Assembly (NCBI RefSeq): GCF_038811545.1
Contig: NZ_CP133319.1
Span: 868,001-932,000, forward strand
Reading direction: 5' to 3'
DNA length: 64,000 nt
From: Rhodoligotrophos sp. CJ14
Lineage (GTDB): Bacteria; Pseudomonadota; Alphaproteobacteria; Rhizobiales; Im1
In this document: positions 1 to 64,000 of the stretch, one piece after another
Position numbering within the stretch: the first letter of the stretch is position 1
Layout: the number at the start of each line of letters is the position of its first letter
Notes under the pieces: generated by a model
What the model saw: only the letters and a program-made list of their open reading frames with translations
Told to the model about the DNA's origin: nothing
Databases searched by the model: none
Position numbers and translations under genes: made by a program

Positions 1-227
1 GCCATGCGGCTGAGGTCGAGGGGGTCGAGATCTTCCATGCCGGCACACGCCGCGACGGCGACAAAATCCTTGCCAATGGCGGCCGGGTGCTCAATGTGAC
101 CGCCATCGGCACGACCCTCGCGCAGGCGCAGGCCCGCGCCTATGCGGCGGTGGATCGGATCGATTGGCCCGAAGGCTTCTGCCGCCGAGACATTGGCTGG
201 CGCGCACTCGGCCGGTCATCCGGCTGA
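1..227 (+). CDS. purD: Phosphoribosylamine-glycine ligase, C-terminal end (partial)
   Basis: Only the last 74 codons are in the window; the gene enters from the left edge in the frame whose codons begin at position 3. The peptide carries the PurD C-terminal signature: EIFHAGT, then [12 protein letters not shown], then an alanine-rich helix and [15 protein letters not shown] before the stop at 225-227. PurD joins phosphoribosylamine and glycine with ATP in the second step of purine synthesis, in the cytoplasm. The next gene starts 46 bases downstream on the same strand behind its own ribosome binding site, so read-through is possible but not required. Confidence 0.9.
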
Positions 228-273
228 GCCTGGCCCGCAGCACTGGATCTGGCAACGAGCGGAGGACGGACCC

Positions 274-1176
274 ATGCAGGATTTCTTTCCAGGTTTCGAC
301 AGCCGCCGCGTGAACACATTCGGTGCCGAGATCGCCCTGCGCATTGGAGGTTCAGGTCCAGCCCTCGTGCTGCTGCATGGCTATCCACAAACCCATGCCA
401 TGTGGCACAAGCTGGCGCCGGGCCTGGCCGAACACTTCACTCTGGTGCTGCCGGATTTGCGCGGCTATGGCGCCTCGTCCTGCCCGCCCAATGATCCTGA
501 CAACTTCACCTACTCCAAGCGCGCCATGGCTCAGGACGTGCTGCAGCTCATGCAGCAGCTTGGCTTCCGCAGCTTCATGGTGGCTGGCCATGACCGGGGC
601 GCGCGCGTTGCCTATCGCCTGGCGCTGGATGAGCCCGAAGCAGTACGCCGCCTCGCAGTGCTCGATATCATTCCCACTTATGAGATGTGGGCAAATTTCT
701 CCGTCAAGCTGGCGATGAACACCTATCACTGGCTGTTCCTGGCCCAGCCCCATCCCTTGCCCGAGATGCTCATCGAGCCGCGCGCCCGGGAATTTCTCGA
801 TTACACCTTGGCGAGCTGGTCAGGAACGCGCGATCTCAGCCCATTCGCGCCCGAGGCGCTCGCCGCCTATCGTGACGCCTTCGCCGCACCAGGCCGGGTC
901 TCGGCGAGCTGTGCGGATTATCGTGCGGGCCAGACCTATGATTTCGATGCTGACAAGGCCGATCATGACGCCGGGCGCATGATCACCTCGCCGCTGCTCG
1001 CGCTCTGGGGGGATACGGGCTTTCCAGCCAACATCGCAACACCGCTCGACATTTGGAAACGCTGGGCGATAGATGTGCGGGGACAGGCGATCTCTGCCGG
1101 CCATTTCCTGGCAGAGGAAGCAGCCGATGCGGTATTGGCGAGCCTCATTCCGTTTCTTAAAGAAGAGACCGCCTGA
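274..1176 (+). CDS. Fluoroacetate/haloacetate dehalogenase-like alpha/beta hydrolase
   Basis: A 300-residue alpha/beta hydrolase. The start ATG at 274 follows GGAGGA at 260-265; an upstream in-frame ATG at 142 lies inside purD and is rejected. The nucleophile elbow is GHDRGAR with Asp107, so the nucleophile is Asp, not Ser. Residues match the fluoroacetate dehalogenase RPA1163 as I recall it, each shifted by exactly three: D107, R108 and R111 (nucleophile and carboxylate clamp), D131, H152, W153 and Y216 (halide pocket), and H277 (general base, in SAGHF). Such enzymes cleave the C-F or C-Cl bond of haloacetates to give glycolate; the substrate here is inferred. HGYPQT (35-40) would form the oxyanion side. 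Epoxide hydrolase is the main alternative, but HW at 152-153 favours dehalogenase. It heads a same-strand run with the kinase and patatin genes. Confidence 0.85.
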   Translation: MQDFFPGFDSRRVNTFGAEIALRIGGSGPALVLLHGYPQTHAMWHKLAPGLAEHFTLVLPDLRGYGASSCPPNDPDNFTYSKRAMAQDVLQLMQQLGFRSFMVAGHDRGARVAYRLALDEPEAVRRLAVLDIIPTYEMWANFSVKLAMNTYHWLFLAQPHPLPEMLIEPRAREFLDYTLASWSGTRDLSPFAPEALAAYRDAFAAPGRVSASCADYRAGQTYDFDADKADHDAGRMITSPLLALWGDTGFPANIATPLDIWKRWAIDVRGQAISAGHFLAEEAADAVLASLIPFLKEETA

Positions 1177-1199
1177 ACAATGCGAGGAACCAACTGGGA

Positions 1200-2297
1200 A
1201 TGAGCAACAGCACGGTAGAGCGGATTGATCGCCAGAAGGAGTTTTCCGGGGTGGACGCGGTGCGACCGGCGCATCGCTTCGATGAGGGCAGTCTTGCGGC
1301 CTATATGGCCGATCACGTGGAGGGCTTTCGCGGGCCTATCACGGTGGAGCAGTTCAAGGGCGGCCAGTCCAATCCCACCTACCGGATCACGGCTCACTCG
1401 GGCCGCTACGTGTTGCGCCGCAAGCCGCCGGGTAAGCTCCTGCCCTCCGCACACGCGGTTGATCGCGAATATCGGGTGATCGCCGCTCTCCATGCACAGG
1501 GCTTTCCCGTGGCGCGCCCCTATGTGCTTTGCGATGACGACAGCGTCATCGGCACCGCCTTCTATATCATGGACTTCGTGGATGGGCGGGTGTTCTGGGA
1601 GCCCTTCGCCCCCGGCATATCCCCCAAGGAGCGCGGCGCCATCTACGATTCACTGAACGCGACCATCGCCCGGCTGCACAGCTTTGACTACAATGCCATC
1701 GCTCTTGGCGACTTCGGAAAGGCCCAGGGCTATGTGGCGCGCCAGATCAAGCGCTGGTCTGAGCAATACCGTGCCTCGGAGACCAAGAAGGTCCCGGAAA
1801 TGGACCGGTTGATGACATGGCTCCCCGAGGCCTGCCCGGAAACCACCGAAGCTGCCCTTGTGCATGGTGACTTCCGCCTCGACAACACCATCATTGCAGC
1901 CGCAGAGCCGCAAGTGCTTGCCGTTCTTGACTGGGAGCTCTCGACGATCGGCGATCCGATCGCTGATTTCACCTACCACCTGATGCAGTGGCGAATGCCG
2001 CCATCCGAGATCAATGCCGGCGTCGGCACCTTGGTGGGCCATGATCTCGATGCCTTGGGCCTGCCGCGCCTCGAGACCTATATCGAGCGCTATTGCGAGC
2101 GCACCGGGCGGTCGAGCATTCCGAACATCGACTTTTACTTGGCCTATAATTTCTTCCGCATGGCCGCGATCTTCCAGGGCATCGTCGGGCGGGTCCGCGA
2201 TGGCACGGCCGCCAATCCCAAAGCCGCCGCCATGGAAACCCAGGTTGAGCCCATGGCCAAGGTTGCCTGGGATTATGCCCGCAAAGCAGGGGCTTGA
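1200..2297 (+). CDS. APH-fold phosphotransferase family protein (ACAD10-like kinase)
   Basis: 365 residues with the aminoglycoside phosphotransferase/choline kinase fold. The N-lobe contains GGQSNPTYRI and YVLRRKPPG (nucleotide-binding loop and likely ATP lysine). The catalytic loop is HGDFRLDN (H222, D224, N229) and the metal-binding loop is LDWELSTIGDP with D244. This subfamily, related to human ACAD10/11, is usually found near fatty-acid or acyl-CoA genes and is thought to phosphorylate small hydroxylated substrates (4-hydroxy acids in the ACAD10/11 case); the substrate here is unknown. It starts 23 bases after the dehalogenase and runs into the patatin gene, so the three are probably one transcript. 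Antibiotic resistance is not implied. Confidence 0.85.
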   Translation: MSNSTVERIDRQKEFSGVDAVRPAHRFDEGSLAAYMADHVEGFRGPITVEQFKGGQSNPTYRITAHSGRYVLRRKPPGKLLPSAHAVDREYRVIAALHAQGFPVARPYVLCDDDSVIGTAFYIMDFVDGRVFWEPFAPGISPKERGAIYDSLNATIARLHSFDYNAIALGDFGKAQGYVARQIKRWSEQYRASETKKVPEMDRLMTWLPEACPETTEAALVHGDFRLDNTIIAAAEPQVLAVLDWELSTIGDPIADFTYHLMQWRMPPSEINAGVGTLVGHDLDALGLPRLETYIERYCERTGRSSIPNIDFYLAYNFFRMAAIFQGIVGRVRDGTAANPKAAAMETQVEPMAKVAWDYARKAGA

Positions 2298-3213
2298 GGT
2301 GCCCTCCGCCACCCCGAAGATCGGCCTCGCCTTGGGGGGTGGTGGTGCGCGAGGTCTTGCTCACATCGCAATTCTCGAGGCCTTTGACGAACTTGGCATC
2401 AAGCCCGCGCAGATTGCCGGGACCAGCATCGGCGCGCTGATCGGCGCGGCCTATGCTGGCGGGATAAGCGCTGCCGAGATCCGGGCCCATGCCGAGCGGA
2501 TCTTGGTCAACCGCCGCGAGCTGATCCGCCGTATTCTGGCGGACCCGGAAATGAACCTCCGCCAGCTCTTCGGCCTGCGCCCTCCCCTGGGAGCGGCGAT
2601 CGATGGCCGTGTGCTGGTCCGCACGGCGCTGCCCCCGGGGATCCCGGACCGGATCGAAGAATTTTCGATTCCCTTCACAGCCGTCGCGACGGACTTCTAT
2701 GGCAGGCGCGCCCATCCCCTGATGCGCGGCCCGGTCGTGCCGACACTGGCCGCCAGCATTGCCCTTCCCGGGCTGATTTCGCCTCAGCGCTTGGGCAATG
2801 TGATCCTGATCGATGGGGGCATTACCAATCCCCTGCCTTTCGACCTGCTGCACCATGTAGACATCGTAGTTGCGGTCGATGTGACGGGACGGCCGATCAG
2901 CCGGCCCGGGCGGATGCCGAGCATGCCGGAGCTCCTGTTCAGATCATCCATGATAATGCAGCACCACCTGGTTCAGGCGAATATCGAGCGCTCCCCGCCA
3001 GACATATTGGTGGTGCCGGAGGTCGATGAGATCCGCGTCTTGGAATTCTTCCGGCTGCCGCAGATCCTGAGGCAGACACAACCGGCCAAAGAGGACGTGA
3101 AGCGAAAGCTCGACGCCATCCTCAATGGCCGGCCGGCACGGCGCAGGCGCCCTAGTCCTCCACAAAGCTCCGCTGGAAGGAGGCGATCAGCGGGTCCAGG
3201 ATATAGCGCATGA
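2275..3213 (+). CDS. Patatin-like phospholipase (RssA/NTE type)
   Basis: 312 residues from ATG 2275; GTG 2299, preceded by AGGGG, is an equally plausible start and would leave about 304. The patatin hallmarks are present: oxyanion loop GGGGARG (21-27), nucleophile elbow GTSIG with Ser51, and catalytic Asp180 in IDGG. There is no signal peptide, so it probably acts on lipids at the inner face of the cytoplasmic membrane. The start overlaps the end of the kinase gene by 23 bases. The last 20 or so codons encode a basic Arg/Ser/Pro-rich tail that lies antisense to the end of the HlyD gene (62-base convergent overlap), suggesting a recently extended reading frame. Confidence 0.87.
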   Translation: MPAKQGLEVPSATPKIGLALGGGGARGLAHIAILEAFDELGIKPAQIAGTSIGALIGAAYAGGISAAEIRAHAERILVNRRELIRRILADPEMNLRQLFGLRPPLGAAIDGRVLVRTALPPGIPDRIEEFSIPFTAVATDFYGRRAHPLMRGPVVPTLAASIALPGLISPQRLGNVILIDGGITNPLPFDLLHHVDIVVAVDVTGRPISRPGRMPSMPELLFRSSMIMQHHLVQANIERSPPDILVVPEVDEIRVLEFFRLPQILRQTQPAKEDVKRKLDAILNGRPARRRRPSPPQSSAGRRRSAGPGYSA

Positions 3214-4534
3214 CCGTGCGCGTTCCCGTTGTGATCGCAACCTCGGCCGGCATGCCCGGGACCAGCTGAATGGCGGGCTGGATCTTGCCCAGCTCCTTCT
3301 GCGATACCTCGACCTTGCCTGCATAATAGCTTTGGCCAGTTGGCTCCTGAGTGGCATCAGGCGCCACATAGATGAGCTTTCCCTCGATACGCGGCAGGCT
3401 TCTTTGCTTATACGCCGTCAATCTGACCAGGCATTGTTCGCCCCCATGCACCACGTCGATGTCCATTGGGGAGATTTGCACATCAACGAGCAGTTTTTCC
3501 GCATCAGGAACGATGTCGAGGATCGGAGAGCTCGGGTTTATGACACCCCCGATCGTATGGTAACGGAGATTAACCACGGTTCCTTCGACGGGCGCGGTGA
3601 TCCTGGTACGCGACAGCACGTCGCTGGTTGCAGAGAGCTTGCTATCGAGATTGGCAAGCTCCTGTTCAAGCTGAGCCCTTTGGCCCGACGCTGTATTGCG
3701 AGCCTCCGCATCGATATTGACCACCTGGATCTTCGCTTCGGTGAGCTGCTGCTCGGTGGTCGCCAAATCGGCTTCCGCTGTAGAGACACTCGTGACGAGC
3801 TGCGACCGGCTCCGCTGCAGCTCGATGAGCCGCGCACGCCGCTCAAAGCCTCGTTGGATCAAATCGTAGATGGTCTTGGCCTCCTGGTCGAACAGTCGAA
3901 GCTGATCGCGCGCCGAGGCGAGCACTGCCCTGCGACCGACCAGTTGCTCCTCAAGCTGGGCCACCCGCTGTTTCAGGGCATCACGCCGACCTTTCAAACT
4001 TTCCTGGTTCAGGTTGAACAGCCGGTTCTGGGAGGCAATGATCTCCGCGGCCTTGTGGTCCTTTTCTGCTGCCTGCAACAACCACTCGGGGTATGTGATC
4101 TTGTCTCGGCCCTCAACCTCTGTATCAAGTCGAGCCAACGCGGCGGCGGCGCCATAGCGCTGCACTTGCAGCACGTCCAGGCTTGCGACATTCTGTGTCG
4201 CATCGAGCACGATCAGCGTATCGCCCTCCTTCACGCGTGAACCGTCGTGAACGAGAATTTCTTGAATGATTCCACCCTCGAGGTGCTGCACCGTCCGCCG
4301 GTAGCCTTCTGGACTCACCACACCGCGTGCCATGGCCGCACTGGCCAGTGGCGCGACGGCAGCCCAGGTCCCTGCGCCGAACAGGAAGATGCCGACCACA
4401 AGCAGACCGATCGTGCTGACCTTCAGGAGGGACCGCCTATTGGCGTTTAACGCCTTCCGGGCTTCCTCCTCGCTGCTGGCGAACATCGCCTCGGTCAATT
4501 GTTGAGGCGCAGCGACTGCGTTAGGAGAAACCAT
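3152..4534 (-). CDS. HlyD/PrtE-family type I secretion membrane fusion protein
   Basis: 460 residues. A cytoplasmic N-terminus is followed by one membrane span at about residues 38-60, then a split lipoyl/barrel-sandwich region (GGIIQEILVHDGSRV near 88), a long coiled coil at about 110-265 rich in Glu, Gln, Leu and Arg, and a C-terminal beta domain including the family motif RITAPVEGTVVNLRYHT. Such proteins link the inner-membrane ABC exporter to a TolC-type outer-membrane channel. The start overlaps the end of the upstream ABC gene by 14 bases, as in prtDE operons. No TolC homologue or obvious RTX substrate is in the window, so both must be encoded elsewhere. Confidence 0.93.
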   Translation of the reverse strand: MVSPNAVAAPQQLTEAMFASSEEEARKALNANRRSLLKVSTIGLLVVGIFLFGAGTWAAVAPLASAAMARGVVSPEGYRRTVQHLEGGIIQEILVHDGSRVKEGDTLIVLDATQNVASLDVLQVQRYGAAAALARLDTEVEGRDKITYPEWLLQAAEKDHKAAEIIASQNRLFNLNQESLKGRRDALKQRVAQLEEQLVGRRAVLASARDQLRLFDQEAKTIYDLIQRGFERRARLIELQRSRSQLVTSVSTAEADLATTEQQLTEAKIQVVNIDAEARNTASGQRAQLEQELANLDSKLSATSDVLSRTRITAPVEGTVVNLRYHTIGGVINPSSPILDIVPDAEKLLVDVQISPMDIDVVHGGEQCLVRLTAYKQRSLPRIEGKLIYVAPDATQEPTGQSYYAGKVEVSQKELGKIQPAIQLVPGMPAEVAITTGTRTVMRYILDPLIASFQRSFVED

Positions 4535-6674
4535 TTCCTAAACCTCCTTGCGCGTGGAAGATCGTGTTGGGAATAGGCTTTCCCGCCGCACCGAAGCTGT
4601 TGGCGGCCGGCCTGAGTGCGCCGGTTGGTGTCATTATCGCCCCTGATCCTGAGGCGGCGCCCGGTGTCAGTATCGATCCTGGTCCCGAGGCGACGCCTGG
4701 TGTCAGCATCGCCCCTGGTCCCGAGGCGACGCCTGGTGTCAGTATCGACCCTGGTCCTGAGGCGACGCCTGGTGTCAGCATCGCCCCTGGTCCCGAGGCG
4801 ACGCCTGGTGTCAGTATCGACCCTGGTCCTGAGGCGACGCCTGGTGTCAGCATCGAGCCTGGTCCTGAGGCGACGCCTGGTGTCAGTATCGACCCTGGTC
4901 CTGAGGCGACGCCCGGTGCCCCCATCGGTCCTGAGCTTGGTCCCGACATTGGCCCGGGGATGGGCGGCTGCATCGACGCTGGCGCCGGAGCTGGAGCGGG
5001 GGTCGCGGTGGCTCCGGTGAGCTTCGCCATCACCTCGTCGCGCGGGCCGACCATGGCGATTTGCCCCTCGGACATGACCATCAGCCGGTCGGCCGGGGTC
5101 AGAATGACCGGCCTGTGGGCCACGACGATGATGGTGATGCCGTTCTGCTTCAACTTCTCCAGGGAGTTGATGAGGACCGTCTCGCCCTCTGCGTCGAGAT
5201 TCGCATTGGGTTCATCCAGCAGCAATATCCTCGGGTGACCGAACACGGCACGGGCGAGCCCAACCCTCTGACGCTGGCCACCTGATAGCTGGACGCCCCC
5301 CTCGCCGACCGGTGTGTCATATCCTGCAGGCAGTCGCAGAATGAGATCGTGAACCCCTGCGAGCTTGGCCGCCTCCACCACCTTGTGAGGGTCCGGCGCG
5401 CCCATACGCGCAATGTTTTCCGCGACCGTACCGGTAAAGAGTTCGACCAATTGAGGGAGATAGCCGACATAGGGCCCGAGATCCTCGTGTGGCCACTGAG
5501 CAAGATCAGCTCCATCGAAACGTACACTGCCAGCGGTCGGTTTGAGGATGCCGATCATCAGCTTGCAGATCGTCGTTTTCCCCGAGGCCGAGGGGCCGAT
5601 CACGCCGAGCATTTCCCCGGGATTGATCACGAGCGAAGCCCCCTTGATGATTGGAGGAAAGTTAGGATGGGGTTGGAAAACGACCCGCTCGAGCTCGATA
5701 CGGCCGCTGGGCGCCGGCAGCTTGGTTCTAGACTTGATCTGAGGCGCCGCCTCAAAGGCCGCCTTGATCGTCTGAAATGCCTGCTTGGCAGAAATGAACT
5801 GACGCCAGGCAGAGATTGACTGCTCCACTGGCATGAGCGCACGCGCGAGGATCATCGATCCTGCGATCATGCCGCCGCTGCTCATCTGGCCGGTGAGGAC
5901 GAGATAGGCCCCCAGTCCAAGAACCAGGATCTGCGCGACGAGGCGCACGAACTTGGAAATACCGTTGATCACGGCGCCGCGGTCAGCCGCCTGTTCCTGA
6001 ACCTGCAATGCACCCTCGGCGCTGGCTCGCCAGCGCGCCATGATATTGGGAAAGAGGCCCATGGCCTGCACGGTCTCGGCGTGGCGCACCGCTGATTCTG
6101 CAAGGCGATAGGCGGAGGCGAGATGGGCTGTTGCCGCCATCGAGGGAACCCGCTGCATCCTATGGTTTGCGAGCGCGAGCCCGAGCAGGACCACTGCGAA
6201 GAACAGCGTCATCATCCCGAGCCATGGATGGACCAGCCACAGGACGATGGTGAAGAATGGCGTCCAGGGCGCATCGAAAAGCGGCGCGATGAGCGGTCCG
6301 CCCACGAAGTTGCGGATTTGCGTGAGCTCCCGCAACGGCTGAGTACCGAGCGGTGTGGTGGTGGTCGCGCTGTCCACCGCCACCTTGACCAGTTCGGGCG
6401 CGATCTCGCGCTCGAAACGTGTCCCGACACGCGTCAGCAGGCATGTCCTCAGGCTATCGATGAGGCTCATGACCATAAAGGCAAAGCAGGCCGCAAATGT
6501 GAGATACAGCAGCGTATCCAGATGCGAGCTTGACAGGACCCGATCGAAAACCTGGTAGCTGTAGAGCGGAGAAACGAGGACAAGTATGTTTATACAAAAG
6601 CTGAAAAAAGCTGCAATGAACAACCACGATTTCAGAGAATTAAGTATCTGACCTGGCCTGTTACTTTCTGCCAT
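4521..6674 (-). CDS. PrtD-family type I secretion ABC permease/ATPase with repeat tail
   Basis: 717 residues. The membrane domain spans about residues 15-300 and has no N-terminal C39 peptidase-like domain, which places it in the PrtD/AprD group. The nucleotide-binding domain has Walker A GPSASGKTT (about 357), signature LSGGQRQR (about 460), Walker B RILLLDEPNANLD (about 480) and the switch histidine in VVAHRP. Unusually, about 130 residues follow the normal end: a Pro/Ala-rich linker and eight 12-residue repeats of the form GVASGPGSILTP (about 588-683). It would export an unprocessed substrate with a C-terminal signal, together with the HlyD partner that overlaps its end. The 186 bases upstream (6675-6860) are AT-rich at 6775-6830 and probably hold the promoter. 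Confidence 0.93.
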   Translation of the reverse strand: MAESNRPGQILNSLKSWLFIAAFFSFCINILVLVSPLYSYQVFDRVLSSSHLDTLLYLTFAACFAFMVMSLIDSLRTCLLTRVGTRFEREIAPELVKVAVDSATTTTPLGTQPLRELTQIRNFVGGPLIAPLFDAPWTPFFTIVLWLVHPWLGMMTLFFAVVLLGLALANHRMQRVPSMAATAHLASAYRLAESAVRHAETVQAMGLFPNIMARWRASAEGALQVQEQAADRGAVINGISKFVRLVAQILVLGLGAYLVLTGQMSSGGMIAGSMILARALMPVEQSISAWRQFISAKQAFQTIKAAFEAAPQIKSRTKLPAPSGRIELERVVFQPHPNFPPIIKGASLVINPGEMLGVIGPSASGKTTICKLMIGILKPTAGSVRFDGADLAQWPHEDLGPYVGYLPQLVELFTGTVAENIARMGAPDPHKVVEAAKLAGVHDLILRLPAGYDTPVGEGGVQLSGGQRQRVGLARAVFGHPRILLLDEPNANLDAEGETVLINSLEKLKQNGITIIVVAHRPVILTPADRLMVMSEGQIAMVGPRDEVMAKLTGATATPAPAPAPASMQPPIPGPMSGPSSGPMGAPGVASGPGSILTPGVASGPGSMLTPGVASGPGSILTPGVASGPGAMLTPGVASGPGSILTPGVASGPGAMLTPGVASGPGSILTPGAASGSGAIMTPTGALRPAANSFGAAGKPIPNTIFHAQGGLGNGFS
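4627..4914. repeat. Eight tandem 36-bp repeats inside the ABC exporter gene
   Basis: Eight adjacent 36-base units begin at 4627, 4663, 4699, 4735, 4771, 4807, 4843 and 4879; most start GGTGTCAG on the plus strand. Inner units differ at only a few positions, while the first (4627) and the partial unit after 4914 are more diverged, the usual pattern of an array expanding from its middle. Because 36 is a multiple of three, gain or loss of units keeps the reading frame of the minus-strand gene and changes only the length of its Gly/Pro/Ser tail. Confidence 0.97.
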
Positions 6675-6860
6675 ATCACACTCACTAAACAGACGCTGGA
6701 GATCGTCCCATCAAAGGAGTCGTCGTGACCAGCCGGGTGAGCCTGATCGCCCCCGCGCTCCAATCCAACTTACCGCGGTCAATATAATAAATGGTGCATA
6801 AATGATATAAGCAATTTACACGTGTGTGAGGACCAAGCCGAACCGCCATCCGCCTGACAT

Positions 6861-7340
6861 TTAGCGCCCAGGGAGAGGCCTGCGGTCCTGAAAAAAACGC
6901 TGCAGCAGCCTGCGCGCGCTCACTGCACGGATTCCCCCATAGACCTCGGGCCGATGGTGGCAGGTGGGCTGGGTGAACAGACGCGGACCGTGCTCGACCC
7001 CACCCATTCTTTCATCCTCCGCCCCGAAATAGAGCCGCCGGATTCTGGCGAATGAGATGGCGGCAGCGCACATGGCGCAGGGTTCGAGCGTCACGAACAT
7101 GTCGCAGCCGACGAGGCGCTCGGAGCCGAGGATTCGGCAGGCTTCCCTGATGGCGAGCAGCTCTGCATGGGCCGTGGGATCTCTAAGCTCGATCGTCCGG
7201 TTGCGAGCGACCGCCAGCACCTGCCTTTCGGCGCCCACCACGACAGCGCCGACCGGCACCTCGCCGTTACGTGCTGCCTCCGCCGCAGCCTCGAGCGCAA
7301 GATCCATGAAGGGAAACTGTTCAATCATGCTTACCGGCAA
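6861..7340 (-). CDS. tadA: tRNA adenosine(34) deaminase
   Basis: 159 residues from ATG 7340 (ATG 7328 is also possible). The zinc deaminase motifs are complete: H58-A-E60 and PCAMC with Cys88 and Cys91, after the substrate loop VPVGAVVV. TadA converts A34 to inosine in tRNA-Arg(ACG) so it can read CGN codons, an essential step in most bacteria. Other nucleoside deaminases share the core, but length and the RRLYFGAEDERMGGVEHG segment fit TadA. It is divergent from the pseudouridine synthase gene, a pairing common in proteobacteria. Confidence 0.93.
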   Translation of the reverse strand: MPVSMIEQFPFMDLALEAAAEAARNGEVPVGAVVVGAERQVLAVARNRTIELRDPTAHAELLAIREACRILGSERLVGCDMFVTLEPCAMCAAAISFARIRRLYFGAEDERMGGVEHGPRLFTQPTCHHRPEVYGGIRAVSARRLLQRFFQDRRPLPGR

Positions 7341-7712
7341 TCTGTCGCCGCCCGAATAGGGGCATCGGTCTAGCTTGTCACGATCACAATATCGTGGTCG
7401 AGAGTTGGAGACCCTGAACCGCCGGCATTTGCGCCGTCACTGCGCCGCCTCGCGGCAAGCTGCCCACCGCGATCCCGACTGGAGAGGCGGGGTGCTCGCA
7501 GCCAGGAGCAATGCTGGACGATCGGGGCTCGTTTCCGCTATTGAGATGTATATGTCCCTCCGTGGGACTATGCCCGTTTCCCCAAACCGTCCGGAGATCA
7601 CAACATGCGGCTTCACGCCGGCGCCTCCCGGCATGAAAAGCTTCTCTCGCGCGCTGTGAGGAAAGATCTTCTGGATCATGCTTCTGAGCGTCAACTGCAA
7701 CTCCCTTAGCGT
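7341..7712. other. Divergent intergenic region between tadA and the pseudouridine synthase
   Basis: This stretch presumably holds the promoters of both flanking genes. I see no convincing coding sequence: the minus-strand frame at 7437-7718 has no ribosome binding site and no recognisable composition. One perfect inverted repeat is present at 7379-7396 (CACGAT, six bases, ATCGTG), close enough to tadA to be an operator, but nothing identifies a regulator. The downstream start codon is uncertain (ATG 7713 or TTG 7800), so the gap may be longer. Confidence 0.5.
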
Positions 7713-8633
7713 GTGCATCCATCAGATTCTCCTGAAACTTGTACAAAATATGGAGATGCCTATGCGCATCGGTTCGAACATGTTGATGCGGGCGCAGTCT
7801 TGACCAGTGGGCCTGAGAACAAGGACGCGACGCCCCCCCAGGGCGAGCGCATCGCCAAGGTGATTGCGCGCGCAGGCGTCTGCTCGCGCCGTGATGCGGA
7901 GGCTCTGATCGCAGCGGGCCGGGTGACGCTGAATGGTAAGCGCCTTTCATCACCTGCCGTGAACGTTGTTCAGGACGACATTATCCTCGTGGATGGCAAG
8001 CCCCTGGCGGAGCCGGAGCGCGTTCGCCTTTGGCGCTATCACAAGCCAACAGGGCTCGTGACCACCCATCGCGACCCGCAAGGCCGGGCCACCGTGTTTG
8101 ACCACCTGCCGGCAACTCTCCCGCGGGTGATCTCGGTCGGACGTCTCGATATTACCTCCGAGGGTCTATTGCTGCTGACCAATGACGGCGAGCTCGCCCG
8201 CCGCCTGGAACTGCCAGCCACCGCCTGGAGCCGGCGATACCGGGTACGCGCCTATGGCAAGATCGAGCAGGCAAGGCTCGACGAACTGGCGAATGGCGTT
8301 GAGGTGGACGGTGTCCGCTATGGCCGCATTGAGGCCAAGCTCGAGCGGGAACGCGGCGACAATGTCTGGCTCACGATGAGTCTTCGCGAGGGCAAGAATC
8401 GAGAGATCCGGAAGGTGCTCGACCATCTGGGGCTGACCGTCAATCGGCTGATCCGGATCTCTTACGGCCCCTTTCAGCTGGGCGATCTCGAGCGGGGCGC
8501 AGTGGAGGAGGTGCCGACCAAGGTTCTGCGCGATCAGCTCGGGCAGAAACTGGCCCAGGGCCTCACCGGATTGGAGCGCGGCAAGACAGCCCCGGCGGGC
8601 GAGGATAAGCGCAATGCGCATCATCGCCGGTAG
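7713..8633 (+). CDS. rluB: RluB-type 23S rRNA pseudouridine synthase
   Basis: 306 residues from ATG 7713. There is an N-terminal S4 RNA-binding domain ([19 protein letters not shown], about 44-62), then the RsuA/RluB catalytic domain with SVGRLD, whose Asp146 is the catalytic residue, and [20 protein letters not shown]. Enzymes of this group isomerise a uridine in helix 89 of 23S rRNA. The first 29 residues lie before the S4 domain and the upstream site is weak; TTG 7800 is an alternative start. The end overlaps rsmD by 20 bases, and both products act on rRNA. RluE or RluF subfamilies are less likely. Confidence 0.85.
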
Positions 8634-9180
8634 AGCCAGGGGGCTCGCCCTTGCGGCTCCCAGCGACCAGCGGATCAGGCCGACAAGCGATCGCACCCGA
8701 GAAGCCATTTTCAACATTCTCGAACACGGCGTTGCCGATTTCGAGCTGGAGAATGCCCGCGTCCTTGACCTCTTTGCCGGAACCGGTGCGCTTGGTCTTG
8801 AGGCCCTGTCCCGCGGCGCGCGCTTCTGCATTTTTGTTGACGAAAGCACGGCGGCACGCGGCCTGATTCGCCGCAATGTGGAGGCGATGTCCGCGCAAGG
8901 AGCCTCAAAGATCTGGCGGCGCGATGCAACGAGGTTGGGCGATTGCGCCCCCATGCAGCCGTTTGATCTCATCTTCGCCGACCCGCCTTATGGGAAGGGC
9001 CTCGGTGAGGCTGCGCTGGCCTCAGCCCTTGCCGGAGGCTGGCTTGCGCCGCACGGGCTCATGATGCTGGAGGAGGCCGCGGGCGCCGAAATCGATCTGC
9101 CCGAGGGCTTGACGGTGATAGACAGGCGCGTCTATGGCGACACCCAGGTCCTCTTCATGAGGAAAGCCGCCAACTCCTGA
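8614..9180 (+). CDS. rsmD: 16S rRNA (guanine(966)-N2)-methyltransferase
   Basis: 188 residues. It opens with [11 protein letters not shown] and [15 protein letters not shown], typical of RsmD, followed by the SAM site [20 protein letters not shown] and the N6/N2-methyltransferase motif DPPY (D123-Y126). It methylates G966 of 16S rRNA in the 30S subunit. The start lies inside the last codons of the pseudouridine synthase gene, which implies translational coupling. Its stop is three bases from the convergent mutL stop, with no room for a shared terminator between them. Confidence 0.95.
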
Positions 9181-9183
9181 GCG

Positions 9184-11022
9184 TTATCGCCGCGAGAACA
9201 GCTTCTCGATATCGCTGAGCTTGAGCTCGATATAGGTCGGCCGGCCATGGTTGCACTGGCCGGAATTGGGCGTGGCCTCCATTTCCCGCAACAGCGCGTT
9301 CATCTCTTCTGGGCGCAGTCGCCGGCCGGAGCGGACCGAGCCATGGCAAGCCATGGTGGCGAGCACATGCTCGATCCTATCCTGCAAAACGCTTGAGCCG
9401 CCGGCGTCCGTAAGCTCGTCCGCGAGCTCCTGCACGAGCTTGGCAATATTGCCCCCCGCGATGAGCGCGGGCACCTCGCGCACGCAAACGGCGCCTGGCC
9501 CGAAACTGTCGATGACAAGCCCGAGCGAGGCAAGGACCTCCTCCGCGTCGATAAGGCGGCCCACGGCCGCCTCGTCGAGCTCGACCACCTCCGGCACCAG
9601 CAGCGGCTGCCGCGCGATTCCCGTTTCGGCGAGCGAGGCCTTGAGGCGCTCATAAACCAGCCGCTCATGGGCGGCATGCTGGTCGACGATGACGATGCCG
9701 TCACTGGTCTGCGCAATGATGTAATTTTCATGCACCTGCGCGCGCGCCGCCCCGAGCGGTGCGCCCTCGACCTGAGCCTCGGGCTCCTCGATATCATTGA
9801 CGGTCCAGGCGGCGGCACTGGGCTCAGCCAGCCCCGGCATCATCACCGCGGACCCGATCGCCGGCGCCTGAAAAGCAAAGGCGGCCTCAGCCTGTACTGG
9901 CAAGGGCCGCATTGCCGCGTAGGAGCGAGAGAGGCCGCCGGATCCAGATCGTCCATGAGACGGCGAGCCCATGGGCCTTGCCGCGGCCAAAGCTGCGGTC
10001 GCAATGGTTCCGGTTGCGCGTTTTGCCGCCTCATCGAGCCCTTGGCGAAGGGCGCCCACCACCAGGGCGCGAACCAGCCCCTGATCGCGAAACCGCACCT
10101 CGGCCTTGGCCGGATGCACATTCACATCGACCATTTCCGGCGGGCAGGTGATGAACAGGACCGCGAGCGGATGCCGGCCCCGCGGCACGAGATCCCCATA
10201 AGCGCCTCGCAGCGCACCCAAGAGCAGGCGGTCGCGCACCGGCCGGCCGTTCACGAACAGAAATTGCATGGTGGCATAGGCGCGGTTGAGCGTTGGCAGG
10301 CCGGCATAGCCGCGCAGTGTCACCCCTTCCCGCTCGCCTGAGACCACAACGGAATTATCCGTGAACTCGCGCCCCATGATCTCTGCCAGCCGGCGCTGGA
10401 ACGCCTCCTCCGTCTCGGCAAGCGCAGCGAAATTGAGAACACGGCGTTCGGAGGTGGTGAAGGTGAATCCGATGCGGGGATGGGCCATGGCCAGCCGCCG
10501 CATCACCTCGATCGCCTCGGCCGTCTCCGCTCGCTCCGATTTGAGGAATTTGAGGCGGGCGGGGACCGCGAAGAAGAGATCGCGGACCTCGATGAGGCTG
10601 CCTGCCCCCAGCGCCGCGGGCCGAACCGGGTGCTTGGTGCCGCCTTCAACCCGCACACGATGCGCATCACCCCCCGATTGCGGCCGCGAGGTGATTGCAA
10701 GCCGTGAGACCGCGCCGATCGATGGTAAGGCCTCCCCGCGGAAGCCAAGCGTGTCGATCAACAGGAGGGCCTCATCCGCGAGCTTGGAGGTGGCATGGCG
10801 CTCGACCGCGAGGTCAAGCTCTTCCGCCGTCATGCCAATACCGTCATCGCGGACTTCGATCAGGCTGCGGCCACCATCATTGAACAGCACGTCGACATGG
10901 CGGGCGCCGGCATCGATCGCGTTCTCCACCAGTTCCTTGACGACGCTGGCGGGGCGCTCGATGACCTCGCCCGCAGCGATGCGGTTGACGACCCCCTCTG
11001 GCAGCCTGCGGATGCTCGGCAT
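9184..11022 (-). CDS. mutL: DNA mismatch repair endonuclease MutL
   Basis: 612 residues. The GHKL ATPase region has NAIDAGA, DDGIGM and TLGFRGEALPSI; the transducer domain follows to about residue 330; a low-complexity linker spans about 350-420. The C-terminal dimerisation domain carries the metal-dependent nicking motif DQHAAHERLVYE, which fits DQHAx2Ex4E, and the zinc motif CNHGRP near the end. This is therefore the self-nicking MutL found in bacteria without MutH. It follows the M16 peptidase genes on the same strand with an 18-base gap. Confidence 0.97.
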   Translation of the reverse strand: MPSIRRLPEGVVNRIAAGEVIERPASVVKELVENAIDAGARHVDVLFNDGGRSLIEVRDDGIGMTAEELDLAVERHATSKLADEALLLIDTLGFRGEALPSIGAVSRLAITSRPQSGGDAHRVRVEGGTKHPVRPAALGAGSLIEVRDLFFAVPARLKFLKSERAETAEAIEVMRRLAMAHPRIGFTFTTSERRVLNFAALAETEEAFQRRLAEIMGREFTDNSVVVSGEREGVTLRGYAGLPTLNRAYATMQFLFVNGRPVRDRLLLGALRGAYGDLVPRGRHPLAVLFITCPPEMVDVNVHPAKAEVRFRDQGLVRALVVGALRQGLDEAAKRATGTIATAALAAARPMGSPSHGRSGSGGLSRSYAAMRPLPVQAEAAFAFQAPAIGSAVMMPGLAEPSAAAWTVNDIEEPEAQVEGAPLGAARAQVHENYIIAQTSDGIVIVDQHAAHERLVYERLKASLAETGIARQPLLVPEVVELDEAAVGRLIDAEEVLASLGLVIDSFGPGAVCVREVPALIAGGNIAKLVQELADELTDAGGSSVLQDRIEHVLATMACHGSVRSGRRLRPEEMNALLREMEATPNSGQCNHGRPTYIELKLSDIEKLFSRR

Positions 11023-11040
11023 GCCCCCCTCTCCATATGA

Positions 11041-12396
11041 TCAGCCGCCGGTGCTGGTGAGATTATCGGGTTGCCCGACGACTGTGAACAGCAACTGATC
11101 AGACCCGAGCAGCCGCTTGGCAGCCCGCCTCACATCCTCCAGGGTCACCGCCTCGATCAGCCCGTTACGCTCGTTAATGTAATCGATCCCGAGATTGTCG
11201 AGCTGAAGACCGAGCAGCTGCCGCGCGATCTTTGCATTGCTGTCGAACCGCAGCGCATAGGAGCCGACCAGATAGGTCTTGGCATCCTCGAGTTCCCTCT
11301 CGGTTGGGCCATTTTTGGCCATGCGCGCGATCTCAGCCTTGATGATCTCGACCGTTTCCGCCGCGCGGTCATTGCGCGTAGCCGCACCGCCGATCAGCAG
11401 GCCCACACGATCGAGGGGCCAGAGCGAGGTATAGACCGAATAGGTCAGGCCTCGTTTCTCCCGCACCTCCTCGACGAGGCGCGAGCCAAAACCGCCACCG
11501 CCCAGGATCGAGTTCATGACAAAGGCGGGGATGAAGTCCGGATCGCGCCGCTTGAGCCCCTGCGTGCCGAACACGATGACGCTCTGCGGCACGTCGAACT
11601 TGACCACCTCCAGGGCCGCGCTGCTGCGCACCTTGGCTTCCGGGATGGACGGCAGATCAGCCTTCTCCGGAAGGCGTCCGAACACCTCATCGAGCAGCGG
11701 CGCGAGGGTCTTCGCATCAATCGCCCCGACCACTGCGACCTTGAGGCCGGCCCTGTTCATCAGCCGGTTCCTGAAATTGCGGAGATCATCGGGCGTGATC
11801 GCCTGAAGGCCCGGAATGGTCCCTTGCGGATCATTCACATAAGGATGATCCCCCATGGCGAGCTTGAGCCAGCTATTCGTGGCGATCACCTGCGGATCGC
11901 TGGCATCGTTGCGCAAGGAAGCGAGCAGCCGCGCCCGCATGCGATCGACCGCATCCTTATCGAAGCGGGGCTCATTGAGCGCGAGCTTCAAAAGCCGGAA
12001 CGCCTCATCGCGATTGGTGGCGAGGGCTTGAAAGCTGCCCATGAAATTGTCGCGATCCGCCTCGAAGGACAGCTTTGTCGCGGTATTCTCGAGGGCCTTC
12101 TGGAAGGCCTGCGAGTCCATGTCGCCCGCGCCTTCATCGAGCGTTGCCGACAGGAAATTGGACAATCCCTGCCGATCAGCCGGCTCGATCGAGCTGCCCC
12201 CGTGGAAGGCGAAATCCATGGCGATGATCGGCACGGTCTCATCTTGCACGAGCCAGGCGGTAATGCCGCCCGGGCTCTTGACCTCCTGAATTTCGACCGC
12301 CTCGGCTGTCTGCGCGTGACCTGCAAGGCTGAAGGCCAGGACGAGCACTGCGCCGAGCGCTGAAGCCTGGCGTTTGAACTGGTTGATCATGTTCAC
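11041..12396 (-). CDS. M16-family peptidase-like protein, zinc site lost
   Basis: 451 residues with a signal peptide (residues 1 to about 33, ending near AQTAEA). The fold is M16 (pitrilysin/processing peptidase) but the zinc-binding HxxEH is absent: the equivalent stretch reads LSNFLSATLDEGAG. The C-terminal half keeps the R/Y substrate-binding region (GSRLVEEVREKRGLTYSVYT). It is thus the inactive partner of the active M16 protein encoded immediately upstream, with which it overlaps by four bases (ATGA). Such pairs act as heterodimeric periplasmic proteases, comparable to the beta/alpha mitochondrial processing peptidase. Confidence 0.92.
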   Translation of the reverse strand: MNMINQFKRQASALGAVLVLAFSLAGHAQTAEAVEIQEVKSPGGITAWLVQDETVPIIAMDFAFHGGSSIEPADRQGLSNFLSATLDEGAGDMDSQAFQKALENTATKLSFEADRDNFMGSFQALATNRDEAFRLLKLALNEPRFDKDAVDRMRARLLASLRNDASDPQVIATNSWLKLAMGDHPYVNDPQGTIPGLQAITPDDLRNFRNRLMNRAGLKVAVVGAIDAKTLAPLLDEVFGRLPEKADLPSIPEAKVRSSAALEVVKFDVPQSVIVFGTQGLKRRDPDFIPAFVMNSILGGGGFGSRLVEEVREKRGLTYSVYTSLWPLDRVGLLIGGAATRNDRAAETVEIIKAEIARMAKNGPTERELEDAKTYLVGSYALRFDSNAKIARQLLGLQLDNLGIDYINERNGLIEAVTLEDVRRAAKRLLGSDQLLFTVVGQPDNLTSTGG

Positions 12397-13883
12397 GGCT
12401 GGCCATCCTTCTGCTTGGCGGGTGCGCTGGCGGGCATATCCGTTTCCGGAGCCTCAGCCGGCGGCGCAGTCTCGCTATGAGCTGCAGGCTCGGCGGCACC
12501 GTCAACCGGCATCAGCCGCCCAGAGACCTGACGCTCCGGCTGCAGATATTTCTTCGCGACCGCCACCACCTGATCCTTCGTCACCCGGTGGACGCGCTGC
12601 GGCCAGCTGCGGACGTCCTCAACCGTCTGGCCGGTCGTCAGGGCAGTCCCAAACACCTGCGCAAGCCCCATCTGGCTGTCCAGCGCATAGATCGCCTGAG
12701 CGATGAGCGATGACTTGGCAGTCGCAAGATCCTCATCCGTGATCTCGCCGGCCTGAACCCGCACGATCACATCATCGATGGCCTTATCGACCGCGGCGAG
12801 ATCGACACCCGGCAGCGGCGAGGCATAGATCCCGAACGTGCCATAATCGAGCTTGTCACCGTCGAACCAGGCGGAGGCTGAGCTGGCGAGCTTCTTCTCC
12901 ATCACGAGATCGCGATAGATCATGCTGGTGGGACCACCGCCGAGAATCCCCGCGAGCACATCGAGGGCTGGCGCCTCTCCCGCTTCCGCGTGACGGGCGG
13001 CAACGGCAAGATAGTCCCGATAAAGCCTAGGATCAGGCACCTTGGCATCGCGTAAGATGACCTGCCGCAGCGCCTCGGGGGTAGGCTCCTTCAACCTTTC
13101 GCGCGGACCGGGCTCGGCGGTATTCTGGAGCTTGCCGAAATGGGTCTGAGCAAGCTTGCGCACCTCTTCCGGCGTCGTGTCGCCGGCCACGACCAGAATG
13201 GCATTGGCGGGCGTATAGAAGCGCTTGTAGAAATCGAGCGCGTCCTGCCGGCTGAGCTTCTCCATCTCATTCATCCAGCCGATGACCGGCTTGTGATAGG
13301 GATGGTTGAGGAACAGCGCCGCGTCCATCTGCTCCATCAGCCGCGCCGCGGGCTCGTTGTCGATCCGTGATCGCCTCTCCTCCAGGATGACATCGCGCTC
13401 GGTCTCCACATCCTGAGCCGTCAGCTTGAGATTGGCCATGCGATCAGCCTCCATCTCCATCACCATGGGCAGCTGCTCCTTGGCGATGCGCTGGAAATAG
13501 GCCGTATAGTCGGAGCTGGTGAAGGCGTTGTCCTCACCGCCATGCTGACGGATGATCTTCGAGAAATCGCCCGCCGGAATTTTGCTCGTGCCCTTGAACA
13601 TCAGATGTTCGAGAAAATGAGCAATTCCTGATTTTCCCGGCGGCTCGTCCGCCGCGCCGACACGATACCAGACCATATGCGTGACCACTGGCGCGCGATG
13701 ATCGGGGATAACCACCACGTCCATGCCATTGTCCAGCCTGAAGGTGGAGACATCGGCAAACAGCGGCGGCTCTTCCTGCGCATGCAGTGCGGACAGCAGG
13801 CTGATGGCGACGAGAAGCCCGGCGACGAGCGATGGCAGTGCCAATCGCCAAGCGAGGAAGGTCGGGCGCACGGATATCGTCAT
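12393..13883 (-). CDS. M16-family zinc metallopeptidase, catalytic partner
   Basis: 496 residues from ATG 13883, chosen because AGAGG lies five bases upstream; a longer frame starts at 13916 without such a site. A signal peptide covers about residues 1-35 (ending ALHAQ). The inverted zinc motif is HFLEH (H89, E92, H93) in GIAHFLEHLMFKGT, with the third ligand expected in the downstream VETERDVILEE segment. It probably degrades or processes peptides in the periplasm together with the overlapping zinc-less M16 protein. The C-terminus is Pro/Ala/Glu-rich and disordered. The 189 bases to the next gene contain AT-rich sequence and a short palindrome at 14026-14039 (GACTTA-AA-TAAGTC). Confidence 0.94.
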   Translation of the reverse strand: MTISVRPTFLAWRLALPSLVAGLLVAISLLSALHAQEEPPLFADVSTFRLDNGMDVVVIPDHRAPVVTHMVWYRVGAADEPPGKSGIAHFLEHLMFKGTSKIPAGDFSKIIRQHGGEDNAFTSSDYTAYFQRIAKEQLPMVMEMEADRMANLKLTAQDVETERDVILEERRSRIDNEPAARLMEQMDAALFLNHPYHKPVIGWMNEMEKLSRQDALDFYKRFYTPANAILVVAGDTTPEEVRKLAQTHFGKLQNTAEPGPRERLKEPTPEALRQVILRDAKVPDPRLYRDYLAVAARHAEAGEAPALDVLAGILGGGPTSMIYRDLVMEKKLASSASAWFDGDKLDYGTFGIYASPLPGVDLAAVDKAIDDVIVRVQAGEITDEDLATAKSSLIAQAIYALDSQMGLAQVFGTALTTGQTVEDVRSWPQRVHRVTKDQVVAVAKKYLQPERQVSGRLMPVDGAAEPAAHSETAPPAEAPETDMPASAPAKQKDGQP

Positions 13884-14072
13884 GCATGCCTCTTGAGGGT
13901 ACGGATTAACGGCCAAAGTGAGGGGCCACTCCTCTGGCGTCCACTAAAAACTTGGTAAGATGGCCGAAGAGCCCTAAGGGGCCCTTCCCAGGGAAAACGC
14001 AATTTAAAGTTGAATGAGCAATCCGACTTAAATAAGTCAACCTAAACAATTTTGTCGTTCAAAGAGGGCCTA

Positions 14073-14666
14073 TTAATCGGAAAACAGATTGCCGATATTC
14101 CAGATCGAACCGTAATTCGGGTTCTTGGCGCGCTCGCGCTCGAGACGCTTTTGCTTCAGTTCCTTCGACAGCTGCGCCTCGCTCTTCGGCGTGCCATCCG
14201 GATTGGTTTTTGAAATACCGTACTGCTGGTAGACGTCCTGCGCTGGGGCCGTGGCCGTCGCGGTCTGGACAGGCGCGCTGGGTTGAGCCGGCGTGATCGA
14301 CGCGGTATGCCCGCTGGCCGCCTGCGCCCGTGGTGCGGCCGGGGCCTGTGGAGCCGCTGCGGCCTGTTGGAGAACCTCTTCCGGCGGCGTGTGTAGGGCT
14401 TGCGATCCGACCGCTGCGGCAGCGGCTTCGGCGGCCACGTTCGGCGTCCCGCTATCCGCACCCGCTGGTGCCGGCGGCTTGAGCGTCAAGTCCGGCGGCA
14501 TCGACAGCACCTGGTGAGTGCGCACCTCTCTCTCATCCGGGACCGTTTTTCCCATGCCAAGCATGTCGGTCACGCCGGACCCGCCGGAGCAGCCGCCCAT
14601 AAGCAGGCTGGCGGCGGTCAACAATCCTGCCGCTGCGGAGATTTTCAGCACTCTGATGCGCTCCAT
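14073..14666 (-). CDS. bamF: DUF3035 lipoprotein, BamF-like
   Basis: 197 residues from ATG 14666, behind AGGAAG six bases upstream. The signal peptide ends in a lipobox LLMGGC, giving acylated Cys26. The following segment (GMGKTVPDEREVRTHQVLSMPPDLTLKPP) matches the DUF3035 domain of alphaproteobacterial BamF, a lipoprotein of the outer-membrane barrel assembly complex. The middle is Ala/Pro/Gln-rich and probably disordered; the C-terminus is charged (KELKQKRLERERAKNP). Its position between lspA and the M16 pair is the conserved order in this class, and LspA is the enzyme that would process its signal peptide. Confidence 0.85.
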   Translation of the reverse strand: MERIRVLKISAAAGLLTAASLLMGGCSGGSGVTDMLGMGKTVPDEREVRTHQVLSMPPDLTLKPPAPAGADSGTPNVAAEAAAAAVGSQALHTPPEEVLQQAAAAPQAPAAPRAQAASGHTASITPAQPSAPVQTATATAPAQDVYQQYGISKTNPDGTPKSEAQLSKELKQKRLERERAKNPNYGSIWNIGNLFSD

Positions 14667-14776
14667 TCTAGCTTCCTGGAGGACGCAGCGCGCGAATGCA
14701 CATCCGCGCAAGCCCCCGACTCTTCCCTCTTCGTGCCGCAGCCTCCTATGTCACTGCGGCGAAACCATGACCAGCG

Positions 14777-15298
14777 TTATTGGTCAGTTCCGTGTCCTTC
14801 TTGCCAGCAGTCATACAGAAGCGCGGCCACCCCCGCAACAATCGCGACATCCGCTATGTTGAACACGTACCAACTATAGCCGAAGGCGTGGAAGCTGAAA
14901 AAATCGGCAACCGCCCCATGCACGAGGCGATCAATGAGATTGCCGACCGCCCCGCCGACGATCATGCCGAGCGCCAAATTGGCGAGCGGGCGGCGATTGA
15001 TGCTGAGCCAGATGCTAAGTCCGATGATCACCGCAAGGCTCAAGCCGACAAGCAACCATCGTCCGGCGGCGCTGTGCTGAGTGAACCAGCCATAGCTCAC
15101 CCCTCGGTTCCACACGAGAACCAGATCGAAGAAGCTGGTGACCTGCACGACGCCGCGCGCCGCAATGTCATAAACCGCGAGCATCCACCACTTGAATGCC
15201 TGGTCAACCGCGAGGCAAAGCAAGGCGATTATCCAGCCGCGCCGCACTGAAACGTTCAAGCGATCAGAACGCTGCTCTGACAAGGAGCCTTCCGTCAT
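14777..15298 (-). CDS. lspA: Lipoprotein signal peptidase (signal peptidase II)
   Basis: 173 residues from ATG 15298, which overlaps the ileS stop as ATGA; the longer frame to 15421 lies inside ileS and is rejected. Four membrane spans are visible. The catalytic aspartates sit in [19 protein letters not shown] and FNIADVAI, the two LspA signature blocks. It cleaves prolipoprotein signal peptides ahead of the acylated cysteine in the inner membrane. Coupling to ileS is the usual proteobacterial arrangement, and the next gene downstream encodes one of its likely substrates. Confidence 0.96.
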
Positions 15299-18252
15299 GC
15301 GCTCGCCACCCCCTGCCTGCGTCCAAGCCATTCGCGAACCGCTTCCGCATCCCGTGGCGTGATATCCGGGAATTCGGGGTCGGAGCCGACCTCCGGCGTG
15401 ATCTTCCAGGAGCGCGCACATTTGCGTCCTTCCGCGAGCGCCGGTACAACCGCAACCCCAGGCACCTCGCTCAGCCGATAGGCATCCTCTGGCCCCTCGC
15501 CGGCTTCGAGCCGCGCATCGCTGGTGATGGCGATTTCGGCAAGATCAACCCCATCGAGCGCGGCCATGAGCTTGGGATCCGACACATAGACCACCGGCGC
15601 AGCTTCGAGGCTGGAGCCGATCCGCTTCGCGGCCCGCTCAAGCTCGAGCGCCCCGGTCACCACGCGCCTCACCTCGCGCACGGCCTCCCATTTCGCATTG
15701 ATCTCTTCCGAGCGCCAGCTCTCCGGCACCTCCGGGAATTTGCGCAAGTGCACCGAGCCGTCCTCAGACGGGAAGCGGGCAAGCCAGGCCTCTTCCGCCG
15801 TGAAGGCGATCATGGGCGCGAGCCAGGCGGTGAGGCACGAGAACAGCGCGTCCATCACCGTGCGACAGGCCCGCCGGCGTAGCGATGACAAGGGATCGCA
15901 ATAGAGCGCATCCTTGCGGATGTCGAAATAGATGGCGGAGAGCTCGATCGTGCAGAAATTGAACAGCCGCGAATAGATGCGGCGATAATCATAAGCCCGA
16001 TAGCCCTCACGCACCTGGCTGTCGAGCTCCCAGAGCTTGTGCAGGATATAGCGCTCGAGCTCGGGCATCTCCTCGACCGGCACCCGCTCGCTCTCATCAA
16101 ACTCCGCAAGCGCGCCGAGCATGTAGCGCAGCGTATTGCGCAGCTTCCGATAGGCCTCGACATTGGCCTTGATGATTTCCGGCCCGATCTTGAGATCATC
16201 CTCATAATCGGCCGACATCACCCACAGCCTCAGGATATCCGCGCCGTGCTGCCGGATCACATCTTGCGGGGCGACAATATTGCCGAGCGACTTCGACATC
16301 TTGCGCCCGTCCTCGGCCATGACGAAGCCATGGGTCACCACCTCGTCATAAGGGGCGCGGCCACGGGTGCCGCAGGATTCGAGCAGAGAGGAGTGGAACC
16401 AGCCGCGATGCTGGTCCGACCCCTCGAGATAGATGACCCGATCCTCACCGCCCTCCATCCGGCGCTTGGGCTTGAGGTCATCCCGCTGCTCCAGCACGAA
16501 GGCGTGGGTGGAGCCGGAATCGAACCACACATCGAGAATGTCGGTCACCTGCTCCCAATCGGACAGCTTGTGTTCGCTGCCGAGAAAGCGGCTGGCAGCA
16601 TCTTCATGGAACCAGGCGTCGGCGCCTTCCGCTTCGAAGGCCTGGACGATGCGCTCGTTGACCTTGGGATCGCGCAGGATCTCGCCCGTATTCCGGTTGA
16701 CGAACACGCAGATCGGCACGCCCCAGGCGCGCTGTCGCGAGATCACCCAATCCGGCCGGTTCTCGATCATGCCGCGCAGCCGGTTTTGGCCTGTTTGCGG
16801 CGTGAACTCGGTCGCGGCGATCGCGTTGAGCGCCCGACGGCGAAGCGTGTCGCCAGGACCGCCGATGTCACGATCCATGGCAATGAACCATTGCGGCGTG
16901 TTGCGGAAGATGACTGGCTTTTTCGACCGCCAGGAATGGGGATACTGATGTTTGAGCCGCCCCCGGGCGATCAGCATGTCGGCCGCGGTCAGCGCCTTGA
17001 TCACCGCATCATTGGCATCGCCCTTCTCGCCCTTGCTGGTGATGACCCGCCGCCCCTCGAAGCCTGGTGCCTCCCGGGTGTAGTAGCCATCCGCATCTAC
17101 CGTAAACGGAATGGTAGGATCGATGCCGCGCTGCTCCAGTTCCCGCTGATGCTCGGTCCAGACCTCGAAATCTTCAGTGCCATGGCTCGGCGCCGTATGA
17201 ACGAAGCCAGTCCCCGCTTCGTCGGTGACGTGCTCGCCATCGAGCAGCGGCACGTTGAACCCGTAGCCGAGATCCCTGAGCGGATGATGAGCAAGCGCCT
17301 GGGCCAGATCGGCGCTTGTAACCGTGCCGCGCCGCTCATAGGCCTCGACCTTCGCCTGCTTCAGCACCTCGTCGGCGAGCTTATCCGCCAGAACGAATGT
17401 GTCGCCGACCTTCGCCCAATTGCCTTCAGGCGCAGCCGTGACCTGATAGAGGCCATAAGCGACCTTCGATGAGAAGGAAATGGCGCGGTTGCCCGGGATG
17501 GTCCAGGGCGTGGTGGTCCAGATGACGACGAAAGCGCCCTTGAGGGGTCCCTCGCTCACCACCGGAAACTTCGCCCAGATCATATCGGACTGATAGTCCT
17601 GATACTCAACCTCCGCCTCGGCCAGCGCCGTGCGCTCCACCACCGACCACATCACCGGCTTGGAGCCGCGATAGAGCTGGCCAGTCTCGGCAAATTTCAT
17701 AAGCTCACGCGCAATTTGCGCTTCCGCCTTGAAGCTCATCGTGAGGTAGGGATGATCCCAGTCCCCGGTCACACCCAGGCGCTGGAATTCTTCCGACTGA
17801 ATGCCGACCCACTTCTCGGCAAATTCGCGGCATTCCTGGCGAAAATCGTTGATCGCAACCTGGTCTTTGTTGAGCCCCTTGGCGCGGTACTCCTCCTCGA
17901 TCTTCCATTCGATCGGCAGCCCATGGCAGTCCCAGCCCGGCACATAATTCGAGTCATAGCCGAGCATCTGCAGTGACCGGGTGATCACATCCTTCAGGAT
18001 CTTGTTGAGTGCATGCCCGATATGAAGATGGCCGTTGGCGTAAGGCGGCCCGTCATGGAGCAGATATTTCGGCCGTCCACGCGCCTCTTCCCGCAGTCGC
18101 TTGTACAAGCCGATCCGCTGCCAGCGCGCAAGGATCTCCGGCTCCTTCTGCGGCAGACCCGCGCGCATGGGGAAATCCGTCTTGGGCAGGAACAGCGTCT
18201 CGCGATAGTCGATCCCGGCACTGTTCGGGGCTTGGAGCGTCTCGTCGGTCAT
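15295..18252 (-). CDS. ileS: Isoleucyl-tRNA synthetase
   Basis: 985 residues from ATG 18252; a GTG at 18270 would add six. Class I motifs are HIGH in [14 protein letters not shown] and KMSKS in [11 protein letters not shown]. The editing domain includes [12 protein letters not shown], and the tryptophan-rich [11 protein letters not shown] is present. The C-terminal region keeps only one of the four cysteines expected for the zinc finger: KCARSW is followed by PDITPRD where a second Cys pair would lie. The gene is the first of a minus-strand run through lspA, coupled to it by ATGA. No ribF lies upstream. Confidence 0.97.
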
Positions 18253-18427
18253 CAGAGCAGCGGTTCTCACGGTGACATGAACACCGGGCCTTTTAGCGCC
18301 GATGCGTCCAACAATCCAGCGAGGGTATGGGGTGAACGAAAATTAAGCTGACTGGCCCCTCATAAGCCTGTATCCACTACTCCAAGTTGTAAATCATGCT
18401 AAGCTATTTCATAGCGAGGATCCCACG

Positions 18428-18673
18428 ATGATCCCTGGTGCTATTATTGATACTGCCCATCGCCTCAACGAAGTCGAGCTCGCCCATCATGAGACCGGCT
18501 GGTTGAGATATGTTCCAGTCTACACGGCGGGCCTGGGCACGGCGGCGCTCGGAATTGCAGCCGCGGACCTGGTACACGAGCTGAATGAAGGGCCGGAGGA
18601 GGTGGTGATCGTTGGCAAGGATGGCGACGATCACAAGGATGCAGGTCACCACGATACATTCTGCCTCAGCTAG
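18428..18673 (+). CDS. Small hypothetical protein, 81 residues
   Basis: Starts at ATG 18428 with GAGGA seven bases upstream. No family is recognised. The middle (about 26-46, VPVYTAGLGTAALGIAAAD) is hydrophobic and Gly/Ala-rich, possibly one short membrane segment; the ends are charged and His/Asp-rich (DGDDHKDAGHHD). It is divergent from ileS and is followed at once by two short palindromic repeats. A start signal and balanced composition argue that it is real, but it could be spurious. Confidence 0.5.
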   Translation: MIPGAIIDTAHRLNEVELAHHETGWLRYVPVYTAGLGTAALGIAAADLVHELNEGPEEVVIVGKDGDDHKDAGHHDTFCLS

Positions 18674-18674
18674 A

Positions 18675-18718
18675 GCATTTTTAAGCGAGTCGGCAGCAGT
18701 TCGCGCGCGAATAAATGC
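18675..18718. repeat. 44-bp palindromic repeat, diverged copy
   Basis: Bounded by GCATTT and AAATGC in inverted orientation, preceded by TAGA, and containing AGCGA and GTTCGCG at the same spacing as the copy at 18734-18777. It is a decayed member of the intergenic palindrome family (TAGAGCATTTTCGA-type) that I know as common in Hyphomicrobiales genomes. It lies just after the stop of the small protein gene, where it could fold in the transcript. Confidence 0.75.
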
Positions 18719-18733
18719 CCCGCAAAGGCTAGA

Positions 18734-18777
18734 GCATTTTCGAGCGAAGTGGATGCCGGTTCGCGTGAAGAAAATGC
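18734..18777. repeat. 44-bp palindromic repeat (TAGAGCATTTTCGA family)
   Basis: Inverted ends GCATTTTC and GAAAATGC enclose GAGCGAAGTGGATGCCGG and TTCGCGTGAA. The same core recurs at 62301-62340 downstream of moaA. The stretch 18778-18991 after it has no recognised gene; it includes AGAGAAAAGCGGAACGCTCT at 18813-18832, which resembles another conserved segment of these repeats. Confidence 0.85.
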
Positions 18778-18991
18778 GACCAAGCAAGACCTTGAGACGC
18801 GGTTTCGCGATTCAGAGAAAAGCGGAACGCTCTGGTATGGCCAGTGGCTGCTGCGAACGTCAGAGCAACTTCGCAGTTCATAAAGCTCAAGCGCTCGAGC
18901 GGCGAGCGCGCCCCTTTACGCCGGCAATGATGGACGAGTCCTGTCGATCGCTGCTGCTCGCGCACTGAACTCTAATCGGAGAGACTTTAAA

Positions 18992-19246
18992 ATGTCGCTT
19001 TCAGGAATTCTCTCAACGTTCAAGAGCTTCCACGAAAAATACGAGCCGATCTATGCTCCTCTTGCGGGTATCGGCGCCGCTATTGGCACACCGATTCTTA
19101 TCGCGAATGCCTTGTTCAACACCTACCTTGCCACCCACCCTCGCTCCTCAGCAGAGGACGGAGCGCCGCAATCGCACGACCAGGCAGATAGCCCAGCCGT
19201 GGAACACACGAAAGACTCTCTGCACGACCTGACGTATATCCATTAG
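18992..19246 (+). CDS. Small predicted membrane protein, 84 residues
   Basis: ATG 18992 lies nine bases after GGAGAG. No family is recognised. Residues 21-46 (YAPLAGIGAAIGTPILIANALF) form one likely membrane segment; the C-terminal half is polar, rich in Ser, His, Asp and Glu. It ends three bases from the convergent glutathione reductase stop. Codon use resembles its neighbours, so it is probably a real lineage-specific gene. Confidence 0.55.
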   Translation: MSLSGILSTFKSFHEKYEPIYAPLAGIGAAIGTPILIANALFNTYLATHPRSSAEDGAPQSHDQADSPAVEHTKDSLHDLTYIH

Positions 19247-19249
19247 CCG

Positions 19250-20629
19250 CTACTGGGCAGCGGCCGCCGGTTTTCCGCGCTTTACCCGCATGGTTACGAG
19301 TTCTTCGGCCGCCGTCGGATGAACCGCGACCGTCGCGTCGAAATCGGCCTTTGTCGCACCCATCTTGATCGCAATGCCGAGCACCTGCGCCAGCTCGCCC
19401 GCATCCGGTCCGAGAATGTGGCAGCCGACCACCCGATCGCTCCGGGGCTCGACAATGAGTTTCATCATCATCCTCTCCTCCCGGCCGGAAAGCGTATGCT
19501 TCATCGGCCGGAAGCTCGTCTCGTAAACGTCGACATCGCCGAACCGCTTGCAGGCTGCCGCTTCGGTCAACCCCACCGTACCGATCTCCGGCTGCGAGAA
19601 CACGGCCGTGGGCACGTTCTCGTAGTCGACTGCGGTGGGATTGCCCTTGAACACGGTTTCAACGAAAGCGACGGCCTCCCGGATCGCAATCGGGGTTAAG
19701 GCCATTCTGTCCGTGACATCGCCAATGGCATAGATGCTGGGCACCTTTGTCCGCGAATGCGCGTCGACCGGGATCTCGCCTCGTTTGCCGAGCTCGACAC
19801 CGAGATCCTCAAGCCCCAGCCCTTCCGTATTGGGGATACGGCCGATCGCCAGCATCACCTGCTCTGCCCGCAAGGTGTCGCCCTTGAGCGTGGTCGCAAC
19901 CACATCCTTGCCCTGCCGCTCGAGACGAGTGAGCCAGTCGCCGCAAATGACCTTGATCCCCTTGCGCTCATATTCCGCCCGCAGCGCTTTTCTCAGGTCA
20001 TCATCGAATCCGGAAAGGATTTCAGCCCCCCGGTAGAGGATCGTGGTCTCAACGCCGAGGCCCGAGAAAATACCGGCAAACTCGACGCTGATATAACCAG
20101 CCCCGCCGATGATGATGCTCTTTGGCAAACGCTCGAGATGAAAGGCTTCGTCAGAGGTAATCGCCAGCTCATGCCCGGGAAGATCATGGTGCCTGTTGGG
20201 CCGTGCGCCGGTTGCAATCAGGATGACCCTTGCCGAGACCTCCCTGCCCTCGCCCACCAGTTGGACTGTGTTGGGAGCTGCCAGCACAGCGCGACTGCGA
20301 ATGACCTCGACGCCTGCCGCATCGAGATTGCGCAGATAAATCTGAGACAGCCGCTCGATCTCCCGATCCTTGTTGCGCACCAGCGTCGGCCAGTCGAATT
20401 CCGGCTCCGGAACATTCCAGCCGAACCCTGCCGCATCCTCGAAGGCTTCCGAGAACTGGCTGGCATAGACGAAGAGCTTCTTCGGCACGCAGCCCCGAAT
20501 GACACAGGTGCCGCCAATGCGAAATTCCTCAGCGATGGCTACTTTCTTGCCGAGCTGTGCCGCAAGTCGCGCGGCGCGAACGCCCCCTGATCCGGCGCCA
20601 ATGACGAACAGGTCATAATCGAAGCTCAT
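19250..20629 (-). CDS. gor: Glutathione-disulfide reductase
   Basis: 459 residues from ATG 20629 (GAGGAG six to seven bases upstream); the frame reaches 20647 but that start would overlap the previous gene. FAD motif DLFVIGAGSGGVRAAR; redox disulfide GGTCVIRGCVPKK with Cys42 and Cys47; NADPH domain IIIGGAGYISVEFAG; C-terminal His-Glu in HPTAAEELVTMR. The CVxxGCVPKK form is that of glutathione reductase rather than lipoamide dehydrogenase or mercuric reductase. It keeps glutathione reduced in the cytoplasm. It follows the VOC, rpiA and gabD genes on the same strand. Confidence 0.94.
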   Translation of the reverse strand: MSFDYDLFVIGAGSGGVRAARLAAQLGKKVAIAEEFRIGGTCVIRGCVPKKLFVYASQFSEAFEDAAGFGWNVPEPEFDWPTLVRNKDREIERLSQIYLRNLDAAGVEVIRSRAVLAAPNTVQLVGEGREVSARVILIATGARPNRHHDLPGHELAITSDEAFHLERLPKSIIIGGAGYISVEFAGIFSGLGVETTILYRGAEILSGFDDDLRKALRAEYERKGIKVICGDWLTRLERQGKDVVATTLKGDTLRAEQVMLAIGRIPNTEGLGLEDLGVELGKRGEIPVDAHSRTKVPSIYAIGDVTDRMALTPIAIREAVAFVETVFKGNPTAVDYENVPTAVFSQPEIGTVGLTEAAACKRFGDVDVYETSFRPMKHTLSGREERMMMKLIVEPRSDRVVGCHILGPDAGELAQVLGIAIKMGATKADFDATVAVHPTAAEELVTMRVKRGKPAAAAQ

Positions 20630-20639
20630 GAACGGCTCC

Positions 20640-21014
20640 TCAGTCATCCTGCCCGGGCTCGGCCACGAGATGCACGAGTCCTGCAGGGTTCTTAATCCAA
20701 AAGCCGCGAAATCCGGTCGGTAAGGGCTCGACCGAATCGCAACGCTTCACATTGGCGGCCTTCAACGCCTCGGCCGCTCCATCCGCGTCATCGGTGGTGA
20801 CCTCGAGCCACAGTTCCGCCTGCCGCTGTCCCTCTATTCGGTCAAGCCACAGCCGGATCTCGCCGAACTCGACCAGCACATTGGTGGGACTGCGGAAGTC
20901 GATCGGAAGCCCTAGCGTGTCCCGATAGAATTTCACCACATCCACGAAATCTTCCGGCGGCAGCTTCATCGCGATGTTGCGGCCGCCACTGAATTTGGCG
21001 CGCGTTTCGGTCAT
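20640..21014 (-). CDS. VOC (glyoxalase/bleomycin resistance fold) protein
   Basis: 124 residues with one VOC repeat pair: FVDVVKFYRDTLGLP early and FRGFWIKNPAGLVHLVAE at the end. The usual metal ligands are only partly kept (a Glu in VLVEFGEIRLW and AELWLEV; a His in LVHLV), so the activity cannot be predicted. It sits 5 bases from rpiA and 10 bases from gor, whose ribosome binding site lies within its last codons, so it belongs to that operon. Glyoxalase function next to a glutathione reductase is possible but not shown. Confidence 0.75.
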   Translation of the reverse strand: MTETRAKFSGGRNIAMKLPPEDFVDVVKFYRDTLGLPIDFRSPTNVLVEFGEIRLWLDRIEGQRQAELWLEVTTDDADGAAEALKAANVKRCDSVEPLPTGFRGFWIKNPAGLVHLVAEPGQDD

Positions 21015-21019
21015 GGATG

Positions 21020-21733
21020 TCAGACAGGTTCTGGTTTGAGCGTCACCACACCATCGGCACCCGCCAGGAATGCGGCAGAGGCAAGGCCGATGAACAGACC
21101 ATGCTCAACCACCCCGGGTATGGAATTGAGCGCCTCCGAAAGTGCCTCGGGATTGTTGATCCGGCCAAAGGCGCAGTCATAGATGTGATTGCCGCCATCA
21201 GTGACGAACACCGCACCATCGCACATCCGCAGGGTGATCTCCCCGGCAATCCCGAGCCGGCCTGCGGCTTCAGCAATATGCAGGCGGGTTGCCCCATGTC
21301 CGAACGGCGTCACCTCGATAGGCAATGGAAAGCGGCCGAGCTGGCCGACCTTCTTTGACTGATCCGCGATCACCACCATGCGCGTCGAGGCGAACGCGAC
21401 GATCTTCTCCCGCAGCAGAGCCCCGCCGCCCCCCTTGATCAACCGCAAGGCCGGATCGACCTCGTCAGCGCCGTCGATCGTAAGATCAAGCCTTGGCGTC
21501 TCATCGAGAGTTGTGAGGGGAATTCCCAGCGTTTCGGCCTGCGCCCGGGTGGCTTCGGAGGTGGGCACGCAAATGACGTCGAGCCCCTCGGCAACCTTCC
21601 GCCCCAGCGCCTCGACCAGCAGCTTTGCCGTCGAGCCGGTGCCGAGTCCAAGCTTCATGCCCGGCTCGACCAAAGCGAGGGCGGCCAATGCGGCCGCCCG
21701 TTTCAGCTCGTCCTTTGAGCCTTTTGTGCTCAC
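21020..21733 (-). CDS. rpiA: Ribose-5-phosphate isomerase A
   Basis: 237 residues. The RpiA signatures are in order: [47 protein letters not shown] and [16 protein letters not shown], the last two carrying the catalytic Asp, Glu and Lys. It interconverts ribose-5-phosphate and ribulose-5-phosphate in the pentose phosphate pathway. Its ATG overlaps the gabD stop by four bases (ATGA). Confidence 0.97.
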
Positions 21734-23184
21734 GCCTTGAGCCCGCCCATCAGCATATACTTGATCTCGACATATTCCTCGATACCGTGATGCGAGCCTT
21801 CGCGGCCGAGGCCCGATTCCTTGACACCGCCGAACGGGGCGAGCTCGGTCGAGATGATGCCCTCATTGATGCCGACGATCCCATACTCGAGCGCCTCGGC
21901 CACGCGCCAGCAGCGGCCGATGTCGCGCGAATAGAAATAGGCTGCAAGACCGAACTCCGTATCGTTCGCCATCCCGATCGCCTCTTCCTCCGTCTTGAAC
22001 CGGAAGAGCGGGGCGACGGGGCCGAAGGTCTCCTCCTTCGTCACCAGCATGCGCGTGGTGACGTTCTTGAGGATGGTCGGCTCATAGAAGCTGCCGCCCA
22101 GCGTATGCGGCCTGCCGCCCACCACCACTTCGGCGCCATTGGCGACCGCATCACGCACATGTTCCTCGACCTTCTCGACGGCGGCCTTGTTGATAAGCGG
22201 GCCCGTGGTCACGCCCACTTCCATGCCATCGCCCACATTGAGCTTCATGACGGCCGAGGCCAGCTTCTCGGCGAAGGTGTCATAGACCCCATCCTGCACC
22301 AGGATGCGGTTGGCGCAGACGCAGGTCTGGCCGGCATTGCGGAATTTCGAGGCCATGGCACCCGCCACGGCCTGATCGAGATCGGCATCATCGAATACGA
22401 TGAAGGGCGCATTGCCGCCGAGCTCGAGCGAGACGCGCTTCACGGTCGAGGCGGCTTGCTGCATGAGCACCTTGCCGATCTCGGTCGACCCCGTGAAGGT
22501 GATGGCGCGCACGATGGGGTTCGAGGTGAGCTCGCCCCCAATGAGCGAGGCCTTGCCGGTGAGCACGTTGAAGACGCCCTTCGGGATACCGGCCCGCTCG
22601 CCGAGCTCCGCCAGCGCCAGGGCGGTCAGGGGTGTATCGCCTGCCGGCTTGCAAACGACCGTGCAGCCGGCAGCGAGTGCCGGCGAGACCTTGCGGGTGA
22701 TCATGGCCATTGGGAAGTTCCACGGCGTGATAGCACCCACCACGCCGATCGGCTGGCGAATGGTCACGATCCGGGCGTCATCCTTATGCGATGGCAGGGT
22801 TTCACCGGCAATGCGCTTGGCCTCTTCCGAATAGAATTCGGTAAAGCCTGCGCCATACGCAACCTCGCCACGCGCCTCGCTCAACGGCTTGCCCATTTCG
22901 GCGGTCATGATCCGCGCGAGATCCTCCTGGTTCTCCATCATGAGCTCGTACCAGCGGCGCAGGATCTTGGCGCGGTCCTTGGCCAGCGCCTTCGACCAGC
23001 TCGCAAAGGCCTTCTCGGCCGCCTCGATCGCCTGGCGCGTTTCTTCCGCCCCGAGGCTCGGCACTTTGGCGAGCACGGCACCGGTGGCGGGATTGGTCAC
23101 GTCAATGGTGCTGGCACCGCCGACCCATTCGCCATTGATGTAGCAGCGGTCCTTCAGCAGCGACTTATCTTTCAGGAACTCCAT
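21730..23184 (-). CDS. gabD: NAD(P)-dependent succinate-semialdehyde dehydrogenase
   Basis: 484 residues from ATG 23184, placed five bases after AAGGAGAG. Aldehyde dehydrogenase motifs: [25 protein letters not shown], general base Glu in [12 protein letters not shown] (about 254) and catalytic Cys in GQTCVCANR (about 288). The N-terminus ([13 protein letters not shown]) and C-terminus ([25 protein letters not shown]) are those of GabD. It oxidises succinic semialdehyde to succinate, the last step of GABA breakdown. No GABA transaminase is nearby, and the downstream partner is rpiA, so the operon is not a dedicated GABA locus. Confidence 0.9.
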
Positions 23185-23330
23185 CGCACTCTCCTTGTGC
23201 ATCCCTTCTGCCTCGCGCGCCTTTTAGCCCCGCGCCGACTCTCGGTCATGACTTAATCGCTTAGCCCATCTTTGCGCAACCATGGCATTGGCGCTATGCG
23301 TCAGACGCAGGCAGATATTCAGGAGACCAT

Positions 23331-24041
23331 ATGCGCGATCTCACGGGCGTTTCGCTTATTTTCGATCTGGACGGCACCTTGGTCGACACTGCACCCGATC
23401 TCGCGGACGCCATGAATGCGGTGCTGCTGCGTCATGATCGCCGCACGATTCCGGCCGAGCGCGTGCGTCATATGGTGGGTCACGGTGCCCGTGCGCTGAT
23501 GGCCCTGGGCTTCGCCGAGACAGGCAAGGCGGCGGATGACGCTCTGCTCGATCAGCTCTATGGTGAGTTCCTCGACCATTACCTCGACCATATCGCTGAT
23601 GAAAGCGTGCTGTTTCCATCAGCCCGGCGGGCGCTGGTTTCCTTGCGCGAAGCGGGGGCGCAGCTCGGCATTTTGACGAACAAGCCAGAACAGGCCGCGC
23701 TCAAGCTTCTCCGCGCACTCGACTGTGCCGAGCCGTTTCGCGCTGTGATCGGCGGCGACAGCCTCAAGGTCAAGAAGCCCGACCCGGAATGCTATCGCGA
23801 GGTGCTCCGCCGTATGGGCGGTGATCTCGCGCGCTCCGTGATGATCGGCGACAGCGAGACCGACGTCCTGACCGCCAGAGCGGCAGGCGTACCCGTGATC
23901 GCCGTCAGCTTCGGCTATACGCCCGAGCCGGTCGCAAGCTTCGCGCCCGATCTGATCATCGACAGCTATGACGAGCTGGAGCAGGCGGTTCGCCACCTGC
24001 TGGAACGCGGGCTTGCCCATAGTGAGCCGCCAAAACTGTGA
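23331..24041 (+). CDS. gph: Phosphoglycolate phosphatase (HAD family)
   Basis: 236 residues. HAD motif I is FDLDGTLVDTAPD (D12 nucleophile, D14), motif II is LGILTNKP, and motifs III/IV are KVKKPDPECY and MIGDSETDV. Gph removes phosphate from 2-phosphoglycolate, formed by oxygenase activity or from DNA 3' phosphoglycolate ends. Assignment rests on length and the cap-domain sequence; another HAD substrate is possible. ATG 23331 follows GGAG (23321-23324). It is divergent from gabD. Confidence 0.87.
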   Translation: MRDLTGVSLIFDLDGTLVDTAPDLADAMNAVLLRHDRRTIPAERVRHMVGHGARALMALGFAETGKAADDALLDQLYGEFLDHYLDHIADESVLFPSARRALVSLREAGAQLGILTNKPEQAALKLLRALDCAEPFRAVIGGDSLKVKKPDPECYREVLRRMGGDLARSVMIGDSETDVLTARAAGVPVIAVSFGYTPEPVASFAPDLIIDSYDELEQAVRHLLERGLAHSEPPKL

Positions 24042-24146
24042 CGGATCACCAAGAAGCTGTTGCCATCACCCATCTTGCCCGCTATATCGCAAGACCTCCG
24101 GCGAACTTCGGTTTCGCGGGCCAGAGCCAAGAGCTTAGGGCCAGAT

Positions 24147-24221
24147 GGGGGCGTAGCTCAGGGGTAGAGCGCACCGTTCACATCGGTGAGGTCGGAGGTT
24201 CGAAGCCTCCCGCCCCCACCA
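24147..24221 (+). tRNA. tRNA-Val (anticodon CAC)
   Basis: A full cloverleaf can be drawn: acceptor GGGGGCG/CGCCCCC, D arm GCTC/GAGC, anticodon stem CACCG/CGGTG with loop TTCACAT (anticodon CAC, reading GTG), and T arm GGAGG-TTCGAAG-CCTCC. Discriminator A and an encoded CCA end at 24221. No integrase or duplicated 3' end is seen nearby, so this tRNA does not appear to be an occupied attachment site. Confidence 0.97.
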
Positions 24222-24250
24222 TCTCCCAAACGCATCTTTAGCCGTTGCGC

Positions 24251-24267
24251 CCTGCCGCTGCGGCAGG
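24251..24267 (-). terminator. Short hairpin after the receptor-like channel gene
   Basis: CCTGCCG, three loop bases and CGGCAGG form a perfect 7-bp stem directly after the stop codon of the minus-strand gene ending at 24268. There is no T tract on either side, so if it ends transcription it is not a classical intrinsic terminator. Confidence 0.4.
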
Positions 24268-25380
24268 TTAGGGATCGAACCCGAAATAGCGGGTTTTCAT
24301 CTCCTCGAGAACGCCATTCTCTCTCAGCGCAATGACACCCAGGGAAACAGGCTTGGTGAGGGCGCTGCCAGGCGGGAAGGCAAAGCCATATTTCTCCGGG
24401 TCGAACGTATCGCCCACCACGTCCAGCGGCAGATCCGGATGGGTATGGGCGAAATATTCCAAAGCCGGATTGTCAGCCACCACCGCATTGACCTCGCGGT
24501 TGAGCAGCGCATTCACCGCATCCTCGATATGAGGAAATGGCACTGTCCGGATCTGTTGCTGCTTCATGTGTTTTTCCGCGACGCTCCCCGCCCGCACGGC
24601 CACGGTTTTTCCGTGCAGATCGGTCACGCTGTTGATCCGGTTTGCGATATGCGATGCGGTCATCACGCTGGTGATCGAGGACGTCACATAGGCCACAACC
24701 GCAACGCTGACCAGCAGCCACAGGCCCTGCCAGATTCGGCCGACCCAGCCGAACAGGTTCTTCCGGGATGTCTCGCCCTGAGTGGCAAGCGAGATCATGT
24801 GATAGAAATTTTCGGCAAAGCCCTCGCGCCAACTCTGCGGAAACTCTTCATCGAATAGGCGGTCAATGATCGTCACGATGATCGTGCCGAGCATGATGCA
24901 GAGAGCGATCCATCCGAAATTTCGGAGATGCCCGGCCTCTCGGAGATCATCGATGATGGTCGATATGCTCGAATTCGGATCCGAGTGCACCATGACCCTC
25001 AGGCCCGAATCGAACCACGAATGCGAGAAATCGACGACCTTCGCTCTATCCTCGGTGATGCTGAGATCCGTTACGGCTGCATCGACTTGGCTGTTTTTGA
25101 CCGCGTCGACCAGATCCGCATAGGTGGGATATTCCACGAATTCCGAAGCGATGGCACTGCCGGCAGCGACCTTCTGCCAAAGCTCGATCGCCATGCCGGA
25201 ATAGCTATTGCCCTCCTTCATGACGAAGGGTGGACTGACGTAAACGCCGACTCTGACGAGCTGTGGTGCGGGCGTCGCCTGGGTGACGCCTTGCGCGACG
25301 CTTCTGTTCGCAAGCAGAAGGCAGGCCAAGACAGCCAGGAAGATGACGCTCCCTAACTGCCGATACGACTGAACATTCAT
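24268..25380 (-). CDS. Bacterial ionotropic glutamate receptor-like channel (GluR0 type)
   Basis: 370 residues. Signal peptide 1-29; first half of a type II solute-binding domain about 40-145; membrane segment 155-174; re-entrant pore loop about 188-203; second membrane segment 214-241; second half of the binding domain about 248-368. A binding domain split by a pore module is the defining layout of prokaryotic glutamate receptors. Lobe 1 keeps LSITEDRAKVVDFS, whose R112 would hold the ligand alpha-carboxylate. The pore loop reads HMISLATQGET and lacks the K+ filter TVGYG of GluR0. The end of the second segment, SSITSVMTA, resembles the SYTANLAAF gate of animal receptors. A plain amino-acid binding protein is excluded by the inserted membrane module. 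Confidence 0.85.
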   Translation of the reverse strand: MNVQSYRQLGSVIFLAVLACLLLANRSVAQGVTQATPAPQLVRVGVYVSPPFVMKEGNSYSGMAIELWQKVAAGSAIASEFVEYPTYADLVDAVKNSQVDAAVTDLSITEDRAKVVDFSHSWFDSGLRVMVHSDPNSSISTIIDDLREAGHLRNFGWIALCIMLGTIIVTIIDRLFDEEFPQSWREGFAENFYHMISLATQGETSRKNLFGWVGRIWQGLWLLVSVAVVAYVTSSITSVMTASHIANRINSVTDLHGKTVAVRAGSVAEKHMKQQQIRTVPFPHIEDAVNALLNREVNAVVADNPALEYFAHTHPDLPLDVVGDTFDPEKYGFAFPPGSALTKPVSLGVIALRENGVLEEMKTRYFGFDP

Positions 25381-25628
25381 CTGTAGCGGTCGCCTTACGG
25401 CTGCCTATGAGGTTAGCTGCTGTGGAGACGTTTGCAGACAACTCTTACGATTGTCTTGAATTCCGCCTCATCGCGAAGCCGCGCCGTCTGCACCGAATGA
25501 GGCGCTCGATCGCCTTGACAGGTCTTCCCCTAAGGCCTAGCCAAGATATCTCGATCCGGGCCCCTCTGGCGCGCGTGCTCGGCTCACGGCGCGATGTCGG
25601 ATCTTTAACCGCCATTCAGCCCGTACGG

Positions 25629-25946
25629 ATGTCGCCGATGCTCGGTGAACTGGTCGCGTTCCTCATTAATCTCTTCATCGTCGAGCCTATCCAGACCGAG
25701 TTTACAAGCCGCCTCGAAAGGCTCGGAGCCCCACCTCAAGTGATGCAGGAGCTCACAAGCTGCGCGAGAGCAGCCCAGCCCGTTCTGGTCGATACCTATA
25801 GCAATGATCCGGTGAGCGGCCTCTGGACCGTGCTCAGCCTATGGACGGGCATGACGAGCTTCGACACAGTCCTTCGTCAGGAGGTTCCTGCCTGCGCCGG
25901 AGCACTTGATCGCGCACGACCCTATCTTGAGGGCCTCGCAAACTGA
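25629..25946 (+). CDS. Hypothetical protein, about 105 residues
   Basis: The open frame extends back to 25407, but the protein-like part begins at ATG 25629 (or 25638): an amphipathic/hydrophobic N-terminus (MLGELVAFLINLFIVEPIQTEF), then a helical region with two cysteines (SCARAAQP and VPACAGAL). No family recognised. The N-terminus could be a membrane anchor or a signal sequence lacking an evident cleavage site. It lies alone between divergent genes. No strong ribosome binding site is visible, so the start and even reality are uncertain. Confidence 0.45.
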   Translation: MSPMLGELVAFLINLFIVEPIQTEFTSRLERLGAPPQVMQELTSCARAAQPVLVDTYSNDPVSGLWTVLSLWTGMTSFDTVLRQEVPACAGALDRARPYLEGLAN

Positions 25947-26115
25947 CAAGCAAATGATTGCATCCTGATCCGTCAGCTCTGGAACCAGAGTTCATCGGCA
26001 TCATTATCCATATGACGGGTGCTCGACATACGGGCGTCATTGCTTCGGCATGCTGACCCACGACCGTGCGTCGATCCCCGTCACCTTCGGGGCCTAACCT
26101 GCTTTGGAGACCTGG

Positions 26116-26361
26116 ATGCCGAAACTGCCGCTCGCCGTTGACATCGCCACATTGGTGGAGAAGAAGGCAAAGTCGCGCCAGGCCTTGGACGCCGATGCGA
26201 GCGCTGAGCGTCTTCTGGCGAAACATCCCGAAGCCTCCGGCATTTCTCAAGCCGACGTCGCCGACGTGCTCCAGGAGGAATATGAGCTCGCGGCAGACGA
26301 GAACCGCTCAGCCGCACCGGAGAGCGGCGGCACCACGTCCGAATCTATCCCCCAGGACTGA
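26116..26361 (+). CDS. Small hypothetical protein, 81 residues
   Basis: ATG 26116 sits five bases after GGAGA. The sequence is soluble, acidic and helix-prone: Lys/Ala-rich start (LVEKKAKSRQALDAD), then EASGISQADVADVLQEEYELAAD and a disordered Ser/Gly/Glu tail. It has the look of a small regulatory or antitoxin-like helical protein but matches no family I know. GGAAC with CATT 16 bases on at 25981-26005 only loosely resembles a stress promoter. Confidence 0.5.
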   Translation: MPKLPLAVDIATLVEKKAKSRQALDADASAERLLAKHPEASGISQADVADVLQEEYELAADENRSAAPESGGTTSESIPQD

Positions 26362-26481
26362 GTAGCCCACGACTAGGCGTTCTCTACACGTATTTCTCAA
26401 CTTTAGATTGCATTATCCTTGGCATTCTCTGTTTTGATCAGCGCGACTAACCCGTGCTGGAGAGGGAGCCAAGCTGAGCGC

Positions 26482-27195
26482 ATGTTGGATGAAGAAGGAG
26501 AGGACAGGACGCAAGCCGCAGATCTTCGGCTGGCGTGTCTGCTGGCGGGTGTTGCCGGAGCGTTGAATACCGCAGGTTTTCGGGCCGCAGGCTATTTCAC
26601 GGCCAATATGACGGGAAACGTATCGCTCGTGTCCCATGAGTTTGCTTTGGGGAACATCCTCTTGGGTCTTTTTTATCTCACCATCGTCATCCTGTTCGTC
26701 GCCGGGGCCTTGGCCTCGAGCCTTCTCATCAATGCAGGCAGGCGCCGCCACGGTCGCTCTATCTACGCTTACAGCATATTGGCCGAGGCCCTCCTCCTCT
26801 TCATTCTCGGATGTGCGGATCTTTGGCTCGAGGCTGTTCATTCCGGCCCGATTTTCATCCTCGGCTTGAGCTTCGTGATGGGACTTCAGAACGCAATCGT
26901 AACCCGCATCTCGAATGCCCGCATCCGCACGACCCACATCTCCGGCATGGCCACCGACATCGGGATCGAGCTCGGCAAGCTGCTGGACATTCGCCTGGGC
27001 AAGTCGCCCCAATCTGACAAGGCCCCCAATCTCGCCAAGCTTTGGCTGCATTCCTGGACCGTGGCCGCGTTCCTTCTCGGCGGCATCATTGGCGTCGCCA
27101 TTTACGATGAGATAGGCGGCTTGCTTTTGCTCTGCGCAGCCGCCCTCTTGTTCGCCATAGCGTTGCCGCCGATAGGCGAAGAACGAAGCGCCTAG
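26482..27195 (+). CDS. DUF1275 (YoaK-type) membrane protein
   Basis: 237 residues from ATG 26482; the frame begins at 26419, but the extra 21 residues lie before the family start. Six hydrophobic segments are visible. The DUF1275 pattern is clear: LLAGVAGALNTAGFRAAGYFTANMTGN, FVMGLQNAIVTRISNARIRTTHISG and a C-terminal pair of spans. The family is widespread in bacterial inner membranes and its function is unknown. It is not obviously co-transcribed with the small gene upstream. Confidence 0.88.
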   Translation: MLDEEGEDRTQAADLRLACLLAGVAGALNTAGFRAAGYFTANMTGNVSLVSHEFALGNILLGLFYLTIVILFVAGALASSLLINAGRRRHGRSIYAYSILAEALLLFILGCADLWLEAVHSGPIFILGLSFVMGLQNAIVTRISNARIRTTHISGMATDIGIELGKLLDIRLGKSPQSDKAPNLAKLWLHSWTVAAFLLGGIIGVAIYDEIGGLLLLCAAALLFAIALPPIGEERSA

Positions 27196-27307
27196 GGCAA
27201 TTTCGAGCGACCGGTCAGAGGTTCCACAAAGAAGATGCGTGAGAGGCGGAAGAATTTCAGGTGGCTCACGGACGGCGCACGTGATTGAGCCCCGTCCGTG
27301 ATCTCTG

Positions 27308-28117
27308 TCAAGAAGGCTGGCTGGATGGCTCTCGCGCCTGTTCGTGTTGCCGTGATGCCCTGTGGCCATGCAGGAAAACCGCGAGCCCGACCGCAAGAAC
27401 CACGAGCGCGCCCAAGGCCCAAGGGCTCTCCAATGTCGCGAGCACGGCCGTGATAAGCCCGCTCGCCGCAGTGGCAGCCCCCGTCCATATTTGCGGAATG
27501 CCGAATGGCGACTGAGCCGTTTGGGCATCCGGCGCCTGCGCTGCATGGATAGCCGCGAGAAACGCCTGGTGATAGCCGGCAATCAGCTCGGCCTTGTCAT
27601 TGATATTGATGATTGCGCGTGCGCCGACCGGGTCGTCCCTTGAGGAGTTGAAATAGTCGGTCAGCTTCTTTCCGGTGAACAGCCCCCGCGTCATGCCTTG
27701 AAAGAGGATGCGCGTTGCGACATCCAGATTGAGCGCGAGATCGGGATTATCGACGAGATCGACCCCAATGAGGTCCCCGATCCTCTTGTAGTTGTCGCGC
27801 CAGGTGATCTGAACGAAGCCGCGGCCGTAATAGACATGTCCATTCGCATCCGGCTTGCCATAGGGCCGGTTCTCGACAATCTTGCGTGCCTCCGCATCCG
27901 AGCTCGCAAATCCTTCCCGCACCGGCATGAATCGGCGGCCGGTTTCGTGATAGACCGTGGCCAGCATGTAAGCGAGATGCCGCTCATCCAGGTTTTCCGG
28001 GAAGGTCTCCCAGTGGCTCAGGATCGCTTGTAGCCCGGACATCTGGTCCTCGGCGAGGTGCTCCGAAAATGGCGCAGCACTCGCGCTGGCAAAGAAAATT
28101 TCTCTGTTGATGCTCAT
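27308..28117 (-). CDS. GH19/phage-lysin-like glycoside hydrolase with C-terminal membrane segment
   Basis: 269 residues. The catalytic domain (about 20-190) has the chitinase class I/phage endolysin features: HLAYMLATVYHETGRRF with likely catalytic Glu58, YYGRGFVQITWRDNY, and NPDLALNLDVATRILF. A linker follows, then a membrane span at about 225-248 (LGALVVLAVGLAVFLHG) and a short polar basic tail. There is no N-terminal signal peptide. A lysin with this C-terminal span could act on peptidoglycan as a tail-anchored protein, or be a domesticated phage gene. No holin or other phage gene is nearby. It lies downstream of the prkA-DUF444-SpoVR operon on the same strand but 196 bases away. Confidence 0.82.
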   Translation of the reverse strand: MSINREIFFASASAAPFSEHLAEDQMSGLQAILSHWETFPENLDERHLAYMLATVYHETGRRFMPVREGFASSDAEARKIVENRPYGKPDANGHVYYGRGFVQITWRDNYKRIGDLIGVDLVDNPDLALNLDVATRILFQGMTRGLFTGKKLTDYFNSSRDDPVGARAIININDKAELIAGYHQAFLAAIHAAQAPDAQTAQSPFGIPQIWTGAATAASGLITAVLATLESPWALGALVVLAVGLAVFLHGHRASRQHEQAREPSSQPS

Positions 28118-28313
28118 AGCCCTGCTCCGACAATCCCCCGATGATAGTTCAATCCGGCGGAGGTCGGTGCGGTGCGCTGCGACCAGACTTAAGGAGCGGT
28201 GGAGCGTTCCACAGGCATTGATACGATCCGTTCAGCTAGCCTGCCCGAGTGCACAGTGGCTGCCAAAACCATCCATTCTCGACAGGACATAGCCAAGTCG
28301 GCTCTTCACACGA

Positions 28314-29882
28314 TCAATCGCCGCTGCTGGAGCATTCGTAGAGCTTTGCTCCAGTTTCCGCGTCAATCCCGGTCATGCTGACATTATAACCCCAGAGATG
28401 GCGCACATGCCGCAGCGTGGCGTCGCGGTTGCCTTCTTCAAGCACGATCCCGTTCTTCACATTGTGCTGCAGGCGCAGATGACGATCACCCAACAGGTCC
28501 ACGTCCACCACCTGGATATCGATCTGATTGGTGCCGATGTCATATCGGCGCGACAAGGCTTGCCGTATCCTCTCATAGCCTCGTTCGTTATGGATTGACG
28601 CGACCTCGAGATAATCATTCCGCGCCTGATCGGTCAGCAGGAACAGCCTGAATTTGCGCATCAGGTTTGGGCTGAGATACTGCAGGATGAAGGATTCATC
28701 GCGGTGATTGGCCCAGGCATCGAGCAGCGTCTCGCGCCAGTTGCCGCTGCCCGCAATCTGAGGAAACCAGTCGCGATCCTCCGAGGTCGGATCCTCGCAG
28801 ATCCGCTGGATCTCCTGCATCAGCGCAAATCCCAGCGCATAAGGGTTGATGCCGGGAAAGCGCGGGTCATCGAAGGCCGGCTGGAAGACCACGTTGGAAT
28901 GGCTTTGCAGGATCTCCAGCATCGCACCCTCCGTGATCATGTCCTGGTCATAGAGCCTGTTCATGATGAAATAGTGCACGAAGGTGGCGCAGCCCTCGTT
29001 CATCACCTTGGTCTGCCGCTGCGGATAGAAATACTGCGCGACCACGCGGACGATCCGGAGAATTTCCCGTTGCCACGGCTCCAGAATGAGGCTGTTCTTT
29101 TCCAGGAAATAGAGGAGGTTCTCCTCGGGCAGCTTCAATGAGCGCCGGCGCTCGGAGCTATCTTTGGGGTCATCCGCGTCCCGAGCGTGGTTGTCGTTAT
29201 TGTCGTTGACCTGCGGCAGCGTCCGCCACAGATCGTTGAAGGTCTGCTCCTCATACTCCAACCGCTCGCGGGCCCGTTCGCGCTCCTTCTCGGTCGACAG
29301 CCGCGGCGGTCGGCGATAGCGGAAGACGCCCTGCTCCATCAGCGCATGCGCGGAGTCCAGAATAGCCTCGACCGCCGCTGTTCCGTACCGTTCCTCGCAT
29401 TTGGCGATATACCTCTTGGCGAACTCCATATAGCCGAGAATGGCGCTCGCATCGGTCCACTGCCGGAACAGGTAGTTGTTCTTGAAAAAATGATTGTGGC
29501 CGAACGCAGCATGGGCGGTCACCAGGGCCTGCATGGCCATGGTGTTTTCTTCCATGAGATAGGTGATGCAGGGATTGGAGTTGATCACCAGCTCGTAAGC
29601 AAGCCCACGATGGCCCTTGCGGTAGGCATGCTCCTCGAACACGAAACGCTTGCCGAAGGACCAGTGCTGGTACATCAGTGGCATCCCGACCGAGGAATAA
29701 GCATCCAGCATTTGCTCAGACGAAATGATTTCCATCTGATTGGGATAGACATCGAGCTTCAGCTCATCGAGCGCGATCCTCTCTATCGCATCATAGGCGC
29801 GCGACAGCAGCGCGAAGTTCCAGTCGGAACCGCTAAATAGGAGCTTTGAGACCGCGCGTTTTCCCATTCCGATCCTGCTCAA
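28314..29882 (-). CDS. SpoVR family protein (YcgB-like)
   Basis: 522 residues. Features typical of SpoVR/YcgB: NPCITYLMEENTMAMQALVTAHAAFGHNHFFKNN, MNEGCATFVHYFIMNRLYD and INPYALGFALMQEIQRIC. The His/Glu-rich blocks suggest a metal site, but the biochemical role is not established. The gene overlaps the DUF444 gene by four bases (ATGA) and is the last of the prkA-DUF444-SpoVR operon, an arrangement conserved across proteobacteria and tied to stationary-phase or nutrient stress. Confidence 0.95.
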   Translation of the reverse strand: MSRIGMGKRAVSKLLFSGSDWNFALLSRAYDAIERIALDELKLDVYPNQMEIISSEQMLDAYSSVGMPLMYQHWSFGKRFVFEEHAYRKGHRGLAYELVINSNPCITYLMEENTMAMQALVTAHAAFGHNHFFKNNYLFRQWTDASAILGYMEFAKRYIAKCEERYGTAAVEAILDSAHALMEQGVFRYRRPPRLSTEKERERARERLEYEEQTFNDLWRTLPQVNDNNDNHARDADDPKDSSERRRSLKLPEENLLYFLEKNSLILEPWQREILRIVRVVAQYFYPQRQTKVMNEGCATFVHYFIMNRLYDQDMITEGAMLEILQSHSNVVFQPAFDDPRFPGINPYALGFALMQEIQRICEDPTSEDRDWFPQIAGSGNWRETLLDAWANHRDESFILQYLSPNLMRKFRLFLLTDQARNDYLEVASIHNERGYERIRQALSRRYDIGTNQIDIQVVDVDLLGDRHLRLQHNVKNGIVLEEGNRDATLRHVRHLWGYNVSMTGIDAETGAKLYECSSSGD

Positions 29883-31189
29883 TTTCGCGCTTGCGCGTTT
29901 GGCTGCTTGGAGAAGAGCTTTCTGAAGACCGGATAGATGTCGGCCGGTCTCGCAATCCGGGTCATCTGAAAATTGGGCAGCTTGTCGCTGACTGTGCGAT
30001 AGGCGCGCCAGAGCGAGGTCCCATTATCGGTCGCCCCGAAGATCTCCGTCTCGCGCTCGTCTATAATCTCGACATAGGCGTAATATTGGCAAAGTCGCAT
30101 CACCTTGTTGTTGAGCAGCGCGGAACAACGCTCCGAATCCCCGGCGATATTGTCCCCGTCGGACGCCTGCGCGGCGTAGATGTTCCAATCCTGTGCCGGG
30201 TAGCGCTCCTCGATGATGCGCAGCATCTCTTCGAGCGCGGTGGACACCACCGTGCCGCCGCTCTGCTTGCTATAGAAGAAGGTGTTCTCATCCACCTCCC
30301 GTGCCTCATCCGTATGTCGGATGAACACGATGTCGATCCGGTCGTAGCGCCGCTTGAGAAAGAGATGCAGCAGCACGAAGAACCGCTTGGCGAGATCCTT
30401 CTCCCGCTCGCCCATGGAGCTTGAGACGTCCATGAGGCAGAACATCACCGCATTCGCATTGGGCAGTGGCTGTGCTTCGAACCGGTTGAACCGGATATCG
30501 AGGGGATCGACGAAAGGCACCAGCCGGCGTCGTCGTTCGAGCCTTTCGAGCTCCTGGCGCAGTGCCTCGATCTGCTGGCGTGTGGCGGCACTGCTCGGAC
30601 CTTCTTCGAGCTTGGCGATTTCTTCGGCCACCCGTTCGATTTCGTGCAGCGACGGCCGCCTGAGCGCAACCCGCCGCCCGAAGCTGTTGCGCATGGTGCG
30701 GCCGACATTGATGTTGGTGGGCGAGCCCACGGTCGAGTAGCCGGCCCGACGCGGCTTGTAGGCGACTGTCTCCTTGAGGCTCAACTTCACCATGTCTGGC
30801 AGCTCGAGATCCTCGAAGAAAAGATCGAGAACCTCCTCGCGTGACAGCACGAACTGGAAATCGTCCTCGCTCTGCCCCGTGCCGCCGGCCTTGCCCGATG
30901 CGCCACCGCCCCCGGGCTTGGGGATGCGGTCGCCCGGCGCGAATTCGCGATTGCCGGGCAACACATATTGTCGCTCGCCGCTATTGGGCGATGGCTGGAA
31001 GGTCGGTTCGCTCGTGCCCTTGGCGGGCATCGGCACGCTCTGCTCAGCGTCAATGTCCGCGATCTTGCCGGACTTGACCTGCTCCTTCACTGCGCGCTTG
31101 AGCTCTTCCCGGGCTCGCCTCAGGAAACGTCGCCGGTTGCCGAGGCTCTTGTCCTTCGGATTAAGGCGGCGATCTATGAAATTTGGCAT
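29879..31189 (-). CDS. DUF444 protein (YeaH/YhbH family)
   Basis: 436 residues from ATG 31189; a TTG two codons upstream is less likely. The N-terminus is very basic (RRLNPKDKSLGNRRRFLRRARE), then comes a Gly-rich linker, and the C-terminal half has a von Willebrand A-like metal site, CLMDVSSSMGEREKD (DxSxS), followed by VFIRHTDEAREVDE and SGGTVVSTALEEM. This is the usual partner of PrkA kinase, possibly its substrate or adaptor. It begins 24 bases after prkA and overlaps the SpoVR gene. Confidence 0.95.
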   Translation of the reverse strand: MPNFIDRRLNPKDKSLGNRRRFLRRAREELKRAVKEQVKSGKIADIDAEQSVPMPAKGTSEPTFQPSPNSGERQYVLPGNREFAPGDRIPKPGGGGASGKAGGTGQSEDDFQFVLSREEVLDLFFEDLELPDMVKLSLKETVAYKPRRAGYSTVGSPTNINVGRTMRNSFGRRVALRRPSLHEIERVAEEIAKLEEGPSSAATRQQIEALRQELERLERRRRLVPFVDPLDIRFNRFEAQPLPNANAVMFCLMDVSSSMGEREKDLAKRFFVLLHLFLKRRYDRIDIVFIRHTDEAREVDENTFFYSKQSGGTVVSTALEEMLRIIEERYPAQDWNIYAAQASDGDNIAGDSERCSALLNNKVMRLCQYYAYVEIIDERETEIFGATDNGTSLWRAYRTVSDKLPNFQMTRIARPADIYPVFRKLFSKQPNAQARN

Positions 31190-31213
31190 CGGCAAACCCG
31201 CTCGTCCGCATCA

Positions 31214-33166
31214 TTAACCCGCCTTGTTTACACGCATGTACCAGTCGACGAGCCGTCTCACCTGCCGTTCCGTATACCCGCGCTCGACCATACGATGGAC
31301 GAACTCAGCGTGTTGCTTCTCGGTGGCGCTATCCTTCTTCGAGCCGAAGCTGATCACCGGCAGAAGGTCTTCCACCTGGCCGAACATCCGCTTCTCGATC
31401 ACGTCCCTCAGCTTCTCATAGCTGGTCCAGGACGGGTTCCGGCCATTGTTCTTGGCGCGGGCCCGCAAGGTGAACTTGACCACCTCGTTGCGGAAGTCCT
31501 TCGGGTTGGCGATGCCCGCGGGCTTCTCTATTTGCGACAGTTCGCTGTCGAGAACTTCGCGATTGAGAATCTGCCCGGTGTCCGGGTCCTTGAAGTCCTG
31601 ATCCTCGAGCCACGCATCCGCATAGGCGATATAACGGTCGAACAGGTTCTGTCCGTATTCGCTATAGGATTCGAGATAGGCCTTCTGGATCTCGTGTCCG
31701 ATGAACTCGGCATAGCGCGATGCCAGTTCCGACTTGATGAAATCGAGATAGGCCGCCTCGGTCTCCTTCGGATACTGCTCCCGCTTGATCGCCTGTTCCA
31801 GGATATACATGAGGTGGACCGGATCGGCCGCGACCTCCTTGGTGTCATAGTTGAACGTCTCCGAGAGCACTTTGAAGGCAAAGCGCGTGCTCACCCCGGT
31901 CATGCCCTCGTCCACGCCCGCGGCATCCCGGTACTCCTGCACCGGCTTGGCCTTGGGGTCGGTGTCCTTCAGGTTCTCGCCGTCATAGACCCGCATCTTG
32001 GTGTAAAGCGGCGAGTTCTCATGGGGCGTGAGCCGGGTTGAAACTGTAAACCGACTGAGGATCTCGAGCACTTCCGGTGCGCATGGATTGTGGACGAGCT
32101 CACTCTCGCGCAACAGCTTCTCGTAGATCTTCTTCTCTTCCGTCACCCGCAGGCAATAGGGCACCTTGACCACGAGGATGCGATCGAGAAAGGCCTCGTT
32201 GTTCTTGTTGTTCTTGAACTGCAGCCATTCCGATTCGTTTGAATGGGCCACGACGATGCCCTGATAAGGGAAGGCGCCGAAATTCTCGGTCCCGTTGTAA
32301 TTGCCCTCCTGGGTTGCCGTGAGCAGAGGATGCAGCACCTTGATCGGCGCTTTGAACATCTCGACAAATTCCAAGAGACCTTGCGTGGTCCGGTTGAGCC
32401 CACCGCTATAGGAATAGGCATCAGGGTCCGCTTGGCTGAAATTCTCGAGCTGCCGGATATCGACCTTGCCCACCAGCGAGGAGACGTCCTGATTGTTCTC
32501 GTCGCCGGGTTCGGTCTTGGCGATGCCGATTTGCCGCAGCCGTGAAGGGGTCAACTTGACGACACTGAACTTGGAGATGTCGCCATTGATTTCGTCGAGC
32601 CGTTTGGTCGCCCAGGGTGAGATCAGCCCACTGAGCCGCCGCCGTGCGATGCCGTATTTGTCCTCCAGCAGATCCGCCATCCGATCCGGATGGAACAGGC
32701 CGAGCGGCGATTCGAAGATCGGGCTGATCTGTCCATTGATCATGAGGGTGTAGATGGGGCGCTGCTCCATCAGTTTCTTGAGCCGCTCAGCCAGCGACGA
32801 CTTGCCGCCCCCAACCGGTCCGAGCAGATACAGGATTTGCTTGCGCTCCTCTAGACCCTGCGCGGCATATCGGAAATATCCCACGATCCGCTCGATCGTG
32901 TCTTCCATGCCGTAGAAATCCGCGAAGGCCGGATAGATCTTGATGGTTCGATTGGCAAAGATGCGGCCGAGACGCTCGTCCTTGCTCGTATCGACGAGGG
33001 TCGGTTCCCCAATGGCATCCACCATGCGTTCAGCCGCCGTGGCATACATCGAGGGGTCATCGCGGCAGGCCAGCAGATACTCCTGCAGGCTCATCTCCTC
33101 CCGCGTTGCGCTCGTGTAGATCTCCGAAAAGAGATCAAAGACGTCGGACTCTCTCCTTTGCATCAT
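31214..33166 (-). CDS. prkA: PrkA-family AAA serine protein kinase (YeaG-like)
   Basis: 650 residues from ATG 33166 (ATG 33163 also possible; GAGAG is five bases upstream). Domains: an N-terminal PrkA AAA region with Walker A GPVGGGKS (116-123), and a C-terminal PrkA kinase-like domain. Segments such as FPYQGIVVAHSNESEWLQFKN and DGENLKDTDPKAKPVQEYRDAAGVDEGM are near-invariant in the family. E. coli YeaG is induced by nutrient and other stresses through RpoS; here a GGAAC-N16-CGTT promoter 64 bases upstream suggests control by the alphaproteobacterial sigma factor EcfG instead. It is the first gene of the operon. Confidence 0.96.
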   Translation of the reverse strand: MMQRRESDVFDLFSEIYTSATREEMSLQEYLLACRDDPSMYATAAERMVDAIGEPTLVDTSKDERLGRIFANRTIKIYPAFADFYGMEDTIERIVGYFRYAAQGLEERKQILYLLGPVGGGKSSLAERLKKLMEQRPIYTLMINGQISPIFESPLGLFHPDRMADLLEDKYGIARRRLSGLISPWATKRLDEINGDISKFSVVKLTPSRLRQIGIAKTEPGDENNQDVSSLVGKVDIRQLENFSQADPDAYSYSGGLNRTTQGLLEFVEMFKAPIKVLHPLLTATQEGNYNGTENFGAFPYQGIVVAHSNESEWLQFKNNKNNEAFLDRILVVKVPYCLRVTEEKKIYEKLLRESELVHNPCAPEVLEILSRFTVSTRLTPHENSPLYTKMRVYDGENLKDTDPKAKPVQEYRDAAGVDEGMTGVSTRFAFKVLSETFNYDTKEVAADPVHLMYILEQAIKREQYPKETEAAYLDFIKSELASRYAEFIGHEIQKAYLESYSEYGQNLFDRYIAYADAWLEDQDFKDPDTGQILNREVLDSELSQIEKPAGIANPKDFRNEVVKFTLRARAKNNGRNPSWTSYEKLRDVIEKRMFGQVEDLLPVISFGSKKDSATEKQHAEFVHRMVERGYTERQVRRLVDWYMRVNKAG

Positions 33167-33229
33167 GCTCTCTCGTGACAGGCGGGGTTGGGTCATCGGG
33201 ATCGCTGCCTGTCGGCTCCTGTTGGAGTG

Positions 33230-33254
33230 AACGGTTTCCCGCCGCCAAAGTTCC
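33230..33254 (-). promoter_or_regulatory. EcfG-type general stress promoter of the prkA operon
   Basis: Read on the minus strand, GGAAC (33254-33250), exactly 16 bases, then CGTT (33233-33230). This is the consensus for EcfG/SigT sigma factors of Alphaproteobacteria as I know it (GGAAC-N16-17-CGTT). The -10 element ends 64 bases before the prkA start, a reasonable leader length, and no other gene lies between. Confidence 0.75.
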
Positions 33255-34227
33255 TCGCATGCCCGGCGCTCTGCCGCAGATGAAAAACAGCCAATCTGCG
33301 TCGTTTGCCTTCACGCCGGCCCCTTCAGCACGTCCACCAACTCGGCCCTTCGGCAGTGGTGAGAAAGCCGCCTTGGAGGTCAGTTCAAGACCTCCCGGCA
33401 GTTCGCTAGATGGTTCAGATAGGGCCCCAGCCAACATACTCTGCCTCGCCCCTACGAACGTCCACTTTTCTAGTCGAGCCATCTTCATCACAAGTACAGA
33501 TCCGCAACACGCTGTTTTGCTCATCTGTATCCGTGGCCAGCAAGATTGCTGATGGCCTTTGGACCAGCTGCGCGACAGCGCAAAACTCACTTGCGTTTGA
33601 GACTACGACCTGATCTTGCCATCAAACCCCTTTCGAGGCTCTTACCGAAGTCTCCCTCGACACAATTCATGATGCCGGCATCCGCCGACGCAACGCGACC
33701 CTGGTCGACTGCATAATATTTGGGCTTAAATGGCTGCCCCGAGCACACGAGGGCCAAGAAGCGGCAATGGAATTTACCCAGCGAAAAGTCGCGCTTCACA
33801 GGATCCCCCGATCTCGAGGACCGTGCGCAACCGACACAGTCTAGATCAATTCTGAGCGATCAAGAATGCCGTCGATGCCAGATCACAGCCTGTTCACAGA
33901 AATTACTATACCGCAATGCAAGCACCCCACCAAGTTCGCTTTTCGCATCAATTATTTGAGAGCCGTTCCTGACTGAGGGCTGCGTAGGCAGCTTTCCGGA
34001 GGAGCCGAGCACGGCTTGCACCACGTCGCACAACAGTCACAAGACTGTTGCCGCCCTGCGGGCTGTGTTCTTGGAGACGATAATCGAGACAATCGGCGCA
34101 TGACGACCATCTTGACCCTCGCCTTCCCAGTATTTCCTCTTGAAGCTTGGTTCCGCATCCGGAATAGGCCTGAAAAGACCGTACGGAGCGCCGTCCCTCC
34201 GGCCGTTTCGTTTAATGGTCCACAATC
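33255..34227. other. Nearly 1 kb without a convincing gene
   Basis: Open frames here (for example 33135-33590 minus, 33720-33959 plus, 34016-34312 plus) lack ribosome binding sites, have odd Cys/Arg/Pro content and match nothing I recognise. Base composition is lower in GC than the neighbouring genes, especially at about 33590-33960. Apart from the prkA promoter at one edge and a perfect hairpin at 34031-34050 I see no feature. A small RNA or decayed sequence is possible. Confidence 0.55.
34031..34050. other. Perfect 8-bp stem-loop in the gene-free region
   Basis: CAACAGTC, loop ACAA, GACTGTTG; followed at once by a second small hairpin (CCGC-CCT-GCGG). There is no T run after it. It could be an operator, a processed RNA structure or part of an unannotated small RNA gene. 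Confidence 0.5.
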
Positions 34228-34252
34228 GGAACCCCCATTTTGCGCTGTTGTT
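34228..34252 (+). promoter_or_regulatory. Possible EcfG-like promoter ahead of the Gly-rich protein gene
   Basis: GGAAC at 34228-34232, 16 bases, then TGTT in place of CGTT. The start codon of the next gene is 29 bases downstream of it. One mismatch in a four-base -10 box makes this only a candidate. Confidence 0.35.
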
Positions 34253-34281
34253 CTCTTGGCATCATCGATAGGGAGAACCAG

Positions 34282-34764
34282 ATGCGAAGCTTTTATTTAC
34301 GTGCACCCCTGACGGCAGCGGCAATTCTCCTGGGCAGCACCACACTCTATGCCCAAGTGAGCTCGACCGGCGACACGACACCGGGAACGCCTCCGAGCGT
34401 CGCGGCAACCCCCGGGCAGACCGGCACCACCGGGGAGCAGGTCATTGGCCAGGCGACAACGCCGATGGGCAGCAATGCGGGCTCCTCCACAGAAGGATGC
34501 CAAGCCGGCCAACCCGGCTGCGAGGCGGATAACGAGCGCAGCGCGGAAGACAACGCTGGCGGCAGCAACAACACCGGCAACACGGGCGAGAACAACGGCA
34601 GCGCTGGCAATCCGGGCACTGGTGGCACTGGTGGAACCGGTGGTACGGGCGGGACTGGCGGAACCGGTGGCACGGGCGGTACCGGTGGCGGCTCTGGCAG
34701 CGGCAGTGCCGGCGGCGGCTCTGGCAGCGGCGGTGCCGGCGGCGGCTCCGGCAGCGGCAACTGA
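34282..34764 (+). CDS. Secreted Gly/Thr/Ser-rich low-complexity protein
   Basis: 160 residues from ATG 34282, five bases after GGGAGAA; the frame's earlier start at 34240 is not supported. A signal peptide covers residues 1-24 (cleavage after LYA or YAQ). The mature part is Thr/Gly/Pro-rich with one cysteine pair (EGCQAGQPGC), then an Asn/Gly stretch and, from about residue 113, perfect GGT triplet repeats followed by GGGSGSG/A units. It is probably exported and disordered: a cell-wall, matrix or surface protein. No family recognised. The next gene encodes a likely outer-membrane barrel. Confidence 0.72.
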   Translation: MRSFYLRAPLTAAAILLGSTTLYAQVSSTGDTTPGTPPSVAATPGQTGTTGEQVIGQATTPMGSNAGSSTEGCQAGQPGCEADNERSAEDNAGGSNNTGNTGENNGSAGNPGTGGTGGTGGTGGTGGTGGTGGTGGGSGSGSAGGGSGSGGAGGGSGSGN

Positions 34765-34784
34765 CCGCTTTATCTCACACGCCA

Positions 34785-34814
34785 GGCAAGAGCGGACCAA
34801 GGTCCGGTCTTGCC
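34785..34814 (+). terminator. Strong hairpin after the Gly-rich protein gene
   Basis: A 14-base stem with one mismatch and a two-base loop (arms GGCAAGAGCGGACC and GGTCCGGTCTTGCC) starts 20 bases after the stop codon. There is no T tract, but the stability suggests transcription termination or 3'-end protection of the Gly-rich protein message. Confidence 0.6.
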
Positions 34815-34901
34815 TACCCTAAATCGTGATTTGCACAACTGCCCCCACCTCTTCATAGATGCCGGCCAGATCGTGATATCGAGCACTGGGGTAAGGCTGT
34901 C

Positions 34902-36038
34902 GTGGCGCACGATCCCGCCCATATTCGCACCCGGCACATTGTTGTTTCGGCATTGCTCCTCGCAGGGATTATGTCTGACGCCCGAGCGCAAGAGCGCGAC
35001 CCTGGAAGTTGGGTGGTCCTCCGGGAGGAGGATGGTTTGGCCCAAGGTGCAGCGCCCTGCGAGTCGGCCCCCCCGCCAGATCCCGCGCAGCACACCGTAA
35101 GCCTCTGCCAGAGCGATGCGCCTCCTGTTTCCGGATTGAAATTCCGTGTCGACCTCCTGCCGGAGATCAATGCGAGCTTGGCTGAGCAGCGTCGGCGCGA
35201 GGCGATGTATGACGCACGTCGCCGCGCCGCGGCTGCCCGCATGATCCGCCAGCCGATCTTGAGCGCAAATGCGGATATGCCTTTCACATACAGCTTCTCC
35301 GCAAGCGAAGAGGGCTCGGACAATCGCTACTCCCGCGACCAGATAGAGGCGCGCGGGAACGTTTCCGTTGCGGGCTACATGGTGGAAGCAAGCCTTGCGG
35401 AAAGCTCCTATGCCACCATCTCGGGCTCGAACCGCTCCTCGAAGCTCCGCGTGGAGGCCCCCTTTACGCTCGGCCCGATCCGCCTGACGACTGGGGTTGG
35501 CACTTACTCCGTCCGCGACACAACGGCCGGCGCGGCAGCACGGCGTATTGGCCACGGGATTGATCTAAAGATGGCGGCGAGCATCGCCGACAATGTCGAT
35601 GGCGAACTCAGCGGGAAAGTGGAACGGGTAAAGAACGGTGCCACGACCATCAACTCCATCGCCTCGGGCACCCTCCATTATCGCTTCGGTGTCGGCGAAT
35701 GGCAGGGACGACTATCCCCAGGCGTGGATGTCAGCCAGTCGAGTGGCCCGAGCACCCCAGCCAGCATGGCCGTCCGGCTTGGTGTTGCCATGACCCGCGG
35801 CCCCCAGAATCTCGAGCTGAGCCAACGGCTCTATCGTCAGCAGATCGCCGGAACAGGCATTGTCGGCGAGGATCATCAGACCGCGGTCAATTACCGCTAT
35901 ACTTGGCCCCGCTCATCGATAGGCCTGCGCGGCTCCCATACCACCAATATCAATGATGAGAGCGGGCGCTCGGAGAACTGGCAGCTCGGAGCGGTATGGA
36001 CCCTCAAGCTCGACGCGCTCGCTGATTACCTCCAGTAA
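34902..36038 (+). CDS. Predicted outer-membrane beta-barrel protein, unknown function
   Basis: 378 residues from GTG 34902, which follows AAGG by six bases. A signal peptide spans about residues 12-30 (VVSALLLAGIMSDARAQ). A charged, Arg-rich region (QRRREAMYDARRRAAAARM, about 95-113) precedes a C-terminal half of alternating polar/hydrophobic strands separated by Gly/Asn/Ser turns (for example SVAGYMVEASLAES, GSGTLHYRFGV-like strands, WQLGAVWTLKLDALADYL at the end), typical of an outer-membrane barrel of about 10-12 strands. No family name can be given. It follows the secreted Gly-rich protein gene on the same strand. Confidence 0.68.
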   Translation: MAHDPAHIRTRHIVVSALLLAGIMSDARAQERDPGSWVVLREEDGLAQGAAPCESAPPPDPAQHTVSLCQSDAPPVSGLKFRVDLLPEINASLAEQRRREAMYDARRRAAAARMIRQPILSANADMPFTYSFSASEEGSDNRYSRDQIEARGNVSVAGYMVEASLAESSYATISGSNRSSKLRVEAPFTLGPIRLTTGVGTYSVRDTTAGAAARRIGHGIDLKMAASIADNVDGELSGKVERVKNGATTINSIASGTLHYRFGVGEWQGRLSPGVDVSQSSGPSTPASMAVRLGVAMTRGPQNLELSQRLYRQQIAGTGIVGEDHQTAVNYRYTWPRSSIGLRGSHTTNINDESGRSENWQLGAVWTLKLDALADYLQ

Positions 36039-36268
36039 CGAATTGCACCGAAAGCTCAGCCGGCAGAGCAGAATTTCTGCTGATGATCATGCGCGCCGGG
36101 TGCCCCCCGTCCGAGCCCCCTCTCCTGCTCTATATAGTTGCACAGATCCCAATTTATACACTTTTTAATTGCAGAAAGGACACAAAAAGTTAAGGTTGAA
36201 GCACTGCGGAGCCGCGATTCGACTGCTGGCGCCTTGCGGTTGTTGGGTGACTGCGGAGGGAGTGGGAC

Positions 36269-36898
36269 ATGTCGATGACGATGAGGGCAACGACTTTGGC
36301 GGGAGCGAAGGACCTGGACGTGCTCAGTGAGCGTGGGTCGGATCGTTGGCAAGAACCGAAAGCTCCTCTGGATCAGCGAGGCTTTGCTGAACCCGGCCAT
36401 CAGGAGGCACATGACGAGCCCTATCTCCAGCATCGCTTGAACGATATGCATCGCCCTGACTTTTCCGAAGCGGAGCCTGGGCTACGTGCCCAGGAACCAG
36501 ACGAGACCGCGGAATGGGCCAGGACCGGCCAGTTGCATGGTCAGGAGAGCTTCGATCTGCGCCATGTCTCCCATGCGGCCGAGCGGGGCGCCATCATGGG
36601 CACCCGCCGCCTTGATAAGGTGCGAGCCGAATGGCGCGACTTCACCCGCCGGCTCGAGAACTCGACCTTGGCGATGACGGAATTGCGCCGGCTCCGGGCC
36701 GAACTGCGCCGGCGCGAGATGTTTCTGTTTGTGCTGGGCGGCCTTCTTTTGATCATGGGCGCCCTTTACGGCGCGCTCGTCTTCTCTTCACCTCAGCTCC
36801 TGGGCAACCCCCGCAGCGAATTCGGCTGCATGATGATTGGCGGTAGCTGGGCCGAAACGCCAAATGGCAAGCAATACTGCATTTTCTGGGCGCAGTGA
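36269..36898 (+). CDS. Single-span membrane protein with C-terminal Cys pair
   Basis: 209 residues; ATG 36269 lies a few bases after GGAGGGAG. The N-terminal 110 residues are polar, acidic and probably disordered; residues about 115-150 form a basic coiled-coil-like helix (RLDKVRAEWRDFTRRLEN, ELRRLRAELRRRE); one membrane span follows (MFLFVLGGLLLIMGALYGALVF), then about 35 residues with two cysteines (FGCMMIGG and KQYCIFWAQ) that could form a disulfide outside the membrane. No family recognised. The upstream 230 bases contain an AT-rich stretch near 36130-36190 that is a plausible promoter. Confidence 0.72.
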   Translation: MSMTMRATTLAGAKDLDVLSERGSDRWQEPKAPLDQRGFAEPGHQEAHDEPYLQHRLNDMHRPDFSEAEPGLRAQEPDETAEWARTGQLHGQESFDLRHVSHAAERGAIMGTRRLDKVRAEWRDFTRRLENSTLAMTELRRLRAELRRREMFLFVLGGLLLIMGALYGALVFSSPQLLGNPRSEFGCMMIGGSWAETPNGKQYCIFWAQ

Positions 36899-36997
36899 TG
36901 GAGGCCTAGCCCGCCGTTGTTCACCTGGTCCAGCGCTTGAGTTCTGCCCGGCAGCGTCCCGCGCTCGGCGGTGCACCCTCTCAGTGATCTGAGTGAA

Positions 36998-37633
36998 TCA
37001 CTCGGCCCCCGCCTCGGCCTGCTGTGACGGATGCGCCATGGCAAAGGCTGGCAGGCTGCCGCACAGATCAGCGACTTTGCACACCTTCGGAAAGTCATCG
37101 AGAGGAGTGCCGAGCCGTCGAGCGGTGACGACCTGCGGCACCAGGCAAACATCAGCCATCGTCGTCTGGCCGCCGAAGCAATGCCCATCATCTCCGATCA
37201 TCTGCTCGAGCGCCGCAAAGCCGCTCTGAATCCAATGGCGCACCCACTGCTCTATCGCCGCCTCATCTGCCTGTAACTGGTCAGAAAGCTGGCGCGTGAC
37301 CCTGATGGCGATCAAGGGATGGATGTCACTGACGATGATCTGCGACAGGGCTCGCACACGCGCGCGCGCTTCGGCGTTGCGTGGCAACAGAGGTGGCTCG
37401 GGAAAGCGCTCTTCCAGATATTCAAGAATGGCCAGGGATTGGGTGAGCGGCGTCTCTTGGCCAATGTCGAGAGCCGGCACCATCCCCTGCGGATTGAGAG
37501 CCCGATATTCCGGATCATGCTGCGCCCCAGCCATGAGGTCCACAGGGATCTGTTGGCGCTCGATGCCCTTCATATTGAGCGCGATACGGATGCGGTAAGC
37601 AGCTGAGCTGCGAAAATAATGGAACAATCTCAT
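36998..37633 (-). CDS. maiA: Zeta-class glutathione S-transferase / maleylacetoacetate isomerase
   Basis: 211 residues from ATG 37633; an upstream in-frame start at 37654 is less likely. The N-terminal thioredoxin fold carries the zeta-class motif YFRSSAAYRIRIALNMKG (SSAAYR replaces the SSCSWR of other MaiA proteins, so the usual Ser-Cys site is changed), then NPQGMVPAL and QSLAILEYLEE. The C-terminal helical domain includes FGGQTTMADVCLVPQ. MaiA isomerises maleylacetoacetate in tyrosine breakdown with glutathione. No other tyrosine genes are in the window. Confidence 0.83.
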   Translation of the reverse strand: MRLFHYFRSSAAYRIRIALNMKGIERQQIPVDLMAGAQHDPEYRALNPQGMVPALDIGQETPLTQSLAILEYLEERFPEPPLLPRNAEARARVRALSQIIVSDIHPLIAIRVTRQLSDQLQADEAAIEQWVRHWIQSGFAALEQMIGDDGHCFGGQTTMADVCLVPQVVTARRLGTPLDDFPKVCKVADLCGSLPAFAMAHPSQQAEAGAE

Positions 37634-37735
37634 TTGGGCCAATCCAGCCGGCAATCTGCTTTCAATCCTATATGGCAGATAGCAGAAGCCGGCTGGTAAC
37701 TAAAGCCCCGACCGGTGCTTCAGGGCCAACCGACG

Positions 37736-37821
37736 CACCGCCGGGCTTGACCGGTGATCCAGGGGCCACGGCGACAAACGCACCTTCCCTTGCTGAATGC
37801 CCCGCTCGAGGCGGGGCATGA
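37736..37821. repeat. 23-nt palindromic repeats (one perfect, one imperfect)
   Basis: A perfect palindrome at 37797-37819 has a 9-base stem, a 5-base loop TCGAG and 9 paired bases (arms ATGCCCCGC and GCGGGGCAT). An imperfect relative with loop CTTGA lies at about 37737-37759. The same 9-5-9 geometry recurs three times at 43331-43458. They fill the gap between maiA and the Do protease gene, both minus-strand. Confidence 0.8.
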
Positions 37822-37858
37822 CGCTTTTGTGGGATGTCAGCTACGCTTTCAACGCCCG

Positions 37859-39394
37859 CTACGGCTTCGACTCGCCGGCATCCCCGCCGAGGCGCAGTCC
37901 CAAAAAGCGCGGCTCGCCTTGCGCATTGGAAACCAGCAGCAGCACTGATTTACGGCCACTCTTGGCAATCTCCGCCACCTGCTCGGCCACATCATCAGGA
38001 GTTTGCACCTCCCGCTGACCGACCTCGACAATGACATCACCGGGCTGCAGACGCTTTTCGGCAGCCGGCCCGCCCGGCGTCACCTCGGTGACCACAACGC
38101 CGCTCACGCTTTCCTTGATCTGATACTGCTCACGCAGCGCATCCGTGAGGATGCCGAGCTTCAGCCCGAGCTGATCGACGGTCTTGGCTTCCGGCACCGG
38201 CGTCTCTTCAGGCTCGGCCGTCTCCGGCTCATCGACGGACGTGTCCTCCTCGCCCACCTTGAGGTCGCCCACCACCACCGAAAGCGATTTCTTTTCGCCA
38301 TTGCGCATGACGATGACCGGCACCTGCTTGTTGATCGGCGTATTGGCAACGATCCTTGGCAGGTTCCGCATGGCCGTCACAGGCTTGCCGTCGAACTCGA
38401 GAATGACGTCGCCCGCTTCAATTCCAGCCGCAGCCGCAGGACCGCCCGGCGTGACTTCGGCCACCAGCGCCCCGTGGCTGTCTGCCAGGCCAAGGCTCTC
38501 GGCAATCTCGTCCGTGATGTTCTGGATGCGCACCCCGAGCCAGCCGCGGCGCACCTCTCCATGTTCGCGCAACTGGGAGATGACCGCCTGCGCAGTGGTG
38601 GAGGGAATGGCAAAGCCGATGCCGATCGACCCCCCCGTCGGCGAGATGATCGCGCTGTTGATGCCGATGACCTTGCCGTTCATGTCGAACAGCGGCCCAC
38701 CCGAATTGCCCCGGTTGATCGCCGCATCGGTCTGGATGAAATCATCGTAAGGCCCGGCATTGATGTCGCGATTGCGGGCCGAGACGATGCCCAGCGTCAC
38801 CGAGCCGCCCAGACCGAACGGATTGCCGATCGCCATCACCCAGTCGCCGACGCGCAATTGGTCGGAATTGCCGAACTCAACCGCCTGCAGCGGGCTCGTC
38901 GGCTTGATCCGCAGCAAGGCGAGGTCAGTCTTCGCGTCCCGACCGACAACCTCCGCATCGAGATTGCGCCCATCGGCGAAATTGACCTGAATCTTATCGG
39001 CCCCCGTGATCACGTGATTGTTGGTCACCACGAGACCCGAGGGATCAATCACGAATCCCGAGCCGAGGGAGTTGGCCTGCTGCTCGCGCTCGGGCATTCC
39101 ATTCTGGCCGCGCTGCTGCCGGTTGAAGAATTCCTCGAAGAACTCGCGGAACGGCGAATTCGGCGGCAGATCGGGCATGGGCACGGCCTCACGCCCTTCG
39201 AGCTTCTGGGTGGTCGAAATATTGACAACCGCACCAGACAGACGCTCAGCGAGATCGGCCACCGATTGTGGTCCTGCGGCGTCAGCGGGCATTCCACCCA
39301 CGGCAAGAACCACGAAGACCGCCGCGACCACCGATCGGAATGTCCGCCGATGAGCATTTCCGATCTCGGCTAAGAACGTTCGTCCCATCGGCAT
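37859..39394 (-). CDS. degP: Do-type periplasmic serine endoprotease (DegP/HtrA family)
   Basis: 511 residues. The signal peptide ends near PADAAG (residue 41). The catalytic triad is His127 (TNNHVITG), Asp157 (AKTDLALL) and Ser231 (GNSGGPLF). Two PDZ domains follow (about 300-380 and 410-500), separated by an acidic linker (EEDTSVDEPETAEPEETPVPE). It degrades misfolded envelope proteins in the periplasm. The frame start ATG 39394 has GAGGT nine bases upstream. It lies 301 bases downstream of hflC on the same strand, the arrangement common in this class (hflK-hflC-degP). Confidence 0.95.
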   Translation of the reverse strand: MPMGRTFLAEIGNAHRRTFRSVVAAVFVVLAVGGMPADAAGPQSVADLAERLSGAVVNISTTQKLEGREAVPMPDLPPNSPFREFFEEFFNRQQRGQNGMPEREQQANSLGSGFVIDPSGLVVTNNHVITGADKIQVNFADGRNLDAEVVGRDAKTDLALLRIKPTSPLQAVEFGNSDQLRVGDWVMAIGNPFGLGGSVTLGIVSARNRDINAGPYDDFIQTDAAINRGNSGGPLFDMNGKVIGINSAIISPTGGSIGIGFAIPSTTAQAVISQLREHGEVRRGWLGVRIQNITDEIAESLGLADSHGALVAEVTPGGPAAAAGIEAGDVILEFDGKPVTAMRNLPRIVANTPINKQVPVIVMRNGEKKSLSVVVGDLKVGEEDTSVDEPETAEPEETPVPEAKTVDQLGLKLGILTDALREQYQIKESVSGVVVTEVTPGGPAAEKRLQPGDVIVEVGQREVQTPDDVAEQVAEIAKSGRKSVLLLVSNAQGEPRFLGLRLGGDAGESKP

Positions 39395-39695
39395 TCTATC
39401 TACCTCGTTCCAGAAAAGGGAAATTTAGCCCATTTGTCTTGTCAGGAAGTTCTTGAGTGCGCTGAGCCTTGCTCGGGCGCCTGTCTCCTGAGCTCACGAC
39501 CAGAAGACCCGCCGCGAGCGGAAAAGACACAATGCGCGGCATGGTCCCGTCATGAGAGAATCTCCGGTTTTCTGCCGGCGCGCGCGAGCCGGACAAGCCA
39601 GCACGGCAACCGCGGCGTCGCTGATCGGCAGGCGGCAAGGCCTGCCGATCTAAATTATGCCAATTGCAGCAATGATGCACTCGACAAATGCGTCA
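39395..39695. other. Gap between hflC and the Do protease gene
   Basis: In many relatives a small DUF2065 membrane protein gene sits here; I do not see one. The minus-strand frame 39396-39680 has no membrane segment of the DUF2065 type and no good start signal. The region probably carries the protease promoter or a transcript leader. No palindromes of the two repeat families are present. Confidence 0.45.
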
Positions 39696-40694
39696 TCACT
39701 CCGCCTGTGCCGGCTGCGGTGCCGCTGGGGCGCCTCCCGGCGCGGCCGAGGCGCCCGGCGATATTGCCTGAGCGCCGGCCGGGCCAGGCCCTGGCTGAGG
39801 CGCACCATTCGGGGCCGGCGAGGCTTCTCCTTGTGCATTGTTGAAGAACGAGAAGAACTCCGAATCCGGCTTCAGCACCAGGGTCGTATTGTTGCCCTGC
39901 ATGCTCTTGCGATAGGCCTCGAGCGACCGCCAGAACGCGAAGAACTCGGGCGAGCGGCTATAGGCCTCCGCATAGATGCGGCTGCGCTCCGCATCGCCAT
40001 CACCCCGGGTGATCTCGCCATCCCGCTCGGCCTCCGAGACCAGCAGTACCGCGGTACGGTCTGCTTGCGCCCTTATCTGCAGGCTGCGCTCCGTACCAAC
40101 CGCCCGGATCTGCTCGGCCTCAGCCAAGCGTTCCGCGCTCATGCGGTCATAAGTACTCTGCATGACCTCTGGCAAAAGATCCGTGCGCCTGATGCGGACA
40201 TCCACGATCTGGATCCCGATCTCGCGCGCGCTCGGAATCAAGGCATCGCGGATTTCTCGCATCATCTGCTCGCGCTCTTGGCTCAAGGCCGCATCGAAGG
40301 ACCGCTTGCCGTAGGTTGCGCGCAAGGCCGCATCGAGCGAGGTCTCGAGCCTGTCCTCGGCATCCTGCTGATTGGCCTCTACCGATTCTCGGAACCGGCG
40401 AGCATTATCGATGCGATACATGGTGATGGTGTCGACGAGATACCTGCGCCCGTCCACCACCTGCACCCGCTTGTCATTGCTCTCGAAGAACTGCAGCGGA
40501 CGGGGGATATAGACCACGCTCTCGATGACCGGGATCTTGAAGTAGAGCCCGGGCTCGTCGATCTCGCGCTTGATCTCGCCGAACTGCACCACCAAAGCGC
40601 GCTGACGCTCATCCACGATGAAGGTGGCCATATAGGCAAGCAGCGCGATCACCGCCAGGATGATCAGCAGCCCGTTACGAATGCTTGGATTCAT
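39696..40694 (-). CDS. hflC: FtsH protease modulator HflC
   Basis: 332 residues. One N-terminal membrane span (residues 8-26, GLLIILAVIALLAYMATFIV) is followed by a SPFH/band 7 domain (about 27-220) with VDERQRALVVQFGEI and DVRIRRTDLLPEVMQSTYDRM. The C-terminal 45 residues are a Pro/Ala/Gly tail. With HflK it forms large cages around FtsH in the inner membrane. Its ATG overlaps the hflK stop by four bases. Confidence 0.96.
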   Translation of the reverse strand: MNPSIRNGLLIILAVIALLAYMATFIVDERQRALVVQFGEIKREIDEPGLYFKIPVIESVVYIPRPLQFFESNDKRVQVVDGRRYLVDTITMYRIDNARRFRESVEANQQDAEDRLETSLDAALRATYGKRSFDAALSQEREQMMREIRDALIPSAREIGIQIVDVRIRRTDLLPEVMQSTYDRMSAERLAEAEQIRAVGTERSLQIRAQADRTAVLLVSEAERDGEITRGDGDAERSRIYAEAYSRSPEFFAFWRSLEAYRKSMQGNNTTLVLKPDSEFFSFFNNAQGEASPAPNGAPQPGPGPAGAQAISPGASAAPGGAPAAPQPAQAE

Positions 40695-41806
40695 TGGCCG
40701 GCTCCCGTGCTGCTAGATGTCGCGGGAGGGGTTCGCCTCTGCTCGATCTGGGGAAGGGGCAGATAGGGCACCACGCCCTGGCCGGCCGACTGGTCCAGGA
40801 TCACCTTGTTCGAGTCTCCAAGCACCGCCTCCATGGTTTCGAGATAGAGCCGGCGGCGCGTCACGTCCTGAGCCTTGGCATATTCATTATAGATCTGCAC
40901 GAAGCGCTCCGATGAACCCTCGGCTTCCGCGATGACCCGGCCCTTGTAGCCTTCTGCTTCCTCGCGGATGCGGGCAGCCTCACCGCGTGCCTCACCCAGG
41001 CGGCGATTGGCGTATTTCTGCGCGTCTTCGATGAAGCGCTCCTGATCCTGCTTGGCCCGTTGCACCTCTTCGAAGGCATCCGAGACAGCCGCCGGGGGGT
41101 CGGCCCGCTCGATATTCACGCTGAGCAGTTGAATGCCTGCATTGTAATTGTCGAGTGTCGATTGCATCAGCTTCAGCACCGACTCCTGCACTTCGCCGCG
41201 GCCAGTGGTGCGCACGACCTCAGCCGTTGTCTGCCCCACCACGTCGCGCATGGCGCTTTCCGCCACGACGCGCACGAGCAGCTCAGGCCGAGAAATATCG
41301 AACAGATATTCGCGGGGATTGCTGATCCGCCACAACACGGTAAAGCCGATATCGACGATGTTCTGATCGCCCGTCAGCATCAGGCCTGCATCATCGTTGC
41401 GGCCGCCTTGCAGGGAGCCGATGCGCATCTGGTTCGTGCGCAGCGCCGGCACGGTCTCGACCGTTTCGAAAGGCCAGAAGATGAAATGAAGGCCGGGTGT
41501 CGTTTCGCCTGGCTTGGCCTTGCCGAACAGGAGCTCGACGCCGACCTGATCCGGCTGCACGCGATAGGCTGCGTTCCAGAGATAGACGCCGATCAGCGCG
41601 GCGATGACGGCGAAGACCACCAGCTTGTTGGAGCCGCCACCCGCGCCACCCCCGCCAGGAAAGATCGTTCTCAGCCGGTCCTGGCCTCGCTTCAGGATCT
41701 CTTCCAGGTCCGGTGGAGAATTGCGGGGTCCGCCACCCTGAGGCCCCTGGCCCCACGGTCCACGGCCGCCGCCTTGCCAACCACCGCCTTGACTACTCCA
41801 AGGCAT
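40691..41806 (-). CDS. hflK: FtsH protease modulator HflK
   Basis: 371 residues. The Gly/Gln/Pro-rich cytoplasmic start (MPWSSQGGGWQGGGRGPWG) is typical of HflK, followed by a membrane span at about 65-82 and a SPFH domain with AYRVQPDQVGVELLFGK, LTGDQNIVDIGFTVLWRI and VNIERADPPAAVSDAFEEV. It pairs with HflC, encoded directly downstream. The 237 bases upstream (41807-42043) hold the promoter and nothing else that I recognise. Confidence 0.96.
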   Translation of the reverse strand: MPWSSQGGGWQGGGRGPWGQGPQGGGPRNSPPDLEEILKRGQDRLRTIFPGGGGAGGGSNKLVVFAVIAALIGVYLWNAAYRVQPDQVGVELLFGKAKPGETTPGLHFIFWPFETVETVPALRTNQMRIGSLQGGRNDDAGLMLTGDQNIVDIGFTVLWRISNPREYLFDISRPELLVRVVAESAMRDVVGQTTAEVVRTTGRGEVQESVLKLMQSTLDNYNAGIQLLSVNIERADPPAAVSDAFEEVQRAKQDQERFIEDAQKYANRRLGEARGEAARIREEAEGYKGRVIAEAEGSSERFVQIYNEYAKAQDVTRRRLYLETMEAVLGDSNKVILDQSAGQGVVPYLPLPQIEQRRTPPATSSSTGAGQ

Positions 41807-42043
41807 CCGCTTTCAACCTTCCTCGCTAGAGATGAACGTCCTGAAAATACATGCAGATCGCGAGTGTTGGTATAGGGGAACGGCTTATGCAAGTCTATGC
41901 CGCTGACCGCGCTCCACTCTTTGCGATCAAACGTCTTCGTGAGCAGGATCGATCTGACTGTGCCAGTCCGGCTGCAGACCCGCAAGCTCACTGGCGGGCC
42001 AAGCACCCTGCCGGCTGATCACCGAGATCGTGAATATGGCAGG

Positions 42044-43216
42044 TTAGGCCAGCGCCTGATCGAGATCACGGATGAGATCATCCGGATCCTCGATCCCCAC
42101 CGACAGCCTGACGAGCCCGTCCAGGATTCCAAGCTGCTGGCGGATCTCCGCCGGGATGGAGGCATGCGTCATGATGGCCGGATGCTCGATGAGGCTCTCA
42201 ACCCCGCCGAGGCTTTCGGCCAGCGCGAAGAGCTGTGTGCGCTCTAGGAACCGGCGCGCATCCGCGAGGTCGCCCTTGAGCACTGCCGTCACCATTCCCC
42301 CATAGGCGCGCATCTGGCGCGTGGCGATGTCATGGCCTGCATGGTGCTTGAGACCGGGATAATAGACGTGGCTGATCCTCGGATGCTGGTCGAGATAATG
42401 CGCGATGATCATGGCATTCTCGCAATGGCGCTCCATTCTGACCGGCAAGGTCTTGAGCGAGCGCAGCACCAGGAAGGCATCGAACGGCGACATGACGCCC
42501 CCGACGGCATTCTGGAGATAGCCGAGCCGTTGCTTGAGATCGCCGTGCGCCGTCGTGCCCGACACCACCGCAACCCCGCCCACCACGTCGGAATGGCCAT
42601 TGAGATATTTCGTGGCGGAGTGCACCACGACATCGATCCCGTGCTCGATCGGCCGCTGCAGATAGGGGGATGCGAAAGTATTGTCCGCAACCGAGATGAG
42701 GCCGTGCTTGCGGGCAAGCTGAGCGATTGCGACGAGATCGACGATCCGCAGCAGCGGATTGGTGGGCGTCTCGACCCAGATCATCCTTGTCTTCGGGGTG
42801 ATCGCCGCTTCGACGGCCTCGATATTGGAAACATCAACGAAGCTCGTCGTGATCCCGGCACTGCGCTTGCGCACGTTTTCGAGGAGCCTGTAGCTGCCCC
42901 CATAGAGATCATCGCCCGCAATGACATGATCCCCCGCATTCAAGAGTTCGAGAATCGTGCCCGATGCCGCAAGGCCTGAGGCGAAGGCGAAGCCAGCCGC
43001 GCCATTCTCGAGATCGGCAATGCAGTCTTCCAGCGCCTTGCGGGTCGGGTTGCCCGAGCGCGAATATTCGTAGCCCTTGTGAACCCCAGGGCTCTGCTGA
43101 ACGAAGGTTGAGCTTGCGAAGATCGGCGTCATGATCGCGCCGGTCGAGGGGTCTGGCGCCTGGCCGGCATGGATGGCGCGCGTCGCAAAGCCCTGGCGGT
43201 TGGATGGGGTAGACAC
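42044..43216 (-). CDS. Cystathionine gamma-lyase/gamma-synthase family PLP enzyme
   Basis: 390 residues of the Cys/Met metabolism PLP family. Substrate/cofactor motifs: YEYSRSGNPTRKALE, FASGLAASGTI, DDLYGGSYRL, VETPTNPLLRIVD, and the PLP lysine K203 in HSATKYLNGHSD. Gamma-synthase (methionine synthesis) and gamma-lyase (cysteine from cystathionine) look alike at this level. The nearby cystathionine beta-synthase gene on the same strand favours gamma-lyase and reverse transsulfuration. A 288-base gap with palindromic repeats separates the two genes. Confidence 0.88.
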   Translation of the reverse strand: MSTPSNRQGFATRAIHAGQAPDPSTGAIMTPIFASSTFVQQSPGVHKGYEYSRSGNPTRKALEDCIADLENGAAGFAFASGLAASGTILELLNAGDHVIAGDDLYGGSYRLLENVRKRSAGITTSFVDVSNIEAVEAAITPKTRMIWVETPTNPLLRIVDLVAIAQLARKHGLISVADNTFASPYLQRPIEHGIDVVVHSATKYLNGHSDVVGGVAVVSGTTAHGDLKQRLGYLQNAVGGVMSPFDAFLVLRSLKTLPVRMERHCENAMIIAHYLDQHPRISHVYYPGLKHHAGHDIATRQMRAYGGMVTAVLKGDLADARRFLERTQLFALAESLGGVESLIEHPAIMTHASIPAEIRQQLGILDGLVRLSVGIEDPDDLIRDLDQALA

Positions 43217-43330
43217 CGATGGCCCTCTTTGGAGAGTGGTTCTGCTTTAAGCCTCATAAGCTGCGAACAGCAAAGCCGCAAGCATTCGCCCACGACGTCA
43301 TGGCTCGGCCATCCACCTCCGCCCACCGTC

Positions 43331-43458
43331 ATGCTCGGCCTTGAGCCGAGCATCCCGAGCAATATGGATAAGCGCTTTCCCCTCGCGCTCCTGGATCATC
43401 GGGTCGAGCCCGATGATGAAATGCGCTGGATTGTCATGCCCTGGCTTGACCAGAGCAT
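43331..43458. repeat. Cluster of three 23-nt palindromes
   Basis: Three units of 9-base stem, 5-base loop, 9-base stem: 43331-43353 (perfect, loop CTTGA), 43395-43417 (perfect, loop TCGAG) and 43436-43458 (one mismatch, loop CTTGA). Stems differ in sequence but pair within each unit, so the structure is conserved rather than the exact bases. The flanking GTC before the first and third units matches the setting of the copy at 37797. They lie in the transcript between the cystathionine beta-synthase and gamma-lyase genes. Confidence 0.85.
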
Positions 43459-43504
43459 CCAGGGCCAGATGACAGCAATCGAGTGTATTGGCTCGGGGCC
43501 GTGC

Positions 43505-44896
43505 TCAGCTCTGCGCGTTGAGCCGCAGATGATTGAGTATATCGATCTTGGTGATCAGCCCCTGGAATGCGCCATCGCGCATGACCGGCGCCACCATGCC
43601 GCGGCCGACGATATCGAGCACCTGTTCCAGGCTGTCGGTCGCATTCACCTTGATGAGGTCGGAGGTCATGGCGTCCTTGGCCTCGCCGGTGAAGGCACCG
43701 CCATTGCGCCAAACATGGCTCAGGAGGTCTTCCTCGTCGAGAATGCCGACCAGCCCCCCATTGTCAATCACCGGCAGCTGCGAGATCTCATGCAGCTTCA
43801 TCTGCCGATAGGCCTGGATCAGCGGCGTTTTCGGCGTGATGGTCACGGTCTGCTGCTCCGCATGCTTGCGCGCGATGATATCGGTCAGGTCACCATGCTG
43901 CGGCATGTCGAGCAGCCCGTTGTCCAGCATCCAAAAATCGTTGAACATTTTGGACAGATACTTATTGCCGCTGTCACAGACCAAGGTCACCACGGTCTTG
44001 GGCTCGCTCTGCTCCAGGCAATAGCGTAGCGCCGCGGCGAGCAGTGTGCCGGTGGACGAGCCGGCGAGAATGCCTTCGACGCGCAGCAATTCCCGCGCCG
44101 TCCGGAAGGCTTCAGCATCGGAGATGGAATAGGCCTTGCTCACCCTGGAAAGGTCGACGATTGGCGGAATGAAATCCTCACCGATGCCCTCCACCAACCA
44201 TGACCCAAGCTCGGTGCTGACCTCACCCGTCTCCACATAATCGGCAAGGATCGAGCCCACCGGATCGGCGAGCACGAATGCCGTGGTCGGACTGTGCTTG
44301 GCGAAATAGCGCGACACCCCGGTGATGGTGCCACCGGAGCCCACGCCGCAGACGATCGCATCGGGCATGACGCCTGCCGCCTGGCATTGCGCGAGGATCT
44401 CAGGCCCGGTGGTTGCCTCATGCGCTGCCGGATTGGCGGGATTTTCGAACTGGTTGACATAGAACCAGCCATTCTCCTCAGCCAATCGTGCGGCCATGTC
44501 CTGGTAATATTCCGGATGTCCCTTGCCCACATCCGAGCGGGTATTGATGACCTCCGCCCCCATGGCGCGCAGGTGGAACACCTTTTCCTGCGCCATCTTG
44601 TCGGGAACGACCAGCACCAGCTTATAGCCCTTCTGCGCCGCAACCAGCGCAAGGCCGAGCCCCGTATTGCCTGCGGTTGCCTCGATGATTGTGCCGCCCG
44701 GCTTGAGGGCGCCCGAGCGCTCCGCCGCCTCTATCATGGAGCGGCCGATCCGGTCCTTGATCGAGCCACCGGGATTCTGGTTCTCGAGCTTGAGGAACAG
44801 CCGGCATTTGCCGGTATCGAGCCGGGTCACCTCATGCAGCGGCGTATTGCCGATTTCCTCCAGCACTGACCGGTAGACCGCAGCTTGCATCGTCAT
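43505..44896 (-). CDS. Cystathionine beta-synthase with C-terminal CBS domain pair
   Basis: 463 residues from ATG 44896, five bases after AAGGGA. The PLP fold type II core has PLP lysine K47 in NPGGSIKDR, the phosphate loop ATAGNTGLG, and GVGSGGTITGVSRYF. After about residue 335 come two CBS motifs (MPQHGDLTDIIARKHAEQ... and DAMTSDLIKVNATDSLEQV), a Bateman module absent from cysteine synthases CysK/CysM. It condenses homocysteine with serine; the Bateman pair may bind an adenosyl ligand. Its start overlaps the amine oxidase-like gene by four bases. Confidence 0.9.
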   Translation of the reverse strand: MTMQAAVYRSVLEEIGNTPLHEVTRLDTGKCRLFLKLENQNPGGSIKDRIGRSMIEAAERSGALKPGGTIIEATAGNTGLGLALVAAQKGYKLVLVVPDKMAQEKVFHLRAMGAEVINTRSDVGKGHPEYYQDMAARLAEENGWFYVNQFENPANPAAHEATTGPEILAQCQAAGVMPDAIVCGVGSGGTITGVSRYFAKHSPTTAFVLADPVGSILADYVETGEVSTELGSWLVEGIGEDFIPPIVDLSRVSKAYSISDAEAFRTARELLRVEGILAGSSTGTLLAAALRYCLEQSEPKTVVTLVCDSGNKYLSKMFNDFWMLDNGLLDMPQHGDLTDIIARKHAEQQTVTITPKTPLIQAYRQMKLHEISQLPVIDNGGLVGILDEEDLLSHVWRNGGAFTGEAKDAMTSDLIKVNATDSLEQVLDIVGRGMVAPVMRDGAFQGLITKIDILNHLRLNAQS

Positions 44897-46257
44897 CTCA
44901 TCCCTTCCATTGCTCGTGCCCGTTCCGCTGGAGTAAGCCCCGAAGAGCTGAGGGCCCCCGGAGCAAGCCACAGCGGATCGGGGGCCAATCCTGCACGGCC
45001 GAGCGTTTCCGCTACCCGCTGGGCCGCATCAATGCCGGAAATATAAGCGCCATGGCAGGTGGCAAAGCCATGCTCACTCTGATATTCGCCCGCCAGGAAA
45101 ACGCGCTCATTGACCGGCCGGCTGAATTGCCGGCGCTGGTCGGCCTCTCCCGGAAGTGCACAGGAATAGCCGCCCAGAGTAAAGGGGCTTTTTCCCCAAT
45201 CCGTCACCACAGCTTTGCGGACATGGCCGCGAATGCCCTCGCCGAAAGCCCGCGCGAGCGTGTTGATGGTGAAGGCGATCATCTCTTCTTCGCCGGCCGC
45301 AGCCATGTCTCGTGCCTGATCTCCGGCGAGATGCGCGATCGCGATCGGGCGCCCGAACGGAGAGATCTCGAAATTGAGGGGCGAGGTTTGGGACGAGACC
45401 GGATCGAAAATGTCGAGATAGCGGACAGGTTGGGGCGCGGCGATCGGCTTATCGAACAACAGCGCCACCTTTTCGTAATGCCCCATCGGCACGGCCGTGA
45501 GCGCCCGCTCGAGCCAATCGGGCAGCGAAGGCTCGAGCCGCAGCCGCTTCTCCGCCAAGATCCGCGATGGCACCGCGATGATACAGGCCTTGGCTTTTAC
45601 GGTGCCTTGGTCCGTGTCCACCACGACGGGATCATCGCCCGTGCCGATGCTGACCCTGTGCGCAACCACCCCGAGCGCGATCGGCAGATTTGCGGCGATC
45701 CGCGCGATCAGCGCGCCATAGCCGCCACTGACCGGCAGGTTCACATGGCTTTCGTCATAGCGGCTGAAATCCGCAGCCGAGATCTGCTCAGGCTCCCGCG
45801 AGGTCATCAGGGCGAACCAGTGCCGGATGAGCGGCCCGAGCGGATCTGAACGATCGAGCAGATCTGCCGCCGCAACATCGCGGCCCTTTGCGCCTTCCGC
45901 GCTGACATGATCCAGCGCGTTCCAGACGGCCTCGCGCACCGCGCCACCGAACGACCAGCGCCCGTCCATGAATGTGGCGATCGCCGGTGGCCTGCCGGTT
46001 TCGCGCTCATAAGCATGACCCAGCCGATCGGCGAGAACGCGCAAGGGATTGCGATCTGCGGTGTGGAACCAGTGGCAGCCCCGGTCCCAGGCAACACCGA
46101 GACTGTCCAAATCCGTATGAGCGCGCCCGCCAACGCGCGCCCGTGCTTCCAGAATAGCCGTGCTGAGCCCCAGCCTCGCAAGGGCGTGGCCAGCCCCGAT
46201 GCCGGCAGCACCGGCCCCAATGACGACCACATCCAGAGTGCTGGGGAGATCGCGCAT
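44893..46257 (-). CDS. Flavin-containing amine oxidase-like FAD oxidoreductase
   Basis: 454 residues from ATG 46257, seven bases after the folA stop; the frame runs on to 46395 inside folA and is trimmed. FAD-binding VVVIGAGAAGIGAGHALARLG followed by ILEARARVGGRAHTD is the amine oxidase/phytoene desaturase class start; the C-terminal FAD motif is NERVFLAGEYQSEHGFATCHGAYISGIDAA. The substrate is unknown; polyamine or monoamine oxidation fits the family. It is flanked by folA and the cystathionine beta-synthase gene with almost no spacing, so all are one transcript. Confidence 0.85.
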   Translation of the reverse strand: MRDLPSTLDVVVIGAGAAGIGAGHALARLGLSTAILEARARVGGRAHTDLDSLGVAWDRGCHWFHTADRNPLRVLADRLGHAYERETGRPPAIATFMDGRWSFGGAVREAVWNALDHVSAEGAKGRDVAAADLLDRSDPLGPLIRHWFALMTSREPEQISAADFSRYDESHVNLPVSGGYGALIARIAANLPIALGVVAHRVSIGTGDDPVVVDTDQGTVKAKACIIAVPSRILAEKRLRLEPSLPDWLERALTAVPMGHYEKVALLFDKPIAAPQPVRYLDIFDPVSSQTSPLNFEISPFGRPIAIAHLAGDQARDMAAAGEEEMIAFTINTLARAFGEGIRGHVRKAVVTDWGKSPFTLGGYSCALPGEADQRRQFSRPVNERVFLAGEYQSEHGFATCHGAYISGIDAAQRVAETLGRAGLAPDPLWLAPGALSSSGLTPAERARAMEGMR

Positions 46258-46264
46258 CGATCGC

Positions 46265-46783
46265 CTATCGGCCCCGCACCTGCTGGCGCTCGAAAATGAT
46301 GAGCGTCGCATCCGCGCTGTCAGTCTCCTCGGCCGCATAGCTGTGGCGCTCGACCTCCCGCCACTCATCGCGCGGCAAGTCCGGGAAATAGACATCGCCG
46401 GGCGGTGAGGCGTGGATGCGGGTGAAATAGATGCGATGCGCCATGGGCAGCATCTCCCGGAAGATGGCGGATCCCCCGATCACGGCGATTTCATCAGCAT
46501 TGCGCTCGACGGCCCTGGCGGCGGCGAGCCGCAAAGCCGCCTCGGTCGAGCGCACCACGAACACGCCCTCCGGCGCGAAGGTCAAGGACCGGGTGATCAC
46601 GATATTGTCCCGGCCGGGCAAGGGACGCCCGATCGAATCATAGGTCTTTCGGCCCATGATGATCGGTTTGCCCATCGTGAGCTGGCGAAAGCGCTTGAGA
46701 TCAGAGGGAAGATGCCATGGCATCCCCCCTTCCCGGCCAATGACGCCATTCTCCGCGACAGCGACGACAAAACTGATCTTCAT
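46265..46783 (-). CDS. folA: Dihydrofolate reductase
   Basis: 172 residues from ATG 46783 (the frame continues to 46882 but upstream sequence is not DHFR). It begins MKISFVVAVAENGVIGREGGMPWHLPSDL, which contains the catalytic Asp and Trp region, then MGRKTYDSIGRPLPGRDN and IGGSAIFREMLPMAHRIYFT. It reduces dihydrofolate with NADPH. thyA, its usual neighbour, is not here. It is the first gene of the folA-amine oxidase-CBS run. Confidence 0.96.
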   Translation of the reverse strand: MKISFVVAVAENGVIGREGGMPWHLPSDLKRFRQLTMGKPIIMGRKTYDSIGRPLPGRDNIVITRSLTFAPEGVFVVRSTEAALRLAAARAVERNADEIAVIGGSAIFREMLPMAHRIYFTRIHASPPGDVYFPDLPRDEWREVERHSYAAEETDSADATLIIFERQQVRGR

Positions 46784-46855
46784 GATGCTTGCCTCGCGCG
46801 CCAATGCATGCGGTAAGGGACGAGATTGATTTAAGGGTCTCGGAGAGGTCTGTCC

Positions 46856-47599
46856 ATGAAGTCGGCACTTGTCTTTATCCATGGCCTTGGTGGATCAGGC
46901 CAGATTTGGCAGGATCAGATGGCGCATTTTTCGGCTGACCGCCCCGTCCTGGCCTGGGATGCGCCGGGCTACGAGGGCAAGCCCCTGCTCTCGCCCCTGA
47001 CCTTCGAAACCCTCAGCGATGTGCTTCTCGCCGACATGGACGCGGCGGGCATCGATCGTGCGGTGCTGGTCGGCCACTCCTTGGGCGGCATGCTGGCGCA
47101 AGTGGTGGTCGCGCAAGCGCCCGAGCGTGTGGCAGGGCTCGCGCTGGTCTCGACGAGCCCCGCCTTTGGCGATCCCAAGGGCGAGTTTCAGCAGCGCTTC
47201 TTGCGCGAACGTCTCGACCCCCTGGATAAGGGCCTCAGCATGGCCGAGCTCGCGGGGCCCGCAACCTCCGCCATGCTGGGCGCCAACCCGGATGAGCAGG
47301 GTGTGGCACGCGCCGAACGGGCCTTGGCGGCCACGCGGCCTGAGACCTATCGGGCCTATCTCGACCTCATCACCCGCTTCGATGCCCGCGCCACCCTGGC
47401 CACGATCGCCTGCCCGGCCCTGGTGATCGTCGGCGAGCACGATAAGGCTTCGCCCCCGATCGTATCGGAGAAGATGGCCCAGAGGATCCCGCAAGGCCGC
47501 TACGTGATGGTGCCCGCGGCCGGCCATATGCTGCCTTTCGAGCAGCCGGCTATCTTCAATGCCGCGCTCCAGGCTTTTCTCGACGAGAATGGCCTGTGA
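46856..47599 (+). CDS. Alpha/beta hydrolase
   Basis: 247 residues. HGLGGSGQIW forms the oxyanion side; nucleophile elbow VGHSLGGML with Ser75; acid in LVIVGEHDKASPP; His in AAGHMLPFEQP (about 224). It resembles the 3-oxoadipate enol-lactonase/esterase group but no specific substrate can be assigned and no catechol genes are nearby. ATG 46856 follows GGAGAGG. It is divergent from folA with 72 bases between. Confidence 0.85.
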   Translation: MKSALVFIHGLGGSGQIWQDQMAHFSADRPVLAWDAPGYEGKPLLSPLTFETLSDVLLADMDAAGIDRAVLVGHSLGGMLAQVVVAQAPERVAGLALVSTSPAFGDPKGEFQQRFLRERLDPLDKGLSMAELAGPATSAMLGANPDEQGVARAERALAATRPETYRAYLDLITRFDARATLATIACPALVIVGEHDKASPPIVSEKMAQRIPQGRYVMVPAAGHMLPFEQPAIFNAALQAFLDENGL

Positions 47600-47612
47600 G
47601 CGTCTTGCCGGG

Positions 47613-48569
47613 TTAGAGCTGAGAGGCGTTGAACGTATCGCACTGGCGGGGATCACCGGTCTCCAGGCCTTTGGTGAACCACCGGACCCGCTGGGCCGAT
47701 GTGCCATGCGTGAAGGATTCCGGCACGACATAGCCCTGGGTCTCCCGCTGCAGGCGATCATCGCCCACTGCCGCCGCTGCATTTAGGCCGGATTCCACGT
47801 CACCTTGCTCCAACAGGTGGGTGTTCTTGTTGGCATTGTTCGCCCACACGCCGGCAAAGCAGTCCGCCTGCAGCTCGACCATGATCGACAGCTGGTTCTG
47901 CTGCTCCGGCGACAGCTGGTCCCGCATCGAATCGACCTTCTGGGTGATCCCGAGGAGGGTTTGCACATGGTGCCCCACCTCATGCGCGATCACATAGGCC
48001 TGGGCGAAGTCGCCGGGAGCGCCGAGCCTGTCCCGCAGCTCCTTGTAGAAGGCGAGATCGATATAGACCTTCTGATCGGCCGGACAGTAGAACGGCCCCA
48101 TGGCCGTCTGTGCAAAGCCACAGGCCGACTGGATGCCGCCACTGAAAAGAACCAGGGTCGGATCGGTATATTGGGTCCCAAGCTGCGGCATGAGCTTCTG
48201 CCAGGTATCCTCGGTACTGCCGAGCACCGCCGAGACAAAATCCTTCATCTGGTCGGTGACGGCCGCATTCTGCTGGCCGGCGCCCATGTTTGCTCCGGCA
48301 CCGCCGGCATTTGGCCCGGTTTGATAAGACCCTTGCTGCTGGGTGATCGCGACATTGCCACCCGAGCCATCAAGCAATGTGGTGGGATCGATTCCGAGGA
48401 AATAAGAAAGGCCCAGGATCACCACCAGGCCGACAATGCCGATGCCACCGCGTCCACCGATCGGCAGGCGCATGCCGCCGCCGCCCAAACCACCGGGACC
48501 ACCGAACCCACCGCCGGCGCCTCTTTGATCCTCGACATTTGTGCTGCGACGTTGATCTTGCCAGCGCAT
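47613..48569 (-). CDS. Neutral zinc metallopeptidase (YpfJ/KPN_02809 family)
   Basis: 318 residues. A Gly-rich cytoplasmic start (RGAGGGFGGPGGLGGGGM) leads to one membrane span at about 44-59 (GIVGLVVILGLSYFLG), then a periplasmic domain with the zinc motif VIAHEVGHHVQTLL (about 190-200), CGFAQTAMGPFYCPADQKVYIDLAFY before it and ELQADCFAGVWAN after it (third ligand Glu). The family is widespread and its physiological substrate is unknown. A promoter resembling the EcfG type with 15-base spacing lies upstream at 48629-48652. Confidence 0.92.
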   Translation of the reverse strand: MRWQDQRRSTNVEDQRGAGGGFGGPGGLGGGGMRLPIGGRGGIGIVGLVVILGLSYFLGIDPTTLLDGSGGNVAITQQQGSYQTGPNAGGAGANMGAGQQNAAVTDQMKDFVSAVLGSTEDTWQKLMPQLGTQYTDPTLVLFSGGIQSACGFAQTAMGPFYCPADQKVYIDLAFYKELRDRLGAPGDFAQAYVIAHEVGHHVQTLLGITQKVDSMRDQLSPEQQNQLSIMVELQADCFAGVWANNANKNTHLLEQGDVESGLNAAAAVGDDRLQRETQGYVVPESFTHGTSAQRVRWFTKGLETGDPRQCDTFNASQL

Positions 48570-48628
48570 GCTCAGCTCCTCGGGCTCGCACTTTTTATAG
48601 CTTAGCGGGACTCTGCGTATGATTTCCT

Positions 48629-48652
48629 AACGTCCGGTTGCAGTTTTGTTCC
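48629..48652 (-). promoter_or_regulatory. EcfG-like promoter candidate with short spacer
   Basis: On the minus strand GGAAC (48652-48648), 15 bases, CGTT (48632-48629); the expected spacer is 16-17. The metallopeptidase start is 60 bases downstream. Both boxes are perfect but the spacing is one base short, so this is weaker than the prkA site. Confidence 0.35.
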
Positions 48653-48705
48653 GATCGACACCCCGGATGATTGCCCGTACCTGCGACCGGCGCTAAGAGG
48701 ATGCC

Positions 48706-50367
48706 ATGTCCGATGAACTCGCGATAGCGCTTGCGCAGCTGAACCCGACAATGGGCGCAATCGAAGCCAATCTGGGCCTGGCGCGTGAAGCCCGCATGAC
48801 GGCGGCGGCCGCCGGAGCGGACCTGGTCGTCTTCAGCGAGCTGTTCATTTCCGGTTATCCTCCCGAAGACCTGGTCTTGAGGCCAAGCCTGGTCGAAAGC
48901 GCACAGCGAGCGATTAAGACGCTTGCGGATGACACCGCCGATGGCGGCCCTGGCGTGGTGATCGGAACGCCTTGGGCGGAGAACGGCCAAACCTATAATG
49001 CGGTTGCGCTTCTGGATGGTGGTGCGATCTCCACCCTCCGCTTCAAGCACAACTTGCCCAATTACGGCGTCTTCGACGAGAAGCGTGTCTTTGCAGCGGG
49101 ACCTGTGCCGGGCCCTGTCAATTTCCGCGGTATCCGGATCGGGCTGGCCATCTGCGAGGACATCTGGACGGAAGATGTCTGCGAATGTCTCCAGGAGGCC
49201 GGCGCCGAGCTGCTGATCATCGCGAACGGATCTCCTTTCGAGGCTGGCAAGCACGATATCCGCATGCAGCAGGCCATTGCCCGCGTGATCGAGACCGGCT
49301 TGCCGCTAGCCTATGTCAATCAGATCGGCGGCCAGGATGAACTTGTCTTTGATGGTGCGTCCTTCATCCTGAACGCGGATGGCAGCCTGGCTGTGCAATT
49401 GCAGGCATGGGAGGAGCAGCTCGCGCTCACCCGCTGGCAGCGCACCGACGGCGGCTGGGCGTGTTCGACCGGCACGCGCGCCATTCTCGAGGAAGGTCTC
49501 GAGGCGGTCTATCGCGCCTGTGTGACCGGCCTGCGCGACTATGTCCTCAAGAACGGATTTTCCAGCGTCCTGCTCGGCCTCTCCGGCGGGATCGACAGCG
49601 CGCTCTGCGCATCGATCGCGGTGGATGCGCTGGGCCCGGAGCAGGTTCGCGGCCTGATGCTGCCCTATCGCCACACCAGTCCCGCAAGCCTGGTCGATGC
49701 CAAGGCCTGCGCTGATCTTCTGGGCATCGACCATCAGGTCATTTCGATCATCGAGCCCGTCGAAGCGGTGAACGCCGCTCTCGCGCCCCTATTTCACGCC
49801 CGTGCGATCGATACCGCCGAGGAAAATATACAGTCGCGTATGCGTGGCCTCATGCTGATGGCGATCTCGAACAAGCTCGGGCCGATGCTGGTGACGACCG
49901 GCAACAAGTCGGAAATCTCCGTGGGCTATGCCACGCTCTATGGCGATATGAATGGTGGCTTCAACCCGATTAAGGACCTCTACAAGACCGAGGTTTTTGC
50001 GCTGGCACGGCTGCGGAACGGGCATCGGCCACGCGGCTGCAAGGGTCCGGAAGGCCCGGTGATCCCTGAGACCATCCTGATGAAACCTCCTTCCGCGGAA
50101 CTGCGCCCCGACCAGAAGGATGAGGACAGCCTTCCCCCTTACGAGACGCTTGATCCCATCCTGCGCGCACTGATCGAGGAGGATTTATCGATCGCCGCCA
50201 TCGCCGACCGCGGCTTTGACCGCGCGACGGTGGAGCGGGTCGAGCAACTGGTCTATCATGCGGAATATAAGCGGCGCCAGGCACCTCCCGGGGTAAAGCT
50301 CGGCTGCCGCACGTTCGATCGCGACCGACGCTATCCCATCACCAATCATTTTCGAGACCGAGGCTGA
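48706..50367 (+). CDS. nadE: Glutamine-dependent NAD+ synthase
   Basis: 553 residues in two parts. The N-terminal nitrilase-fold glutaminase has Glu45 (FSELFISGY), Lys114 ([13 protein letters not shown]) and Cys150 (GLAICEDIW). The C-terminal NAD synthetase has the P-loop SGGIDSAL (about 294), [18 protein letters not shown], and ITKPPSAEL-type [22 protein letters not shown]. It converts deamido-NAD to NAD with glutamine nitrogen and ATP. gltX follows five bases later, so they are co-transcribed. Confidence 0.97.
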
Positions 50368-50372
50368 TCGCC

Positions 50373-51701
50373 ATGGCAACAAGGGTGCGCTTTGCGCCAA
50401 GCCCGACCGGCAGAATTCACATTGGCAATACCCGCACAGCGGTGCTGAACTGGCTTTTTGCCCGCAAGACGGGCGGTGAGTTCCTGCTGCGCCTGGATGA
50501 CACGGACACGGCTCGCTCCACCGAAGCCTTCGCCCGCGGTATCGTGGAAGACTTGGAATGGCTTGGCCTCAGGCCAGATTTCATGTTCCGCCAATCAGAC
50601 AGGCTCGACCGCTATGACGCGGCAACCGAGCGTCTGAAGGCAGCTGGCCGCCTCTATGCTTGCTACGAGACCCCTGACGAGTTGGACCGGAAGCGCAAAC
50701 GCCAGCTCGCCCGGGGCCTGCCGCCTGTTTACGACCGCAGCGCGCTTAAGCTCACCCCCGAGGAGAAGGCGCGATTTGAAGCCGAGGGCCGCCGCCCGCA
50801 CTGGCGCTTTCTGCTGGAGCAGCGGCGGGTTGCCTGGAATGACCATATTCGCGGGCCCCAGTCCTTTGACTTCGACAGCCTGTCCGACCCGGTGCTGATC
50901 CGCAATGACGGCAGCTATCTCTACACCTTGCCGAGCGTGGTCGACGATATCGACGAAAAGATCACCCACGTGATCCGCGGCGAGGATCACGTCACCAACA
51001 CGGCCGTACAGATCCAGCTGTTCGAGGCCTTGGGCGCGACCGCACCCGATTTTGCCCATCATAGCTTATTGCTTGGGGCGGACGGCCAGGGCCTTTCCAA
51101 ACGGACAGGCGCCCTCTCCATCGAGAGCCTGCGCGAGAGTGGCATCGAGCCCCTGGCGGTGGTCACCCTTGCCGCAACGCTTGGCACCTCCGAGACGGTG
51201 CATCTGCCTGAGAATGTCGCCGAGCTTATCGCGCATTTCGACCTTGCCCGGCTCTCGCGGGCTCCGGTGCGGTTCGACGAGGCGGAGCTGCGCGCACTCA
51301 GCGCACGGCTCATCCACTCCCTGCCCTACACGGCTGTTGCTGAACGCCTTACCGCATTGGGCGTCGGGGGTGGCGAGCCCTTTTGGCTGGCTGTGCGCGG
51401 CAATCTTGAGCGCGTGGCCGAGGCGGCGGTGTGGTGGCACGTCGTGAATGACCCCGTGGAGGCTGAGGCGGATGATCCGGCCTTTCTGGCGCAAGCGCGC
51501 ACTTTGCTGCCCGACGAGCCCTGGGGAGCCGAGACCTGGCGCGACTGGACCAATCGCCTTAAAGAGGCCACCGGCCGCAAGGGCAAAGCCCTGTTCATGC
51601 CCTTGCGCAAGGCGCTGACCGGGCTCGATCACGGTCCGGAGATGTCGGGTTTGTTGCCCTTGATCGGGCGCGAGCGGGTGATCGAGCGGCTCAGGTCGTG
51701 A
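50373..51701 (+). CDS. gltX: Glutamyl-tRNA synthetase
   Basis: 442 residues. Class I HIGH variant HIGN in [17 protein letters not shown] (residues 8-24) and KMSKS-type LSKRTG at about 240. It is shorter than the usual 465-480 of many GltX proteins, as in the second GluRS of Alphaproteobacteria; such paralogues can charge tRNA-Glu or misacylate tRNA-Gln for later amidation. A second gltX would be expected elsewhere. The end overlaps the convergent RES toxin gene by 11 bases. Confidence 0.93.
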
Positions 51702-52455
51702 CCTGAACCTCCATGGCGCTGATTCGGGCGACGCTCAGTTTGCCCGAAGCGCTCCAGCTATAGCGGTAATGATCGCCCTGCATCACAGGAAGCTGAACCA
51801 GTGACGGCCGGTATATGCAAAGGCACGTCCCCCCTTCCCGCCTGACGCTGTCATAGATGATGCCGTTCTTGCCCGCGCGCCGCTTGCTGTTATGCGCCAT
51901 GCTATAGGCCTGATCTCCATCGGCAGGCGGCGGCCAGCGCAGCCTCACCCCAAAAGCCTGTGATATCGAATAATCTGCGGCGTCATAGAGATCGGGACGC
52001 GTGTGCCTCTGCCCGCGCAGATCGATGACCAGCCCATTCATTTGGGCAATCAGCTCGCGCATCTCAATCACATTGGGAAATCCGCCCTCCGACAGACGCA
52101 GCCGACGTTCCGCATGATAGACGGTCTCGGCAATGGCAGTCTCAATCTCGAGAGCGGCATACCAGGCGCCGAGCCTGCCATCGGTAAAGCGCCCGCCCTT
52201 CTGGTCCGCATGCAGGAAGGCCGCCATCACGAGGCTCGCCGTTGGTCCGGAGATGATTTCGCCCGGCTCGAATAGTGTGATCCGGCTTGCGAGCGTGGTC
52301 ATCCGGTCATTGGTCAGCGCTTCCAGGATGAAGGCTGCCCGCAGATCCTCTTCACTATCGGCGATTTCGTCGAACACCCCCACCGTCGGATAGCGGCTGG
52401 CGATGAGCCTATGGCCGGTGGCATTGATCGTGACCGTCGCAAGTCCGTCCGTCAT
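51691..52455 (-). CDS. RES-domain toxin (NAD+ phosphorylase family)
   Basis: 254 residues. RES-family features: [15 protein letters not shown] early, a conserved [26 protein letters not shown] block (here beginning RFTDG), and [19 protein letters not shown] near the end. The name-giving Arg-Glu-Ser residues are plausible from these blocks but not individually checked. Toxins of this family degrade NAD+. The gene starts within the last bases of the antitoxin gene (ATGA overlap at 52452-52455), the standard order antitoxin then toxin. Confidence 0.9.
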
Positions 52456-52892
52456 TTGAGACCGCGCCAGGCGTCGAGATAGCGGCGCACCGCGTAGAGA
52501 TCATCCATGCCGCCCCGAAGCATATGCGCGAGCGGCGAGCGCCCGGCGAAGGGAACGTCATGGTTCGGGCTTTTCAGCCAGCGCATGGCGCCGTCATCCT
52601 CCGCGAACACGAGCTTGAGCGCCTTGTAGATGCCGAGCACCAGCGAGATCCGTTCGAGCTGATCGCGGGAGAGAACCGAAATCCGGCCATTCTGCCAATT
52701 ATGGTACGTCTGCCGGGCAATGCCGCCCAAGAGGATCTGGCGCTCCCCGACAGACAGCTGCCAGCGCTGCGCGAGATTGAAAAAGAGTCGGACCGCAGGC
52801 GCTGAAAGAGCCTCGCGCTGCTTTTTGGCCCCGAGGTCGATATCCTGTTCTGGGGCCACTGCTGCTGCGGAGGCTCCGGTGTGACGAGCCAT
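52452..52892 (-). CDS. Xre/MbcA/ParS-type antitoxin of the RES system
   Basis: 146 residues from ATG 52892, just after GGAGGTG. An N-terminal Xre-like helix-turn-helix (about 40-80, with RQILLGGIARQTYHNWQNGR) is followed by the C-terminal toxin-binding MbcA/ParS domain (ERISLVLGIYKALKLVF to the GGMDDLYAVRRYLDAWRG end). It would neutralise the RES toxin and bind its own promoter; a matching palindrome lies just upstream of the start. Confidence 0.9.
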   Translation of the reverse strand: MARHTGASAAAVAPEQDIDLGAKKQREALSAPAVRLFFNLAQRWQLSVGERQILLGGIARQTYHNWQNGRISVLSRDQLERISLVLGIYKALKLVFAEDDGAMRWLKSPNHDVPFAGRSPLAHMLRGGMDDLYAVRRYLDAWRGLK

Positions 52893-52900
52893 GTTCACCT

Positions 52901-52929
52901 CCAACCTTTGTCTATATGTACAACGTTGG
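52901..52929 (-). promoter_or_regulatory. Probable operator of the RES/Xre pair
   Basis: Imperfect inverted repeat with outer arms CCAAC (52901) and GTTGG (ending 52929) and 9 of 11 bases pairing across an AT-rich centre (CTATATG). It ends eight bases before the antitoxin start codon and covers or adjoins the likely -10 element, as expected for autoregulated toxin-antitoxin operons. Confidence 0.6.
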
Positions 52930-53130
52930 ACTTAAACGTCAAGAGTGACCATGTGCTATTTGTGGTTTCCGTCTATAGTTGCTGGCGAACTCGGCTCTAT
53001 ACACCCGACTCGGCGATGAATAGCCGTCAACCTAGACGAAACGCTGATGAGCAACCGGGAATAAACTGTCGACAATTGGAGCGTGTGCGGCCATTTTCAG
53101 GTCTGCAGACGAAGAACATGGGGAAGGCTG

Positions 53131-54117
53131 ATGAAGTTCATCGCTAGATCTGGTCGCCTCTTAGGCTTGGCCATCGCAACCGCGGTTTTGGGTGCGACAC
53201 TTGCTATCGCGCAGACACCGGCATTCTTCCGAATTGGCACCGGCGGTACTGCCGGCACCTACTACCCGATCGGCGGATTGATTGCGAATGCGATCTCCGC
53301 CACCAGCGGCCACGGCGTCGAGGGTCTTGTGGCAACGGCGGTCTCGTCCAACGGCTCCGTTGCGAATATCAACGCGATCCAGGCCGGCAGCATGGAATCG
53401 GGCTTCACCCAGTCCGACGTCGCTTATTGGGCGCATACCGGCACCGGTCTTTATGAAGGCAAGCCCAAGGTCGAGGATCTCCGCCTCATCGCGACGCTCT
53501 ATCCCGAAACCATTCACATCGTCGCGCGCAAGGATGCCAACATCAAATCCGTTGCCGACCTCAAGGGCAAGCGGGTCTCGATCGACGAGCCCGGCTCGGG
53601 CACCATCGTCGATGCGCGGATCGTGCTGGCAGCTTACGGCCTGACCGAGAAGGATATTCAACCTGAATATCTGAAGCCCGGCCCTGCTGGCGACCGGCTG
53701 CGGGACAATTCGCTGGATGCCTACTTCTTCGTCGGTGGATATCCCACGGGTGCCATTTCCGAGCTGGCCACATCCTCAGGCATCAGCCTCGTCCCCATTG
53801 ACGGCGAGGGCGCCAAGAAGCTGCTGGAGCAATACAGCTTCTTCAGCGAAGACACTGTGCCTGCGAACACTTATACGGGCGTGGGCGAGACCAAGACGCT
53901 CGCGGTGGCGGCTCAATGGGTCACCAGCGCCAAGCAGCCCGAGGAGCTCGTCTACAACATCACCAAGGCGCTGTGGAGCGATGCGACCCGCAAGGAGCTC
54001 GATGCGGGTCACGCCAAAGGCAAGATGATCACCTTGCAGAATGCCACCACCAGCCTTGGCATACCTTTGCACCCCGGCGCTGAGCGCTTTTACAAGGAAG
54101 CGGGCATCCTGAAATAA
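53131..54117 (+). CDS. TAXI-family TRAP transporter substrate-binding protein
   Basis: 328 residues from ATG 53131 (GGAAGG just upstream; an earlier frame start at 53083 is not supported). Signal peptide 1-28. The mature protein begins FRIGTGGTAGTYYPIGGLIAN, the TAXI signature, and contains SMESGFTQSDVAYWA and DLKGKRVSIDEPGSGT. TAXI proteins capture small carboxylates or amino acids in the periplasm for a fused TRAP permease, which is the next gene. Ligand unknown. Confidence 0.93.
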   Translation: MKFIARSGRLLGLAIATAVLGATLAIAQTPAFFRIGTGGTAGTYYPIGGLIANAISATSGHGVEGLVATAVSSNGSVANINAIQAGSMESGFTQSDVAYWAHTGTGLYEGKPKVEDLRLIATLYPETIHIVARKDANIKSVADLKGKRVSIDEPGSGTIVDARIVLAAYGLTEKDIQPEYLKPGPAGDRLRDNSLDAYFFVGGYPTGAISELATSSGISLVPIDGEGAKKLLEQYSFFSEDTVPANTYTGVGETKTLAVAAQWVTSAKQPEELVYNITKALWSDATRKELDAGHAKGKMITLQNATTSLGIPLHPGAERFYKEAGILK

Positions 54118-54276
54118 ATGCGGCCGGGCCACGGACCCCATTGACGGAATTCAACGCCTCCTAAGCCGCATGCAGGCCCAGCATGCGGCTATTTCTGAAG
54201 CACTTTACGGGGCTCGGCGGGTATCAATCCGGCCCTTCGCGCTTTGTGGGCACATTCTCAAAACCAAGGTTGTCTG

Positions 54277-56343
54277 ATGACGGACTCGAAGCAAGACGAC
54301 GTGCACCTTGCTCCACTCGAACTCGACGAAGAGAAAGCGCGCGAGCTCGAAGAGAAATTCGATTCCGAAATCCGCTTCCGCCCCCTATCGCCCGTGCCCG
54401 GCCTGATTGTCGGGACGGCATTGGTCGCGCTGTCAATCTTTCACTATTACACCGCCGGCTTCGGGCTTCTGCCTGAGATGCTTCACCGCGGCATCCACTT
54501 GTCCTTTGTCCTGGCGCTGGTCTTTCTGGTCTTTCCCTTATCGAAGCGCGGCTATACCGAACCCGCCCCGAGCAGCCTGATTAGGCCTTTCGGCATTTCC
54601 CTCCTGGATTGGGCACTCGCGATCCTTGCGGTGTTTGCTGTGATGCATGTGCCGCTGATCCCGCTGGACGAGCTGGCATTCCGGGTCGGCAATCCCACGG
54701 CGGCCGATGTCTTCTTCGGCGGCGCGCTCATTCTTCTGCTGCTCGAGGCGACCCGCCGCTCGGTGGGCTGGCCTCTCCCGATCATTTCACTGCTGTTCAT
54801 GGCCTATGCGCTCTATGGCCCTGCCATGCCGGGCATTCTCGTCCATCCCGGATCGAGCCTCTCGCAGCTGATCGATCATCTCTATATGACCACCCAAGGC
54901 ATCTACGGCATCGCCCTGGGCGTGGTCGCGACCTATGTCTTTCACTTCGTGCTGTTTGGCGTCTTTGCGACGCGTATCGGGCTGGGCCAGCTCTTCCTGG
55001 ATTGCGCCGCCTGGGTGGCCGGCCGCTTTGCAGGCGGCCCCGCCAAGGTATCGATCTTTGGCTCGGCCCTGTTCGGCATGATTTCAGGCTCGTCCGTGGC
55101 GAACACGGTCACCGTCGGCTCGCTCACCATCCCGGCGATGATCAAGCTGGGCTACAAGCGGCATTTCGCGGCGGCGGTTGAATCGGCGGCCTCCACCGGG
55201 GGCCAGATCACGCCGCCCATCATGGGCGCTGCAGCCTTCCTGATGATCGAATTTCTGGGCCTCCCCTATACGACCATCATTCTGGCTGCGATCGTGCCGG
55301 CCTTCATGCATTTCTTCGGCGTGCTCATGCAGGTGCATTTCGAGGCCAAGCGCAACGGCCTGCGCGGCTTGCGGCCCGATGAAATGCCAGACGTGGCGGC
55401 CGCCCTGAAGCGCGACTGGCCGACCGTCATTCCCCTCATTGCGCTGATCACCATTCTGCTTATGGGCTACACGCCCTATCTCGCAGCCTTCTGGGGCATC
55501 ACCCTCTGTATTGCCGTCGGGCTGCTCAATCCGCGCAACCGCATGAGCATCGGCGAGATCTTCGTGGGCCTGCGCGATGGCGCGAAATACGCGCTCGCCG
55601 TTGGCGCTGCCGCCGCCACCGTAGGGATTATCGTGGGCGTCGTCACCCTGACCGGCGTCGGTTTCAAGATCTCCTATATCGTCACCACCACTGCCGCCGA
55701 TATCGCCACCTGGTTTGGCGGCATCATTCCCCCCGAGATCTTCAGCCCGAAGGGCTTGACCCTGCTGTTCACGCTGATCATGACCGGCGTGGTCTGCATC
55801 CTCATGGGCTGCGGCATTCCCACCACCGCCAATTACATCATCATGGCGACCATCGCTGCGCCGGCCCTGGGCCTGCTCGGTGTCGAGCCGATCGTCGCCC
55901 ATTTCTTCGTCTTCTATTACGGCGTGCTCGCTGACATCACGCCCCCCGTCGCGCTCGCGGCCTATGCGGCGGCCGGCATGGCCGGTGCCGATCCGTTCAA
56001 GACGGGCAACACCGCCTTCCGGCTCGGGCTTGGCAAGGTGCTCGTGCCCTTTGTCTTTGTCTTTTCGCCCTCGCTTCTGCTTGTGACCAAGGACTTCAGC
56101 TGGGGATCCTTCATCCTCGCCTTCCTGGGCTGCGCGGCCGGCATCACCTGCCTCGGTGCGGCCCTCTCCGGCTACCTTCTGACCCACCTGAAGGCCTGGG
56201 AGCGTCTATTGCTCGTGCTCGCCTCGATCCTGCTGATCGCCCCGGAGCTTTATTCGACCTTGCTCGGTGCCGCCTTGGTCTTGCCGGTCGCCATCCGCCA
56301 GTTCGGCGCCTATCAGACTGGTCCAGCGAAGGTCGGGCCGTAA
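54277..56343 (+). CDS. TRAP transporter fused permease (DctQM type)
   Basis: 688 residues from ATG 54277, seven bases after AAGG. About 16-18 membrane spans: a small N-terminal DctQ-like part (to about residue 180), then DctM-like repeats with GMISGSSVANTVTVGSLTIPAMIKLGYK, STGGQITPPIMGAAAFLMIEF and GCGIPTTANYIIMATIAAPAL, the last two being the Na+ and substrate clamshell motifs of TRAP. It works with the preceding TAXI protein as a sodium-driven importer. Confidence 0.95.
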   Translation: MTDSKQDDVHLAPLELDEEKARELEEKFDSEIRFRPLSPVPGLIVGTALVALSIFHYYTAGFGLLPEMLHRGIHLSFVLALVFLVFPLSKRGYTEPAPSSLIRPFGISLLDWALAILAVFAVMHVPLIPLDELAFRVGNPTAADVFFGGALILLLLEATRRSVGWPLPIISLLFMAYALYGPAMPGILVHPGSSLSQLIDHLYMTTQGIYGIALGVVATYVFHFVLFGVFATRIGLGQLFLDCAAWVAGRFAGGPAKVSIFGSALFGMISGSSVANTVTVGSLTIPAMIKLGYKRHFAAAVESAASTGGQITPPIMGAAAFLMIEFLGLPYTTIILAAIVPAFMHFFGVLMQVHFEAKRNGLRGLRPDEMPDVAAALKRDWPTVIPLIALITILLMGYTPYLAAFWGITLCIAVGLLNPRNRMSIGEIFVGLRDGAKYALAVGAAAATVGIIVGVVTLTGVGFKISYIVTTTAADIATWFGGIIPPEIFSPKGLTLLFTLIMTGVVCILMGCGIPTTANYIIMATIAAPALGLLGVEPIVAHFFVFYYGVLADITPPVALAAYAAAGMAGADPFKTGNTAFRLGLGKVLVPFVFVFSPSLLLVTKDFSWGSFILAFLGCAAGITCLGAALSGYLLTHLKAWERLLLVLASILLIAPELYSTLLGAALVLPVAIRQFGAYQTGPAKVGP

Positions 56344-56371
56344 GATGCGTCCTTGAAAAGGCGAAAACGCT

Positions 56372-57571
56372 CTATTGGGCAGCAGCCCGCCAATGGGTCA
56401 GCGCATAGATGGCACCGCCCGCCACCAGCCCCCAGAAGGCGCCGCTGATGCCAAGCAGTCCGATGCCTGACGCGGTGACGAGAAAGGTTACCACACCCGC
56501 TTCGCGATTGGTTTGGTCCGCCATAGCCCCCATCAAGGCGGCGCCGAATGCCCCAAGTAAGGCGAGACCGGCAACCGCCTGGATGAGGATCGGTGGCGAG
56601 GCCGCAAGCAGGGCAGTCGCAGCAGCCGCACTCAAGCCGAGCACCACATAGCTGATCCCCGCGATCACCGCTGCCCAGTAGCGCCGCTTGGGATCGGGAT
56701 CGGCCTCATCCCCCGCGCAGATGGCGGCCGTGATGGCGGCGAGATTGAGCGCATGTCCCCCGAAGGGCGCCGCAATCAGACTGCACAAGCCTGTCCAGGT
56801 GAACAGCGCCCCCGGATCAGGACGATAATTGTTGGCGTTGAGCACCGCCATACCCGGAATGTTCTGTGAAGCCATGGTGACGATGAACAATGGCAAGGCG
56901 ATCCCGATGATGGCGGACAGCGAGAAGCTTGGCGTGACCGGCACCAATATTGGCCAGAGCGAGCCAATCTCCTGGCCGGCAAGGTCGGTGCTGATGATCA
57001 GGAGGACGACCGTCATGAGCACCGCTGCCGGCACCGCATAGAGCCTTTTGAACCGGGCGACGATCGCCCAGGTCACGATGATCGTCAGCGCAAAGGCGGG
57101 CAGCTCGGCAACCGCCTTGACCGGAGCAAGGCACAAGCCGAGCAGCACGCCCGCGAGCATGGCATTGGCCAGAGGGGCGGGAATGGCGGCGACGGCTCGG
57201 CCCAAAGGCCGCCAAAGGCCGGCGAACACAATCAACAGGCCTGAGACAAGGAAAGCGCCCACGGCTGCGGAAAAGCCCCCTTCGACCGCACCGGAGCTCG
57301 CAAGCAACGCTGCTCCTGGCGTTGACCAGGCGAGGCTGATCGGCATGCGGTGCTTGAAGCTGAGATAGATGGCACAGACGCCCTTCACCACCGCCAGCGC
57401 CATCAGCCCCGATGCGGCTTGGGCGGGGGAAGCCCCAACCGCCTGCAGCCCGGCGATCACCACCGCAAACGAACTGGCAAATCCGACGCTCGCGGCGAGC
57501 ACGCCGGCCGCGACCGCGGCGATTGAGGGCCCGCGCTGGACCGCCGGTTGCATCGCTTCGCTGCCGCTCAT
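56372..57571 (-). CDS. BenE-family (benzoate/H+ symporter-like) transporter
   Basis: 399 residues, 11-12 hydrophobic segments. Family motifs: SLAWSTPGAALLASSGAVEGGFSAAVGAFL (substrate region) and LFIVTMASQNIPGMAVLNANNYRPDPG, characteristic of BenE. Substrate here is uncertain; benzoate genes are absent. Its start overlaps the ornithine cyclodeaminase-family gene by four bases. It is convergent with the TRAP permease (28 bases between). Confidence 0.88.
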   Translation of the reverse strand: MSGSEAMQPAVQRGPSIAAVAAGVLAASVGFASSFAVVIAGLQAVGASPAQAASGLMALAVVKGVCAIYLSFKHRMPISLAWSTPGAALLASSGAVEGGFSAAVGAFLVSGLLIVFAGLWRPLGRAVAAIPAPLANAMLAGVLLGLCLAPVKAVAELPAFALTIIVTWAIVARFKRLYAVPAAVLMTVVLLIISTDLAGQEIGSLWPILVPVTPSFSLSAIIGIALPLFIVTMASQNIPGMAVLNANNYRPDPGALFTWTGLCSLIAAPFGGHALNLAAITAAICAGDEADPDPKRRYWAAVIAGISYVVLGLSAAAATALLAASPPILIQAVAGLALLGAFGAALMGAMADQTNREAGVVTFLVTASGIGLLGISGAFWGLVAGGAIYALTHWRAAAQ

Positions 57572-58536
57572 CCCGCACTCCCAGTCGATGCGGCAACTCG
57601 CTCCATCAGATACATGGCCGTGAACAGATCCAGATGAGCGCCGCCGCCATTCTTGAACAGCGTGATCTCCTCAGCCATTTGCCGCCCGGGTACCTCCCCG
57701 CGACAAAGCTCGAACAAATCGCCGATGATGTCGCTCCGTCGGATGATGCCGCGGCGCAAAGGATCACCGAGATCGCCGGGCTGATCGATGCCGTAGCGGC
57801 GTGAATCACAATAGAGCCGCGCCCGCAGCACCGCCTCGTCATCGCACTCGCGCATCTCGGGCGTGAAGCTTCCGACGAGATCGAGATGGCAGCCGGGCTT
57901 AAGCCAGCGCCCCTGAATCACCGGCGCAACCGCTGCCGTCGCGCAGGTGATGATGTCGGCCGATTGCGCGGCGCCCGCAAGATCATCGCTTATCTCCGCC
58001 GCAAAGCCCTCGACCGCAAGCGCCTCCGCAAGCTTGGCGGCCTTACCACCCGACCTGTTCCAGACGATGAACCGGCGCAGACCCGGCCTTATCGCGGCAT
58101 GCGCCCGGACGAGATAGGGCGCAAGCGCTCCCGCCCCGCAGATGAGCAGGGTCGAGACATCCGGGCGGGCCAGCAGTCTGGCGCCAAGGGCTGAATCGGC
58201 TGCCGTCTTGTAATAGGTGAGCACCGTCCCATCGATGAGGGCCTTTGGCGTTCCCGTCTCCCCATCCAAGAGCACATAGACCCCCTGCACCGCCGGCAGC
58301 GCGCCGGGTTTTGCAGGATTGAGCGGCATCACAGTGACGAGCTTGGCGCCGAACGCATGACCCGGCGCCCAGGCAGGCAGGACAAAGAACGTATCGGGCG
58401 TTTCACCGCCCCCGCTGTGATGGAGTTCGGAGCGATCATCCAATGGCGGCGGCAGCCGATGTGCCACCGCCAATGCCTCGACGAGCCCCTGAAAATCCAG
58501 GAGCCTGTGCACGCTTTCCGCGTCGATGAATTGCAT
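57568..58536 (-). CDS. Ornithine cyclodeaminase/mu-crystallin family enzyme
   Basis: 322 residues. The N-terminal part has the substrate-site Lys in GHAFGAKLVTVMPLNPAK; DGTVLTYYKTAADSALGARLLA leads to the Rossmann motif LLICGAGALAPYLVRAH, and the C-terminal part has LDLVGSFTPEMRECDDEAV. Relatives act as ornithine cyclodeaminase, alanine dehydrogenase, or pyrroline-2-carboxylate reductase, so the reaction cannot be fixed. Co-translation with a BenE-family transporter suggests uptake and conversion of one compound. The start ATG 58536 lacks a strong Shine-Dalgarno. Confidence 0.88.
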   Translation of the reverse strand: MQFIDAESVHRLLDFQGLVEALAVAHRLPPPLDDRSELHHSGGGETPDTFFVLPAWAPGHAFGAKLVTVMPLNPAKPGALPAVQGVYVLLDGETGTPKALIDGTVLTYYKTAADSALGARLLARPDVSTLLICGAGALAPYLVRAHAAIRPGLRRFIVWNRSGGKAAKLAEALAVEGFAAEISDDLAGAAQSADIITCATAAVAPVIQGRWLKPGCHLDLVGSFTPEMRECDDEAVLRARLYCDSRRYGIDQPGDLGDPLRRGIIRRSDIIGDLFELCRGEVPGRQMAEEITLFKNGGGAHLDLFTAMYLMERVAASTGSAG

Positions 58537-58644
58537 GGGGCGCCCTCACTCGGAGCGCGATCATACCCGGTAATGCGAACGATACGGAGCCCGATTTACG
58601 GACGCCACCTCAGGCGCAAGCCTGCCCGCCCGAGGTAACCAGGC

Positions 58645-59277
58645 TCAATTGTCCGACGATCCGGAGCGGGTGACGGATCGATCCAAGACGCCCGGCTTGT
58701 CCCACTGCCCTTCCGGTCGAATGAGCACATAAGGGTCGGTCTTGAGCGACAGCGCTTCTGGATGCGGCTCCACCTCGATGACGATTTCGGTATAGCGATA
58801 GTCAGAGAAGATCAGCTCGCGCCGTGGCTCAACCGGCTTGCCGCCGAACCGGGCCCAAAAGCTTACCAGCGGATCCTGGGCATGGCCATAGATCTTGGTA
58901 TAGCCCTTCATCCGGCACAGTTCGATCGCCGCCTTGGCCATGGTCATGGCCATGCGCGACTTTCGATAGGCTTGGCGGACCGCGAACCGCTCGAGCTTGG
59001 CAAAATCGGCGAAATACCGGATCCGCATACAGGCGACAGGTTCATCCCCGATATAGCCGAGGAGGTGGGACGCGGAAAAATCGTTCCCGTCGAACTCTTC
59101 CTCGTATGGGCAGTCCTGCTCGCTTAGATAGACCGCGGATCGTATAGCGAAGACCTTCATCATGTCTTCGATACAGTCGACGATCTTTATACCGATTTCC
59201 TTCCTATTGGTGAAAGGCGATCTCTGTTCGCCCTTCTTATAGGTATTGAAGGAATAGCTGGCATTGAGCCTGCTCAT
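58645..59277 (-). CDS. GNAT-family N-acetyltransferase-like protein
   Basis: 210 residues from ATG 59277 (GGAG nine bases upstream). The core has a beta strand-rich acceptor part, AIRSAVYLSEQDCPYEEEFDGNDFSASHLLGYIGDEPVACMRI, then RFAVRQAYRKSRMAMTMAKAAIELC in the acetyl-CoA loop region and a C-terminal beta strand SDYRYTEIVIEVEPHP. The acceptor is unknown; the RIRYFADFAKLERFAV stretch recalls autoinducer-synthase-like or acyl-homoserine-type GNATs only loosely. It follows another GNAT-like gene 37 bases upstream. Confidence 0.75.
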   Translation of the reverse strand: MSRLNASYSFNTYKKGEQRSPFTNRKEIGIKIVDCIEDMMKVFAIRSAVYLSEQDCPYEEEFDGNDFSASHLLGYIGDEPVACMRIRYFADFAKLERFAVRQAYRKSRMAMTMAKAAIELCRMKGYTKIYGHAQDPLVSFWARFGGKPVEPRRELIFSDYRYTEIVIEVEPHPEALSLKTDPYVLIRPEGQWDKPGVLDRSVTRSGSSDN

Positions 59278-59314
59278 ACCCTGCTCCATTTACCCCGTCG
59301 CCTGACCACGCATG

Positions 59315-59914
59315 TCATACTACACAACGAGCCCCGTTACGATTGATCAATCGTCTGTATCGATAGAGCGGTTTCTCGCCGGGAGATGCCCCCGCGAAGA
59401 TCCGCTCGAACTGGAGTGCCTGCATAAGCTGCAATCCGGACTTCGAGGCTGGTCTCGCATAGATATCCGCGTGGCAATATGGCTCCTTTTTGAGAACTTC
59501 CATCATCTTCAACAACCCGACAATCGCCTTGCCTGGCGCGACCACGCCCCAGACATAGATCCCGGCCGGTTCCTCGTCGGGCCGGCACAGTAGCGACAGA
59601 TCGGGATCAGCCGCATTGAGCTGGCCGTTCCGTAAACGGCTCACCCCCGCGCGGTTGAGCAGCAAGAGCGCCACATAGCCAAGTGGCTTGAACGTCCTCG
59701 ACCTGCCGTAGCGCCCTATAGCAAAAGCAGATTCCGGGTGATGCCCGATGATCCGCTTGACGACATCGAAGCTGGCAATCTCATTTCCGAAGTGCCGGAT
59801 AGCAAGCTGATAAAGAACATCGACTTCGTCGGTCCGGACAGGTCGGATATGGACGCCTTTCGGCAAGCTGTTTAGAACTAGATAGTCAAGCTCACGTGGT
59901 CTATTAACACTCAT
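59315..59914 (-). CDS. Second GNAT-like protein of the pair
   Basis: 199 residues from ATG 59914 (frame continues to 59953 without support). It shows a GNAT-like order: HIRPVRTDEVDVLYQLA, GYVALLLLNRAGV, PAGIYVWGVVAPGKAIVGLLKMMEVL and SGLQLMQALQFERIF. The acetyl-CoA loop (usually Q/RxxGxG/A) is not clear, so catalysis is uncertain. The GC content is below that of the neighbouring genes. The LysR gene begins 180 bases away in the opposite direction. Confidence 0.65.
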   Translation of the reverse strand: MSVNRPRELDYLVLNSLPKGVHIRPVRTDEVDVLYQLAIRHFGNEIASFDVVKRIIGHHPESAFAIGRYGRSRTFKPLGYVALLLLNRAGVSRLRNGQLNAADPDLSLLCRPDEEPAGIYVWGVVAPGKAIVGLLKMMEVLKKEPYCHADIYARPASKSGLQLMQALQFERIFAGASPGEKPLYRYRRLINRNGARCVV

Positions 59915-60093
59915 TACCTGCTTCCCGGGCTCGAAGCCGCTCTTGCGAACCACCCGTTTCGAATTCCCTGGATAGCCATTGACGGATTGTTATGGATATC
60001 TAGGAAATGTCAGCGCGTTCATAAGAGCGAAATCATAGACTGCGCATAAGCCCAGGAAGTGGTTGAGATTTACCCATACTTCGGAGCGGGGCC

Positions 60094-61146
60094 TTGCTTA
60101 AAAATTCGGAGCGGCGTGCTGCAGAACTGAGCCACCTCGCCGATCCAGCTACACAGCCGGATTGGGACGACCTCCGGCTGTTCATCGCGGCGGCAGATTG
60201 CGGCTCCCTGAGACAGGCTGCGGATCGACTTAAGATCAGTTCGTCCACCATTGTCCGTCGGATTGATAAGCTCGAGGCAACCTTGCAGGTGCGCCTGTTC
60301 GACCGCCTGCCCGACGGCGTCGAGCTGACCCCGGCGGGCGCGGCGATCCTTTCCCATGCCAAGCGCATGGAGATGACCAGCTACGAGCTTTTGCGCGCGG
60401 TCCAGGGCGCCGACACCAACCCTTCCGGTCTGGTCCGCGTCTCCATCACCGAGGGCCTGGGCACCTACTGGCTGGCACCCCGCCTGGTCGAGCTGCAGCG
60501 CACCAACCCGAAGCTGATCATCGAGCTGAAATGCGCCATGGAGAGCGCCGACGTCCTGCGCATGGAGGCAGATGTCGCGATCCAGTTCACAAGACCCACC
60601 AATCCCGACCTGAAGGTCACCAAGCTTGGCCGGCTGCATATCTATCCCTTTGCCTCGAGCGACTATATCGCTGCCTATGGAATGCCGCGGTCGCGCGAGG
60701 ATATCATGCGCCACCGGCTGGTCGATCAGAGTGCGCCGCAGCTGGAAGATGGCGTTGCGGCGCGCTTCCTTGGAATCGACAACCCCGAAGGTATCGTTGC
60801 GATCCGAACCAATGCCAGCACCGCCCATTATCACGCGGTGGAAAAGGGCGCCGGCATTGGCGGCCTGGCCACTTATGCCGCTGTGCTCTCCGATGATCTT
60901 CAACCGATTGACGTCGGCTTCCACCACTCCGTCGACATCTGGATGACCTATCATCCCGATGTGCGCAGCTCTACCCGCGTGTCCATTGTCATCGACTGGA
61001 TCAAGGAGACGTTCTCGCCCCAGCGCTTCCCCTGGTTTAGGGATGAGTTCATCCATCCCCGCGACTTGCGCCGGCTGAAGCCGGATGGATGGAAGGTGAA
61101 CCTGGTGCAGAACACCCCGACGATTTTCGAGATAAAGTCACCTTGA
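60094..61146 (+). CDS. LysR-family transcriptional regulator
   Basis: 350 residues from TTG 60094 (GGAG six bases upstream); no ATG fits the start. The winged helix-turn-helix lies at about 24-80 (DDLRLFIAAADCGSLRQAADRLKISSSTIVRRIDKLEATLQVRLFDR), and the C-terminal effector domain from about 110 (LVRVSITEGLGTYWLAPRL). It lies divergent to the GNAT-like pair, so it may control them; the effector is unknown. The protein has about 50 more residues than a typical LysR protein, mainly at the N- and C-termini. Confidence 0.87.
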   Translation: MLKNSERRAAELSHLADPATQPDWDDLRLFIAAADCGSLRQAADRLKISSSTIVRRIDKLEATLQVRLFDRLPDGVELTPAGAAILSHAKRMEMTSYELLRAVQGADTNPSGLVRVSITEGLGTYWLAPRLVELQRTNPKLIIELKCAMESADVLRMEADVAIQFTRPTNPDLKVTKLGRLHIYPFASSDYIAAYGMPRSREDIMRHRLVDQSAPQLEDGVAARFLGIDNPEGIVAIRTNASTAHYHAVEKGAGIGGLATYAAVLSDDLQPIDVGFHHSVDIWMTYHPDVRSSTRVSIVIDWIKETFSPQRFPWFRDEFIHPRDLRRLKPDGWKVNLVQNTPTIFEIKSP

Positions 61147-61276
61147 TCTGCCCGCCCCTGGCGACATCCGGTTCAACTTGCTTATATAGAGCCCTATAGG
61201 CGGAGGATTGTCCCCGCGAGACGGCTTGGGCAGTGGCAGGTCCGCTGGGCGAGATGGGGCGCGACGGCAAGAGATC

Positions 61277-62299
61277 ATGAATATTCATCACAAGCAGATG
61301 CATGCGCAAATGATCGATCCCTTCGGGCGTCACGTCACCTATTTGCGCGTCTCCGTCACTGACCGCTGCGATTTCCGCTGTGTCTACTGCATGGCGGAGA
61401 ACATGACCTTTCTGCCGAAGCGGGACATTCTCACCCTCGAGGAGTTGGATCGCGTCTGCTCGGCCTTCATCAGCAAAGGGGTCCGCAAGCTGCGCATCAC
61501 CGGCGGTGAACCGCTGGTGCGCAAGGACATCATGACCCTGTTTCGCGGCCTCTCGCGCCACCTCGAGAGCGGCGCGCTGGATGAGCTGACCGTGACCACC
61601 AATGGCAGCCAGCTCGGCCGTTATGCCCAGGGGCTCTATGACTGCGGCATCCGGCGCATCAATGTGTCCCTCGACACCCTGAATCCTGACCGCTTCCGCC
61701 AGATCACCCGCTGGGGCGACCCGGACAAGGTGATGGCCGGCATTGCCGCAGCACAGGCAGCAGGCCTCAAGGTCAAGATCAACATGGTGGCGCTCAAGGG
61801 CGTCAATGAGCATGAGATCGAGGACATGCTGCTCTGGTGTCACGGGCAAGGCATGGACTTGACCCTCATCGAGACCATGCCCTTGGGCGATATCGATGGT
61901 GACCGCACCGATCAGTACCTGCCCTTGTCCCTGGTGCGGGCCCGCTTGCGAGAGCGCTTCACACTGGAGGAATCGCCCTACCGGACCGGCGGCCCCGCCC
62001 GCTATGTGACGGTGCGCGAGACGGGTGGCCGCCTCGGCTTTATCACGCCCATGACCCACAATTTCTGCGAAAGCTGCAACCGGGTGCGGCTCACCTGCAC
62101 CGGCACCCTGTTCATGTGCCTTGGGCAGGAAGATGCGGTTGACCTGCGTGCGCCCATGCGCGCCTCGGAAAGCGATGAGCTGCTCTGTCAGGCGATCGAT
62201 ACGGCGATCGCCCGCAAGCCTAAGGGCCATGACTTCATCATCGATCGTCGGCACAAGAAGCCCGCGCTGGGCCGCCATATGTCCGTGACCGGCGGCTAG
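61277..62299 (+). CDS. moaA: GTP 3',8-cyclase (molybdenum cofactor synthesis)
   Basis: 340 residues from ATG 61277 (AAGAG nearby; the frame opens at 61208 with a TTG). Radical SAM cluster C31, C35, C38 in CDFRCVYC; the second cluster cysteines appear in [22 protein letters not shown] is the SAM-binding motif. The C-terminus ends with the functionally important Gly-Gly (HMSVTGG). MoaA makes the first intermediate of molybdopterin. Other moa genes are absent. A 40-bp palindrome follows its stop. Confidence 0.96.
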
Positions 62300-62300
62300 A

Positions 62301-62340
62301 GCATTTTCGACCGAAGTGGATACCCGTTCGAAGAAAATGC
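62301..62340. repeat. 40-bp palindromic repeat (TAGAGCATTTTCGA family)
   Basis: Inverted ends GCATTTTC and GAAAATGC; the inside keeps CCGAAGTGGATACCCG and TTCGAA, four bases shorter than the copy at 18734-18777 (lost CGTG). It starts two bases after the moaA stop and lies between convergent moaA and ATP-grasp genes, a good position for a transcript 3' end. Confidence 0.85.
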
Positions 62341-62353
62341 GACCGGGCCAGCT

Positions 62354-63682
62354 TCAGCGCCGGCCAAGCCCCACCCAGCGGCCGACCCGTCCGAAATAGG
62401 TCATCAGGGTGGGCTTTGGATCGGTTCTCGACCAGGTCACATGCATATCCGCCTTCACCGCAGCCCGGACAGCCTCAACGAGCCAGCCGATCGCGCCCTT
62501 GAGCCCAATCTCCCGATTGGCGAGCTCATGAACAAGCCCGGCCAGGTCCCCATAGGTCCACACGAAATGGACCCGCTTCTTGTCGAGCCTTGGCGCAAGT
62601 CTCGGCTCGACCGGATCGGACCCGGCAAGCAGCATGCAAAGCCTCGTCAGCTGCATGCCGGCCGCTTCGATGAAGGCGTAGTTCGCACCAAACCGCGGGT
62701 TGATCTCGAGAAAGCAGCGCTTGCCCGTGGCCTCGTCGAAGAGGAACTGAGCGCAGCCCACGCCCGTATAGCCCAAGGCGCCGGCCAGCGCATGAACATC
62801 TCCCGACAGCTCGGGCACGTCCGGGATGGTCTTGCCCTCAACCGTGAGCCCGCTGCCATCGGCCCGGTCTGACCGGAAGATCTTGGCATGCTGCTCATCG
62901 ATGATCCGCCCGTTGAGCGCGGCGAAATAGACATTATACCGACGCCCTGAGAAATAACGCTGCAGCAGCATGGGCCCTGCCGCCTCGAATGTTTCCGCGG
63001 GATAGGCGATAAGCGCCTCCCGGCTTTCGAGCGTGATCGCCTTGAGCTTGCCGAAACGGGTGCCCGGAGTGAGCGGCCGGATGACCAGGGGGAAGCCCAC
63101 CTTGTCCGCCGTGGCCAGCAGGAGGTCCGCGTTCGGTGCAACGGCATAGGGCGGGCAGTCCAACCCGGCGGCGCTGGCGATATCCAGCATGCCGGTCTTG
63201 TCGTGGCACTGCCTTACGATCGCAGCCGGCGGCATGGCGAGCCTGACGCCGCGGTCGGTCAGGGCCGTCCAATTCGCAGCGAGAATATCGAGCATCGCCT
63301 CGCTCACCGGCATCAGGGCGACGATGTCATCATGGCCGTCGATGAATGAGAGAAGCGCTGCCACAAAGCCCTTGTCTTTGGGCGAAGGCGCGTCCCAGAC
63401 CTGAGTGACAGCCTGCGAATATTCGGCGAAGGGCTGCTCAGCGCTGCCCGTCACCGCCACCCGGTAACCGAGCCGCGCAAGCACGCGCGCAGCGGTGAGC
63501 GCCGGACGGTAATTGCCGAGGATGAGCACCGTGCCGCCGCGCCCCTCGCGCCAGGGCAAGCCATGCCGGCCGACACGCGCGCCCGTTGCACCCGCCGCAC
63601 CGGCCATATCGGCACCGCCAGCGGATGCTCCACCAGCGCCTGTGATCACGCGGAAGCTCCTTGATGCGGATAGATTCTGCAT
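62354..63682 (-). CDS. ATP-grasp domain protein, substrate unknown
   Basis: 442 residues from ATG 63682, behind GAGGGGAACC. The N-terminal Gly/Ala-rich part is variable; TVLILGNYRPALTAARVLARLG begins a Rossmann-like pre-ATP-grasp domain. The ATP-grasp core includes VGFPLVIRPLTPGTRFGKLKAI, and the metal/phosphate loop is FLEINPRFGANYAFIEAAG. Carbamoyl phosphate synthase-like or amino-acid ligase activity is typical; the substrate is not evident. The PrpF-type gene ends 14 bases upstream, so they are one transcript. Confidence 0.8.
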   Translation of the reverse strand: MQNLSASRSFRVITGAGGASAGGADMAGAAGATGARVGRHGLPWREGRGGTVLILGNYRPALTAARVLARLGYRVAVTGSAEQPFAEYSQAVTQVWDAPSPKDKGFVAALLSFIDGHDDIVALMPVSEAMLDILAANWTALTDRGVRLAMPPAAIVRQCHDKTGMLDIASAAGLDCPPYAVAPNADLLLATADKVGFPLVIRPLTPGTRFGKLKAITLESREALIAYPAETFEAAGPMLLQRYFSGRRYNVYFAALNGRIIDEQHAKIFRSDRADGSGLTVEGKTIPDVPELSGDVHALAGALGYTGVGCAQFLFDEATGKRCFLEINPRFGANYAFIEAAGMQLTRLCMLLAGSDPVEPRLAPRLDKKRVHFVWTYGDLAGLVHELANREIGLKGAIGWLVEAVRAAVKADMHVTWSRTDPKPTLMTYFGRVGRWVGLGRR

Positions 63683-63696
63683 GGTTCCCCTCCCCC

Positions 63697-64000
63697 TCAC
63701 GCGGCACGATGGATAAGGCCATTCGGCACAGGCGCTGTAACCGCCTCCATCACCTGCCGCGGCACGTAGACGAACCCGTCGAAAATCCGCCTTGCGGTGC
63801 GCACCAGCGACGCGCTGGAGATCGGCGAATGGTTTGCGCCTTTCCGGCTGAGCGCGATCTCGATCTCGAGCATGCCCACCGGATGCTCGATGCCGGTCAC
63901 CCCGGTGCCCTGCACCCGGCGAGATGTGATCTCACTCACCACCGTGCCAGGAAGGCATGAGGCGACCGCCAGGCACAGCCCCCCGGTGACCGGATAGCTT
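63697..64000 (-). CDS. PrpF-family isomerase, C-terminal part (partial)
   Basis: About 101 codons, entering from the right edge in the frame with codons ending at 63697. The visible end reads YPVTGGLCLAVASCLPGTVV, then HPVGMLEIEIAL and RTARRIFDGFVYVP, matching the C-terminal domain of the PrpF (2-methylaconitate isomerase/4-oxalomesaconate tautomerase) family. The family member's exact substrate cannot be told from this end. Confidence 0.78.
   Translation of the reverse strand, partial: SYPVTGGLCLAVASCLPGTVVSEITSRRVQGTGVTGIEHPVGMLEIEIALSRKGANHSPISSASLVRTARRIFDGFVYVPRQVMEAVTAPVPNGLIHRAA

Follow-up and report, generated by a model that had tools for sequence, protein, structure and literature searches.

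A glutamate-receptor-like protein from Rhodoligotrophos with a T-Q-G-E-T pore filter, a member of a bacterial subfamily with mostly basic filters

The window, a 64,000-nucleotide stretch of DNA from Rhodoligotrophos sp. CJ14, encodes a prokaryotic ionotropic-glutamate-receptor-like protein which, at a probability of roughly 0.6 judged from its sequence and a predicted structure, is an amino-acid-gated, probably non-selective cation channel of the Group 2 kind described by Ger et al. 2010 (PMC2950845). What is new concerns the filter: on the alignment, the subfamily to which the protein belongs has a conserved Lys/Arg filter, and this has been lost, with Glu gained, in the window lineage. The main text of Ger et al. 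2010 (PMC2950845) makes no mention of a conserved Lys/Arg filter or of a reversal to Glu, and no description of a basic filter or of its reversal was found in the open-licence literature searched, including passages of PMC3483616, PMC6385376 and PMC12226733. The main point of the first-pass annotation, a glutamate-receptor-like channel with a non-potassium pore loop, was already in print, since Ger et al. 2010 described Group 2. Receptors that lie between the potassium channels and the animal glutamate receptors have been little studied outside GluR0, and a small family with two spans, about 370 residues and no extra domains, in which the charge of the filter changes sign between relatives, would allow a direct test of how that charge determines the selectivity of a ligand-gated pore.

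Gene, domain order and predicted fold

Full-length relatives exist at 40–61% identity, so the open reading frame is not a chance one. Its features are listed below in window coordinates, with the evidence for each in brackets.

24268–25380, minus strand: open reading frame, prokaryotic ionotropic-glutamate-receptor-like protein, 370 aa
25294–25380, minus strand: predicted signal peptide, residues 1–29 (hydropathy peak; the end, SVA, read by eye)
24973–25263, minus strand: S1 half of the ligand-binding domain, residues 40–136 (Pfam, alignment, model)
24853–24930, minus strand: M1 transmembrane helix, residues 151–176 (hydropathy, AlphaFold2 model)
24778–24831, minus strand: P (re-entrant) helix, residues 184–201 (model; block pLDDT 57–62 over 181–200)
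24769–24783, minus strand: filter T200-Q201-G202-E203-T204 (alignment; model uncertain at 203–209)
24733–24768, minus strand: basic post-filter loop SRKNLFGWVGRI, residues 205–216, predicted to be cytoplasmic (conservation, charge)
24643–24744, minus strand: M2 helix, residues 213–246 (helix 212–246 in the model), equivalent to animal M3 (model, alignment)
Residues 231–239, minus strand: gate segment YVTSSITSV within M2 (profile alignment to SYTANLAAF)
24277–24639, minus strand: S2 half of the ligand-binding domain, residues 248–368 (Pfam, alignment, model)

Pfam places SBP_bac_3 across residues 42–367 (4.3e-20) and Lig_chan-Glu_bd at residues 44–132 (6.4e-9), with Lig_chan at residues 158–259 (4.4e-9; 36.7 bits against a cut-off of 30.8) sitting within the split SBP_bac_3 domain as an insert of about 100 residues. 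The 19-residue hydropathy exceeds 1.2 solely at centres 12–24 (signal peptide), 159–169 (M1) and 218–237 (M2), so that the P segment amounts to less than a full span. S1 is placed in the periplasm because the predicted signal peptide precedes it.

An AlphaFold2 model built from three sequences had a pLDDT of 45.6; the mean rose to 78.5 once four distant receptors found on viral contigs were added (seven sequences). Within this model the pLDDT is 84–94 over most of the binding lobes, 66–77 in M1, 57–62 in the P helix and 61–75 in M2. Its helices at 151–176, 184–201 and 212–246 have the M1-P-M2 pattern of a pore-loop fold, as predicted for a monomer. The model is least certain at the filter, where residues 203–209 fall below a pLDDT of 50, which makes a pore-facing position of residue 203 no more than possible. 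In Foldseek, the model matches AMPA receptors along some 370 alignment columns at an rmsd of 5.5–9.2 Å, the best TM by query among the 50 matches listed being 0.65 (8p3w_D); NpGluR0 and a glutamine-binding protein are matched as well. The top VIA-align match is the ligand-binding core of NpGluR0 (Z 31.1, 1.4 Å, 212 residues).

Pfam, hydropathy, the helices of the model and Foldseek thus agree on the glutamate-receptor order of lobe, span, re-entrant loop, span and lobe that the first-pass annotation had read from the letters. On the topology check for the re-entrant loop, hydropathy gives no third span and the model gives a span, a short helix and a span.

Subfamily, ligand site and filter

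The window protein's subfamily comprises 45 sequences that form one clade, with a filter that is mostly T-[S/T]-G-[K/R]. It was delimited with profile A1, built from 14 proteins, to which members score at least 419 bits and all others at most 245 bits. The alignment has 87 rows, the 45 of the subfamily and 42 others that were picked by likeness to the window protein and are not a census. Second fetches of the window gene (L039) and of L024 (L041) were left out, the duplicate pairs L013/L083 and L015/L086 are still counted within the 42, and L100–L106 lie outside the 87 rows, with L104–L106 unused. The matched stretch of L061 is interrupted by an in-frame TAG, and its open part alone was used. 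Of six subfamily proteins scanned, the window protein and L035 pass the Lig_chan cut-off and four (L001, L024, L025, L069) miss it.

In the window's order, profile A1 finds the subfamily in at least 29 of 297 genomes; the figures are at least 7 of 398 in the phylum sample and at least 1 of 385 in the class sample, namely the window's own; these counts are lower bounds, mostly with five to six candidates scored per genome. Members are also carried on plasmids, in Agrobacterium, Paracoccus, Devosia, Phyllobacterium, Ochrobactrum, Roseibium, Chelatococcus and Salmonella. The Salmonella member (L035 3989–5044) lies on an IncFII conjugative plasmid close to transposases, and this setting, remote from the family's alphaproteobacterial core, points to horizontal transfer.

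A further member, of 50% identity and with the filter TSGRP, is found on the IMG/VR contig IMGVR_UViG_3300020599_000097 (L069 1965–3080; L070 3223–4335). The gene is set within a run of phage head genes, reading from the opposite strand, with flanking gaps of 24 and 142 bases, in the order terminase large subunit, portal fused to an Acb1-like anti-CBASS domain, receptor, head maturation protease and cement protein. This looks like a phage-carried receptor gene, seen in one contig only; a search of its protein against isolate phages gave no match, and a scan of the viral collection with profile A7 found nothing.

The ligand-binding arginine motif noted earlier is kept, as SITEDRAKVVDFS at residues 107–119. 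Within it, Arg112 of S1 is invariant in the subfamily (45/45) and Asp303 of S2 is present in 44 of the 45 rows. In such receptors the carboxylate and amino groups of the amino acid are contacted by one Arg of S1 and one Asp of S2 (Ger et al. 2010, PMC2950845), and by alignment Arg112 and Asp303 are taken to be these two contacts. The predicted ligand is given at the level of class, as an alpha-amino acid.

T200-Q201-G202-E203-T204, within the SLATQGET of residues 197–204, aligns onto the T-V-G-Y-G of potassium-type receptors, which bears out the earlier claim of a pore loop without that motif. Such a loop is not rare, because 31 of the 42 other rows lack T[VIL]GYG (29 of 40 once the two duplicates are removed; 11 of 42 have it), as do 10 of the 22 prokaryotic proteins of this topology in Ger et al. 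2010 (PMC2950845), the other 12 having a potassium filter. Within the subfamily, Thr200 is present in 41 of 45 rows and Gly202 in all. Position 201 is Ser in 30, Thr in 7, Lys in 4, Ala in 2, Gln in 1 and Asn in 1, and position 203, the site of the Tyr of TVGYG, is Lys in 24, Arg in 17, Glu in 2, Thr in 1 and Ser in 1. Glu203 is confined to the window protein and its sister L001, which has the filter T-K-G-E-A. Three rows without Lys/Arg at 203 have Lys at 201 instead (L001, L066, L067), leaving the window protein as the only one of the 45 without Lys/Arg at either position. Position 190 is Glu or Asp in 41 of 45 rows, and a Glu190–Lys/Arg203 salt bridge was considered; the window protein has Glu at both 190 and 203.

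A quick tree made with the filter columns left out places the 45 subfamily rows in one clade against 33 others with an SH-aLRT of 99 (L007, L011, L012, L013, L014, L023, L081, L083 and L086 were omitted). The window protein and L001 pair with a support of 100, and this pair is nested among Lys/Arg rows with a support of only 84. T-Q-G-E-T is thus best explained, with moderate support from these sequence comparisons, as derived inside the bacterial T-[S/T]-G-[K/R] subfamily. It follows from this switch in the window lineage that the pore is most likely one that passes cations without K+ selectivity.

The basic filter itself may be read in another way, namely as the defining trait of an anion-permeable or very low-conductance channel whose function the window protein keeps through Arg206-Lys207. 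Lys/Arg203 in 41 of 45 rows, together with Arg206 in 40 and Lys207 in 39, would suit such a pore, and in the edited animal receptor GluA2(R) an Arg in the filter gives a detectable Cl- permeability, with a PCl/PCs of about 0.14 as cited in a part of PMC6754398. The same part of that source has GluA2(R) carrying negligible Cl- when an auxiliary subunit is present, and the window protein, alone among the 45, lacks Lys/Arg at 201 and at 203 and bears Glu203; this explanation is unlikely for it. A bolder version, in which a ring of four Lys/Arg makes an anion-permeable or charge-gated pore and the window lineage has flipped to Glu to give a CNG-like, non-selective, calcium-sensitive cation channel, is a speculative one of distinctly low probability. 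If true, it would be a natural charge-reversal experiment within one protein family.

It is also conceivable, if quite improbable, that the protein is a non-conducting membrane-bound amino-acid sensor, with an insert that anchors or dimerises the binding protein around a dead pore. Three proteins of the same genus (L007, L011, L012) keep the binding lobes and spans and have degraded P loops, so this domain plan can survive the loss of the filter; they are possibly non-conducting themselves. Conservation within the subfamily speaks against such a state. Over 14 sequences the mean pairwise identity is highest in the post-filter loop (74%) and M2 (64%), followed by the P helix and filter (56%), S1 (51%) and S2 (47%), and Gly202, Gly211, Gly214, Trp221, Ala230, Ser234 and Met240 are invariant in the 45 rows. 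Moreover, purifying selection acts on the membrane part: omega for the transmembrane domain is 0.04–0.18, and 7 of 10 pairs have it below the binding-domain value, with dS high in some, and for the P-to-post-filter stretch alone it reaches 0.32 in one pair. Because of the conserved post-filter loop and M2 and the low transmembrane omega, the pore looks maintained rather than decaying.

Membrane orientation, proposed mechanism and gene neighbourhood

Across the subfamily the mean net charge is +3.7 in the post-filter loop, -0.8 and -1.4 in the outer flanks and +0.2 in the M1-P linker. The charge of the post-filter loop against that of the outer flanks fits a cytoplasmic filter, the positive-inside pattern being a weak one. 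In the window protein the linker carries -4, the post-filter loop +2 and the outer flanks -2 and 0; since it has no positive-inside pattern of its own, the predicted orientation is drawn chiefly from the signal peptide and from homology.

For the amino-acid-gated cation channel that is preferred here, a mechanism may be proposed. After export, the S1 and S2 lobes would come together in the periplasm as a clamshell, with Arg112 and Asp303 holding an alpha-amino acid. In a tetramer, a single pore would be surrounded by the M1, re-entrant P loop and M2 of each of the four subunits; it would be upside down with respect to that of K+ channels, with the filter pointing toward the cytoplasm. Closing of the clamshell would then tug on M2 and open the pore.

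A partner gene was sought by clustering the neighbours at 43 loci (L001, L025–L036, L107–L136), and none was found for the window gene among them. Among the scanned neighbours of the window gene are a ribose-5-phosphate isomerase, a HAD hydrolase, an aldehyde dehydrogenase, a pyridine-nucleotide-disulphide oxidoreductase and a tRNA-Val; around the sister gene L001 the open reading frames are unlike those of the window and a tRNA is absent. An aldehyde dehydrogenase like the window's neighbour was matched in 4 of 43 loci, three of them at 31–38% identity, and by clustering the window, L034, L124 and L136 (the latter two of one genus) have the dehydrogenase at a distance of 0.5–1.2 kb from the receptor gene. 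Its recurrence may be chance. The second-largest neighbour cluster consists of antisense open reading frames, of which 39 of 42 overlap the receptor gene and 3 lie over the dehydrogenase.

Two other families recur mainly in one subclade, with the window outside it and lacking both: a small secreted-protein-like family at 6 of 43 loci, and a membrane-protein-like family of 196–200 amino acids near the receptor at 5 of 43 loci, placed by clustering as follows.

L025 5098–5697, L031 5032–5631 and L107 6802–7398: 196–200-aa family, adjacent to the receptor gene
L027 7678–8265 and L028 7634–8221: 196–200-aa family, 2.6 kb away

Two large contigs from the viral collection carry PspA/IM30-like membrane-stress genes (L101 922–1593, L102 1004–1672; under the Pfam cut-off) a short way upstream of receptor genes of the potassium type.

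The neighbourhoods also bear on whether the protein is simply the substrate-binding protein of an ABC importer that happens to carry a membrane insert. The annotation "transporter substrate-binding domain-containing protein" is attached in 10 of 14 plasmid stretches (the other 4 being unannotated there), the best NCBIfam match is GlnH, at 137.3 bits far under its cut-off of 303, and ABC-type ATPases occur in 8 of 43 loci. Set against this, eight of the window open reading frames between 19253 and 33196, scanned with Pfam, include no ABC component. An ATPase comes within 11 bases of the receptor gene only in L125, L127 and L128, all of one genus; these are not operon partners, because they lie on the opposite strand and run toward the receptor gene, and the remaining ATPases are 3–6 kb away. 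An importer's binding protein would have no membrane insert and a permease alongside, which is not the arrangement found for the window protein and the eight open reading frames scanned. This explanation, already disfavoured, is highly improbable.

Comparison with known receptors and channels

GluR0 of Synechocystis and the Group 1 proteins (e.g. L016, L084 and L087) share with the window protein the architecture, the binding residues and, in the filter, the initial Thr and the first Gly, and differ in having T-V-G-Y-G-D where it has T-Q-G-E-T. Of those scanned, L016 and L100 (the latter with T-I-G-Y-G) match Pfam Ion_trans_2, whereas the window protein does not. The closest solved ligand-binding core is that of NpGluR0 of Nostoc punctiforme (2pyy), at 34% identity over 212 residues, the binding core alone being compared.

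AMPA, kainate and NMDA receptors and plant GLR proteins share the binding-domain fold together with M1-P-M3. A profile of the membrane part searched against the PDB matches GLR3.4 best (E 0.00095), followed by a bacterial two-span channel (0.028) and GluA1 (0.04). Unlike the animal receptors, the window protein has no amino-terminal domain and no M4 (its 370 residues end after S2), and it has neither the Q-Q-G-C-D filter nor an acid at +4. The animal rule, as set out in a part of PMC12226733, places an acid four residues after a Q/R/N site; counting from T200 the +4 residue is Thr204, and from Q201 it is Ser205. The gate likewise shows limited likeness. It is YVTSSITSV (231–239) that aligns with SYTANLAAF of animal receptors, in an ungapped manner and with one identical position in nine; the segment originally named for it, SSITSVMTA (234–242), is three residues off register. 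The proposal that the pore is closer to those of animal receptors hence finds no support, given the missing Q-Q-G-C-D, the missing +4 acid and the weak gate, and other bacterial rows are more animal-like.

Five non-subfamily rows (L014, L038, L077, L082 and L093) are identical to SYTANLAAF at five of nine gate positions. Three of them, L077, L082 and L014, have the gate FYTAQLTAS or FYTAHLTAS and no T-V-G-Y-G, and L077 matches Lig_chan at 6.1e-19 against 4.4e-9 for the window protein. As judged from their sequences, these three are better candidates than the window protein for the idea of an animal-like pore.

Paralogues with a histidine-bearing pore loop occur in the window's own genome (L008 and L010; C1:3533725–3534780 and 3674507–3675526) and in a sister genome (L006, L009). 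Their loops include TAIGHSHHKAP, TAAGHPHHKAP and TATGHASHKTP, their C-termini end in GHGHH or GHRHH, and metal-responsive or proton-linked pores are possible.

The nearest animal look-alike of the filter among those checked is that of CNGA1, T-I-G-E-T, which has the T-x-G-E-T letters in common with the window protein. CNG channels are non-selective and have the opposite membrane orientation. In comparison with them, Pfam finds in the window protein no voltage-sensor-like S1-S4 and no cyclic-nucleotide-binding domain. NaK chimeras with TIGETPPP show Ca2+ block, according to a part of PMC5052707. The T-x-G-E-T likeness involves few residues and may be chance; on the sequences compared it is convergent or fortuitous, no relation having been found beyond the pore-loop class.

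Group 2 is known from proteobacteria and cyanobacteria, was proposed as the group closest to the eukaryotic receptors and has P regions which, according to the main text, resemble no known selectivity (Ger et al. 2010, PMC2950845). The window protein resembles it in the S1-M1-P-M2-S2 order, the conserved Arg and Asp and the lack of a potassium filter. Some of the Group 2 accessions of those authors presumably come from Paracoccus and Silicibacter. Matched by description, the window protein probably belongs to the same broad group.
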